This document shows, piece by piece, positions 1-37,828 of a stretch of DNA of 37,828 bases. Position numbers and translations under genes: made by a program. Source of the stretch: a virus; IMG/VR virus record IMGVR_UViG_3300043772_001253, positions 1 to 37,828 of that record, one strand, 5' to 3'. How positions within the stretch are numbered: the first letter of the stretch is position 1; every line of letters starts with the position of its first letter. The notes beneath the pieces were generated by a model. It did not search any database. It was not told the DNA's origin and saw only the letters and a list, made by a program, of their open reading frames with translations.

Positions 1-187
1 TATCCATTCGCCAATAACTAAGATTGCCCCCATCGATATTGATAGGCACAACTTGCCCCGTACCGCTGTAAACGTAGGGGACTGTGGTCGTGCCATCACT
101 CCGTAATTCAGCAAGGCAATGTATAACGCCCAAACGTCCAACGGTTTCAAGTTTTAAGTTTAGGTAGTTTACTATTGCTTCGGTCAT
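1..187 (-). CDS. Neck/tail protein N-terminus, cut by the window edge
   Basis: The first 62 codons of a gene start at ATG 187, overlapping the upstream stop by ATGA, and run open off the left edge. The product begins MTEAIVNYLNLKLETVGRLG and ends at the edge with NLSYWRMD. The ORF at the opposite edge (IVGKYGVNQMSGTYDLRLV) looks like its direct continuation, with one base missing between the two edges. Together they would form a protein of about 876 residues whose first 200 or so residues resemble a neck or tail-completion domain. Its place right after the capsid, connector and completion-like genes fits that role. The name is inferred from gene order; the coding call itself is firm. Confidence 0.75.
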   Translation of the reverse strand, partial: MTEAIVNYLNLKLETVGRLGVIHCLAELRSDGTTTVPYVYSGTGQVVPINIDGGNLSYWRMD

Positions 188-741
188 GATTGAAGTAATT
201 TTGTCATTTCAAAAGCGTATATCCTTTGAAAATCGTCTTTCTCTTTTTGCGTGAATGCCACAAAGTTACCGAAACGCTTTATATTGCCTTTTAGCTTATC
301 CACATTCTCCGACCTCCGCAATGCTTCAACGTAAAGGTTATTATTGACTTTAATAACCTCACCAACTGGAGGCGCGCCCGTTGTGTTGGTTTTCTGTGAG
401 TTTGCAAAGTCGCTTTGTAGGTCATTTGTCAAACGCATATTAACCGTGTTCGGGTCGAAGCCTTGCTGCTGTTTAAGGTCGTAATAACTTGGGTAGTACG
501 TGGTCTTTATTTGCTTGCCCGTCTTGCCTTTGTGAGTTCCAGCCCTTCTTAAGTCCTTGTCGGCTACATAAAGGGCATCTGTTTTATTGTAACTCGCGCC
601 ACTTATGCCATCGCTAAAAATCCGAATTACCCTATCAGCGTGGACGGATTGAGCCGCGATTTGCAGCGGAGTATTTAGGGCTATTGCCTTTGCCTTCTCG
701 CGCAACTTAGCCGCAAATTGTTCGGGCGTTAGTTGAGCCAT
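184..741 (-). CDS. Putative head-tail or tail completion protein
   Basis: 185 residues, start ATG 741. The N-terminus (MAQLTPEQFAAKLREKAKAI) is helical and charged; the middle has a YYDLKQQQGFDPNTVNMRLT stretch resembling the Y-x-x-x-R-x-x-x-G...VdLrlTGdL pattern I associate with small completion proteins of Bacteroidota phages. It ends with a stop overlapping the next ATG (ATGA, 184-187), so it is translationally coupled to the neck/fibre gene. It lies downstream of the capsid and connector genes, the usual place for gp10-like or neck proteins. The function comes from position and loose resemblance, not a decisive motif. Confidence 0.6.
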   Translation of the reverse strand: MAQLTPEQFAAKLREKAKAIALNTPLQIAAQSVHADRVIRIFSDGISGASYNKTDALYVADKDLRRAGTHKGKTGKQIKTTYYPSYYDLKQQQGFDPNTVNMRLTNDLQSDFANSQKTNTTGAPPVGEVIKVNNNLYVEALRRSENVDKLKGNIKRFGNFVAFTQKEKDDFQRIYAFEMTKLLQS

Positions 742-833
742 AACTGAAAAGTAAAAGATGTATAAGTGCGTGTAAATCGGCAGTAACCTAAGCCACTAAT
801 CCACTCGCAAGCCCTATCCCTTTCGCGGATCAT
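729..833 (-). CDS. Small protein of 34 residues between two neck genes
   Basis: A 34-codon frame starts at ATG 833, overlapping the stop of the upstream gene by ATGA, and ends at 729, overlapping the start of the next gene by 13 bases. The product starts MIRERDRACEWISGLGYCRF and continues with an aromatic-rich tail (TSFTFQLWLN). It fills the whole 87-base gap between its neighbours, and the ATGA junction is the pattern used throughout this phage. Two cysteines and two tryptophans suggest a small structural or accessory protein. No family is recognised. It could be a chance frame; the coupling argues against that. Confidence 0.5.
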   Translation of the reverse strand: MIRERDRACEWISGLGYCRFTRTYTSFTFQLWLN

Positions 834-1819
834 GGCAAGGTCGTTCTAATTTGAATGCCTCGTCTGCAATTAAAGCAAATCGGGTCGTTAGGTAGGTTTA
901 CGGTATTGAACACCCTATCCATTGCCGTGTTAAAATTATCGCGGTACATACTTTGCCGCGCTACAAGTTTATCGTAATCGCGAACCGTGTTTGTGTTGCC
1001 CCTCGAAGTGTTGTAAAGCGCGTATTCCATAACTAACTCCGCAACCTTAAAGAGTATTGGCATAGCTAATTGCTGCCTGTATTGGCACATCCAACCTTCG
1101 GCATCACATTCCATTGATACGTTCAATATAAGCCCTCCCATGTCGCTCAAAGTTGATTGGGTAAGTGGTGCGCCTATTGTAGCCGTTATTGCCTGTGCGG
1201 TCACGTGTGCGTTAACGCTGCACGATGTCGGGCAAGTGTAGCAAGTTTGCCCCGATGTAGTTGGAGTTGTTTTGTAGGCTGTAATTGCGCTTGCGTTGTA
1301 AATGATAAGCAACTTTTCAACCCGATATAATGCGTTCACGTCAACGCTTATTTCTTGTCCAGCTATTGCCGCCACTACTTGACTGCCTAAAGTTACGCCC
1401 GTAATACCATCCACAAATAAAACCGTTACGTTGCCCGTGTAATTACCGATGAACCCAACACTTGTAACCCGATAAGCTAAGAAAGGCATAGGGTACTTGC
1501 GCCAAAGTTTAACTCCTTTGTACTTAGCCAATGCAGCCGAAGTGGCTAAGGATGTGCCAGCGTAACCAATCGTTTGAGTGCTTACCACCGTCTTGGCAAC
1601 AAACCCATCTTTCATGTGGGCTGTAATTGAATCAATTACCTCGCGAACCGCTTGCGACCTTAGCGCGATAAACAAATCGTCCACGCTTGGATAATCGTTT
1701 TGGTCTACATAAGACGAAAGTTCGGAGTAGGTGACTTTGGTATTTAGGTAGGTATTTGCAGCCGTACTAATGTCGGCACAACCTCCTTGCAATCCTATAA
1801 GTGTTTCTAAGCAAGTCAT
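830..1819 (-). CDS. Putative head-tail connector/structural protein
   Basis: 329 residues, start ATG 1819, just downstream of the capsid gene and its terminator. The sequence is mixed alpha/beta, with a cysteine cluster near the middle (CYTCPTSC) and a C-terminal CFNCRRG, so metal binding or disulfides are possible. The central part is beta-rich (VTVLFVDGITGVTLGSQVV); the C-terminal third is helical (LVMEYALYNTSRGNTNTV). No enzymatic motif is visible. Position after the major capsid protein and before completion-like genes suggests a connector or minor capsid role. It starts about 69 bases after the capsid stop, so its expression depends on read-through of the terminator at 1835-1869. Confidence 0.55.
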   Translation of the reverse strand: MTCLETLIGLQGGCADISTAANTYLNTKVTYSELSSYVDQNDYPSVDDLFIALRSQAVREVIDSITAHMKDGFVAKTVVSTQTIGYAGTSLATSAALAKYKGVKLWRKYPMPFLAYRVTSVGFIGNYTGNVTVLFVDGITGVTLGSQVVAAIAGQEISVDVNALYRVEKLLIIYNASAITAYKTTPTTSGQTCYTCPTSCSVNAHVTAQAITATIGAPLTQSTLSDMGGLILNVSMECDAEGWMCQYRQQLAMPILFKVAELVMEYALYNTSRGNTNTVRDYDKLVARQSMYRDNFNTAMDRVFNTVNLPNDPICFNCRRGIQIRTTLP

Positions 1820-1834
1820 ATCGCAAATTTAAGT

Positions 1835-1869
1835 AAAAAAAAAGGGGTTAGGTATTAGCCCAACCCCTT
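1835..1869 (-). terminator. Rho-independent terminator after the capsid gene
   Basis: Read on the minus strand, an 11-bp stem (arms 1842-1852 and 1859-1869, one G-U pair, six-base loop) is followed by a run of nine T (1835-1843). It sits 19 bases after the capsid stop and 16 bases before the next start. It probably ends many capsid transcripts and lowers expression of downstream neck genes relative to the capsid. Confidence 0.85.
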
Positions 1870-1887
1870 CAATTTTAGGTTATCAAA

Positions 1888-2973
1888 TTATTCGCAAGCA
1901 GAAATATCAGTACAAACTACTTCCAATGCTGCAAGTCCTTTTACGCCTTCAAAGTTGCTGCCAACTTGGTAAAGGTATGCTGGGGCTGTGTAGTATTGGT
2001 ATGTTGCACGTATGTTGATGTTCCAATCATCACAAAGGCGTTGCATACGGTAGTCAAACTTCATTCCAGTAGCTGGGTCAAAGATGGTATCTGCGATGTT
2101 TGAAGAATCCGACAACTTGTTGAAGTCAGCTTCGTACAAGCTAAATCCAACGGGGACAATCGAACCAAGTCCAACAGCAAGGTTGGTAGCGTTAACCGAT
2201 GACAAAGCAGCAGCAAGGTGACGGTCATAAACCGCGGCCAAACCGAAACGCTCGATAATTGCCATCAAGTCATAACCAAGTCCATCAGATGAACCACCAG
2301 CTATTGCCTTACGCAAGTAGCTTGCCAACTCATTCGCTCCAAAGATTGAAGCTCCGTTAATGCGTGACATCAAAAGAGCGGTTTGGATTTGCTCAAACAA
2401 AGCGGAGTTAACAGGACGTGCCTCCGTTCCGTTTGCCAAAGTCGTATTCACTTGAAGGATGCCACCGCCTGTGAGGTTAGTTCCAAGAATGTCAGCGGTA
2501 TCCTGTGACCATCCACCGAATTGAGTAGCAGCAGCAAGGGCAAGACGCTCACTTTCTTTCTCCTTAATCCCGTTGATAATCTTTTGAACCTTACGTGCAA
2601 CAAATGCGCTGTTTTCTTCGCAAGTACCAACCAAATCGGAAGGGCTAACTGTGAAGTCTTTACCTACGTTCAAAGATGTGTCAAAGCTGTAAGTTTCAAC
2701 AAAATCGCATTCCGTGTGAGTAGCCGCACAACCCGAAGTGTTTTCGTTGATGTCGGATGTTAGGAATGGTTGGTCATAAACAATCTCAACCTGACGCACT
2801 TTTGACGCGCCTGTTAAGCCTTTGATTGTTGAAGCAGACCGATTACCCTCGCTCATTACGTGGGTAAGGAATGGCAACGCAATGGGAGCCATATTGTTTT
2901 GGTTAGCAAAAGCAGAATCCAAAGAGTTCTGAATTGCTGGGCAAGTTACGATTTCGCACAATGATTGTGACAT
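1888..2973 (-). CDS. Major capsid protein
   Basis: 361 residues, start ATG 2973 preceded by the A-rich leader TTAAAACTAAAACATC. Features consistent with a capsid protein: size, position after a scaffold gene, an own terminator, and a C-terminal region with motifs such as FDYRMQRLCDDWNINIRATY and AAYDRHLAAAL-like helices. The N-terminal part includes short cysteine-containing segments (MSQSLCEIVTCPAIQNSLDS). No HK97 signature is strict enough to quote, so an HK97-fold is inferred from virus class. It assembles the icosahedral shell together with the scaffold encoded upstream. The role is well supported by context; an alternative such as tail tube is unlikely between scaffold and neck genes. 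Confidence 0.8.
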   Translation of the reverse strand: MSQSLCEIVTCPAIQNSLDSAFANQNNMAPIALPFLTHVMSEGNRSASTIKGLTGASKVRQVEIVYDQPFLTSDINENTSGCAATHTECDFVETYSFDTSLNVGKDFTVSPSDLVGTCEENSAFVARKVQKIINGIKEKESERLALAAATQFGGWSQDTADILGTNLTGGGILQVNTTLANGTEARPVNSALFEQIQTALLMSRINGASIFGANELASYLRKAIAGGSSDGLGYDLMAIIERFGLAAVYDRHLAAALSSVNATNLAVGLGSIVPVGFSLYEADFNKLSDSSNIADTIFDPATGMKFDYRMQRLCDDWNINIRATYQYYTAPAYLYQVGSNFEGVKGLAALEVVCTDISACE

Positions 2974-3070
2974 GATGTTTTAGTTTTAAGGTTAGAATCT
3001 TGAACAGTAGGCCGTTCAATTCGCCAAAAAACATTTTAGGGTATGTCACACCCGAAGTGTACTCGTATTC

Positions 3071-3850
3071 TTAATGCCTTGCAGCTACCTTCTTGACGTT
3101 ATTCTGTCCGATTGGTGGCGTGTAAGTGGTGGCAAAGTTAGGTACTTTTTTTGAATCAATTACAGCACCTAATTTTGATTCCTCAAACTTCGCTTTAATC
3201 ACTTCCTCATAGGTAGCTGGCTCACCGCTTTTAACTTTTGATTTGATTAGCTCGCCTTTAATATCGCGAACAATCGGGTTACCTTCTTCGCTCAAATCAA
3301 ATTTGAATGTTTCGTTCAGGTCTGCTTTGAATCCCTTAACGGCTAAAGGGCTTGCGGCTTCTGAAAACTTCAATCCTTTTAGCACATTCTCAAATTCGCC
3401 TTGAATCTTGCCCGTACGCTTTTCAGAAACAACCGCCTCTTTAAACTGGTTAAATTCGTTTTTAGTACCCTCATGCAAGCCACTCAAATCTTCAAGTTGC
3501 TTCTTGTACTTATCCAAATCACCTTTGAACTTTGCCTCCGCTTGTTCAGCAGTCAAACCTTTTGCAGCTTCCAATTCGGCAAATCGTGACTTAACCGCGC
3601 CCGCAAAGATTGATGGCAAATCAGTAAGGTTTTTATCCTTTAATTCGGACGGGTCGATTTCAACGCCAATATCCTTAAAGCCCTTTTTGATGGCGTGGGA
3701 AACTTTACCATTCAATTCGCCCAACGCTGTTGAATGCCTTTCTGTTGGCACGTACTTCGCGTTTATTTCTTCTTTGACGTTATCAATAGTGGTTTCGGCT
3801 GTTATGGTTACTCCCAAAAAGTCGGCAAGGTCTTTAACTTCAATTGGCAT
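3071..3850 (-). CDS. Capsid scaffolding protein
   Basis: 259 residues from ATG 3850 (MPIEVKDLADFLGVTITAET); a longer frame from 3898 exists, but 3850 gives the short 11-base overlap typical here. The middle (about residues 75-150) is highly charged and helical, with heptad-like LEAAKGLTAEQAEAKFKGD and YKKQLEDLSGLHE stretches that suggest a coiled coil. The basic C-terminus (NNVKKVAARH) resembles the capsid-binding tail of scaffold proteins. Gene order portal, small protein, scaffold, capsid matches many siphoviruses. It would guide shell assembly and be lost before DNA fills the head. No protease domain is visible, so shell maturation by a separate phage protease is not supported. Confidence 0.7.
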   Translation of the reverse strand: MPIEVKDLADFLGVTITAETTIDNVKEEINAKYVPTERHSTALGELNGKVSHAIKKGFKDIGVEIDPSELKDKNLTDLPSIFAGAVKSRFAELEAAKGLTAEQAEAKFKGDLDKYKKQLEDLSGLHEGTKNEFNQFKEAVVSEKRTGKIQGEFENVLKGLKFSEAASPLAVKGFKADLNETFKFDLSEEGNPIVRDIKGELIKSKVKSGEPATYEEVIKAKFEESKLGAVIDSKKVPNFATTYTPPIGQNNVKKVAARH

Positions 3851-4142
3851 CTGTTTTTGATTTACGTGTTTGTTTTGGTTTTTCAATTGGCGTTTCAAAT
3901 TCCTCCAATGGCAACGGTTCGGGTTTCCTTACTTTAGGCGCAAGGTATTCAAAGCGTTTAGCAAGCTGGCTAAATTCGTCTTTAGTTAATTTGTCCTCTA
4001 AATTCGGATCGCTTACTTCGATGCTCTTAATATTTGGCAGTTTAAGTAACCGACTAAAGAACTCACCCGTTAGGGCTTCATAGTTGAAAAGGCGCAATTC
4101 CTTACCGTTAACTATGCACTTGATTAAAGTGTTTTTAGGCAT
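3840..4142 (-). CDS. Small protein between portal and scaffold
   Basis: 100 residues, start ATG 4142, overlapping the portal stop by 8 bases and the scaffold start by 11. The N-terminal two thirds look folded (KNTLIKCIVNGKELRLFNYE), followed by a proline-, glutamate- and lysine-rich tail (KPEPLPLEEFETPIEKPKQT) ending in basic residues. The pattern, a small domain with a disordered charged tail, suggests an adaptor or head-assembly factor. I do not recognise a family. It is clearly coding, by codon pattern and tight overlaps on both sides. Confidence 0.65.
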   Translation of the reverse strand: MPKNTLIKCIVNGKELRLFNYEALTGEFFSRLLKLPNIKSIEVSDPNLEDKLTKDEFSQLAKRFEYLAPKVRKPEPLPLEEFETPIEKPKQTRKSKTDAN

Positions 4143-5934
4143 TCAATATTTGATTGGTTAATAGCGAATTAGGCACAAAGGTATTCAATTTTGCCCTTTC
4201 TACAAGTTTTGCCACGCGTTCGGAATTATCCAACTCCAAGAACTTAGGGTCTTCTTGTATCAACTCTTGCGCAATCTGAATAGACGAATCATGTAGGGTA
4301 ATTTGCCACGGCTCTATTGAGTTGGTTGCCTTACGCAATGCGATGGCCGTGTCGCTTAAAGCAAACAACTTGTCTGCAATAACAATAGAACTTAGAACCG
4401 CCTGTGCATCAACGTCTGAACTAAGTAGATTGTTCATTAGTTGGTAGAACAACGTGTGCATAATGTACGCTGGGGCTTCGCTATCCCTTGCCATTTTAAT
4501 CTGCTCCCAAATATCGGCTTCGGTTCTAAAGTCAAACGTCTGCGGGTAAATTAAAGTAGGTGCAAGGTCGGCATCTTCATAGCGTTGGAATGCGATGCGA
4601 TGGTTAGCGAAATCAAACACATCGAATATCTGCTCACTCACGCCCTTAACAAACGAAAACATAGACTGTTGGTCTATTGCCATGCCCGTGGCAGTCATAT
4701 CCTTTGAGCCCTTCACATCGCTTGTAGACGTTTGAAGGTGCAGAATAGATCGCGCTTCTTTAGTATCAATATCAACTTGCTCGCGAACGAAAGACATTGC
4801 ATTGGTGGACGGTTCTACGTACTCAACTAAAGGATAGTTGCTCGCTTGCCCTTCGCTGAATCGGTCTGAATCAGTCCATAGCAAAGTACCCATCGGGCTA
4901 ACTGGTCGATATGCCCCTGTGCCTTGACAAGCCCCACACGTACCTACGTCTTTGCCCGTTTCAATTGAAATCAAATGTCCGTTTTGGCAGTTGCTTACTT
5001 CATCGTGGAACTCGCACTTTGAAGCCTTCATTATCCTAAATGGAAACGCACTATTAGCTATTGATAGCTGCAAGTAATTGCGATTTGTTAGGGCTAAGTT
5101 CAGCAGACCAACAGCGTAATAAAAAGGACTTACCCAATATATACTGCCATCGGGCGAAATCTGTGGCACTCCCTTTAACTCGATAACAGGAAGTATGCCC
5201 TCACCGTGTGCAAAGTATTCAGAGATTGCGTACGTGTTTTCGGTTTGTCTGCCCACTTGCTCAATTCTCCAAATGGTTTCGCGGGTATACAAATACATAA
5301 CCCGACCCATTCTATGTTCTTTGCCGTTGTACTCGACCCGTGACATTTCAGCACTTACACAAAGGGCATAGTGGCCGCTTTTGTAGTCGATTACTTTGTC
5401 GCTGGCATAGTAGTATATCGTTGGCTCAAATAGCTTTTGGTCATCAACTCTACTTTCGCCATCCTCACTTTCTACGTACTCAAAACCATGAGGCATAACG
5501 GCAACTAAACCGTTTGCATCTTTTGTTTTAATGGACGGTAATACGCCTTTTACAAAGGTTTCAACCGAGCCATAAATAGGCAAGTCGGTAAGTAGGTATT
5601 TCATTAAGTCCTCACTACCTTCCTTTGGTATTACTTGCCAGTTGGAATCTATAAACGCCCTACCAATAACGGTTAGGTAGTCTTGGAATACTTGCGATGT
5701 GGTATTGGTATAATTGTCCTTTATATACTTTTGCTGCTCCAAATCTTGGTTCGGGGCGCGGTTTCTAAATAGCTTTTCGGGGAATACGTTAGGGTCGGCA
5801 TGGACAAGTATAGAATTGCGCTGCTCGATTGCGGCAACGTAGCCATCCCGATACTTAGGAATATCACCTTTCTTAGTGAATTTCTCAACTTCAAGAACCC
5901 TATCCAGTAACTGCCTAACCTCTAATTCGTTCAT
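4135..5934 (-). CDS. Portal protein with a zinc-finger-like insertion
   Basis: 599 residues, start ATG 5934 (ATGA overlap with the small upstream gene). Size, acidic/helical character and place before scaffold and capsid genes indicate the dodecameric portal through which DNA enters the head. The N-terminus contains FRNRAPNQDLEQQKYIKDNY and helices typical of SPP1/HK97-type portals. Unusual: residues 307-336 hold C307, H310, C316, H320, C333 and C336, the last two in CGACQGTG, a DnaJ-like knuckle. This looks like a metal-binding insertion in the middle of the protein, near where portal proteins have the wing or clip. The C-terminal 150 residues are helical (crown-like). The portal role is inferred from context and size. 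Confidence 0.7.
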   Translation of the reverse strand: MNELEVRQLLDRVLEVEKFTKKGDIPKYRDGYVAAIEQRNSILVHADPNVFPEKLFRNRAPNQDLEQQKYIKDNYTNTTSQVFQDYLTVIGRAFIDSNWQVIPKEGSEDLMKYLLTDLPIYGSVETFVKGVLPSIKTKDANGLVAVMPHGFEYVESEDGESRVDDQKLFEPTIYYYASDKVIDYKSGHYALCVSAEMSRVEYNGKEHRMGRVMYLYTRETIWRIEQVGRQTENTYAISEYFAHGEGILPVIELKGVPQISPDGSIYWVSPFYYAVGLLNLALTNRNYLQLSIANSAFPFRIMKASKCEFHDEVSNCQNGHLISIETGKDVGTCGACQGTGAYRPVSPMGTLLWTDSDRFSEGQASNYPLVEYVEPSTNAMSFVREQVDIDTKEARSILHLQTSTSDVKGSKDMTATGMAIDQQSMFSFVKGVSEQIFDVFDFANHRIAFQRYEDADLAPTLIYPQTFDFRTEADIWEQIKMARDSEAPAYIMHTLFYQLMNNLLSSDVDAQAVLSSIVIADKLFALSDTAIALRKATNSIEPWQITLHDSSIQIAQELIQEDPKFLELDNSERVAKLVERAKLNTFVPNSLLTNQILNA

Positions 5935-6047
5935 GCTGCCTTTTCCATTACGATATAAAAGTCAGTCAATTGGCAGCCTGACTTCTTGCCGCCACACCGC
6001 CCCCGTATTGGCCTATCTTGAGGACGTATCTTTATATTTCGTGCCAT
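5931..6047 (-). CDS. Small basic protein upstream of portal
   Basis: 38 residues, ATG 6047 to TGA 5931; the stop overlaps the portal ATG as ATGA. The product starts MARNIKIRPQDRPIRGRCGG and has two cysteines, six arginines and four lysines, so it may bind nucleic acid or metal. A TAACTTTG sequence (6052-6059) lies five bases upstream of the ATG and matches a Bacteroidota -7 box, but I see no -33 partner, so promoter status is doubtful. The gene fills the otherwise empty gap between portal and the dehydratase gene. No family is recognised. Confidence 0.6.
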   Translation of the reverse strand: MARNIKIRPQDRPIRGRCGGKKSGCQLTDFYIVMEKAA

Positions 6048-6067
6048 GCCACAAAGTTAGTTAATTT

Positions 6068-7060
6068 TTAACGTGTGCTTTCTTTGCCGTTTATTTCATC
6101 CGTCCAATGCTCACACATTTCGATTATCATGCTTTCAAAAGTGTAGGTTGGTTGCCATCCTAATTCGCTCCGCAACTTTGTCGAATCGCCTTTCAAGTAT
6201 GGCAATTCCTCCGCACGTAAGTATTTCGGGTTAAGTGTTACATGGTCGCGGTAATTTAAATCAAAGTAACTAAACGCCAATTCGCATAACTCGCGTACGG
6301 TGTGCGTTTCCATCATGCTGCAAACGTAATCGGTAGGCTCGTCAAGTTGTAACATGGCGTGCATCACTTTTACGTAGTCTTTAGCGTGCCCCCAATCGCG
6401 TGACGCATCTAAGTTACCCAACTCCAAAACATCCTGTTTGCCGTGTGCAATCATAGCGGCGGCTTTGACTACCTTATTCGTTACAAAGTCAACACCTCTG
6501 CGTGGGCTTTCGTGGTTGAATAGAATACCATTGCTTAAGTGCATACCGTAAGCCCTCCGATAATGCCTGACTACGTTGTATGCAAATACCTTGCTGCACC
6601 CGTAAGGGCTAACAGGATTGAGCGGTGTTGTTTCGCGTTGGTAGCCGTCCTCATCACAACTAAGCCCGAACATCTCGCTGCTACTTGCTTGGTACATCTT
6701 TGCATTTGGGCAAACCCTCCGCATTGATTCAAGTAAGTTAATCACGCCCACCGCATCGGTCTGAACGGTGAACTGTGGCACGTCAAAGGAAATGCGAACG
6801 TGTGATTGCGCGGCAAGGTTATACACTTCATTAGGCTGTACATCTGTGAGTATACGTTCCAAACTTAACGGGTCGGTCATATCCCCGTAGTGCGTGTGGA
6901 AATTCGGATTAGGGTAGCACAACTTTAGCCGTTTAGATTCTTGCACGATGTTTGAACTCGCCCGAATCATTCCGTGAACCTCGTAGCCTAAGCCAAGAAG
7001 GTACTCGCATAGGTAGCTTCCATCCTGACCAGTGCAGCCGCTTACAAATGCTTTATTCAT
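6068..7060 (-). CDS. gmd: GDP-mannose 4,6-dehydratase
   Basis: 330 residues, start ATG 7060 (ATGA overlap). This short-chain dehydrogenase converts GDP-D-mannose to GDP-4-keto-6-deoxy-D-mannose, the precursor of fucose, rhamnose and perosamine sugars. Seen in the sequence: the glycine-rich NADP site SGCTGQDGSYL (G8, G11, G14), the NLAAQSHVRISFD segment, catalytic SSSEMFG (about residues 126-132), YGCSK (Y153, K157), and FNHESPRRG. Length is slightly under that of bacterial Gmd (about 345-375). It lies with an FkbM methyltransferase and two putative glycosyltransferases between portal and minor head genes. It may supply a deoxysugar for virion or host-surface glycosylation. No fucose synthase gene is nearby, so later steps would use host enzymes. 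Confidence 0.93.
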   Translation of the reverse strand: MNKAFVSGCTGQDGSYLCEYLLGLGYEVHGMIRASSNIVQESKRLKLCYPNPNFHTHYGDMTDPLSLERILTDVQPNEVYNLAAQSHVRISFDVPQFTVQTDAVGVINLLESMRRVCPNAKMYQASSSEMFGLSCDEDGYQRETTPLNPVSPYGCSKVFAYNVVRHYRRAYGMHLSNGILFNHESPRRGVDFVTNKVVKAAAMIAHGKQDVLELGNLDASRDWGHAKDYVKVMHAMLQLDEPTDYVCSMMETHTVRELCELAFSYFDLNYRDHVTLNPKYLRAEELPYLKGDSTKLRSELGWQPTYTFESMIIEMCEHWTDEINGKESTR

Positions 7061-7302
7061 TTCTGCTGAAAGTGTTTACATCCAAAGTTCTCACTCACGA
7101 GAATTTCATCGTAGAAAACTATGTTTTTGTTTAGTGTTTTGCAGCCTCCCGTTTCGGTATAAACGCTCACCACTTCCTCCGTACTTAGGTCAAATTGTAG
7201 CTTGTCGTTTATAGTAAATGCTTGCCTTATTTCGCCCGTTTTCAAATTACGTGTTGCCCTTGTAAACTCAGGCTCGTAATGTTTGCAATCCGCGCATCTC
7301 AT
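7057..7302 (-). CDS. Small Cys-rich zinc-ribbon-like protein
   Basis: 81 residues from ATG 7302, which makes an ATGA overlap with the upstream methyltransferase (a start at 7314 is possible but gives a longer overlap). It opens MRCADCKHYEP and closes with FGCKHFQQK, with GGC at about residue 54. The pattern CxxCxHY...GGC...GCKHF suggests a single metal site formed by the two ends of the protein. Similar small CxxCxH proteins occur in many phages with no known role. It is coupled on both sides (ATGA at 7057-7060 to gmd), so it is co-translated with the sugar genes. Confidence 0.65.
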   Translation of the reverse strand: MRCADCKHYEPEFTRATRNLKTGEIRQAFTINDKLQFDLSTEEVVSVYTETGGCKTLNKNIVFYDEILVSENFGCKHFQQK

Positions 7303-7973
7303 ATCGGAGTACATATTATGTCCACTTGCGCCCCCTCAATACTTTCGTTCTTGTAAAGGTTGCGGTACTCATAACCCATTGAATCTAACAGGGCAAGCAA
7401 ACTTGCGCGGCTTTCTCCTTGCCTTTCAAGTGCGGTTTCGTTCACCTCTATTAACATAGTAGGTGCGAATTTTTTAATGGTTAACGCTGCGCCTTTTAAC
7501 GCTTTAACTTCCATGCCTTCGCAATCCATCTTAATAAAGTCGCATTCGGGTAGGTTAATTGAATCCAAAGAAACGCATTGGATATTGCCCTCCGCGATTG
7601 CGTGAGTAGCCCCAGCGTTAATGTCGTGGGCTAATCCGATGGTGTGTTTCTTATCGCTTACACCGCGCTTAAAGCATACCGTGTTATCCTTGCCCTTCAA
7701 ATTATACTCCAAGCACTCAAAGGCTTTCGGGTTTGGCTCAAATGCGTATACCGAACCACGTGACCCGACCCGATTAGAATAGGCAATAGTATGATCACCA
7801 ATGTAAGCCCCTATGTCAACTACCGTAAAGCCCTTATGAATAAACTCATCCAATAGCGGCAACGTACTGCGGTCGTGGTCTAATCGTTGGTTCTCAATTA
7901 CCCACTTGCTTATGTGAGTATCGCCCTCAATTAACGCGACTTTTTTACCGTTTGGAAATTCGTGTATTATCAT
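7299..7973 (-). CDS. FkbM-family methyltransferase
   Basis: 224 residues, start ATG 7973 (ATGA overlap). Class I S-adenosylmethionine-dependent enzyme: the SAM-binding motif VVDIGAYIGDHT lies at residues 51-62, YAFEPNPKAFECLEYN near 76-91, and the family-typical FIKMDCEGMEVKALKGA follows at about 145-161. FkbM proteins usually O-methylate sugars or polyketides. Beside gmd and glycosyltransferases, methylation of a glycan on the virion or host surface is the most likely role. Methylation of a protein cannot be excluded. Family assignment is firm, substrate is inferred. Confidence 0.88.
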   Translation of the reverse strand: MIIHEFPNGKKVALIEGDTHISKWVIENQRLDHDRSTLPLLDEFIHKGFTVVDIGAYIGDHTIAYSNRVGSRGSVYAFEPNPKAFECLEYNLKGKDNTVCFKRGVSDKKHTIGLAHDINAGATHAIAEGNIQCVSLDSINLPECDFIKMDCEGMEVKALKGAALTIKKFAPTMLIEVNETALERQGESRASLLALLDSMGYEYRNLYKNESIEGAQVDIICTPI

Positions 7974-8197
7974 TGCTCAAAATGTTTACCAGTTAGCCCA
8001 AAGTAAAGGCTTTTCAATCGCTCTTCCGTTTCAATATAATGCCTTATGTTCAATGGGTTGTAACTAAAATCTTCATTTAGCGTGATTATATCGCCAAGTT
8101 CGTAAACCCAAATCTTACCTCCGTATAAAGGATGAGATGGGCAAATAAACCTTTTAACAAATCCCCAATAAAAAAGTTTGCTTTCGGTTAGTTTCAT
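7970..8197 (-). CDS. Small hypothetical protein in the sugar cluster
   Basis: 75 residues, start ATG 8197, coupled by ATGA overlaps to both neighbours. It begins MKLTESKLFYWGFVKRFICP and contains KIWVYELGDIITLNEDFSYN, which could form a small beta barrel. It has no transmembrane segment, catalytic motif or recognised domain. Its position between a glycosyltransferase-like gene and an FkbM methyltransferase suggests a link to the same modification, but nothing in the sequence proves this. Confidence 0.6.
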   Translation of the reverse strand: MKLTESKLFYWGFVKRFICPSHPLYGGKIWVYELGDIITLNEDFSYNPLNIRHYIETEERLKSLYFGLTGKHFEQ

Positions 8198-8874
8198 TTG
8201 ATTTGCGCTAAAACATCGTTAGTAATTCCGCCCCAACTCCAAAACTGCATTGCTTTAATCTTTGGCATATCAGCCCCGTTGGTATCTTTGAAAACGTAAC
8301 CTTTTGGCTCATGTACTTCGGCAAATGCACCCATCACATTAAATTCCGAAAAGGAACGATAAGGCACACGACTTAGGTAAGTGAACAGCGGTAATTTGTG
8401 AACTTCCTCTAAATACATACACACGTTCTTTAGCGTTTTTGTGTGGTAAACTAAAGGCATCCTACGCATATACTCCCACTCGACCATGTATTTCATCGCT
8501 TGCTCGGTTATCGGTTGCCAAGGACAATCTATTTCGGAGTAACGTGTTTTCCAAATTATCGGTTTGCCATTCTCAAAGTACTCATTAACATCCAACGGTT
8601 CGACTGCAATCACATCGCTATCCCAAAACACAACGGCATCGGCATCGCTATATTTCCACGCTTCCAACTTGGTTAGCTGCTGCCCAATATATCCATCAGC
8701 AAGGTCAGGTACTTGAACCACTATTTCAGCGGTTAGGTGTTCTAATCCTCTTGGGGTTGGTGTGCAAATAACGATATTACGGTAGCCCGTTACGTGCTTT
8801 TGAATAGATGCAAGGGCTAAGTGCAGCCATTCGTAGTCCTTTGGATAGGTGCGGCAAACTATGTCTATTTGCAT
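8194..8874 (-). CDS. Putative GT-A glycosyltransferase
   Basis: 226 residues, start ATG 8874. The N-terminus (MQIDIVCRTYPKDYEWLHLA) has the beta-alpha pattern of GT-A nucleotide-sugar enzymes; VVFWDSDVIAVEPLD at 81-95 supplies a DxD-type metal site (D85, D87). It resembles the DUF6492-like glycosyltransferases that occur in bacterial and phage sugar clusters. It would transfer a sugar from a nucleotide donor in the cytoplasm. It overlaps its upstream neighbour, a second GT-like protein, by 10 bases. The acceptor is unknown: phage protein, phage DNA or host glycan are all possible. Confidence 0.7.
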   Translation of the reverse strand: MQIDIVCRTYPKDYEWLHLALASIQKHVTGYRNIVICTPTPRGLEHLTAEIVVQVPDLADGYIGQQLTKLEAWKYSDADAVVFWDSDVIAVEPLDVNEYFENGKPIIWKTRYSEIDCPWQPITEQAMKYMVEWEYMRRMPLVYHTKTLKNVCMYLEEVHKLPLFTYLSRVPYRSFSEFNVMGAFAEVHEPKGYVFKDTNGADMPKIKAMQFWSWGGITNDVLAQIK

Positions 8875-9548
8875 TTGGCTTGTATAAGTCTAAATACCGT
8901 GTTGTTTATATCCTGTGGCCGCCCTCTTTCTAAGTAGTTTTCTACCCAACTAAAGTGTCGTGTCATTCTTTGCCATTCCTCCGCGTTGTACTGAACGGGG
9001 TGTCTTTCGTGCATGAAGATAGGCTCTTTGACCAGAAACAACTGCACGCGGCTCATAATAAAGCGATACGGTAGCCAATAATCCCACCACGTTTGCCCCA
9101 TAGCGAATAGCGTGTGAGGTATCAAATCGTAATAGTCGGAGTGAATAAAGAAAACGTCAAAGCCATTAGGGTATAGCTTTTGGTCTTGAAAATCGCGGTT
9201 AAAATCCGTTCGGTTGCAGAATACTAATCCTTCCTTGCACTTGCTGAAATACTCCGATACCGCACCCCTCAAAATAATGTCGCTATTGATTAGCATTATT
9301 GATTCAAACCCGTTATTCCTTGCGTGGTCTATAAATGAGCCAATCAGAATATAAGGTGCTTTGTATATCCCTTTGGTTGTAATTGTTACCTCGACAAACT
9401 CAATATCGTAGCGGTCTTTAAGTAGCGAAATTTCGCTGGCAGTGTTCAAAGATATAACTCGGCAACCTTGTGCCTTCCAACTTTCAACTGCTTTTATTTG
9501 TGCGTCACCAATCGCGTGGCGTGGTGAAATAGACGTTAGTGAAATCAA
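8865..9548 (-). CDS. Second putative GT-A glycosyltransferase
   Basis: 227 residues, start ATG 9548 (ATGA overlap with the upstream small gene). The N-terminus (MISLTSISPRHAIGDAQIKA) matches GT-A-like proteins that open with a 'sI.PrH' motif; the metal site is probably SIMLINSDIIL (S89, D90), an xSD variant of DxD. The C-terminal half (PNGFDVFFIHSDYYDL, GQTWWDYWLPYR) has the aromatic residues often seen in acceptor pockets. It is paired with the gene at 8194-8874 and could act sequentially with it. The family call is from pattern only. Confidence 0.6.
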   Translation of the reverse strand: MISLTSISPRHAIGDAQIKAVESWKAQGCRVISLNTASEISLLKDRYDIEFVEVTITTKGIYKAPYILIGSFIDHARNNGFESIMLINSDIILRGAVSEYFSKCKEGLVFCNRTDFNRDFQDQKLYPNGFDVFFIHSDYYDLIPHTLFAMGQTWWDYWLPYRFIMSRVQLFLVKEPIFMHERHPVQYNAEEWQRMTRHFSWVENYLERGRPQDINNTVFRLIQAKCK

Positions 9549-9760
9549 TTCGATGTGGCTAAAACAATATCCCTTTCAGAACTTAACTCAATCCCGTAGC
9601 ACCAGCTTTCATCCTTTGAGTTGCTTACTCCATACATAACAGCGTTACAAGGTTTCAGAGTGATGGCAACTACCATTAGTCGTTCCTGTTCCTTATCCAT
9701 TTTTAGGTAAACAAACTCACCGATATTGAACTCGATAACGTGACCCGTTTTGATAAGCAT
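9545..9760 (-). CDS. Conserved small phage protein
   Basis: 71 residues, start ATG 9760, ending in an ATGA overlap. It reads as a small all-beta domain: FNIGEFVYLKMDKEQERLMV followed by ITLKPCNAVMYGVSNSKD and a C-terminal SSERDIVLA. This 'iGe.VyLktD.eq..rlV..I...p' pattern recurs in small proteins of Bacteroidota phages, with no known function. It separates the minor head gene from the sugar cluster. Confidence 0.65.
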   Translation of the reverse strand: MLIKTGHVIEFNIGEFVYLKMDKEQERLMVVAITLKPCNAVMYGVSNSKDESWCYGIELSSERDIVLATSN

Positions 9761-9774
9761 TCGGCAAAATTAAA

Positions 9775-10707
9775 CTATATTCCCAATAGTTTACGGGTTT
9801 TTGCACTTGGCGAATAGAATCCTTTAGCTATTGCCTCCTTCAAAGTTTCAATAGGTACGGATGCTTCGGAAACGGGTAGTATAGAATGCTGGCAATTATA
9901 GCCACCAGCATAGGCGAAGATTGTACTTGAATCAGTAGCTCGATTCATTCCCGCCCATCCTTTGCCTGTGTTGCATTCGCCTAAATTCTCTTTGTTACCC
10001 CAGCTTTCAATCTCTTTTTTGTGGTACCATTTGCCGTTGCGCTTTTCACAAAAGCATCTGGTCGTATCCATTAAACCGCCCGTGTACCGGTACCATTCTA
10101 AGCCTAAGTCTGCTGCGATAATCTCGGTAAACGCCCTATCAGTTGTGCCAATGGTATCGGTTACAAGTTGCCGCGAATAAGCAAGCAAACGCCCGTCATA
10201 GTTTGGCGTGCCTACTATTGAATCAGTTACGCTCACCAACAAATCGGAGTAGCTGGCTTTGGTTTCGATGCCTGTGAGTAGCGTTTCAAATACGGGATTT
10301 AACACGGCTTCATCAATACCGTTCACTAATTGACCAACTAATTGAGCCCGTCTTGCCGCGTATGTTTGGGCTGCAAATGTGGTTTCTATTCCTTGCCCGC
10401 CTAAAGTTGTCATGTAAGCTGTGGATGTCGCTTGCTGCTGAATAAAGTCTTTATTCAACTCACCTATCACTGCGGCATATTCGCCTTGCGTCATGTAAGC
10501 CCGTAAGTCCTCAAGTATAGCCGTGACCGTTCTAAGGTTTGCGCCTGTTTGGTCAACTACTCCGTTGGTGGTCGTTAGCTTAGCCATTAACCGCGTTAAT
10601 CGTGCAGCTATCTTTGGCTGTATACCAGTCACTCGATTAACCCAACTGTCAGGAATATCCGTTAGGCCGTTTACCTTGTCGCGGAGTAGTTCGGCTGCGG
10701 TGGGCAT
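9775..10707 (-). CDS. Putative minor head protein (Mu gpF/SPP1 gp7-like C-terminus)
   Basis: 310 residues, start ATG 10707. The N-terminal 200 residues are helical (LLRDKVNGLTDIPDSWVNRV); the C-terminal part has WYRYTGGLMDTTRCFCEKRN, GKWYHKKEIESWG and GGYNCQHSILPVS. The last segments resemble the head-morphogenesis domain of Mu gpF-like minor head proteins, whose conserved core has R-x-x-C and G-x-N-C-x-H. Such proteins sit at the portal vertex inside the head. The gene lies between tail-tip genes and the sugar cluster, unusual since it normally follows the portal gene. Moderately sure. Confidence 0.6.
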   Translation of the reverse strand: MPTAAELLRDKVNGLTDIPDSWVNRVTGIQPKIAARLTRLMAKLTTTNGVVDQTGANLRTVTAILEDLRAYMTQGEYAAVIGELNKDFIQQQATSTAYMTTLGGQGIETTFAAQTYAARRAQLVGQLVNGIDEAVLNPVFETLLTGIETKASYSDLLVSVTDSIVGTPNYDGRLLAYSRQLVTDTIGTTDRAFTEIIAADLGLEWYRYTGGLMDTTRCFCEKRNGKWYHKKEIESWGNKENLGECNTGKGWAGMNRATDSSTIFAYAGGYNCQHSILPVSEASVPIETLKEAIAKGFYSPSAKTRKLLGI

Positions 10708-10708
10708 T

Positions 10709-11254
10709 CTAAGGCGTTGGTAGAACTAGGTAAGTAAGTACCACTTTTAGACTGCTGTTACCTAATGTGGGAGCAATATCGGTAGTTAAATAAACATCGC
10801 TACCATCTAATAATTGCACATCACCAACCGCGCCTAAGCGATTACTCATTTGGACTGCGCTATATGTTACAAAACCAAATATAGAACCGTCTGCTTCCAT
10901 AATTCTATTAGCAAAATCAGTAGTGGTAACACATAAAACTGATGCACCAGCATAGGCTAAAGTATTCGGAGTATAATATACATCGCAACCCAAAGGTTTA
11001 ATGTAAAAACCCGCATCGGGCGCAATCCCAAACGCAATAGGGCTAGCTAATAATGTTAGTATTTGCGCACTAGAAACGCTTACCGTCTTTTGCATTATAC
11101 AATAGCAATCATTCAACACTTGCGCCTGTGCCACCGCTTCATTAAATGGCGTTTGTGTGGTGTCACCGCTTGCCGTGAAAGTCATTACGGCATCTGCCGA
11201 TGTGATTGCCGCGGCTGCCTTTGCGGGTAAATTATTGACGTTAATACTTGCCAT
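10709..11254 (-). CDS. Putative virion surface/tail-associated protein
   Basis: 181 residues, start ATG 11254. The N-terminus (MASINVNNLPAKAAAAITSA) and the repeated pattern of small residues and beta strands (SVSSAQILTLLASPIAFGIA, LKVVLTYLVLPTP) suggest a beta-rich structural protein. It is followed by the minor head gene after one base and preceded by two large tail proteins, so a tail-tip or fibre decoration role is likely. No enzymatic motif is seen and the family is not recognised. Confidence 0.5.
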   Translation of the reverse strand: MASINVNNLPAKAAAAITSADAVMTFTASGDTTQTPFNEAVAQAQVLNDCYCIMQKTVSVSSAQILTLLASPIAFGIAPDAGFYIKPLGCDVYYTPNTLAYAGASVLCVTTTDFANRIMEADGSIFGFVTYSAVQMSNRLGAVGDVQLLDGSDVYLTTDIAPTLGNSSLKVVLTYLVLPTP

Positions 11255-11256
11255 CT

Positions 11257-12882
11257 TTATATCGGTTTAGGTATGTTTATTGTCTTGCCTGTTGATGTGT
11301 TTAATATAGGCTTGCGTGTGCCTACGTTTACCTCCAATTCGATACCATTAACATCGCATCCCAAAGGCACACCGTCTGCGCAAGGTCGTTTCTCGGTTAA
11401 TTCTACGGCATCGCTGAACGTATAAGTAGCAACTCCGAAATCAACTTCATCGCTCCAGCTTATCGAAGGCGGTTCTTCATCTTCGCAGAATGAAGCCCTA
11501 CCGTCTAAATATACATTGTCAAAGCCTAATGTCAAACGCATAAAGTCATGCACGTATTCGGGTGCACCGTAAGCAAAAGACCGCGCCTTTCGAGTACGCA
11601 TATAGGTAGTCTTTTTCTGACCTGTGCTGAACTCATAGGCTTCACGGGTAGTTGGATAACTCGAAGTCCTCAAAGTTGATTCTAAGCGAATAGTCGGGTT
11701 AAATCCCGTGCCAACAAATCCCATATTAAACTGGTCACCATTACCACAGGCTGAAACAAGTACGGTGCATTGGCAAAAGGTGTCTTTTAATTCAAACGCC
11801 ACGCTTCGATAAGTTGCAATCGGAGTAACCGCTTCAATAGTGAAATCGGTAATCAATACGAAATGCAAAGTAGCAATGTCCAACTCAAAGATAAAACGCA
11901 AATCTAACGGGTCATCGTTTGTAAAAGCTGGGGTTATTACTTCGGTATACGTGCCATCTGCTGTATACACAACCCCGTTAGTAGTTCCCGCCCTAAATTG
12001 AAACGTATCAGCTCCTTGCATTCCGCTAATGGTAAACGTAATCGTGTAGGCTACATCGCGGCAAAGTACCGCCCTACGTCTAACGTAGTGTGAAGCGGTT
12101 GTAATCGCGCTTGCTTGCATTTGCCCACCGCTAATAACAATTAAGTCATCACCGCCAGCGTATACATCCCATTGCGCCTGACTTTGGAAGTCATCGCCAG
12201 CAAATCCAAACTGCGAGCATTGGCAAGGGTCGTAAGCAGTTAGATAGTAGCAGCCATTAGGTATGTCTAAATCATTCCATTCTACATTGTAAGTCAAAAA
12301 ACCATTGTTGTAAGTTACTCCTGTATCGGGCAAACCAAAAGCTAATAGCACACCATCGTTAGAATAAATACCAAAATGCACCCGTGTTAATATCGGTTTC
12401 ATTATTACGTTGGCAACTGTACCGCCTAACGCTGCATTAAAAAAGAACTCTACGTAAGTCTTTCCAACGCTTTCAAACGTATACGTGTACGTTCCACTTG
12501 CTGAATACGGTATAATCGTGCCATCGCTAAAGTTCAGCAGCATCAACCCGTTATTTACCACAATCGTAAACTCCAACTCGTAATATAAACCGCTTGCGTT
12601 GGCTATTGCTTGCCGAATGTAACCAGCACCGCCAATAGGTGAAACAGCCCTTGTATCGGGGAACGTCCACAATCCACCTTGTATCCAGTCAACTCCACCG
12701 CCTGTAAAGTTGCCATCTATCGTTTCGCTAAACGTATTAGCGCAAGCCCCGTAAGCGAATTGAATGGATGTAACGTCTGTGCTACCTTGTATCTTTTGCA
12801 TCCATCCCTCATAACATGGTAGGGTGCAGTTGTCCTCTAATCCAAATGGAAGCGGTTGGTATGGGATTAGGTCAAGGCTCAT
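11257..12882 (-). CDS. Large beta-rich tail-tip/fibre protein
   Basis: 541 residues, start ATG 12882 (ATGA overlap with 12879-14900). It is rich in aromatic residues, glycine and short beta strands (FAGDDFQSQAQWDVYAGGDD, VFQFRAGTTNG-like stretches), and three segments look like carbohydrate-binding-module jelly rolls (around residues 45-170, 225-345). The C-terminal part contains the sequence RSFAYGAPEYVHDFMRLTLG, which may mediate tail attachment. A role in the distal tail and host-surface glycan contact is likely. Evidence is position and composition, not a recognised family. Confidence 0.55.
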   Translation of the reverse strand: MSLDLIPYQPLPFGLEDNCTLPCYEGWMQKIQGSTDVTSIQFAYGACANTFSETIDGNFTGGGVDWIQGGLWTFPDTRAVSPIGGAGYIRQAIANASGLYYELEFTIVVNNGLMLLNFSDGTIIPYSASGTYTYTFESVGKTYVEFFFNAALGGTVANVIMKPILTRVHFGIYSNDGVLLAFGLPDTGVTYNNGFLTYNVEWNDLDIPNGCYYLTAYDPCQCSQFGFAGDDFQSQAQWDVYAGGDDLIVISGGQMQASAITTASHYVRRRAVLCRDVAYTITFTISGMQGADTFQFRAGTTNGVVYTADGTYTEVITPAFTNDDPLDLRFIFELDIATLHFVLITDFTIEAVTPIATYRSVAFELKDTFCQCTVLVSACGNGDQFNMGFVGTGFNPTIRLESTLRTSSYPTTREAYEFSTGQKKTTYMRTRKARSFAYGAPEYVHDFMRLTLGFDNVYLDGRASFCEDEEPPSISWSDEVDFGVATYTFSDAVELTEKRPCADGVPLGCDVNGIELEVNVGTRKPILNTSTGKTINIPKPI

Positions 12883-14900
12883 GTAGTAATAAGGCTAATG
12901 TTCACCGTATTTTTCAAAGGGCTAAAGGTAGCCTTTTCAAGATAACCCGTTTTGTAGCCATTCACAAAAGTAAGCCCTAATTCGCTGTTTGGATTGTTTA
13001 GCAAAGTCACTTGGTCTGTAAACGCCATAGGGTAATCAAACGTCCTTCTTACTGAATATCGTTTCGTTCCTGTATTGGTTTGGATAATCGGGCGGGATTG
13101 GATAACGCTTGTAGTTTCCCAAAAGGTTTGCCCAGTAGTTCCAATTATTTGTATTTCAGTAGGAAATGCAATTTCATTAACTAATTGATGCACCGCAAAA
13201 TTATATGTGAAATAGTCACCAACATCGTAGGATATAAACGGTGATTGCCATTGCGCTAAATCGTTTGCAGTTGGTGCGCCAGTTGTTATCCTATCCCATC
13301 TCGGGCTATGTATTTGTTCCAATAAAGTGCCGCTCGAATCGTAACGACTAACTACTAACCAAAGATATTGAATAACACCAATTGAACTTGTTGTGCTGTT
13401 TGTCCAAAGTGCTGACAAATAAAACGATGCAAGCCCGCTGAATTGCGGTGTCCATCTTGGAAAATTACCGTCCGTTATTGATAAGGTGGGGTCGTAGGTT
13501 GCATCTTGGTCTAAGTTTTCAAGCGTACAAGGTGCAGCCGCTGACTGTAAAGCCGTTGCAAATACGTTACCCATTAGAGGTACTGCCAATGCGTTTGCAA
13601 ATGGTGCAGTGGGGTTTCTCCAACTATTAGATAAAACAGATTCAGCGTTAAATTGGTTAACGTCCGATTGCAAAGAATAATCTACTGTTTGCCCAACCCA
13701 ATAATCAGCATACCGAGCAATTACTTCTTTATTTGTGTAGGCTTCATTATACCAAAACTGCCCAACACCTAATGGGTCGCTTTGGTCGGCTTGGTCGTTT
13801 ATAGCCGAATCCCTTTGTATAATGAAAGCCGAAATGTCCTCAATATCGTTTGCTGTAAATTCAAGTAGTTCCTGTATTGCGCTTGGGTCAGTTGTTACGT
13901 TGGCAATGTTTGAAAGGTCTAAGATTGATTCATTATTGCACGTTCCTGTAAAAGAATATGTTTCATCGTTAAACCCAAAATAACGAACCTTAGTTGAGGC
14001 GTTGCAAGTAGTGGCAAGTTCATCGCAGTTAGCTGGCGTAATAATTATCGCGCCAACTTTTACCGCTGAATAAAGTATCTCCTCCACAAAAGAAAGTTCA
14101 ACATCGTTTACATTTTGGAATACGTGAGTAACACCCGCTTGCTTAAAAAAGTCTACGTGTTCAACTATTAAAGTTGGAACTCCCGAAACATCCTTAACCG
14201 CCATTGCTAAGTTCCAATTCTTTCGCGCCCAATCGTATAAATCTTGAAAAGCAACCGTTGGGGCAATCACGCTTTGATTGTTGGCCGTTGCGTTTATGCT
14301 TGCTCTTATTGCGCCAGCAGAAGTAACCCAATCCCACCTACCTAATCCACTTTGAAAGAATGAAGATTGAAACGCTACAATACCGTCCGACATCCATGCA
14401 ACGGAGTAAGCCATCATGTCAAACATAGACCAACCCGAACACCCATACGCATTAAATACGCCCGTAGACGGTAAGAATAGCTTAACGGGAATAACAGTTG
14501 GCGGAGTAATTGCAACACCGTTCTTTGATTCGGTTACCGTTGCCGAAAAGTTTAGCTTTCGGTTGTTTTGAATCCTTGCCGTAAATGCGTTATCTTCAAA
14601 TTTAACTTGAACGCTGCACCGCGATTCATTAAAAACGCAAGCCGTGATAAAGATAACCGCGTTAAAGTTGATATAATTGCACCCTTGCGTTATTCGTATT
14701 TGAGCATCTACAAGGTCGCACACATCGTTAGCCGTGTACTTCGCATAAAGTAAAGCATAGGCATCACCGTAAAATGTGTAGGCCTGTGAGTAATCTACAT
14801 TGTAAATTGCATTATCATAATCATACGTCAAAGGAATTGCAGTGTCCTCCCATTCTGCGGGGTCGCTTACGATTTGCCCATCAAATAGAAAAGTTACCAT
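12879..14900 (-). CDS. Tail-tip/baseplate hub-like protein
   Basis: 673 residues, start ATG 14900, overlapping the tape measure stop by 7 bases. Siphophages place the distal tail and tail-associated hub genes directly after the tape measure. The N-terminus (MVTFLFDGQIVSDPAEWEDT) is beta-rich. A helical segment FQDLYDWARKNWNLAMAVKD is followed by VPTLIVEHVDFF and strands resembling gp27-like hub barrels. There is no visible peptidase or lysozyme motif. It probably forms the hub that closes the tail tip and binds the fibre-like product downstream. Assignment is from position and length. Confidence 0.6.
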   Translation of the reverse strand: MVTFLFDGQIVSDPAEWEDTAIPLTYDYDNAIYNVDYSQAYTFYGDAYALLYAKYTANDVCDLVDAQIRITQGCNYINFNAVIFITACVFNESRCSVQVKFEDNAFTARIQNNRKLNFSATVTESKNGVAITPPTVIPVKLFLPSTGVFNAYGCSGWSMFDMMAYSVAWMSDGIVAFQSSFFQSGLGRWDWVTSAGAIRASINATANNQSVIAPTVAFQDLYDWARKNWNLAMAVKDVSGVPTLIVEHVDFFKQAGVTHVFQNVNDVELSFVEEILYSAVKVGAIIITPANCDELATTCNASTKVRYFGFNDETYSFTGTCNNESILDLSNIANVTTDPSAIQELLEFTANDIEDISAFIIQRDSAINDQADQSDPLGVGQFWYNEAYTNKEVIARYADYWVGQTVDYSLQSDVNQFNAESVLSNSWRNPTAPFANALAVPLMGNVFATALQSAAAPCTLENLDQDATYDPTLSITDGNFPRWTPQFSGLASFYLSALWTNSTTSSIGVIQYLWLVVSRYDSSGTLLEQIHSPRWDRITTGAPTANDLAQWQSPFISYDVGDYFTYNFAVHQLVNEIAFPTEIQIIGTTGQTFWETTSVIQSRPIIQTNTGTKRYSVRRTFDYPMAFTDQVTLLNNPNSELGLTFVNGYKTGYLEKATFSPLKNTVNISLITT

Positions 14901-17161
14901 GTTTTACGTGCGTTGAATTTATTACCTTTTAACTCTTTAGCCAACATTTTAAATCCAGCTACATCGGCCGCCCTATGCCTATCCATTGCCGCGATAATGT
15001 TATGGTCTTTAAGATTAGCGGTTAACCCGTTCAATTCTGCGCTTTTTCCTATATCACTCATACCGCTTAACATAACTGAATCCAACGCTGGCTTTACATA
15101 GTTGCTTAGGATGTACTTTTCTGCAAGTCCTTTGTTCATCGCTTCTAAAAGTCCTTTGTGCTTGCTTGTTTCCTTTGCCGTGATAACGCTTTCGCCTTTT
15201 GAAAGTTTTGCATGGATTGAATCACTTGTTGCCGTTCCTTCGCCTTGCAAACCAACCACACCTTTTGCAAATTGCGGTACGGGCGTTGCAATAATACTAC
15301 CTATTTCGATAAGACCAGCCGCGCCAATTAATGCCGCCATAGCTATACTAAATGGACCGACTGGTGGCGTTCCTAAAGCCGCAACTACTGCACTTGCAAG
15401 GTTAACAGTTGCCGCAAGTATAGCCGCCTGTTTCTGTGCCTCGGCATTCTTACGCATTGCTTCCTTTCGTTTCCTATCATATTCTTCGCGGGTTATTTCA
15501 CCACGCTCTAAAGCCAATTCTAATTGGTTAAGTTCGTTTTCAGTAGCGGAGTTTTGAGCGTTTGAAATTGCACTAATTAGCCCTTGCATTGCACCAGCTA
15601 CTTGTTGAAACTCTTGCAATTCACGCTCTAACTGCGCCTGTTTGGCTTCGGCCGTTTCCGCGTCTAACCCCGCTTTTTTATCTGCTAACTCTTTGTTTAT
15701 CGCGAATATACGGTCGCTATGGTCTTGTTCCGCTTGCTCAATCAATTTATCCCGTTCCTTTTCCAGTAGTACAATTGCAGCAGTTTGTTCTTCCACACTT
15801 GAGACTTGTTCCTCCCCAGCATTTATAACAAATGCAAGGTCTTTCTCATAGTTCCTTTGAATATCAGCTAATTCAGCATCCCTTATTTCTTCGCTTGTGG
15901 TAGCCAAATACCGCTCAATATCTAACAACATTTGCGCCATGTCCTCCGCAATCTTTACCCGTTCCTTTGCGGTTTCTTCACTGTATTTTAGTTCCTGTGC
16001 CGCAATCTTTTCACGTTCGGCAAGTGCATCGGCTTCAATCTTCGCCCGTTCGTCTGCTGCTGCCTTTGCTTTAGCTTGAACTTGGTTTTCAATCGCTTGG
16101 ATTTGCATAAGTAACCGCCTTTGCTTGCCCGCGCTTTCTTCGCGTATTGCGGCTAAGTTGGTCTCGGCTTCGGCTATCTTGTCTAAGTTTTCTGCGCTGT
16201 CATCGGTCAAACGCATTTCTTCTTTTGCAATTCTAACTGCTTCCTCCCCATTCTTTAATCGTTTAACAAGTAGCGCATCTTCAATAGCCGCGGCTTCTTT
16301 TGCCTTTGCAATCCTAACATCTATTGCCAGCGATTCATCGGCAGCGGCAAGTTGTAACTCTTTAATTTGAGCGCGACTATTTGCACGTTCAACATTCAAC
16401 GCCCTATCAGATTCGGCTAATTTATTTGCGGCTTCTTGTAACTTAATAGCAGCAGCAACACTTACTTGTAAATCTGCGCTTAGGTTCTTTGCGCCCTTGC
16501 CAAGTGCAATAAGTACCGCTGTTGTTGGATTAAGTTTTAACGATGCTTCACCTAATGCAAGTACGGCCTGTTTGCCGCTTTCCATTGCGCCCGAAAAGTC
16601 ACGTGCAAATAATTGACCCATTGCCTTGCCAAGCAATCCAACCCCGTTAATGATGTTCGTTATTTGGTCACCTACATAAGTCTTAACCCCGTTTCCAAAA
16701 TCCCTTAAGGCTTTAGTTGGGTTGCTGAATGCGTTTACAATTACTTCGCCTAAGTCCTCAAATAAATTACCAATCGTTTCAACTACCTGACCAAGCGCGG
16801 CCATAATAATCTTAAAGCGGTTTGCGGCTTTTTCAGAACTTGCAAAGTAGGCGGCAACTGAACCAAGAACAACTACCAACGCGCCTAACCCCGTGGCTAT
16901 AAGTGCGCCAGTTAAGGTTTTTAGAGTCACCACCATAGACATAACAGCAGTCCTAAATGTAGTGAATGCCGTGGTTGCCGCTGCTACTTGTGGGCTAATC
17001 AATCCAACGGATGCAACCGCATTTGCCCCTAAGTCCTTAAACCCTTTTGATGTTTTTGCGGTTTCCTTATCTACGTCCGCAACTTTACCAGCTAACTTGT
17101 CAAGATTAGAGGTGGCATCATTTACATCAACCCTATACTTTGCTACTATTTCGTCCGCCAT
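14894..17161 (-). CDS. Tape measure protein
   Basis: 755 residues, start ATG 17161. The protein sets tail length and is ejected with DNA. Seen: a hydrophobic stretch at about residues 73-108 (GALIATGLGALVVVLGSVAA), a second near 585-625, and a long charged coiled coil between about 230 and 570 (AADERAKIEADALAEREKIA). The C-terminus has the conserved GTATSDSIHAKLSKGESVIT segment that I associate with tape measures of Bacteroidota phages. Its start overlaps the end of the chaperone extension by 29 bases, the classic chaperone-tape measure arrangement. The encoded length implies a tail of roughly 100 nm by the usual 1.5 angstrom per residue rule. Confidence 0.93.
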   Translation of the reverse strand: MADEIVAKYRVDVNDATSNLDKLAGKVADVDKETAKTSKGFKDLGANAVASVGLISPQVAAATTAFTTFRTAVMSMVVTLKTLTGALIATGLGALVVVLGSVAAYFASSEKAANRFKIIMAALGQVVETIGNLFEDLGEVIVNAFSNPTKALRDFGNGVKTYVGDQITNIINGVGLLGKAMGQLFARDFSGAMESGKQAVLALGEASLKLNPTTAVLIALGKGAKNLSADLQVSVAAAIKLQEAANKLAESDRALNVERANSRAQIKELQLAAADESLAIDVRIAKAKEAAAIEDALLVKRLKNGEEAVRIAKEEMRLTDDSAENLDKIAEAETNLAAIREESAGKQRRLLMQIQAIENQVQAKAKAAADERAKIEADALAEREKIAAQELKYSEETAKERVKIAEDMAQMLLDIERYLATTSEEIRDAELADIQRNYEKDLAFVINAGEEQVSSVEEQTAAIVLLEKERDKLIEQAEQDHSDRIFAINKELADKKAGLDAETAEAKQAQLERELQEFQQVAGAMQGLISAISNAQNSATENELNQLELALERGEITREEYDRKRKEAMRKNAEAQKQAAILAATVNLASAVVAALGTPPVGPFSIAMAALIGAAGLIEIGSIIATPVPQFAKGVVGLQGEGTATSDSIHAKLSKGESVITAKETSKHKGLLEAMNKGLAEKYILSNYVKPALDSVMLSGMSDIGKSAELNGLTANLKDHNIIAAMDRHRAADVAGFKMLAKELKGNKFNARKTW

Positions 17162-17462
17162 TCTTTGCCTGTTTAATCTCGCTTAACCGCGATTCCACAA
17201 AGGTAAACAATTCCAAAAGGAAGTCGGAACGCCCCATATCCCGTAGCCTTGCGAACCCGTCTGAATCCTTACCCATAAAGCGAAGGAAGCGCGTCCACTC
17301 TAATCGCTGCTTGCTTATTCTGTTGTGGGCTGTTCTGAACGCAATATCGACCACCTTCTTTTCAGGTTTTCGCTTACCTGTTGAAAGTTTCTCAATAAGG
17401 CTGTTGCATCGGTCTTGGAAACTGTTAGCCCGTTTAATAGTTTTATGAACATGGGCAGTCGA
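17133..17462 (-). CDS. Tail-assembly chaperone, -1 frame extension (gpGT-like)
   Basis: This frame is -1 relative to the upstream gene 17315-17929 and is open without stops from the T9 run at 17462-17470 to TAG/TAA at 17133. It lacks an ATG near its start; the only possible independent initiation is GTG 17354. A -1 slip on TTT TTT TTT would fuse residues 1-156 of the upstream protein to these 109 residues, giving about 265 residues. The section from 17354 (VVDIAFRTAHNRISKQRLEW) has good coding character. This is the position where lambda and most siphoviruses make the long tail chaperone that binds the tape measure. Alternative: a separate GTG-started gene of 73 residues. Confidence 0.6.
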   Translation of the reverse strand, partial: STAHVHKTIKRANSFQDRCNSLIEKLSTGKRKPEKKVVDIAFRTAHNRISKQRLEWTRFLRFMGKDSDGFARLRDMGRSDFLLELFTFVESRLSEIKQAKNGGRNSSKV

Positions 17463-17929
17463 AAAAAAAAGCGACCTTCCTCCGTTTCATGCTTCAAGTA
17501 ATCGCATTTCTCCGCGTGTATTGATTCGCTAATCTTTGAAACGTCCTCGTCCTCACGCACGTAATTGATAGCGATAATGTTCACCAACGCATCCAAGTTT
17601 ACAATCTTCTTTTCTAAATCGGTAAGGTCGTTAATCACCACGCCAGCTTTGATAATATCCTGTTTGGCAAGGCACACGGTAATCGTTTCCAATGCTTGCT
17701 TCCACGTTTCAGAACTTAACCCCGCAGCCATGTATTGAAGATGTGTGTGGGCTTCGGATAGGCGTGTGATAGGTACATCGCCTTCATCTCGAAACGAGTA
17801 ATACCAACGCCCTTTGTCATCTTTGAACTCAGCAAGCATTCCACTACGCACGTTGGTGGCTTGGTTAGCCCTATGCCAATCGCTTAGACGTTGCTGCCCG
17901 AATATTAGGTTGGCTAATTTGACACCCAT
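17315..17929 (-). CDS. Tail-assembly chaperone, short form (gpG-like)
   Basis: 204 residues, start ATG 17929. Helical protein with a short beta N-terminus (MGVKLANLIFGQQRLSDWHR). It lies two frames upstream of the tape measure gene, where gpG-type chaperones occur, and carries three consecutive Phe codons TTT TTT TTT at residues 154-156. After them the zero frame continues 48 residues to 17315 while the -1 frame continues to 17133. Both would be expressed if frameshifting happens at the usual few percent. Family resemblance is weak, as usual for these proteins; the call rests on location and slippery site. Confidence 0.6.
   Translation of the reverse strand: MGVKLANLIFGQQRLSDWHRANQATNVRSGMLAEFKDDKGRWYYSFRDEGDVPITRLSEAHTHLQYMAAGLSSETWKQALETITVCLAKQDIIKAGVVINDLTDLEKKIVNLDALVNIIAINYVREDEDVSKISESIHAEKCDYLKHETEEGRFFFRLPMFIKLLNGLTVSKTDATALLRNFQQVSENLKRRWSILRSEQPTTE
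17462..17470 (-). other. Slippery T9 site for programmed -1 frameshift
   Basis: Nine consecutive T on the minus strand, in zero frame as TTT TTT TTT, include the canonical heptamer T TTT TTT in the right phase. Re-reading one base moves the ribosome into the frame that ends at 17133. A homopolymer of nine is also a place where sequencing errors occur. Confidence 0.6.
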
Positions 17930-18201
17930 TTGTTAAGTAGTGTGTTTAGAAATGCAACAGATAGAACGGTAACAGGCCATAAGTATAGTTCACCACCTAA
18001 GTAGAAATGCCCAATCGTTCCCCAAACAGAAGCCATGCAAGTCGGGCAATACCAAAGGGGCTTGGATATCTTTTGGTGCAGCTTGCTTAGTGATAGGTAA
18101 AAGTTCTCAGGCAGCCCGTAGAATGTAAATATTAGTTCCATTGTAGCCAAATGAAAGCCAACGGAAACGAGCGAGGTTAAAATGATTATTCCTAACTGCA
18201 T
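17914..18201 (-). CDS. Small membrane protein with CPTC motif (DUF1360-like)
   Basis: 95 residues from ATG 18201; the longer frame to 18291 has a poor N-terminus and runs through the upstream gene, so the later start (10-base overlap) is preferred. Two or three hydrophobic helices are visible (MQLGIIILTSLVSVGFHLAT; YLWPVTVLSVAFLNTLL) with YCPTCMASVWGTIGHF between them. This 'C-P-x-C-M-x-S-x-W-G' sequence recurs in DUF1360-like membrane proteins of phages and bacteria. It probably sits in the host inner membrane. Its role in the late operon is unknown. Confidence 0.6.
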   Translation of the reverse strand: MQLGIIILTSLVSVGFHLATMELIFTFYGLPENFYLSLSKLHQKISKPLWYCPTCMASVWGTIGHFYLGGELYLWPVTVLSVAFLNTLLNKWVSN

Positions 18202-18533
18202 ACCGTCAACACATTTGCAGCACCCGTAACTATCCCGCTTGCCCCTTGCACTAATCCAAATTCCACGATTGCGCACGTTATTCCCGTCCACGTGTGTGAT
18301 GCGCTTACCTTGTAACGTACGCCCGCCACGAATGAAGGTAACGCGGCTGCAAGTATGGTTAGGTTGCCAACGCCTGTGCTTGTTCCTGTGGCTTTACTTA
18401 CCGACCCATCCGCAAGGGATTCAAAGGTTAGCGTTACGGCCGTGTTGATTGGAAACGTACCGAAGTTAACGGACGTTAGACATAGGTTCATTCGTTCGGT
18501 TTCGGAGCAACCTCCGCAATTATAGCAGCTCAT
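18192..18533 (-). CDS. Small beta-rich structural protein
   Basis: 113 residues from ATG 18533 (MSCYNCGGCSETERMNLCLT); a start at 18551 would overlap the terminase small subunit more. The N-terminal CYNCGGC could bind metal or form disulfides; the rest alternates beta strands with small residues (VGNLTILAAALPSFVAGVRY), like an Ig or jelly-roll domain. The gene lies between the terminase small subunit and a membrane protein. A virion decoration or tail role is plausible but not proven. Confidence 0.55.
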   Translation of the reverse strand: MSCYNCGGCSETERMNLCLTSVNFGTFPINTAVTLTFESLADGSVSKATGTSTGVGNLTILAAALPSFVAGVRYKVSASHTWTGITCAIVEFGLVQGASGIVTGAANVLTVCS

Positions 18534-18987
18534 TTTCTTCTGAATTGTCACCGCTCATGTCGGTGAAGTTAAATGTTACGGACGTAGGCAAGTTGCCTGT
18601 TAATTCGGTTGTTGTGCTTTCAGTTAGGTTGTTAAGCCTATTGGTTATGCTTGCATTGTAGTTACCCAATAGCCCGCCAGTTATTTGGTCGGCTCTTATT
18701 TCCTTACGTATATGCAAACAGATAGTAACGAAGTCATCGTAATACCCGTCTTTATTATCAAAGTATTGGTTAACGCATCCATAAAAATCATAACAAAATG
18801 ATTCAAAGCCATCCATTACCAAAGGCAACTTTGGATAGTCCTCAACTCTTGTACCATCTTTACCGACATACTGAATTTTAGGCCATTCCAACGCTTTAGA
18901 TTGTAGGCTTTTCTTGTACGCTTTCCACGCTTCAAGTAAGTCGTTAGGTGTCTTAAAAATACGCGATGGATGCGGTAACTTATCCAT
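18520..18987 (-). CDS. terS: Terminase small subunit
   Basis: 155 residues, start ATG 18987, overlapping the large-subunit stop by 8 bases. It has the pattern of DNA-packaging small subunits in Bacteroidota phages: PNDLLEAWKAYKKSLQSKAL near the N-terminus, LVMDGFESFCYDFYGCVNQY, then ICLHIRKEIRADQITGGLLG, NYNASITNRLNNL. The last part resembles the 'I...Q..GgllG.yn.niiaRlLgL' block. It would recognise phage DNA and load the large subunit. Unusually it lies downstream of the large subunit; normally it is upstream. Confidence 0.75.
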   Translation of the reverse strand: MDKLPHPSRIFKTPNDLLEAWKAYKKSLQSKALEWPKIQYVGKDGTRVEDYPKLPLVMDGFESFCYDFYGCVNQYFDNKDGYYDDFVTICLHIRKEIRADQITGGLLGNYNASITNRLNNLTESTTTELTGNLPTSVTFNFTDMSGDNSEENELL

Positions 18988-20281
18988 TATTAGTTTTCCT
19001 ATGAATATTTGCCCACGCTTGCACGTCTTTACCGTTAATCATGTATCGCGCTGCGTCTAAATGGTCGGCTCTTTGGTTACCCTGTGAACGGTCTGACTTG
19101 CGAATACTGCCATCAGGATTGATTTCAACACGTTCAAAGTCACGGGTCAAATATAAGCATTTCGGGTCAATTCTGAAGTCTGTAAAGTTTCGGAGAAAAT
19201 AGTTCACATCATTTCGGCTGTTAACGTGTTTCGGGTTTGGCCTTAAATCGAATTGCCTATCTTGTAAACGTAGCCCTTTCTGCAATGTTTTGTACACGCT
19301 CAACTTGTCGGGCGATACCATGCTGCGATTAGTGCCGTTGTAATCGCCTTGTATGGTTAACAGATGCAATGCTTGCCCGTACTTGTTTTTGATTCGGTTA
19401 ATTGCTTCATCAACCGTGCCGCCTAATATCGTTTCCTCCTCAAATACGTGCAAATGGTAACCCTCCGTATCGCGCCAAAATTGATAGTAGATAAACGCGA
19501 ACGGGTCGATGTTAAAGTCCATCGAAATGTAAAGCGGTCGGGTCGGGCTGTAGCTGCAAGGCTTAACGTGTGTCGAACGGTCGAACGCATGGGCGAAAGG
19601 TGCAACTACTTTCTTGCCGCCCCAAAGTCCAAGAACATAAACTCGGTAATAGTCGGGGTCTACTGTTTGCAGCGTGGTAAGCGTTCGGATATACGCGCTG
19701 TCTAAGTTCTTTGCATTGGTTTCGTATGTCGTATGGCAGTAGAAAGTATCATCGCGGTCTTGGTCGTGAAAGTCGGTTCTTAACCAATGCGTTTCCTCGA
19801 TGTCGGTATTGTAGCTAATTAGGATTTGCAGCTTGCCCCGCGTGGTACGTACTGACATATCGGCTTTACGAAAGTCCTCCGCGCTTATTTCATCGGCTTC
19901 TTCAAACCAAATTACACTGGGGTCTTTAATTGATTTGACCTTTGCAGTTTCGTTCTTGCTTGTCTTTTTTAGACCTCTCGAAATGATGGTATTGCCCGTA
20001 AGCAAACATCTAAAAGCCATTGTAGTTTCGTTCACCTGAAACATAGGCGTTAATCCATGCGCTTCGATAAGGTCTTTCATTTCCCTAAATTGGCTGTCAC
20101 GAATTGACCCGTGTATTTCACGCATAAGAACGCCCCTAAAGTAATCGGGTTGCATACAACGCCCCAAAAGGTAAAGGGCTATATTGTGCGATTTCCCTGA
20201 CGCTCGGCCTCCGTAAAAGTGGATGTATCGTTTACTTGAAGCAAACGCGGGTGCAAATGCCTTATTGATACTAATTTCCAC
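18980..20281 (-). CDS. terL: Terminase large subunit
   Basis: 433 residues, start ATG 20281. The ATPase domain has Walker A GGRASGKS (residues 24-31) and Walker B VIWFEEADE (123-131), with coupling motif ISYNTD (155-160). The RNase H-like nuclease domain has candidate metal ligands D255 (ISMDFN), D313 (GDYNG) and D406/D409 (RADHLDAARY). It belongs to the Terminase_3/PBSX type. It cuts concatemeric DNA and pumps it into the prohead through the portal. Length is normal and all catalytic residues are present. Packaging mode (cos or pac) cannot be told from the sequence. Confidence 0.95.
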   Translation of the reverse strand: MEISINKAFAPAFASSKRYIHFYGGRASGKSHNIALYLLGRCMQPDYFRGVLMREIHGSIRDSQFREMKDLIEAHGLTPMFQVNETTMAFRCLLTGNTIISRGLKKTSKNETAKVKSIKDPSVIWFEEADEISAEDFRKADMSVRTTRGKLQILISYNTDIEETHWLRTDFHDQDRDDTFYCHTTYETNAKNLDSAYIRTLTTLQTVDPDYYRVYVLGLWGGKKVVAPFAHAFDRSTHVKPCSYSPTRPLYISMDFNIDPFAFIYYQFWRDTEGYHLHVFEEETILGGTVDEAINRIKNKYGQALHLLTIQGDYNGTNRSMVSPDKLSVYKTLQKGLRLQDRQFDLRPNPKHVNSRNDVNYFLRNFTDFRIDPKCLYLTRDFERVEINPDGSIRKSDRSQGNQRADHLDAARYMINGKDVQAWANIHRKTNNG

Positions 20282-21194
20282 GATTCAGATGCTTGTCCTG
20301 TCTTATCCTTGCCAGCTGCGAAGGTGCATTAAGTTGTTTCAATTCGCGTTCGTACATCGCAAAGTAACGCTGCAAAGTTAAGGTTTTTCCTATCCCTTGC
20401 CCGTAAATTGATAGTATATAGTAACCCGTTTTCACTTCGCTTTCGGATTTGACATTGGATGCGTTGCCAAAGTAAATAACGGGCTTGCTTGTTTCTCGCT
20501 TTGGCACTATCGCCATCTTAGCAAACACGCCTTGATATAGCAGTTCATCGGGAACAGTACCGCCCCAATCAAATTGAAGCATATCGCGTGGGATTCCTAA
20601 CTCCATGTAATAGTCCAAATACTCTTGCATCTTATCGCATACACGCCCAGCTTCAAAGTACATCCAACTTGACTGAATGCCGCAAAGTGTAGCCGTTTCA
20701 CTTAGCCCAAAGTGTGACCAAGTACGCTCACTTTTTGCCCAAAGGTTGTAAGCTATTTCATCAAAACGACCACCCGACCCCATCACTTCGGTAGCTACTG
20801 TTGTGCCGTTCAAATCATGCAGCAAGGACGTAAGGTCGCACAAAGCCAATCCATCGACATCTAAGTACAGGAACTTGTCTAATCCAATTGAACGCCCTAA
20901 CGAATAGATTTGAGTTTTGACCTTAGCTGGATCTATCCGTCCTCCGTTGTTCAAGTAGGCTTTTGAAGGTAGGATATTTATAGACTCGAATAGTTCGGGG
21001 CGTGTGAGGTTTAAACTAATGTCCTCGCTTATGAAAATATGTATCGGTACGTTCGGGCTGTACTTATTCAACGACAAAGCGAGGTTGTGAGCCATTAGCC
21101 CATAACCCCGCTTTCCGAATGCTATTAATAAAATACTATGCGAAGATTCCAACTGGTAGCACTTGGCTTTTAATGCCAGTTGCAAACTTACCAT
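20271..21194 (-). CDS. Putative glycosyltransferase, GT8-like
   Basis: 307 residues if ATG 21194 is used, overlapping the upstream gene by 59 bases; a TTG at about 21152 would give a shorter overlap and a start nearer the conserved HSILLIAFGKRGYGLMAHNL. The GT-A fold is indicated by KFLYLDVDGLALCDL (residues 107-121) with D112-x-D114 as the metal site and by PRDMLQFDWGGTVPDELLYQ near 204-223. It stands alone between the probable tail-tube and terminase genes, away from the sugar cluster. Its substrate is unknown; glycosylation of a structural protein is a reasonable guess. Confidence 0.7.
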   Translation of the reverse strand: MVSLQLALKAKCYQLESSHSILLIAFGKRGYGLMAHNLALSLNKYSPNVPIHIFISEDISLNLTRPELFESINILPSKAYLNNGGRIDPAKVKTQIYSLGRSIGLDKFLYLDVDGLALCDLTSLLHDLNGTTVATEVMGSGGRFDEIAYNLWAKSERTWSHFGLSETATLCGIQSSWMYFEAGRVCDKMQEYLDYYMELGIPRDMLQFDWGGTVPDELLYQGVFAKMAIVPKRETSKPVIYFGNASNVKSESEVKTGYYILSIYGQGIGKTLTLQRYFAMYERELKQLNAPSQLARIRQDKHLNRGN

Positions 21195-21690
21195 TAAAAG
21201 TGTATTCGTAGTGAGCGTTATCGGTATTATCGTCGGGGAATACCAAACTACCTACGAACTGTAAGCCCTTCACACCGCGAACCAAGATTCCTATTGTGGT
21301 TTCGTCTACGGGCTTTATTAGGATTGCGCCAACTACTGTGCCGTTGGTAGCGTTTAGGTCTGCATAGTTTTGGCAGTTGGTTTCGTTTACGTTTTGATCC
21401 ATCCAAGTACCCGCGATTGTGTAGGTAGTTGTGTTCGGCTCTGCACCAGCGATATAAGAAGCACCAGCAGCAACCGCAGATTGAGCAGGAACACCTACTT
21501 TAATCGCTTTGAACAAAGTAGCTTTTCCGTTTGCAATATCAGCGGCAATGGTTACTTCGTCTGAAAAGTCGGTAGTGGTGGCATCGCAAGCAAAGATAAT
21601 AGCTTGGTCACCGCCACCCGTTACGGTTGCCCCGCAGTCATTCAGTAACTGTTCGGGTAGTTGGTCTTGGCAAAAAGAGTTACATGACAT
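21136..21690 (-). CDS. Probable major tail tube protein
   Basis: 184 residues, start ATG 21690, first gene after the late promoter-like site at 21718. Composition is that of a virion protein: small residues, alternating strands (IKVGVPAQSAVAAGASYIAG; YEYTFNGKFATGIKSQVLPV) and few charged helices. The N-terminus MSCNSFCQDQLPEQLLNDCG carries three cysteines. In many siphoviruses the tail tube gene precedes the chaperone and tape measure genes; here it heads the same operon with five genes between. Alternative: head decoration protein. Moderate confidence only. Confidence 0.5.
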   Translation of the reverse strand: MSCNSFCQDQLPEQLLNDCGATVTGGGDQAIIFACDATTTDFSDEVTIAADIANGKATLFKAIKVGVPAQSAVAAGASYIAGAEPNTTTYTIAGTWMDQNVNETNCQNYADLNATNGTVVGAILIKPVDETTIGILVRGVKGLQFVGSLVFPDDNTDNAHYEYTFNGKFATGIKSQVLPVGIFA

Positions 21691-21717
21691 TTTTAGGTCG
21701 TTTTTATGATTCGCCTA

Positions 21718-21725
21718 CAAAGGTA
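21718..21725 (-). promoter_or_regulatory. Candidate late promoter -7 box
   Basis: TACCTTTG on the minus strand matches TAnnTTTG. It lies 28 bases upstream of the first late gene in the only gap of the region. The nearest -33-like CTTG is 25 bases further upstream, longer than the usual 19-21, so the promoter may be weak or need a phage factor. It would drive the late genes leftward. Confidence 0.4.
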
Positions 21726-21749
21726 AATAGTAATTTTTTAATGCGATTT

Positions 21750-22214
21750 TCAAGGCTCAACATCTTTAGCAACAGTCACGAATTGCCCCTTATTGTTGCG
21801 CTTGCGGCCTGTGAAAGTTCGTGCGTTGGCTTGGTTTAGTTGGATTTGAACCGCGTTAAGTTTAACGGTCAAATGCTTAACCTCTACGTCACGGTCTAAC
21901 TTTTCACGGTCTAACTCTAAACGCGCGTCAAGATATTTGTTTTGCCATTCGTCACATTTTGAGCCAAGTTGTTTTCTCATCGCCTCATATTCCTTGTCAG
22001 CTTCGAGCAAATCGTTCTCAAGTTTCTTGGATACCTCAACTTCAACCTCGTAAAGTTTCCGCATGGTTGTAATTGCCTTTAGCGAAATTTCTTTATCTTC
22101 CAAAAGGTCGGCTATTCTCTCATCCTTTTGGTGAATAATTGCGAAAAGCATACCACACGCAAGCGTTAACGTGGCCGCAATAAATACGGGGATTGTGAGT
22201 AATACAGGGTTCAT
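21750..22214 (-). CDS. Membrane-anchored coiled-coil protein, possible inner-membrane spanin
   Basis: 154 residues, start ATG 22214. An N-terminal transmembrane helix (PVLLTIPVFIAATLTLACGM) is followed by a long charged coiled coil (residues 28-130, e.g. LENDLLEADKEYEAMRKQLG) and a basic tail (TGRKRNNKGQFVTVAK). This N-in anchor plus periplasmic coiled coil is the architecture of i-spanins (Rz), which link inner and outer membranes during lysis. It lies last in the early/lysis region, close to the DUF5675 gene. No lipoprotein partner was found with certainty, so another membrane role is possible. Confidence 0.45.
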   Translation of the reverse strand: MNPVLLTIPVFIAATLTLACGMLFAIIHQKDERIADLLEDKEISLKAITTMRKLYEVEVEVSKKLENDLLEADKEYEAMRKQLGSKCDEWQNKYLDARLELDREKLDRDVEVKHLTVKLNAVQIQLNQANARTFTGRKRNNKGQFVTVAKDVEP

Positions 22215-22219
22215 TTTCG

Positions 22220-22456
22220 TTAGTTTTCTTTAGTAAATTGCCAGCCCTCCCAGTTATAACCAACCGTGAACGCGGTGCTGCCTTGTGTTTTTAGCGTGTG
22301 ATATGGAAATCGGTGCAACGTGCAAAAATCCCTAAAAGTACCCGAGTGCTTAACCGTGCGCCCGTCAAAGTGAGTTGCCGTGTAACGTGTTGGCTTGGCA
22401 CGTCCAACCACCTCCACGCCCTTTAGAACATCTGTGATGTGCGAATAGTTACTCAT
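22220..22456 (-). CDS. Small hypothetical protein
   Basis: 78 residues, start ATG 22456, overlapping the upstream stop by 8 bases. The core TATHFDGRTVKHSGTFRDFC followed by LHRFPYHTLK resembles small domains in which a beta hairpin precedes a helix-turn-helix-like pair, as in phage DNA-binding modules that follow the pattern 'G..h.f.s...fC...g..y.t...'. That resemblance is loose. No catalytic residues. It lies in a run of four short coupled genes. Confidence 0.55.
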   Translation of the reverse strand: MSNYSHITDVLKGVEVVGRAKPTRYTATHFDGRTVKHSGTFRDFCTLHRFPYHTLKTQGSTAFTVGYNWEGWQFTKEN

Positions 22457-22634
22457 TTTCTTCTACTATTTTGAACAGGCTTGGTCTGCTTAAAATAAAG
22501 GCCTCACTCCAGTAGTCGCCATTTTGTTTAGTTCCAAACTGCCGACCAAAACCACGTGTGTCAAACATTAACAGCTTGGTGTTCTTCGGGATTAACGGGT
22601 GCGAATCGGTCAATACTATTGCGTAGGTTTTCAT
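22449..22634 (-). CDS. Small hypothetical protein
   Basis: 61 residues, start ATG 22634, joined to its upstream neighbour by ATGA. The sequence MKTYAIVLTDSHPLIPKNTK then FDTRGFGRQFGTKQNGDYWS looks like a small alpha/beta or beta-barrel fold. No family recognised. Coding status is supported by overlaps on both sides. Confidence 0.55.
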   Translation of the reverse strand: MKTYAIVLTDSHPLIPKNTKLLMFDTRGFGRQFGTKQNGDYWSEAFILSRPSLFKIVEENE

Positions 22635-22831
22635 CTTTCTTCAAGTGCTTTAATGCGTTCATCTTGGACAAGGTTGTACTCCGCAGCCTTCAAAAGTGCT
22701 TGCTCCAAACGGTTAACCCGTTCGCGAAGTAAGCCTCGCTTTTCGATGCCTGTTTTGATTAAGTCAATTAGCTGGCTGGCTAATGTAAATATGCCCTCAA
22801 TCGGTATGTCTTTTTTTGCTTGGTTGCTCAT
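22631..22831 (-). CDS. Small helical protein, possible coiled-coil regulator
   Basis: 66 residues, start ATG 22831. Almost entirely helical: IFTLASQLIDLIKTGIEKRG and LRERVNRLEQALLKAAEYNL, the second with leucine heptads. It is the first of four coupled minus-strand genes and diverges from the plus-strand gene at 22874, so the 42 bases between them must hold both promoters if each is transcribed on its own. The minus strand has TACCTTCG there, close to the -7 consensus. Function unknown. Confidence 0.55.
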   Translation of the reverse strand: MSNQAKKDIPIEGIFTLASQLIDLIKTGIEKRGLLRERVNRLEQALLKAAEYNLVQDERIKALEER

Positions 22832-22873
22832 GTTGCGAAGGTATTACGTGTTTTTCTTTAGTTGTGTAATTAG

Positions 22874-23026
22874 ATGGACTTTTTAGAAATAAAGTTTTAC
22901 AACAAAGAATATAAGAAATGGCTAAGAGTGGCTACTGTCGAGCTTAATGGGTATTTCAAGGTTTCAGATTTCCACTCGGTACTACAAACCTTTTTTCCCG
23001 CCAATTCTCATATTCTAATGCGTTAA
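22874..23026 (+). CDS. Lone plus-strand small protein
   Basis: 50 residues, ATG 22874 to TAA 23026, the only likely gene on the plus strand. The product starts MDFLEIKFYNKEYKKWLRVA and continues VELNGYFKVSDFHSVLQTFF; it has a balanced, protein-like composition with alternating strand pattern. It fills almost all of a 191-base gap in which the minus strand shows no frame. Its stop overlaps the convergent stop of the 23023 gene through the palindrome TTAA. Upstream, TAGTTGTG (one mismatch to TAnnTTTG) ends seven bases before the ATG with a TTG 23 bases earlier. A regulatory role is possible because it is divergent from 22831. Unproven, no family. Confidence 0.5.
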   Translation: MDFLEIKFYNKEYKKWLRVATVELNGYFKVSDFHSVLQTFFPANSHILMR

Positions 23027-23439
23027 CTCTTAACCGTCAACTCAAACCCGTCAGGAAACATAAGCATTAAGCCCGCAAAGGTAGGCTTTGAATTTACGAT
23101 GTCCAGTATGCCATCCTTGTTGATGTCGGCCATTGCAGACCCTACCAACACGCATCCTTTAATGTCACTTTGCCCAGTTTTCGGGTTAATACTGCCAGCG
23201 TAGTTGCCCCAATGCATTAGCACAAATGAACGGTTTGGCACGTTGGTAATGTGTAGGTGTCTGCCATACTTTGCCGAGTGACGTGGAACGACTTGATACA
23301 CGCCCTCTGGAATGCAGCTAATCTTTGAAGCGTTATCCCTCCAAGCCAGTTCTAAAGTCTTGCATTTGAAATTGCCAATCACCAACTCGCCCAGCGTTTG
23401 GGTAGGTGTGTAGGTTCGGGTTAATGTTGCTTTTATCAT
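23023..23439 (-). CDS. DUF5675-like protein, possible cell-wall enzyme
   Basis: 138 residues, start ATG 23439 (ATGA overlap). It matches my memory of DUF5675: TLELAWRDNASKISCIPEGV, YQVVPRHSAKYGRHLHITNV, RSFVLMHWGNYAG and DIKGCVLVGSAMADINKDGI. The order H (in MHWGNY) then S/T...KGC resembles the active-site layout of YkuD-type L,D-transpeptidases (H...S/T-x-G-C), so peptidoglycan action is plausible; this is inference. No other endolysin candidate is visible in the window, which adds weight. It lies close to the spanin-like gene. Confidence 0.65.
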   Translation of the reverse strand: MIKATLTRTYTPTQTLGELVIGNFKCKTLELAWRDNASKISCIPEGVYQVVPRHSAKYGRHLHITNVPNRSFVLMHWGNYAGSINPKTGQSDIKGCVLVGSAMADINKDGILDIVNSKPTFAGLMLMFPDGFELTVKS

Positions 23440-23597
23440 TCGTTCAAGTCTTTATAGAATAGTCTTTGTTGATTCACGCTAAACAGCATAACGTGTATTG
23501 GTGTTGGCTTAATCACCTCCTTGCACACGTGCGGCTCATAGGCAGCAAGTGGGCAAAGTAGGCATGAGATGTAATATGTGATTGCTAATGTGCGCAT
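23436..23597 (-). CDS. Small secreted or membrane-associated protein
   Basis: 53 residues from ATG 23597, which shares one base with the stop of the SSB-like gene (TGATG); a longer frame from 23681 runs back through that gene and is unlikely. The N-terminus MRTLAITYYISCLLCPLAAY looks like a signal peptide or membrane anchor with two cysteines; the rest is short and polar. An outer-membrane spanin or lysis accessory role is conceivable because of the neighbours, but no clean lipobox is present. Confidence 0.5.
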   Translation of the reverse strand: MRTLAITYYISCLLCPLAAYEPHVCKEVIKPTPIHVMLFSVNQQRLFYKDLNE

Positions 23598-23917
23598 CAG
23601 AAAGGTAATGTCGTATTCTCTTCTTCCTCGAATACTTGCGGAGTAGGTGCGATTGCTTGTTGCCCAGCGGTCAACTTCCATCCCGTTATGCTTGGGTAAT
23701 ACTTGCCCGAATATTCTCGCCCTCCAACATTTGCTTCAACACTAACCGACTGCCCTATTTGCAGCCCGTCAAGTAGCCCCGTCTTTTCTTTGGTAAACTC
23801 GATTGGGGTCAAATTATTGAATTTTTCCTCCGTTGCAACTACTAATAGCCGCTTGCTGAATTTGTCGCTTATTACTTCTGTTTTTCCGATGTAGTGAACT
23901 GTGCCTGTGATTGTCAT
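23597..23917 (-). CDS. SSB-like OB-fold protein (DUF3127-like)
   Basis: 106 residues, start ATG 23917. The N-terminal MTITGTVHYIGKTEVISDKF, then LLVVATEEKFNNLTPIEFTK and VEANVGGREYSGKYYPSITG, fit a small OB fold of the DUF3127 type. The C-terminus is acidic and ends EEEENTTLPF, like the DDDIPF tail by which bacterial SSB recruits partners. It lies with ERF, Gp157-like and primase genes, so single-strand DNA binding in replication and recombination is the likely role. Family from pattern; tail seen directly. Confidence 0.75.
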   Translation of the reverse strand: MTITGTVHYIGKTEVISDKFSKRLLVVATEEKFNNLTPIEFTKEKTGLLDGLQIGQSVSVEANVGGREYSGKYYPSITGWKLTAGQQAIAPTPQVFEEEENTTLPF

Positions 23918-23919
23918 GA

Positions 23920-24414
23920 TTATTTAATTTGAAGGTTATTTATTGTTTCGATTTTGTAGCCTTGTACATCCTCACCACTTTCAATAGCGGCTTTGATGGC
24001 AGTTAGGTTAGGCTTGCGGCTTTCAGGTACTAAGGTAGTAAACCTTTCGGCTAAAGTGAACGCCACGCCATCGTTTACACACCGCTTAGACGTTCTGAAT
24101 GATAACTTAATTAGTGGCGTTTTTACCTCCGTAATTTCGAAGTATTGCATTGCCTGTGAGATGGCAGATTTCAAACGGTCGGCTTTCTTTTCTTCAGATT
24201 TCGCCAACGCCTGTAGCCTTGCAATTTCGGTTTTAATGGCTTCCACGTCATGCTCTGCTTGCTTAATCACATAGGCATAGGCAACTGCCTTACCTTGTAG
24301 TTCCGCTTGGTTAATCGCCAGCGCGGTTTCAATTTCGGGGGTTAACTCTTCTTGCTCCAATAAGGTAGCAAGTTCTAAATACTCCTGTTCGATTTGATAA
24401 AGTGGCTTGTTCAT
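23920..24414 (-). CDS. Siphovirus Gp157-like protein
   Basis: 164 residues, start ATG 24414 (ATGA overlap). Long helices at residues 1-95 (YQIEQEYLELATLLEQEELT; IKTEIARLQALAKSEEKKAD) are followed by the characteristic C-terminal LIKLSFRTSKRCVNDGV and ESRKPNLTAIKAAIESGEDV, as in the Siphovirus Gp157 family found next to recombination genes in many phages. The family has been linked to phage resistance in Streptococcus thermophilus, but its biochemical role is unsettled. Context with ERF and SSB-like genes is typical. Confidence 0.85.
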   Translation of the reverse strand: MNKPLYQIEQEYLELATLLEQEELTPEIETALAINQAELQGKAVAYAYVIKQAEHDVEAIKTEIARLQALAKSEEKKADRLKSAISQAMQYFEITEVKTPLIKLSFRTSKRCVNDGVAFTLAERFTTLVPESRKPNLTAIKAAIESGEDVQGYKIETINNLQIK

Positions 24415-25220
24415 TGGATTGCTTGTTTGAAAAGGTTTGATACGCTTTCTTCTGTGCTGACCTTTAGCGTTTTTGCTTGGTACTTATTTTTGTAGTGAGT
24501 AAAAGCCTTTAGAATTAACTGCTCTTTTGCGGCTATTGGCATTGTCATTTTGCTATTAGTAGCAGATGTGATAATCCTATCACGTAATAAATATACCGCG
24601 TTGTTTGTAATGTCGCGGCCACTCATAACCTCACCAAAAAAATCAAGAACGCTTGGATGTCTATCGTACAAAAAAGCTATCATTCCACCTACTACCGATG
24701 CTGGTATTCTGATTGCGCTTTTTGATGTTAATTGTGCAGCTTGCGAATTTACAAAATCAATTAAATCGGTTTCTTTATCGTAGAACGCCATTACATCTGT
24801 TGCCGTAGGTGGAGCGTACTTTTCACTTGTAGAGTGATTCCTGTATCTTATTAAAGAACGTATTATTCCAGTCTTTTGATTAGCGCAAGCAACTCCGCTT
24901 ATGCTTAAAATTGCACCTATTGAACGCGATGCGCCTACGTCAATAGTCATAAAGGCTCTTGAATCGACCCCGTATGTCACCCACATATTAACGCTAACAT
25001 TACTTTTGATTATTGCGCTAAGTCGATGCTGGCCGTCTACCATCATTCCGTTTTTATCAAACTTAATTGATTCTCCGTTATCGGTTACCCAATTACCGTT
25101 TTTTATTTCATTGGCGTATTTTGCCACTACTCGCTCATTTATAGGGCGATTGTTTTGCAGGTTCAGGGTTAACATATTTGCGGCCTGAATCGGTGTTATT
25201 AGTAATCGTTGCGTATTCAT
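24411..25220 (-). CDS. ParB/Srx-like domain protein
   Basis: 269 residues, start ATG 25220. The N-terminal half has INERVVAKYANEIKNGNWVT followed by MVDGQHRLSAIIKSNVSVNM, the DGQHR motif of ParB/sulfiredoxin-like domains. Phage members of this group are often annotated as ParB-like nuclease domain proteins, and many ParB-type folds bind or hydrolyse nucleotides. The C-terminal part is helical. The gene is coupled to the Gp157-like gene (24411-24414). Function in replication or host takeover is unknown. Confidence 0.75.
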   Translation of the reverse strand: MNTQRLLITPIQAANMLTLNLQNNRPINERVVAKYANEIKNGNWVTDNGESIKFDKNGMMVDGQHRLSAIIKSNVSVNMWVTYGVDSRAFMTIDVGASRSIGAILSISGVACANQKTGIIRSLIRYRNHSTSEKYAPPTATDVMAFYDKETDLIDFVNSQAAQLTSKSAIRIPASVVGGMIAFLYDRHPSVLDFFGEVMSGRDITNNAVYLLRDRIITSATNSKMTMPIAAKEQLILKAFTHYKNKYQAKTLKVSTEESVSNLFKQAIQ

Positions 25221-25235
25221 GGTTTTAGTTATTTA

Positions 25236-25781
25236 TTAGTTTGTAAATTTAGATTTGAGTGATTCTTTTAACGCGATAACGGACGGTATCCGTTGCTCGT
25301 GTGCATTTAGTGATTTCCATGCCGCTCCCAATTCGTCAAGCGTAGTGCAAGCGTTCAATACTGCAATGGCGTTATGGTCTGTTACACGTGCAGCTGGTGC
25401 TACCGTTGCCTTTTGAGCGTCATCGTCCTCGTCAATGTTCAAAGATAATACCGCGCCTAATGCGTAACGCCTTGCATAAGTTAATGCCGACCCCAATGCT
25501 TGCGGGTTGCTTGCATCCTTACACGGAGTGAGCGACACGCTGCTAATGTATTCGCCCGATGTATGCAATAGCATAGTCTCCAATCCACTTTCACATGGCA
25601 ACTGGATAATCGATAGCCCGACCGCGTTTAAGTGCGGTGTGGTGGCTTCTATAATGTTACTCAAAGAAGCGTACTTGTTCTTGAAATGTGGGTTTGTAGC
25701 ATCCTTGCCCACCTTACCCATTAGGCCGTGAAATTTGTGTAGGGCAACGGCTATGCTTGTAATTGATTCGCTTGTTTTCAT
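25236..25781 (-). CDS. erf: ERF-family single-strand annealing recombinase
   Basis: 181 residues, start ATG 25781 (ATGA overlap). The family core is clear: HFKNKYASLSNIIEATTPHL at residues 32-51 and the conserved PQALGSALTYARRYALGAVL at about 93-112, followed by acidic IDEDDDAQ. ERF proteins anneal complementary single strands, helping circularise or recombine phage genomes; this agrees with a permuted or terminally redundant genome. The C-terminal 55 residues form a small helical domain. A nuclease partner may be the DEDDy exonuclease gene at 33962. Confidence 0.9.
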   Translation of the reverse strand: MKTSESITSIAVALHKFHGLMGKVGKDATNPHFKNKYASLSNIIEATTPHLNAVGLSIIQLPCESGLETMLLHTSGEYISSVSLTPCKDASNPQALGSALTYARRYALGAVLSLNIDEDDDAQKATVAPAARVTDHNAIAVLNACTTLDELGAAWKSLNAHEQRIPSVIALKESLKSKFTN

Positions 25782-25981
25782 AGTGTTGATGTTATATCTT
25801 CTTCTAACTCGTTAATGCTTTTACCAATCCATGCAACCATTAAGGATTGCACGTCCATTCCATTCCAGTTAACTGAAATAACGTGCACGGTTGGTTCTGC
25901 GTCTTCACCGCTTGCAGTCACACCTTCCATGTAATCTGCGCGCAGTTCAATATTCTCTAATTCAAAATAGTAGCTTGGCAT
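25778..25981 (-). CDS. Small acidic hypothetical protein
   Basis: 67 residues, start ATG 25981, coupled to ERF by ATGA. It begins MPSYYFELENIELRADYMEG and is strongly acidic (E/D in about a quarter of positions). A central VISVNWNGMDVQSLMVAWIG may form strands. No recognised domain. Constant co-location with ERF suggests a link to recombination, but no evidence beyond position. Confidence 0.6.
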   Translation of the reverse strand: MPSYYFELENIELRADYMEGVTASGEDAEPTVHVISVNWNGMDVQSLMVAWIGKSINELEEDITSTL

Positions 25982-25983
25982 GG

Positions 25984-26110
25984 TTACGCTATTTTACCTT
26001 GTTTAACCAACTTAGCGTAGTAGTATTCCACGCCTTCATCATTTAGCCCGCCAATAAATACATTGGCTTTTTTTAGGGCTTCACACTTTTGTTCGATTGA
26101 AAGATTCATT
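25984..26110 (-). pseudogene. Small gene interrupted by an apparent one-base frameshift
   Basis: ATG 26110 opens a frame that stops after nine codons, but the adjacent frame is open from 26107 to the stop at 25984 and reads as good protein: SIEQKCEALKKANVFIGGLN then DEGVEYYYAKLVKQGKIA. Removing one T from the TTTT at 26100-26103 gives a continuous 41-residue protein starting MNLSIEQK. It lies 25 bases downstream of a promoter element and just before the ERF-linked gene. Either a sequencing/assembly error, a recent mutation, or a recoding event. Confidence 0.5.
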
Positions 26111-26134
26111 TTGTTTGTGGTTTAAAGTTTAGGC

Positions 26135-26192
26135 AAATATCGGGGTAGTGTTTCTAATTAAATGTTAGAAAACATACAAAAGCTAAAATAAA
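26135..26192 (-). promoter_or_regulatory. Shared early promoter element, copy a
   Basis: Minus strand: TTTATTTTAGC, TTTTGTATGTTT, 13 bases, TAGAAA, then GATATTTG (26135-26142) near -7, 25 bases from ATG 26110. The 23-base left part (26170-26192) is identical to copy b and 19 of 23 identical to copy c. It begins within the stop codon of the methyltransferase gene and would drive 26110 and the recombination genes. Confidence 0.65.
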
Positions 26193-27196
26193 GTTTCTTG
26201 CTTTTGAACTACCTTAAACCTTGCCTTAGCTTCCTTCATGTTTAGAATAGCCTGTTTGTAGTAGCTATCTTTTAACTCAATACCGATAGCCTTACGACCC
26301 ATTGAAACGGGGCTAAATACTTCGCTACCTACACCCATAAACGGGGTCAATACCACTTCATTAGGATTTGAATATAGTTCTACAATCCTATCAATTACAT
26401 CCAGCTGTAAAGGATGCACGTGTTTCTCGTCATCTTCTTCTTTTGAATCGCGAAATGGTAACACGTTATCTATACGGATGTCATCCCAAACGCTCGAAGC
26501 GTAACGCTGCCATATGTAGTGATTCAGCTTGGTAATTTTATCGTCCTCGTTTAAGTTATTCAAATGCTCCCAAAGCTGAACCTCGTTTAAGTTTGAATCG
26601 TTGGCATTATTCCATGCCCTCAAAATGTTTGGTAGGATTGGAATTTCACCAGCGTAATGGTTAATTCCAAATTTGTGAGTTACGGGTACTTGGTTTTCGC
26701 CTTTCTTGGTGAATATTAGAACGTAGTCAGGCATCGCGGTAAAGCACTTTGTAGAATCTTCAACTATAAATTTGTGCATTAGGCTTTGAACCATTGTTCT
26801 CATTCTAATCTTTAACGGCTCTTTCCAAATTGTAATTCGGTTACGATATTCAAACCCGTACTTTTCGTGCATTTTGATTATTTCGTGTGGAAAATCCCAA
26901 AGCCTACAAGTGTTATCAAACACATCAGTACAATGAACCGCGGTAATTCGCCCCGCTTTTGTGACCCTTGCAATTTCTTTAATCAGATATTCGTACTGCT
27001 CCAAAAATTGTTCTTTGTTTTCGCAGTTGCTAAAATCGTTCTCACTTGAACTGTAGTTATACAGCCCAGCAAACGGAGGAGAGTATAGAGATAAGTCTAT
27101 GCTTTCATTTGCCAAAGTTGGCATTACTAACATACAATCCGAATTGTACAGCGCGTAATTTTCGGTTACTAATTGGTCTTTTACTTTTGCTTCCAT
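26183..27196 (-). CDS. DNA methyltransferase (N4-cytosine or N6-adenine)
   Basis: 337 residues, start ATG 27196, five bases after the helicase stop. It belongs to the N-6/N-4 methylase family with beta-type motif order: catalytic motif IV SPPF (S39-P40-P41-F42) comes first, FxGxG-type SAM motif TPFMGVGS (284-291) near the C-terminus, preceded by HPLQLDVIDRIVELYSNPNE. SPPF rather than DPPY leans to N4-cytosine. The variable target-recognition part is about residues 100-250. It could protect phage DNA against restriction, together with or without the adjacent helicase. Confidence 0.88.
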   Translation of the reverse strand: MEAKVKDQLVTENYALYNSDCMLVMPTLANESIDLSLYSPPFAGLYNYSSSENDFSNCENKEQFLEQYEYLIKEIARVTKAGRITAVHCTDVFDNTCRLWDFPHEIIKMHEKYGFEYRNRITIWKEPLKIRMRTMVQSLMHKFIVEDSTKCFTAMPDYVLIFTKKGENQVPVTHKFGINHYAGEIPILPNILRAWNNANDSNLNEVQLWEHLNNLNEDDKITKLNHYIWQRYASSVWDDIRIDNVLPFRDSKEEDDEKHVHPLQLDVIDRIVELYSNPNEVVLTPFMGVGSEVFSPVSMGRKAIGIELKDSYYKQAILNMKEAKARFKVVQKQETLF

Positions 27197-27201
27197 TGTG
27201 T

Positions 27202-28569
27202 TTAGATGAATGATGGTTTTATGATTTGTTTGTTAAATTCCTTAGTCGTATGCGTAAAACTTCTATTTACATTCTCAGTCAAATTGCGGTGTAATTCGAT
27301 TGCCTTTTTGGTCTTTTGCTCCAATGCTTCAATAACTCTTGTTTGACCGTCCGATATAATCATGTCAATAGTTACATCTCGCTTTTGCCCAAACCTCCAA
27401 AACCTTCTAATAGCTTGGTAATACTGCTCATAAGACCATGTAGGGAAAAACACGGAGTGATTGCAATGCTGCCAATTTAGCCCCATGCTTGTCATTTTTG
27501 CCTTAGTGATTATTCGTTTTATTTCACCGTTGGCAAAGGCTAATAGTATTTCTTCTTTGCGTTCGATGGATTGGCTGCCTATAATCTCAACAGCTTCTTT
27601 GTCTGCGTGTTTTAGTAGTGCGCTTTCGTTGTTGGTATTGCACCAGTACACGGAAGTTTTACCGCTTGCCAACTCAATAGCCTTTTCGCAGCGTTCCGTT
27701 TCGGTTTGCTTTTGCTCGTGACGTATTTCGTTAAAGTCCTTTGCAATGATATTGAACAACTGAATTTGACCGTTTACCGATATTGTAGATTTGTTTTGAA
27801 CTACGTTTTTATTTACTATCAATTGCGGCAAAACATACCTTTCGTTTGAGAATCCTAAATCGCTTGGCATCTTCACCATAATAGCCCATTGGTTAACCCA
27901 TGCAAAAAAGTCTTTCTCCGCGTGTGGCTTCAAGTAGAACTTTTCGCCTATGTTTCTGTTTGTAGAGTCCACGCTATTTTGGTTGTTCTTGAAGAACTTG
28001 CCTAACATATCCATGTAGCCCATGTAGCCCAATGCTTCGCTACTTGTACCCAATTCTATAAAGTCGTTAGGTGATGGGGTTGCCGTGCTTAAATAGCGAA
28101 ACGGTATCTTCTTAACAAACGCGGTTACTTGCTCTTTAATCTTGCCATCAAAGTTTTTGAGAATCGAACTTTCATCTAAAATAACCCCTTCAAAGTCCTT
28201 TGAATCGAAGTAGTGCAGCCTTTCGTAATTGCATATTACTATCTTCTTTGTGTGCTTGCCATCTTTGGAATACTCAATATCATCTATTCCTAACTTTTCA
28301 GCTTCCAAAATAAACTGAAATGCAACGGCCAACGGGGTTAATATCAAAACCCGTTTGTTAGTGTGCTGAACGATGTTTCGGGCTATTGATAGCTGAATCA
28401 AAGTTTTACCCAGTCCAGTATCGGCAAAGATTGCAATACGTCCTTTTTTTACCGCCCGTTCGATTATAGCCCTTTGAAAGTCAAAAGCCATTTCAGGAAT
28501 GTAATTGGGTTCAAATCCAAAGTCACCAATCGTGTGGCGTTTCTTTTCTATAAAATCAAAGTAGTTCAT
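27202..28569 (-). CDS. SF2 (SNF2/DEAD-like) helicase or translocase
   Basis: 455 residues, start ATG 28569 (ATGA overlap). Motifs in order: Walker A ADTGLGKT (49-56), motif Ia LILTPLAVAFQF (75-86), motif II LDESSILK (131-138, D-E-S-S in place of DEAH), motif III STATPSPNDF (161-170), and motif VI QAIRRFWRFGQKRDV (385-399). This matches phage helicases of the SNF2 branch, which move along duplex DNA. It lacks an added nuclease or primase domain. It is joined to the methyltransferase downstream, a pairing seen in restriction-like or anti-restriction gene sets and in phage DNA metabolism. Role: DNA remodelling; detail not known. Confidence 0.88.
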   Translation of the reverse strand: MNYFDFIEKKRHTIGDFGFEPNYIPEMAFDFQRAIIERAVKKGRIAIFADTGLGKTLIQLSIARNIVQHTNKRVLILTPLAVAFQFILEAEKLGIDDIEYSKDGKHTKKIVICNYERLHYFDSKDFEGVILDESSILKNFDGKIKEQVTAFVKKIPFRYLSTATPSPNDFIELGTSSEALGYMGYMDMLGKFFKNNQNSVDSTNRNIGEKFYLKPHAEKDFFAWVNQWAIMVKMPSDLGFSNERYVLPQLIVNKNVVQNKSTISVNGQIQLFNIIAKDFNEIRHEQKQTETERCEKAIELASGKTSVYWCNTNNESALLKHADKEAVEIIGSQSIERKEEILLAFANGEIKRIITKAKMTSMGLNWQHCNHSVFFPTWSYEQYYQAIRRFWRFGQKRDVTIDMIISDGQTRVIEALEQKTKKAIELHRNLTENVNRSFTHTTKEFNKQIIKPSFI

Positions 28570-28658
28570 GGGTTCAATTCCTGTTTAGATACTAATTGAA
28601 CATTAACTCCCATTGCTTTTAACTTCTTGTAGTGGCTTAGTGATGTTGTGCGTACCAT
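28566..28658 (-). CDS. Small protein of 30 residues upstream of helicase
   Basis: 30 residues, ATG 28658, stop overlapping the helicase ATG (ATGA). The product begins MVRTTSLSHYKKLKAMGVNV. It is the first frame after the promoter at 28678-28737, 20 bases downstream of the -7 box. A basic, helical peptide; no family. Its translation would be coupled to that of the helicase. It may also be only a leader peptide. Confidence 0.5.
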   Translation of the reverse strand: MVRTTSLSHYKKLKAMGVNVQLVSKQELNP

Positions 28659-28677
28659 GTGGTTTTTATTTATTCGT

Positions 28678-28737
28678 CAAATCTACACTTACTCTTTTCT
28701 ACTAAATTATCATTAAACATACAAAAGCTAAAATAAA
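28678..28737 (-). promoter_or_regulatory. Shared early promoter element, copy b
   Basis: Same architecture as copies a and c: TTTATTTTAGC and TTTTGTATGTTT, then ATTTAG, TAGAAA, and TAGATTTG (28678-28685), a full TAnnTTTG match. It begins two bases after the stop of the 28739 gene and ends 20 bases before ATG 28658. It would drive the helicase-methyltransferase genes. Confidence 0.7.
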
Positions 28738-28738
28738 T

Positions 28739-28924
28739 TTATCTGCACTTTGATTCCTCAATCCACCACCATTTGCACCCGCTTTCTTCCCGAATGCTGC
28801 AATACCAATCTTCGCCCCGTTGCTCAATCCCATCCACCCAATACGTTTTGCCGTTGCGTTGGAATGCTCTTGTGTATTCGGGTTGCTTAATTATTGTAAT
28901 TTGTTTCTTAGCCAATGGGTTCAA
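28739..28924 (-). CDS. Small Trp-rich hypothetical protein
   Basis: 61 residues, start ATG 28924, overlapping the nuclease stop by 17 bases. Sequence: a basic N-terminus (MNPLAKKQITIIKQPEYTRA) followed by WVDGIEQRGEDWYCSIREES and a CKWWWIEESKC end. Many aromatic residues and two cysteines suggest a compact beta domain. No match to a family. It closes the transcription unit above promoter copy b. Confidence 0.55.
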   Translation of the reverse strand: MNPLAKKQITIIKQPEYTRAFQRNGKTYWVDGIEQRGEDWYCSIREESGCKWWWIEESKCR

Positions 28925-29273
28925 TTATTCGCGCAAGGTCGGAAAGTATATCGCTGTATTTGTGATGCGTGTGTGTGTATCGAAGTACCTTGTAACCGTT
29001 AACAGTAGCCGCGTTGTATTTCGCTATGTCACGCAATACACCTAACCCTCTGGAATGCGCCCCGTTGGTAAATAAACCGCCCTCAAATTCGATGGCAATA
29101 CCATACTCAGGGATAAACACGTCAAACCGCCAATCACTTAGCCCGATAGCTTTGATTCGCTCACGTGACCCCTTACCTACTCCACCGCTTAACATGGCAG
29201 CAAATCGGTATTCAGTAACCGCGTTAGTTTGGAACGCTTCTGAAATTAGGTTACAAAGGTGGTCGGCCTTCAT
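28908..29273 (-). CDS. Putative PD-(D/E)XK-type endonuclease
   Basis: 121 residues, start ATG 29273 (ATGA overlap). The centre has DWRFDVFIPEYGIAIEFEGG (residues 47-66), giving D51 and E62-x-E64, followed by GAHSRGLGVLRDIAKYNAAT and GYKVLRYT. This is the layout of small phage nucleases of the PD-(D/E)XK superfamily (VRR-NUC or DUF559-like), with the second acidic pair in place of E-x-K. Such proteins are often Holliday-junction resolvases or repair nucleases. It lies between primase-helicase and helicase genes, which fits. Confidence 0.7.
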   Translation of the reverse strand: MKADHLCNLISEAFQTNAVTEYRFAAMLSGGVGKGSRERIKAIGLSDWRFDVFIPEYGIAIEFEGGLFTNGAHSRGLGVLRDIAKYNAATVNGYKVLRYTHTHHKYSDILSDLARIIEPIG

Positions 29274-29413
29274 TGTTTGGTTGTCCTTAATTTGAACGAT
29301 GCAATAATTATATCCGCTATTGATGCAACTGTTTTATCATTATCGGTTTGCGCTAATAATTCGGCCTTAATTTCATTCAGCACGTCAATAGCTTTCGGGT
29401 TATTGGCTTTCAT
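29270..29413 (-). CDS. Small helical protein
   Basis: 47 residues from ATG 29413 (MKANNPKAIDVLNEIKAELL); a start at 29455 would overlap the primase by 32 bases. Two helices dominate (EIKAELLAQTDNDKTVASIA; DIIIASFKLRTTK). Joined to the nuclease by ATGA. No known family; a small adaptor for the replication proteins is possible but not shown. Confidence 0.55.
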   Translation of the reverse strand: MKANNPKAIDVLNEIKAELLAQTDNDKTVASIADIIIASFKLRTTKQ

Positions 29414-29423
29414 AAATCGCGTA

Positions 29424-31226
29424 TCAGAACGGGGGGTCAAAATCTTCTTTGTCATTTTCGTAAAAATTAAGGTTTGGTATTAATGCGCTTGGTATTATTT
29501 CGGGCAATATCTGTTCACTCATTGGCCGTGTCATGTCAAATATCGGGGGATTGCTTCCCCTTGCATAATAGCGACCCGTTGGAACATGGTATTCAAAATC
29601 GCAGCTTGCACCAATATCGCCCTGAAATTGATACTTTGTTTTTAGGTTTGTAAACGTAGTGAACCCATTATGGCCATCAGCTGGAAACGTTCGATAAATG
29701 CAATAACCATCATGCGTTTGGTTTCTAAAGTCAGCCGACCCGCTCACATCGTAAAGAGTTGGTACATCGTAAAGCCCTGTCTTTTCATTTTTCTTCATCT
29801 TGGTAGGGTGTGCAACTAAAAACACTACCACATCGTTGGCCTGTGCAAATGCTGTTAACCTCGTAAGTATTGAACCTATTTCATCTATCTTATTCCCCTT
29901 TGGCAATGCTACTTTATTAAACGCATCTATTACAAAAATATCAATACCATAAACAAACATTTGTTCTTTGAACTTATCCAGTAACCAATCCCATGAAGGT
30001 GTTTCGCCCTTTTCTGCACCCGTTAAATATATCTTTTGGTCAGCCCAATCGCGATACCTTGCAATGTCGCTCTTTTGCATTCGTGGAACGTCCTCATAAT
30101 CTTTCCAAAAACTCCGACCTACTGCCTTTTGCGCAAAGTTGCTTTGATGCAATTCCATCGGGCTATGTTCAGGGCTAAAGAATGATGCCTTCATTCCGTA
30201 ATCGTAAACAAGGTTCAAAATATGCCATTCACTAAAAGCGCTTTTACCGTGTGATGGTATGCCAGTAACCGTTACCACGTGGCCACGCATCACGCTAAAT
30301 ATGTCCGACATTGCCCCAAAACTTTTATGCTTTGGTTTTATAGTTTTAGGTAGCCCGTTATCGTACAAATCCATCATTCCATCGTATAAATCTGAAACGG
30401 TAAACGTGCCACTAACGGCAAACCTTTTAGAGTTTGCAATATCTTCGCCAATGCAGCCCTCAATAAGTGACCCGTTGGCATCTTTAAACTGCCAATCTAT
30501 AAAGCTACAACGGTAACGCCCTAACCTTTGGGCAATACGTTCGCGGAGTAGCAACCCCTTTTCATCGGTATCGGTTGCAATTATGAACCGCTTAATGTCT
30601 TTAAGGTAAGGCTCTGAATTTATCCAGTAATCGTCATGGTCATTCGCTCCATTTGGAACGCTTACCACATTTTTTATTCCATGTTCACGCATTGCAAGTA
30701 CGTCAAATTCGCCCTCTACAATATAGCATTCATCAGCCCCTATAATCGAATTGATATTGTAGAATATCGCTTTGCCGTTCTTTGATTGTGTAAAGTTCTT
30801 ACGTGCATCGCGGTACTTCTTGTTCACCACTTGCTCACCTTCAAAGTAATTAAAGGTTAAACAGTTTACCTCTTTTTGAAGTGATGGCACAAATGCAAGT
30901 TCTTCGCTCACACCCATATCAATTAACGTGCTTTGTTTTATTTTGCGAACGTCCTCGCACCACTTTACCAGCTTTTCAGATAGGTTTGTGTAGTTGTGCC
31001 AATTTTGAGCGGGCAGCGTGTATGGTTTTGCCTTTATTTCTGCTTGCTCACGAAAGGATAATGCTTCGCAGTTCCAACACTTAGCTTTTCCAGTTTCAAA
31101 GTTAACCGATAAACAAGGGTCTGTTTTCTTTTTACGGTTATGGCTGCAAATCGGGCAAGTAGTTTTCTTTGCCCCACGTGGTAAACCGTTTACTTTAATC
31201 AAATCCCAATTAAAAAAAGTGTTCAT
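29424..31226 (-). CDS. Primase-helicase (T7 gp4-like)
   Basis: 600 residues, start ATG 31226 (ATGA overlap). Domains in order: zinc-binding CPIC...CWNC (C24, C27, C50, C53); TOPRIM with CYIVEGEFDVLAM (E171, E173) and IIATDTDEKG (D219, D221); RecA-like helicase with Walker A GIPSHGKS (322-329) and Walker B IFVIDAF (D434), then FLVAHPTKM. Both activities are thus present: RNA primer synthesis and unwinding at the fork. The C-terminus ends NDKEDFDPPF, an acidic tail like the one in T7 gp4 and SSB, which contacts the polymerase. No phage polymerase gene was seen, so the tail could recruit a host enzyme. Confidence 0.92.
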   Translation of the reverse strand: MNTFFNWDLIKVNGLPRGAKKTTCPICSHNRKKKTDPCLSVNFETGKAKCWNCEALSFREQAEIKAKPYTLPAQNWHNYTNLSEKLVKWCEDVRKIKQSTLIDMGVSEELAFVPSLQKEVNCLTFNYFEGEQVVNKKYRDARKNFTQSKNGKAIFYNINSIIGADECYIVEGEFDVLAMREHGIKNVVSVPNGANDHDDYWINSEPYLKDIKRFIIATDTDEKGLLLRERIAQRLGRYRCSFIDWQFKDANGSLIEGCIGEDIANSKRFAVSGTFTVSDLYDGMMDLYDNGLPKTIKPKHKSFGAMSDIFSVMRGHVVTVTGIPSHGKSAFSEWHILNLVYDYGMKASFFSPEHSPMELHQSNFAQKAVGRSFWKDYEDVPRMQKSDIARYRDWADQKIYLTGAEKGETPSWDWLLDKFKEQMFVYGIDIFVIDAFNKVALPKGNKIDEIGSILTRLTAFAQANDVVVFLVAHPTKMKKNEKTGLYDVPTLYDVSGSADFRNQTHDGYCIYRTFPADGHNGFTTFTNLKTKYQFQGDIGASCDFEYHVPTGRYYARGSNPPIFDMTRPMSEQILPEIIPSALIPNLNFYENDKEDFDPPF

Positions 31227-31876
31227 AGGATTGGGTTTGTATAGGTAAATCTTGGTTGCTCGGTTTTCTTAACTTCTTTGTGTTCTTCTTTAAACCAAAC
31301 CGATTGCATTTTCATTTTCCAATTCTTAATTGGGTTGCCTTTGCCATCACTCCAATGTGGTTTGGTTTCGGTTACGCTTGTTTGATAATAGTCAAATGCT
31401 TTCTTTGCCGCCTGTTCTGAATAACCGTTATCTTTAAAGTAGGCAAGAACATCGCTAAAAATTGGCGGTGGTGGTATTACCACTTTTCTTTTCTTTATTT
31501 CATTATCTGTATCTGTATCATTATCTGTATCATTATCTGTATCATTATCTGTATCGGGTTTTTTCGCTTTACTTCGGTTTGATTGGGTTTCAAAAATAAC
31601 CGATTGGTTTATTTCGGTTTTACGTGGCCGCCCTCCCTTTTGCCCGTTTAATAAATTCTTATCGCATCGCTCATTATAAGCTACTAAATCCCGTTTAAGC
31701 TGTTGTTTTACAGGCTCAAATAATAAATCTAAAGTTAGATTTTCGGGTTCAGGGTTAAGGTCGTTAACATACCTTAACAAATGTTTCATGAATTTACCCG
31801 CTAATTCATCGGGCATTTTTTCTACGCTGTGAATTAAATCGCAGTAGATTAAGAATGATTTTTTTCCTTGTGCCAT
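31223..31876 (-). CDS. Replisome organiser-like protein (DUF6291-like) with DTDN linker
   Basis: 217 residues, start ATG 31876. The N-terminal part (SFLIYCDLIHSVEKMPDELA; LTLDLLFEPVKQQLKRDLVA; NGQKGGRPRK) fits DUF6291-type phage replication proteins. Residues 108-125 are an Asp/Thr/Asn tandem repeat made by 12-base DNA units. The C-terminal part (LAYFKDNGYSEQAAKKAFDY, HWSDGKGNPIKNWKMKMQSV) resembles the DnaD-like/helicase-loader C-terminus with its W-x-x-x-I/M ending. It lies immediately before the primase-helicase. It may bind the origin and load the helicase; origin repeats within the gene support this. Confidence 0.75.
   Translation of the reverse strand: MAQGKKSFLIYCDLIHSVEKMPDELAGKFMKHLLRYVNDLNPEPENLTLDLLFEPVKQQLKRDLVAYNERCDKNLLNGQKGGRPRKTEINQSVIFETQSNRSKAKKPDTDNDTDNDTDNDTDTDNEIKKRKVVIPPPPIFSDVLAYFKDNGYSEQAAKKAFDYYQTSVTETKPHWSDGKGNPIKNWKMKMQSVWFKEEHKEVKKTEQPRFTYTNPIL
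31502..31555 (-). repeat. Iteron-like 12-bp tandem repeats, candidate origin
   Basis: Plus strand ATTATCTGTATC occurs at 31502, 31520, 31532 and 31544, with a six-base partial (TGTATC) between the first two. AT-rich, lying within the replisome organiser gene. Phage lambda and many others have origin iterons inside the initiator gene. They also encode the repeated DTDN linker. Confidence 0.6.
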
Positions 31877-31986
31877 TATCCAATCAATGCCAAAGAAGGC
31901 CGCGCTGACAACGCGGAATAGCAGCGCACAAGGACACGCGGCAAACTATTACTTCCTTCTGTGGGGTGATTGAATTTCAGTTTCAT
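31876..31986 (-). CDS. Possible leader peptide upstream of replisome organiser
   Basis: 36 codons, ATG 31986 to TAA 31876; the stop shares a base with the next start (TAATG). The product starts MKLKFNHPTEGSNSLPRVLV. Its composition is less protein-like than other small genes and its DNA contains alternative hairpins, so it may serve as a translated leader rather than a functional protein. It is the first frame after the strong promoter at 32026-32057. Confidence 0.35.
   Translation of the reverse strand: MKLKFNHPTEGSNSLPRVLVRCYSALSARPSLALIG
31900..31941 (-). promoter_or_regulatory. Competing hairpins in the leader of the replication genes
   Basis: On the minus-strand RNA, CGCGG (31900-31904) can pair with CCGCG at 31912-31916 or at 31937-31941, and CAGCGC (31902-31907) with GCGCTG (31922-31927). 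The first and third pairings exclude each other. They lie about 25-65 bases upstream of ATG 31876 within the 36-codon frame, so translation could decide which forms. Structure is seen; a regulatory function is inference. Confidence 0.4.
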
Positions 31987-32025
31987 TGTCCTTGTATTTG
32001 TTTCGGGTGTCACTCCGAACGGGTG

Positions 32026-32057
32026 CAAATATAACTATAATTATTTAATTGGCCAAA
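32026..32057 (-). promoter_or_regulatory. Strong Bacteroidota-type promoter
   Basis: Minus strand TTTG (32054-32057), 20-base spacer, TATATTTG (32026-32033): a full match to the TTTG-N19-21-TAnnTTTG consensus, with an AT-rich spacer. It overlaps the end of the 32041 gene and drives the replication genes leftward. Start of RNA expected near 32020. Confidence 0.85.
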
Positions 32058-32280
32058 CTCTTGGCAACTTTTCTACTTTCTTTTTGTATTCCATCACTTT
32101 AACCTTTTCGCCCCACCGATTAACTACGGTAATCATTTGCCTTTGGATTGGATAGCCCGATTTGGTCAGTTCACCGATTCGGCTGCTAAGTTCAAAGATA
32201 CCCAATTCAGTCAGCGCGGTTAGGCGTGTGATGGGTTGCAAGGTGTCGAGGTGGGCTTGTAGTCGTTCGGGCTGTGTCAT
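32041..32280 (-). CDS. Helix-turn-helix protein (HTH_39-like)
   Basis: 79 residues, start ATG 32280 (ATGA overlap). The N-terminal RLQAHLDTLQPITRLTALTE is followed by LGIFELSSRIGELTKSGYPI, the pattern of small winged-helix or HTH_39 proteins in which a helix pair ends with 'l...G'. The C-terminal wing is rich in Lys/Arg (WGEKVKVMEYKKKVEKLPRV). It probably binds DNA and could regulate the adjacent promoter at 32026, which lies in its own 3' end. Unproven but plausible. Confidence 0.7.
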   Translation of the reverse strand: MTQPERLQAHLDTLQPITRLTALTELGIFELSSRIGELTKSGYPIQRQMITVVNRWGEKVKVMEYKKKVEKLPRVWPIK

Positions 32281-32459
32281 CTCACAATAGTATAAAGATT
32301 CCCATCCTTAGTAACCGGCAACTTCTTTAGCTCGTTCTCGATTACGCTATCACTCCACTTTTTGCGCTTTTGTATTCGAGAAACGTGGGATTGTAAGTCA
32401 ACAACAGAGTAGCTGCCTTGTAAAAGTAGGGTTCGGATTATTTCTGCTCTTGTTCCCAT
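32277..32459 (-). CDS. Small winged-helix-like protein
   Basis: 60 residues, start ATG 32459, overlapping the DnaA-like gene by 22 bases. The sequence MGTRAEIIRTLLLQGSYSVV, DLQSHVSRIQKRKKWSDSVI and ELKKLPVTKDGNLYTIVR gives helix-helix-helix then a beta hairpin, the winged-helix order. It is basic. Together with its coupled HTH neighbour it forms a small regulatory pair in the early operon. Confidence 0.6.
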   Translation of the reverse strand: MGTRAEIIRTLLLQGSYSVVDLQSHVSRIQKRKKWSDSVIENELKKLPVTKDGNLYTIVR

Positions 32460-32809
32460 TGCTTGGCCATCTCTAATATCGTTTCTACTTGCTCTTTGTA
32501 CTTCGGCTCAAATGATACATATCCACGCGCCTTACTAACGTTGTGCATGATTGTGGCATGGTTTCTATTCATCAGCTTACCCATATCTAAGTACGTAGAC
32601 TGGTTAATGTACGTGTAGATAACGTAGGCTATTTGCTCCCGACATTTTACCACGTGCGGAAGGTTGGACTTTCTAACTATTTCTGCCCAATCTATTTGAT
32701 GCACTTCCATTGCTGCAATACATAGCCCCTCAACGCTTACATTGGGTAAGAATTTACGCTCGGATAGCCTTTGCTTAATGGCTGCCAGTTGTTCTGCTGT
32801 CATTTTCAT
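32438..32809 (-). CDS. DnaA domain IV-like DNA-binding protein
   Basis: 123 residues, start ATG 32809 (ATGA overlap). The C-terminal half CREQIAYVIYTYINQSTYLD followed by MGKLMNRNHATIMHNVSKAR matches the DnaA C-terminal domain, where the signature is G-x-R-D/N-H-x-T-V/I-x-H; here NRNHATIMH is nearly exact. The ATPase domain is absent. It may recognise DnaA boxes at a phage or host origin, or divert host initiation. The N-terminal half (VSVEGLCIAAMEVHQIDWAE) is helical and related in style to DnaA-like phage proteins. Family resemblance is strong, role is inferred. Confidence 0.85.
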   Translation of the reverse strand: MKMTAEQLAAIKQRLSERKFLPNVSVEGLCIAAMEVHQIDWAEIVRKSNLPHVVKCREQIAYVIYTYINQSTYLDMGKLMNRNHATIMHNVSKARGYVSFEPKYKEQVETILEMAKQWEQEQK

Positions 32810-33069
32810 TTCGCGTTTACAATTACAGGCGTTTGAAGTATTACAAAGTGCGCCCCGTTTTCAATCGTTAGGCTATAAGTGCGCCCATTCCAATGCGTTT
32901 CCACTTGTAAAGCGCGTGCAAGTTCGCCCAGCGTGGTCTTGTCGCATTCGATGTGAGCGGAGGTGTCGGAGTTTAACCGAGTAGCCGCAATCGCTCCTTT
33001 GAGGTATGCCAATGCGCTTAGGTTTGGCGTGTCTTTTAGCGCGGCTTCGAGTTGTGTTAGTGTGTTCAT
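32806..33069 (-). CDS. Small hypothetical early protein
   Basis: 87 residues, start ATG 33069, ATGA overlap with the DnaA-like gene. Helical N-terminus (MNTLTQLEAALKDTPNLSAL) and beta C-terminus (RTYSLTIENGAHFVILQTPV). The middle has DKTTLGELARALQVETHWNG, which could be a small HTH-like segment. No confident family. Confidence 0.55.
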   Translation of the reverse strand: MNTLTQLEAALKDTPNLSALAYLKGAIAATRLNSDTSAHIECDKTTLGELARALQVETHWNGRTYSLTIENGAHFVILQTPVIVNAK

Positions 33070-33135
33070 GTGGTTTGTTTTTGTGTGGTTGAGCGGGTTT
33101 GATTTCTCGCCCCCGTTCGGATGCTGGTTGGTTAG

Positions 33136-33282
33136 TTATGCGAAAATTCGAGTGTAGTAATTTTTGCACTTTCTCAAAGAGTTAGTTGCAAATACACAAT
33201 GTCCAGTCGGGTCAATTAACATAAATGTTTTGCCTCCGTTATACTTGATTGTAAATTCTTTTGATTCAAAAATGGTTTCCAT
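33136..33282 (-). CDS. Small protein, first gene after promoter copy c
   Basis: 48 residues, ATG 33282 to TAA 33136. The product starts METIFESKEFTIKYNGGKTF and continues MLIDPTGHCVFATNSLRKCK. Good protein composition; begins 32 bases downstream of the -7 box at 33314, with a leader ending AAACAAACTACG before the ATG. Followed by the 32806 gene after 66 bases. Two cysteines; no recognised family. It is the first gene of the early region. Confidence 0.7.
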   Translation of the reverse strand: METIFESKEFTIKYNGGKTFMLIDPTGHCVFATNSLRKCKNYYTRIFA

Positions 33283-33313
33283 CGTAGTTTGTTTTTGTGG
33301 TTATTTGATAGGA

Positions 33314-33371
33314 CAAAAGTACAAAGCGTTTTCTATCTAAATAGCATAAAACTTACAAATGTGAAAATAAA
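33314..33371 (-). promoter_or_regulatory. Shared early promoter element, copy c
   Basis: TTTATTTT, then CACATTTGTAAGTTTT, ATTTAGA, TAGAAA and TACTTTTG (33314-33321), a full TAnnTTTG match. Same order and spacing as copies a and b. It starts at the end of the terminator T-run of the ncRNA and drives the 33282 gene and the early operon. Confidence 0.7.
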
Positions 33372-33372
33372 T

Positions 33373-33419
33373 AAAAAAAACCAGCCGCAAGGATTACCAC
33401 AAACCTCACGACTGGCTGA
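33373..33419 (-). terminator. Terminator at end of the probable sRNA
   Basis: Minus strand CAGCC (33414-33418) pairs with GGCTG (33382-33386), extended by a U-G pair, with a second short AGG/CCT stem in the loop, followed by T8 (33373-33380). The stem is short but the T-run is perfect. Confidence 0.6.
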
Positions 33420-33505
33420 AACTTCCCGATAGTGTGCTTTTTAGCCTACGGGATTAAACGACCCTAACTGGTACGCTGGTCTACGGTAAGCGTTCGGGTA
33501 CTGTT
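33373..33505 (-). ncRNA. Probable structured small noncoding RNA
   Basis: About 130 bases between a -7 box (TATCTTTG, 33510-33517) and a T8 terminator, in a stretch with no ATG usable on the minus strand. Pairings on the minus strand: ACCC 33496-33499 with GGGT 33461-33464; ACGCT 33489-33493 with AGCGT 33473-33477; CCCG 33449-33452 with CGGG 33425-33428 plus an adjoining TAG/CTA; then the terminator stem. Two domains and a terminator hairpin are typical of bacterial sRNAs. No tRNA, 6S or known family is evident. Alternatives: untranslated leader-less transcript, or packaging/origin DNA signal. Confidence 0.5.
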
Positions 33506-33509
33506 GGCA

Positions 33510-33517
33510 CAAAGATA
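33510..33517 (-). promoter_or_regulatory. -7 box of the probable sRNA
   Basis: TATCTTTG matches TAnnTTTG exactly. No clear TTTG 19-21 bases upstream, but a 22-base direct repeat ends next to it, so an activator or repressor may act here. RNA start expected near 33504. Confidence 0.45.
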
Positions 33518-33520
33518 GTA

Positions 33521-33575
33521 AACGTAAGCCTATGAACTGACTTTATGGTTAAAAAAGTAAGCCTATAAACTTACT
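33521..33575. repeat. Two 22-bp direct repeats, operator-like
   Basis: Copy 1 at 33521-33542 and copy 2 at 33554-33575 agree in 19 of 22 positions (core GTAAGCCTAT). They are 33 bases apart start to start, about three helical turns, directly upstream of the -7 box at 33510. Copy 2 overlaps the terminator stem. The arrangement suits a protein that binds both. Confidence 0.65.
33551..33575 (-). terminator. Terminator ending the late operon
   Basis: AGTAAG (33570-33575) pairs with CTTACT (33556-33561) on the minus strand across an eight-base loop, followed by T6 (33551-33556). A further 6-bp hairpin, CGTCCG/CGGACG (33583-33601), precedes it at the end of the 33592 gene. Together they close the late transcript. 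Confidence 0.7.
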
Positions 33576-33591
33576 ATTGAACCGTCCGAAA

Positions 33592-33789
33592 TTAGCGGAC
33601 GTTTGAAAAGTCATCGTTTGAAAAGATAGGCGAACCATCCACATCCAACGGTGGGTAATGCCTTAAACATCTTTGCGCCCGTTCCTTTAGTTCCTTAACA
33701 GTCTTTGGGCGCGTGCTTGTGTTTAGCAAGTCGAGCAGAAACTCCCGCGTCATCAACAAAGATGCTTCTTGCTCATAGCGTAGGCTCAT
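33592..33789 (-). CDS. Small conserved-looking phage protein
   Basis: 65 residues, start ATG 33789 (ATGA overlap with 33786-33965). Helical with a proline-rich end: REFLLDLLNTSTRPKTVKEL then RHYPPLDVDGSPIFSNDDFS. It resembles short proteins found at operon ends in Bacteroidota phages, without known function. Last gene before the terminator hairpins. Confidence 0.6.
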   Translation of the reverse strand: MSLRYEQEASLLMTREFLLDLLNTSTRPKTVKELKERAQRCLRHYPPLDVDGSPIFSNDDFSNVR

Positions 33790-33965
33790 TTTCTATACAT
33801 AGTAAACATTTGCTCTAACCACATTTCAGCTGTCAATGCCCATCCTTCATCTTCACCTTTCTTTTGGGCTTCATTCCGTACGTGTGAACGCCAAGAATTT
33901 CTGTCCATAGTATTGAATGCCTGATACATATCCTTCGCAAAAAGTGTGGCTTCTTGTTTTGTCAT
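33786..33965 (-). CDS. Small helical protein next to the exonuclease
   Basis: 59 residues, ATG 33965 to TGA 33786. ATGA overlaps on both sides (33962-33965 and 33786-33789). The product starts MTKQEATLFAKDMYQAFNTM and has EDEGWALTAEMWLEQMFTMY; helical and methionine/aromatic rich. It fills a 172-base gap. Firmly coding by the double coupling; function unknown. Confidence 0.75.
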   Translation of the reverse strand: MTKQEATLFAKDMYQAFNTMDRNSWRSHVRNEAQKKGEDEGWALTAEMWLEQMFTMYRK

Positions 33966-34771
33966 TCGGCTCGTTTAGCTTTAATGTAGTCATCTGCAAT
34001 CTTATCCTGTAACACCTTAGTGCTTACGGTGAAATGCTTGCCGCAGAGTTTATTTGTGCAAGTTATCCGATGGCGTGGTAATCCAGCAGCCGTGTAACGA
34101 GTTCCTCTGTTTATCGTTTCTTCACAACCGCAAGCTGGACAACTATACCTACCGTGACCAGTTGCCGCCCCAGCGTGTGAGTTGCTTGTAACGTATGGCT
34201 GCAACTTATGGAACACTCCCTCCAAGACCTCCACGTCAACCTTGCAATATGCTACCATCTTATCCAACGCATCACGGTCATTATGCAGCACGATGGCTAC
34301 CCAATCGCCCCACGAAACGCTGTCTTTTCCCTTGCCCAAAAGTAGCTGCCCTAAGTAGTCCAACTTATTAGAGTTGAATCGGAAATGCGTACGTGCTTTC
34401 TTTAGCGTGTCCAAACTTGTAAACTTTGGAGGACACATTATCCCGTGAATAAGGCAACGGGTGCGAATCCATTTCTCGTCAAAGTTATCCCCGTTGTGGC
34501 CTACTATTTCATCTGCTTCTAATGCTACCGCCATAAATGCCGAAAGGGCTGCAATGTCGCAACCCTCTTGCCATTCCACGCTATGCACTACTTTTTGCCC
34601 TTCCCACTTCCAACAAATGCATATTATTGCACGCTCTTTTATTATGTTTTCGGGTGGTATGTTTAGCTTGTATCCAGCTTGCCAAAAGAAACCGATGTTT
34701 GGGCTTGTTTCAATATCGTAAAAAAGTCGCTTAAATCCTTCAGGTGGTAACGCAAATTGGATATTGAACAT
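33962..34771 (-). CDS. DEDDy 3'-5' exonuclease with C-terminal zinc ribbon
   Basis: 269 residues, start ATG 34771. RNase H-like exonuclease: motif Exo I FYDIETSP (D19, E21), Exo II GHNGDNFDEKWI (D98), Exo III YCKVDVEVLE (Y175-x3-D179), the DEDDy type found in YprB-like proteins and in the exonuclease part of DNA polymerases. C-terminal residues 211-243 add a zinc ribbon, CPAC (211, 214) and CTNKLC (238, 243). It lies in the late/lysis end, far from the replication genes. It may trim DNA ends in recombination or destroy host DNA. Family is secure. Confidence 0.85.
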   Translation of the reverse strand: MFNIQFALPPEGFKRLFYDIETSPNIGFFWQAGYKLNIPPENIIKERAIICICWKWEGQKVVHSVEWQEGCDIAALSAFMAVALEADEIVGHNGDNFDEKWIRTRCLIHGIMCPPKFTSLDTLKKARTHFRFNSNKLDYLGQLLLGKGKDSVSWGDWVAIVLHNDRDALDKMVAYCKVDVEVLEGVFHKLQPYVTSNSHAGAATGHGRYSCPACGCEETINRGTRYTAAGLPRHRITCTNKLCGKHFTVSTKVLQDKIADDYIKAKRAE

Positions 34772-34786
34772 TTGTATGTTGTAAGG

Positions 34787-34900
34787 TTAACGCCCTTGCC
34801 CCCTGTACGCCTTAAATCCCTTCGCCCGATACTTACTATGCCTTCTCAATTTGCGCTTAACACGTGGCTTAAATTTGCCCCCTACGATAATCTTTGCCAT
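34787..34900 (-). CDS. Very basic small protein
   Basis: 37 residues, ATG 34900 to TAA 34787, start sharing a base with the upstream stop (TAATG). The product starts MAKIIVGGKFKPRVKRKLRR; about 40% Lys/Arg, no acidic residue. It looks like a nucleic-acid-binding peptide or a ribosomal-protein-like fragment. Followed by the exonuclease gene after 15 bases. Composition and coupling support coding. Confidence 0.65.
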   Translation of the reverse strand: MAKIIVGGKFKPRVKRKLRRHSKYRAKGFKAYRGQGR

Positions 34901-35208
34901 TAGTCTGCTTTAATGTGTTTCCTAATAATCGTCTCCATTCGTATCATTTCGTTCCGAAGGCCGTCAACTTTCACCTCCAAGCCCTTACGACCTTCCTCAC
35001 ATTCGCGGTGCAGTTGCCTTGTTTCGCTTAGGCTCTCTTTGATGTCGGCCATCTCACCTTTGGTGAACTCATTGGCTTCTTTGTATTGGGTAATCAGCCC
35101 TTTTACTTCTTCAAGTTGTTGGCTCTTACCTAATCGAATGCCGCCCCACGCACCGCTTGCAAGTCCTCCGATTGCGGTAATTATTGCGCCTATGCCCTCT
35201 GTTTCCAT
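34900..35208 (-). CDS. Holin-like or membrane-associated coiled-coil protein
   Basis: 102 residues from ATG 35208, five bases after the previous stop (starts at 35226 or 35247 would overlap). N-terminal hydrophobic, glycine-rich stretch METEGIGAIITAIGGLASGA, followed by a coiled coil (ADIKESLSETRQLHRECEEG; LRNEMIRMETIIRK). This shape resembles XhlA-type holin accessory proteins and some holins. Position directly after the fibre gene is where lysis genes often start. Without a clear second transmembrane helix it remains tentative. Confidence 0.5.
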   Translation of the reverse strand: METEGIGAIITAIGGLASGAWGGIRLGKSQQLEEVKGLITQYKEANEFTKGEMADIKESLSETRQLHRECEEGRKGLEVKVDGLRNEMIRMETIIRKHIKAD

Positions 35209-35212
35209 TGTC

Positions 35213-35383
35213 TTAATTATTGCCATTTTCAATTGGATATAAAGCATCCCACCAAGCTGGCGGGTCGCTGTTAAATTCCCACCCGTTTATAGGTGACTGC
35301 CCAGCATCTGCTGCTGTTATTTCTGTGCCGTCAGGGAATGTGATTGTGTACCCCCTCGCTTGTTGCTCTTCGTTATACCACAT
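35213..35383 (-). CDS. Small protein after the fibre gene
   Basis: 56 residues, ATG 35383 (two bases after the fibre stop) to TAA 35213. The product starts MWYNEEQQARGYTITFPDGT and contains NGWEFNSDPPAWWDALYPIE. It is acidic and rich in tryptophan. It could be a fibre-assembly chaperone by position, but no family supports this. It fills the whole gap between its neighbours. Confidence 0.7.
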   Translation of the reverse strand: MWYNEEQQARGYTITFPDGTEITAADAGQSPINGWEFNSDPPAWWDALYPIENGNN

Positions 35384-35385
35384 CT

Positions 35386-37827
35386 TTAGTTAGCTATTGT
35401 GTAACCCTTTCCTGTCATTACCGCCCGAATTGCTAAAGCCGTTGCGTCTGCTGCCGTAACCAACACCCCAAACGGTGTGCCTGTGATTGTAATCGTTTGC
35501 GCACCGCTTGCCGTGCCTATGCCGTTAGCAAAGATATTCATGCCGTAATTACCCATTGAACTGTTGGTGAAATTTACGCCTCGTGTAAGGTTAGGCATAT
35601 CCAATACTTGCAAAGAATAGCAGTTTTGAATCATCTGTGACGTATTGGTCACATTTGCGCAGTTTGCAAATCTTATTGCAATTAAAGCATTACAATTAAA
35701 TGCAAATGCTTCTAAAATAGTGCAAGAATTAGCAGTAATTAAACCTATTGATTTGATAACATAATTGTTTGCAAAAACATAGCCTAAATTAGTGGCTGAT
35801 GTCATGGTAATCGTTCCAACGCTTTCGAGTTGGTAATTATCAGAAACCATTTCACTTGCGGATGTAATCGAATTAGCTGTTATATTTCCAAATGATATTA
35901 TGTTAGAACTATAAAATGCTTGCTGCAAACTTGTGGCCAATCCAAAATTTACATTTCCAATGCGAACACCTCCAAGAAACCTAAATGCGCTGGCTAAAGA
36001 CATTGAAGGAAATGATGGCAGTTGTAATGATTCAATTCCTCTCATGTATTGCGCAACCATAATAGCCGAGCCGCTCGACCACAGCTTAAATTGCTTAACC
36101 GACACCATACTTCCATTACTAGGTGTGCTGCTTAAAAAGAAATCTGTGCAATTTGGGAAACTAAAATTCCAATCTACACCATAGTTGTAGTTTCTTGTCG
36201 GGACTGTAGCCGCTGCTATGGCCAAATAAACAAAAGTTATTGGTGAGCCTGTTCTGGTTATTCCGATAATTACGAATTTATAGTTTTCGCCAGTCAAAGC
36301 ATCTACATATACGGTGGCTGAAATTGTTGCGTAGTCGTATGTTTTTGTCCTTACTGCGCCACTTGGTGCGCTTGTTGTGCCATCGCCCCAGTCTACTGTG
36401 CTGTTATTAATTTGAAGTGAAAATCTGTTAATTCTATTCTCGTATACTTGCAAAAGAATATATCCAGCTTCACTTGCAGCGGTCAAAGTTGGTAATGCTG
36501 GCCAAAATGAAGGCCTAACCCATCCACTATTTGAAGTAAACGCAAGCGTGTCTGTTGCTGGTGTGTAAGTCCCACCAGCCACGCCATCCAATGTAGCGAT
36601 AAGATTAAAGGTTGCGCCAGCTGCGATTGATTCCTGTGGCGTTCCGTTAATTTGTAGGGCAACAGGTGAACAGGCCGCACTTGTGAAACTTAGCGTGTCC
36701 GTAGGAGCATCGTAACTACCCGAATTAACCGACCCGTCTAATTTTGTGATTAGGTTAAAAGTCGTTCCACTTGTAATGGATTCCTTGTTAACTGCATTTA
36801 TCTGAAAGGTGACTGGTGAACAGGCTGCGGAGGTGACTTCCCACGTTTGCGTGCCAGCATTCCAAGTACCGTTTTGAACTCCGTCACGGGTTACAAATAT
36901 AGCCGCGTCCTGTTCTGCTTCTTGGTCGGTTACTTGAACACCGTTTATTGTAGTGGCGTTATTTTCAATTACCCAATCTGAACCTACAAGAGAGCCAACA
37001 GGATTTGAACCCTCCGAAAGTACGGGTATATCCTCCGTTCCTCCACTTGCAACCGTTGCAACTGGCACACCGTTTAATTCGATGTTACCATCCGCGCAAG
37101 GTGGGCTTGTAATTTCCCACGTTTGCGTGCCAGCATTCCACGTTCCCGATGGATTGCCGTCTAATTCAACAGCGATACTTGCGTTTTGCTCGGCTTCTTG
37201 GTCGGTAACTTGAACGCTATTGATATACGTGGCATTGTTGCCGATAACCCAATCCGTTCCAATTTGTGAGCCAGCTGGATTAGAGGCCGTGTCAAGAACT
37301 GGAATGTCTAAAGTGCCTCCGCTTGGTACAGTATCAAATGGCGCACCGTTTATGTCAATAGTAACGTCTGCACACGGCTCGCACAAAGCATCCTCCAAAC
37401 AAGCCACTTGCGATGGCGTTAATTCAGCAACCACATTAGGATTGCAAAAGTCAAAGATGTGTAAAATGTTTGGGTCTATGTCGCACTCATTCTGCCAACA
37501 ATCGCGGCTACCAATTACCGTTACCGAAACGCTCAAAGCCATTATAGCCCGTGTGTAATTTAAGTCGTTTACTTGCGTTCCTGTAAATTCCTCTCCCCAT
37601 ATCTTTGGGATGTTTGTGTCAATGGAATTTACCCGAATGCTTACACTTTGGGCTTTCAATAACAGTTTTAAATCGGGAAAGCTGCCCGTTATTTGGTTAG
37701 CGATGTCCTCCGCTAATCGGGTTGGCATAAAGGCATCGTCTACTGTGCTATCCTTGCGCCTTGCAATTACAACCAAACGAAGGTCGTAAGTTCCTGACAT
37801 TTGATTAACTCCATACTTGCCCACAAT
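35386..37827 (-). CDS. Receptor-binding fibre with repeats, PKD-like and LRR domains; N-terminus at the other edge
   Basis: Open to the right edge; 812 residues counted from GTG 37824, but the true start is probably at 187 on the left edge, making about 876 residues. Numbered from GTG: residues 1-150 form a tail-completion-like domain (MSGTYDLRLVVIARRKDSTV); 151-334 two 92-residue repeats; 335-431 two shorter repeats; about 460-540 a PKD-like domain with VDWGDGTT and KTYDYA; 545-770 BspA/DUF285-like leucine-rich repeats (LESVGTITMTSATNLGYVFA) for host binding. Fusion of a neck domain to a receptor binder is unusual. If the two edges were not linked, a start at 37800 (MSGTYDL) is possible. Confidence 0.8.
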   Translation of the reverse strand: MVGKYGVNQMSGTYDLRLVVIARRKDSTVDDAFMPTRLAEDIANQITGSFPDLKLLLKAQSVSIRVNSIDTNIPKIWGEEFTGTQVNDLNYTRAIMALSVSVTVIGSRDCWQNECDIDPNILHIFDFCNPNVVAELTPSQVACLEDALCEPCADVTIDINGAPFDTVPSGGTLDIPVLDTASNPAGSQIGTDWVIGNNATYINSVQVTDQEAEQNASIAVELDGNPSGTWNAGTQTWEITSPPCADGNIELNGVPVATVASGGTEDIPVLSEGSNPVGSLVGSDWVIENNATTINGVQVTDQEAEQDAAIFVTRDGVQNGTWNAGTQTWEVTSAACSPVTFQINAVNKESITSGTTFNLITKLDGSVNSGSYDAPTDTLSFTSAACSPVALQINGTPQESIAAGATFNLIATLDGVAGGTYTPATDTLAFTSNSGWVRPSFWPALPTLTAASEAGYILLQVYENRINRFSLQINNSTVDWGDGTTSAPSGAVRTKTYDYATISATVYVDALTGENYKFVIIGITRTGSPITFVYLAIAAATVPTRNYNYGVDWNFSFPNCTDFFLSSTPSNGSMVSVKQFKLWSSGSAIMVAQYMRGIESLQLPSFPSMSLASAFRFLGGVRIGNVNFGLATSLQQAFYSSNIISFGNITANSITSASEMVSDNYQLESVGTITMTSATNLGYVFANNYVIKSIGLITANSCTILEAFAFNCNALIAIRFANCANVTNTSQMIQNCYSLQVLDMPNLTRGVNFTNSSMGNYGMNIFANGIGTASGAQTITITGTPFGVLVTAADATALAIRAVMTGKGYTIAN
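36532..36822 (-). repeat. Two shorter tandem repeats (about 50 residues) in the fibre gene
   Basis: Units 36673-36822 and 36532-36672 begin CSPVTFQIN and CSPVALQIN and end TDTLSFTS and TDTLAFTS. The second is three residues shorter before the following domain. Confidence 0.75.
36823..37374 (-). repeat. Two 92-residue tandem repeats in the fibre gene
   Basis: Units 37099-37374 and 36823-37098 each encode 92 residues, starting CAD and ending EITSPP or EVTSAA, and share INSVQVTDQEAEQ/INGVQVTDQEAEQ and GTWNAGTQTWE. DNA identity is also high (TCTTGGTCGGT repeats). Recent duplication; suits phase variation by recombination. Confidence 0.85.
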
Positions 37828-37828
37828 C

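Follow-up and report, generated by a model that had tools for sequence, protein, structure and literature searches.

Why would a phage keep, in the longest gene-free stretch of its DNA, a small RNA with its own promoter and terminator, and what might such an RNA act on? The locus that raises this question lies in the DNA of a probable virus of Bacteroidota, recorded in IMG/VR with 37,828 bases; the record was analysed at its full length and is referred to here as the window. Nearly all genes of the window are on the minus strand. Its primase is 57-59% identical to the primase of Flavobacterium phages, and DNA similarity between the window and named phages was confined to short chance matches (E 0.3 or worse).

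The RNA unit and its surroundings

The stretch in question, 33283-33591 (309 nt), contains the RNA unit. A first-pass annotation, made from the sequence, had taken it for the only gene-free stretch; it is the longest, but the window has ten gaps of more than 60 nt without genes, two others being found at 25982-26182 (201 nt) and 22832-23022 (191 nt). Upstream of the unit are small ORFs, an exonuclease gene and, at the window edge, a large protein without a PHROG match. Downstream follow a 48-aa ORF (33136-33282, minus strand), which is a neighbour outside the RNA unit, and then the replication genes. This ORF has a promoter-like site of its own (TTTG ... TACTTTTG; 33314-33359, minus strand), which is conserved in close relatives and marks the boundary of the RNA unit. 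With an exonuclease on one side and the short ORF and its promoter-like site on the other, the annotated position, exactly between the end of the late operon and the first early promoter, holds approximately. The replication region starts with a 123-aa protein (32438-32809) that matches the DnaA C-terminal helix-turn-helix at 28 bits, below the Pfam cut-off of 31.5.

Read on the minus strand, the unit is preceded by two operator-like direct repeats, which are 23 nt long (22 bp in the annotation), 87% identical and 33 nt apart from start to start. The distal repeat (33553-33575) is palindromic (AGTAAG-N8-CTTACT) and conserved in most relatives; the proximal repeat (33520-33542), which lies over the expected -33 region, is also kept in most of them and is swapped for other sequence upstream of the same promoter in two (L042 and L048). 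Both repeats match GTMAGNNNATAGGCTKAC exactly, with no other match within the window, and palindromic repeats of the form GTMAG-N8-CTKAC (33520-33575) occur in the window only upstream of the promoter of this unit. Some relatives have a further element (ATCATACCTTAACGGGTATA...TTATCGGGTATAAA) that separates the palindromic repeats from the same -7 box. The repeats could time the expression of the RNA itself.

The annotated -7 box was recovered as TATCTTTG (33517-33510, minus strand), a perfect Bacteroidota -7 box (TAnnTTTG) located 4 nt before AACAGT. The transcribed part, put at about 130 bases in the annotation, measures ~137 nt and indeed lacks an ATG. It comprises a 5' domain, hereafter RNA A (33455-33505, minus strand), a second hairpin (33424-33453, minus strand) and an intrinsic terminator predicted from sequence and folding (33373-33415, minus strand), which consists of a 12-bp hairpin (33415-33381) and the expected T8 (33380-33373). 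With the covariance model R1, described below, RNA A of the window scores 75.6 bits, a value to be read knowing that the window sequence belongs to the training set of R1.

Structure and conservation among related phages

Taken alone, the whole RNA is not unusually stable (z = -1.41; 18 of 200 shuffles fold equally well). Both annotated hairpin domains are there as letters, with ACCC...GGGT arms enclosing ACGCT...AGCGT at 33499-33461 on the minus strand, and the second hairpin (z = -3.2), like the terminator (z = -4.9), is more stable than shuffled sequence; the named inner stem, however, is absent from the minimum-energy fold of the 5' domain, which has inner pairs other than ACGCT/AGCGT, and with z = 0.15 thermodynamic stability was discarded as evidence for this domain. 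Since folding energy alone is unremarkable, the case for the RNA rests on comparison. The window holds no tRNA or tmRNA, and no Rfam family reached its gathering threshold there. The abiF RNA family RF03085 matched neither the window, at its curated cut-off of 37 bits, nor RNA A, which has no match to any Rfam family. Weak Rfam matches at E <= 10 (IS102, CRISPR-DR2, Qrr, mir-14, MNV_3UTR) were dismissed as chance, and a CRISPR-repeat mimic or RNA anti-CRISPR (Racr) was rejected, with 14.8 bits from the best CRISPR-repeat model (cut-off 37; E = 7.9).

Close relatives were collected through the upstream exonuclease gene and the downstream DnaA-like gene, and more were added through pattern scans. 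The same 5' hairpin, RNA A, is carried by ~20 related phage contigs, in which promoter, structure and terminator are kept, with compensatory changes, in agreement with the annotation of a structured small RNA gene. A perfect TAnnTTTG precedes RNA A by 4 nt in the window and in all 17 phage loci tested. Compensatory change in the named stems had been suggested as a check on the RNA: among the phages, the inner stem shows a U-A/A-U double change, with 98% of cells paired, and double changes are seen at 6 pairs when the bacterial homologues described below are aligned too. More distant exonuclease relatives (L010-L040) gave no confident match to RNA A or to the second RNA described next, so that the RNA appears to be an accessory of one phage group.

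This second unit, RNA B, is found in 15 of the RNA A contigs, where a TAnnTTTG-type box and a terminator of its own accompany it. Changes on both sides affect 7 of its 10 pairs, and loop and bulge sequences are highly conserved in RNA A and RNA B alike. RNA B of the relatives has the geometry of RF03085 (6 bp / A / 3 bp / 11-nt loop / 6-nt bulge); that of relative L057 aligns with the full model, in identical geometry, at 24.2 bits, below the 37-bit cut-off. The layout of RNA A is comparable, apart from a longer inner stem and a loop that varies, and the second hairpin of the window does not fit this geometry. Aligned with its relatives, the window follows unit A up to 33455 and, from 33437 on, the 3' part of unit B, with ~17 nt replacing A's terminator together with the promoter and 5' half of B. 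The presence of two distinct hairpin domains in the first-pass annotation is thereby explained. The replacement still pairs with the old 3' arm of B, and the resulting hairpin no longer scores as B, for which reason an intact RNA B was ruled out here; the core of this hairpin is present in no other viral contig. The terminator hairpins of units A and B (33381-33415 in the window, and in relatives) have a common loop, AGGTTTGTGGTWATCCTT, and differing but paired stems; judged by their letters, they look like exchangeable modules. DnaA-box-like letters are present in the terminator loop, and a role as origin was considered.

Homologues at bacterial AbiF loci

Model R1 was built from 12 phage RNA A sequences only and run over ~980 genomes (some overlap) representing a phylum and two orders. 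In Bacteroidota, 34 distinct loci scored 26-50 bits with it, a count that includes one apparent chance match (L163; L066 and L084 likewise appear to be chance matches). At 19 of these 34 loci, an AbiF gene (Abi_2, PF07751) starts 13-100 nt downstream on the same strand, and six full-length AbiFs scored 179-193 bits against PF07751. Abi_2 being present in only 26 of 247 sampled genomes, the adjacency of RNA A and AbiF is far beyond chance. No adjacent AbiF was detected for the remaining 15 bacterial A RNAs; at L093 and L102, what follows the RNA is the end of the contig or the decayed start of an AbiF gene. Conversely, an R1 match at E <= 0.001 lies upstream in 9 of 30 Abi_2 loci, and many other Abi_2 loci are preceded by related hairpins of a third kind. 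The AbiFs with A-type RNAs, 13 of 13, all fall on the same side of a single branch (support 90/85); one of them was compared with 8vz6, an AbiF of solved structure, and proved to be its relative (E = 1.6e-58).

The A RNAs of phages and bacteria can be aligned over their whole length. Double changes occur in 6 of the 12 pairs of the joint alignment, in 35 cells against 9.2 in shuffles and with few in a slid-partner control, where the alignments are small, contain related sequences and yield counts of sequences rather than of independent events. Of 33 bacterial loci, 15 have a perfect -7 box within 2-7 nt of the RNA, with a spacing of 4 nt in 14 cases, compared to 0.3% of random positions. By these comparisons, it is well supported that phage RNA A is homologous, from the -7 box through the hairpin, to the RNA directly upstream of one Bacteroidota AbiF clade. 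Relative to the bacterial A RNAs, those of the phages have a shorter outer stem with mismatches, which could reflect tuning, relaxed constraint or altered processing.

RNA B also leads to AbiF. An exact scan for its core in 84,980 bacterial and archaeal genomes gave 7 matches; for 4 of them, three from Bacteroidota and one from Cysteiniphilum, an Abi_2/AbiF gene follows at a distance of 14-18 nt. With model R2, run over one order, 11 places were found, and an AbiF gene or its remains start within 18 nt in 7 of them; low-scoring bacterial R2 matches that lack the loop were ordinary terminators and were left out of the counts. The order A-B is itself found in bacteria, as an A-like hairpin followed by an abiF-like one, either before AbiF (L153, L160) or without it (L157, L103), and from this resemblance the phage A-B pair may copy a natural two-hairpin antitoxin.

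These homologues bear on what the RNA might do in the phage. The first-pass annotation had it time the switch between early and late genes, and a regulatory RNA that pairs with phage mRNAs or acts in cis would suit both the position at the border of the replication region and the operator-like repeats. Yet the genes after the RNA vary between relatives (a DnaA-like gene in some, gam in others) while the RNA is unchanged, its conserved loops match host AbiF RNAs instead of varying with phage targets, and its close homologues are antitoxin-type RNAs before bacterial AbiF; a timing role is thus very unlikely. The strong terminator hairpin would also be expected of an element that acts only as a terminator or insulator between gene blocks, for which purpose a dedicated promoter and the conserved loop and bulge of A and B would be superfluous, and which would leave the AbiF context of the homologues without a place; we give this reading next to no credence.

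Upstream of AbiFs from other clades (L119, L121-L126, L131, L145, L086), the hairpin is of the third kind (CACCCCGCTTCCCGTNAGANCAGCGCGCTCAGGGTGGGC; CCTGCCACGCTTCCCACTTGAACAGCGCACCCGGGCAGG), which had no Rfam match at gathering in the loci tested. Genes for the type I restriction R subunit (HsdR) directly follow A-type RNAs in L103 (1501-1553, minus strand) and L161 (1501-1547, plus strand), and the A-type RNAs of L104, L105 and L154 are near methylase-like genes; HsdR was called by Pfam in L103, and by eye in L161, as were the methylase-like neighbours. With 15 of the 34 RNAs lacking an adjacent AbiF and two standing before HsdR genes, the RNA A family may have contexts other than AbiF.

A candidate RNA decoy against AbiF

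The AbiF toxin is a HEPN RNase that its RNA silences in trans; the RNA of Clostridioides difficile, which has two abiF hairpins, binds AbiF and neutralises it in cis and in trans, an activity abolished by stem disruption and kept upon compensatory change (PMC12373285). AbiF is the presumed toxin ancestor of Cas13, and its RNA the likely forerunner of crRNA (PMC12737573). According to an older report cited in the latter work, a DNA region of the lactococcal phage sk1 protects another phage against AbiF. The type III system ToxIN is evaded by phages through pseudo-ToxI repeats and through capture of toxI itself (PMC3475682), and solitary repeat RNAs of phages block CRISPR-Cas (PMC10651486). Within the open-access papers searched, there was no report of phage RNA inhibitors of AbiF.

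Like known abiF RNAs (RF03085, RCd22 of C. difficile and the Prevotellaceae AbiF ncRNA of PDB 8vz6), the phage RNAs broadly follow a layout of outer stem, single 5'-side A, short inner stem, large loop and 3' bulge, and their bacterial homologues stand directly upstream of AbiF; the tandem arrangement of two hairpins is common to RCd22 and the phage A-B pair. Unlike these systems, the phage has no toxin gene and its units have separate promoters and terminators, and RF03085 leaves RNA A unmatched and RNA B of a relative below cut-off. The toxin gene that a type III toxin-antitoxin system of the AbiF type would have next to its RNA is absent from the window, and PF07751 found no Abi_2 match or toxin remnant in the window and 17 further A/B phage records (18 in all, possibly incomplete). 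The phage RNA thus resembles a bacterial antitoxin RNA without a phage toxin, in the manner of pseudo-ToxI, and it bears the comparative marks of the A-type AbiF-antitoxin RNA family as defined in the present analysis, in that it matches the RNA of one AbiF clade over its full length, both in sequence and in structure, and has its own promoter at fixed spacing.

Because the RNA is toxin-less, promoter-bearing and conserved in structure, and because pseudo-ToxI and Racrs provide precedents, the simplest reading is an anti-AbiF decoy: the phage has probably retained a lone AbiF-antitoxin RNA gene as a means of RNA-based counter-defence. The identity of RNA A rests on sequence, structure and synteny; we infer that it is expressed, that it binds and neutralises AbiF and that the phage benefits. 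After capture of an AbiF-antitoxin RNA unit, the phage would transcribe the RNA during infection, and the RNA would fold like the host AbiF RNA, bind the AbiF dimer and keep the HEPN RNase inactive when infection would otherwise free AbiF, so that the cell would not abort the infection. In the 15 related contigs, RNA B would copy the RNA of other AbiFs, so that the two units in tandem would cover a wider range; in the window phage, RNA B has been lost or rebuilt. Whether such RNAs make up a whole class of anti-AbiF inhibitors, in which captured units form arrays against different AbiF clades (A, B, perhaps others) and are swapped or rebuilt in an arms race, and whether the A-type RNA is a new antitoxin-RNA family for its AbiF clade, seems to us an evenly balanced question.

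Two further accounts start from the same RNA. It might be the relic or cargo of a phage-borne AbiF module, in which RNA and toxin once served phage exclusion and the RNA lingers after loss of the toxin; C. difficile prophages carry RNA and AbiF together (PMC12373285), and bacterial loci with a decayed AbiF beside an intact RNA exist (L097, L102, L178). Such a relic would hardly keep its promoter, structure and terminator with compensatory changes in ~20 contigs, nor come as two units of different subtype in 15 of them, and the toxin has left no trace in the records searched; we regard this origin as unlikely. Alternatively, by competing or exchanging with the antitoxin of the host, the RNA could act as a trigger through which AbiF is sensed or is redirected, for example towards rival phages. 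A trigger would bind AbiF in the same way, and the altered outer stem of the phage RNA might suit it, although a phage would gain little from keeping a trigger of abortive infection across many lineages, which renders this account highly improbable.

As an anti-AbiF decoy, the RNA would have its nearest counterpart in pseudo-ToxI of phage phiTE (PMC3475682), a phage-encoded, toxin-less, intergenic RNA that resembles a type III antitoxin and for which capture of a host antitoxin is documented. Pseudo-ToxI, however, targets another toxin, ToxN, consists of short direct repeats that form pseudoknots rather than AbiF-type hairpins, and is proven experimentally, whereas phage RNA A is known here from sequence comparison. 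Racrs (PMC10651486) are likewise solitary phage copies of a host defence RNA and act as decoys; they mimic CRISPR repeats, which the window RNA is not. If the phage RNA copies AbiF RNA, RNA-based counter-defence of the pseudo-ToxI and Racr kind would extend to the AbiF family. The phage RNA would then offer a direct test of AbiF defence of Bacteroidota against natural phages, and the pairing of AbiF clade with RNA type predicts a testable specificity. As a search principle, solitary antitoxin RNAs in toxin-less phages could point to inhibitors missed by protein-based scans.

An abiF-type RNA has also been described in the lytic cyanophage S-CREM1, as an Rfam match only, without an anti-defence reading or a pairing of subtype and AbiF (PMC9964418); a review lists its role as unconfirmed (PMC12197685). 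Solitary B-type hairpins were present in six other viral contigs (L070, L072, L074, L075, L077, L078), with outer stems that are quite different and fully paired. These contigs have no tested gene in common with the window, so that solitary AbiF-type RNAs extend beyond its phage group; Abi_2 was absent from L070, L072, L074 and L075. Two of these contigs, L070 and L072, have a further abiF hairpin after the B-type one, and in L070 it scores above the RF03085 cut-off (40 bits). Among the RNA A contigs, L005 and L049 (ACCGTTGCATTGGACTGGGG...GGCAACATTT), as well as L046, L064 and L073 (CAGCTAACGGATAG...GGCCGACCC), carry extra hairpin modules between RNA A and its terminator, which are possibly further decoys against other RNA-guarded toxins.
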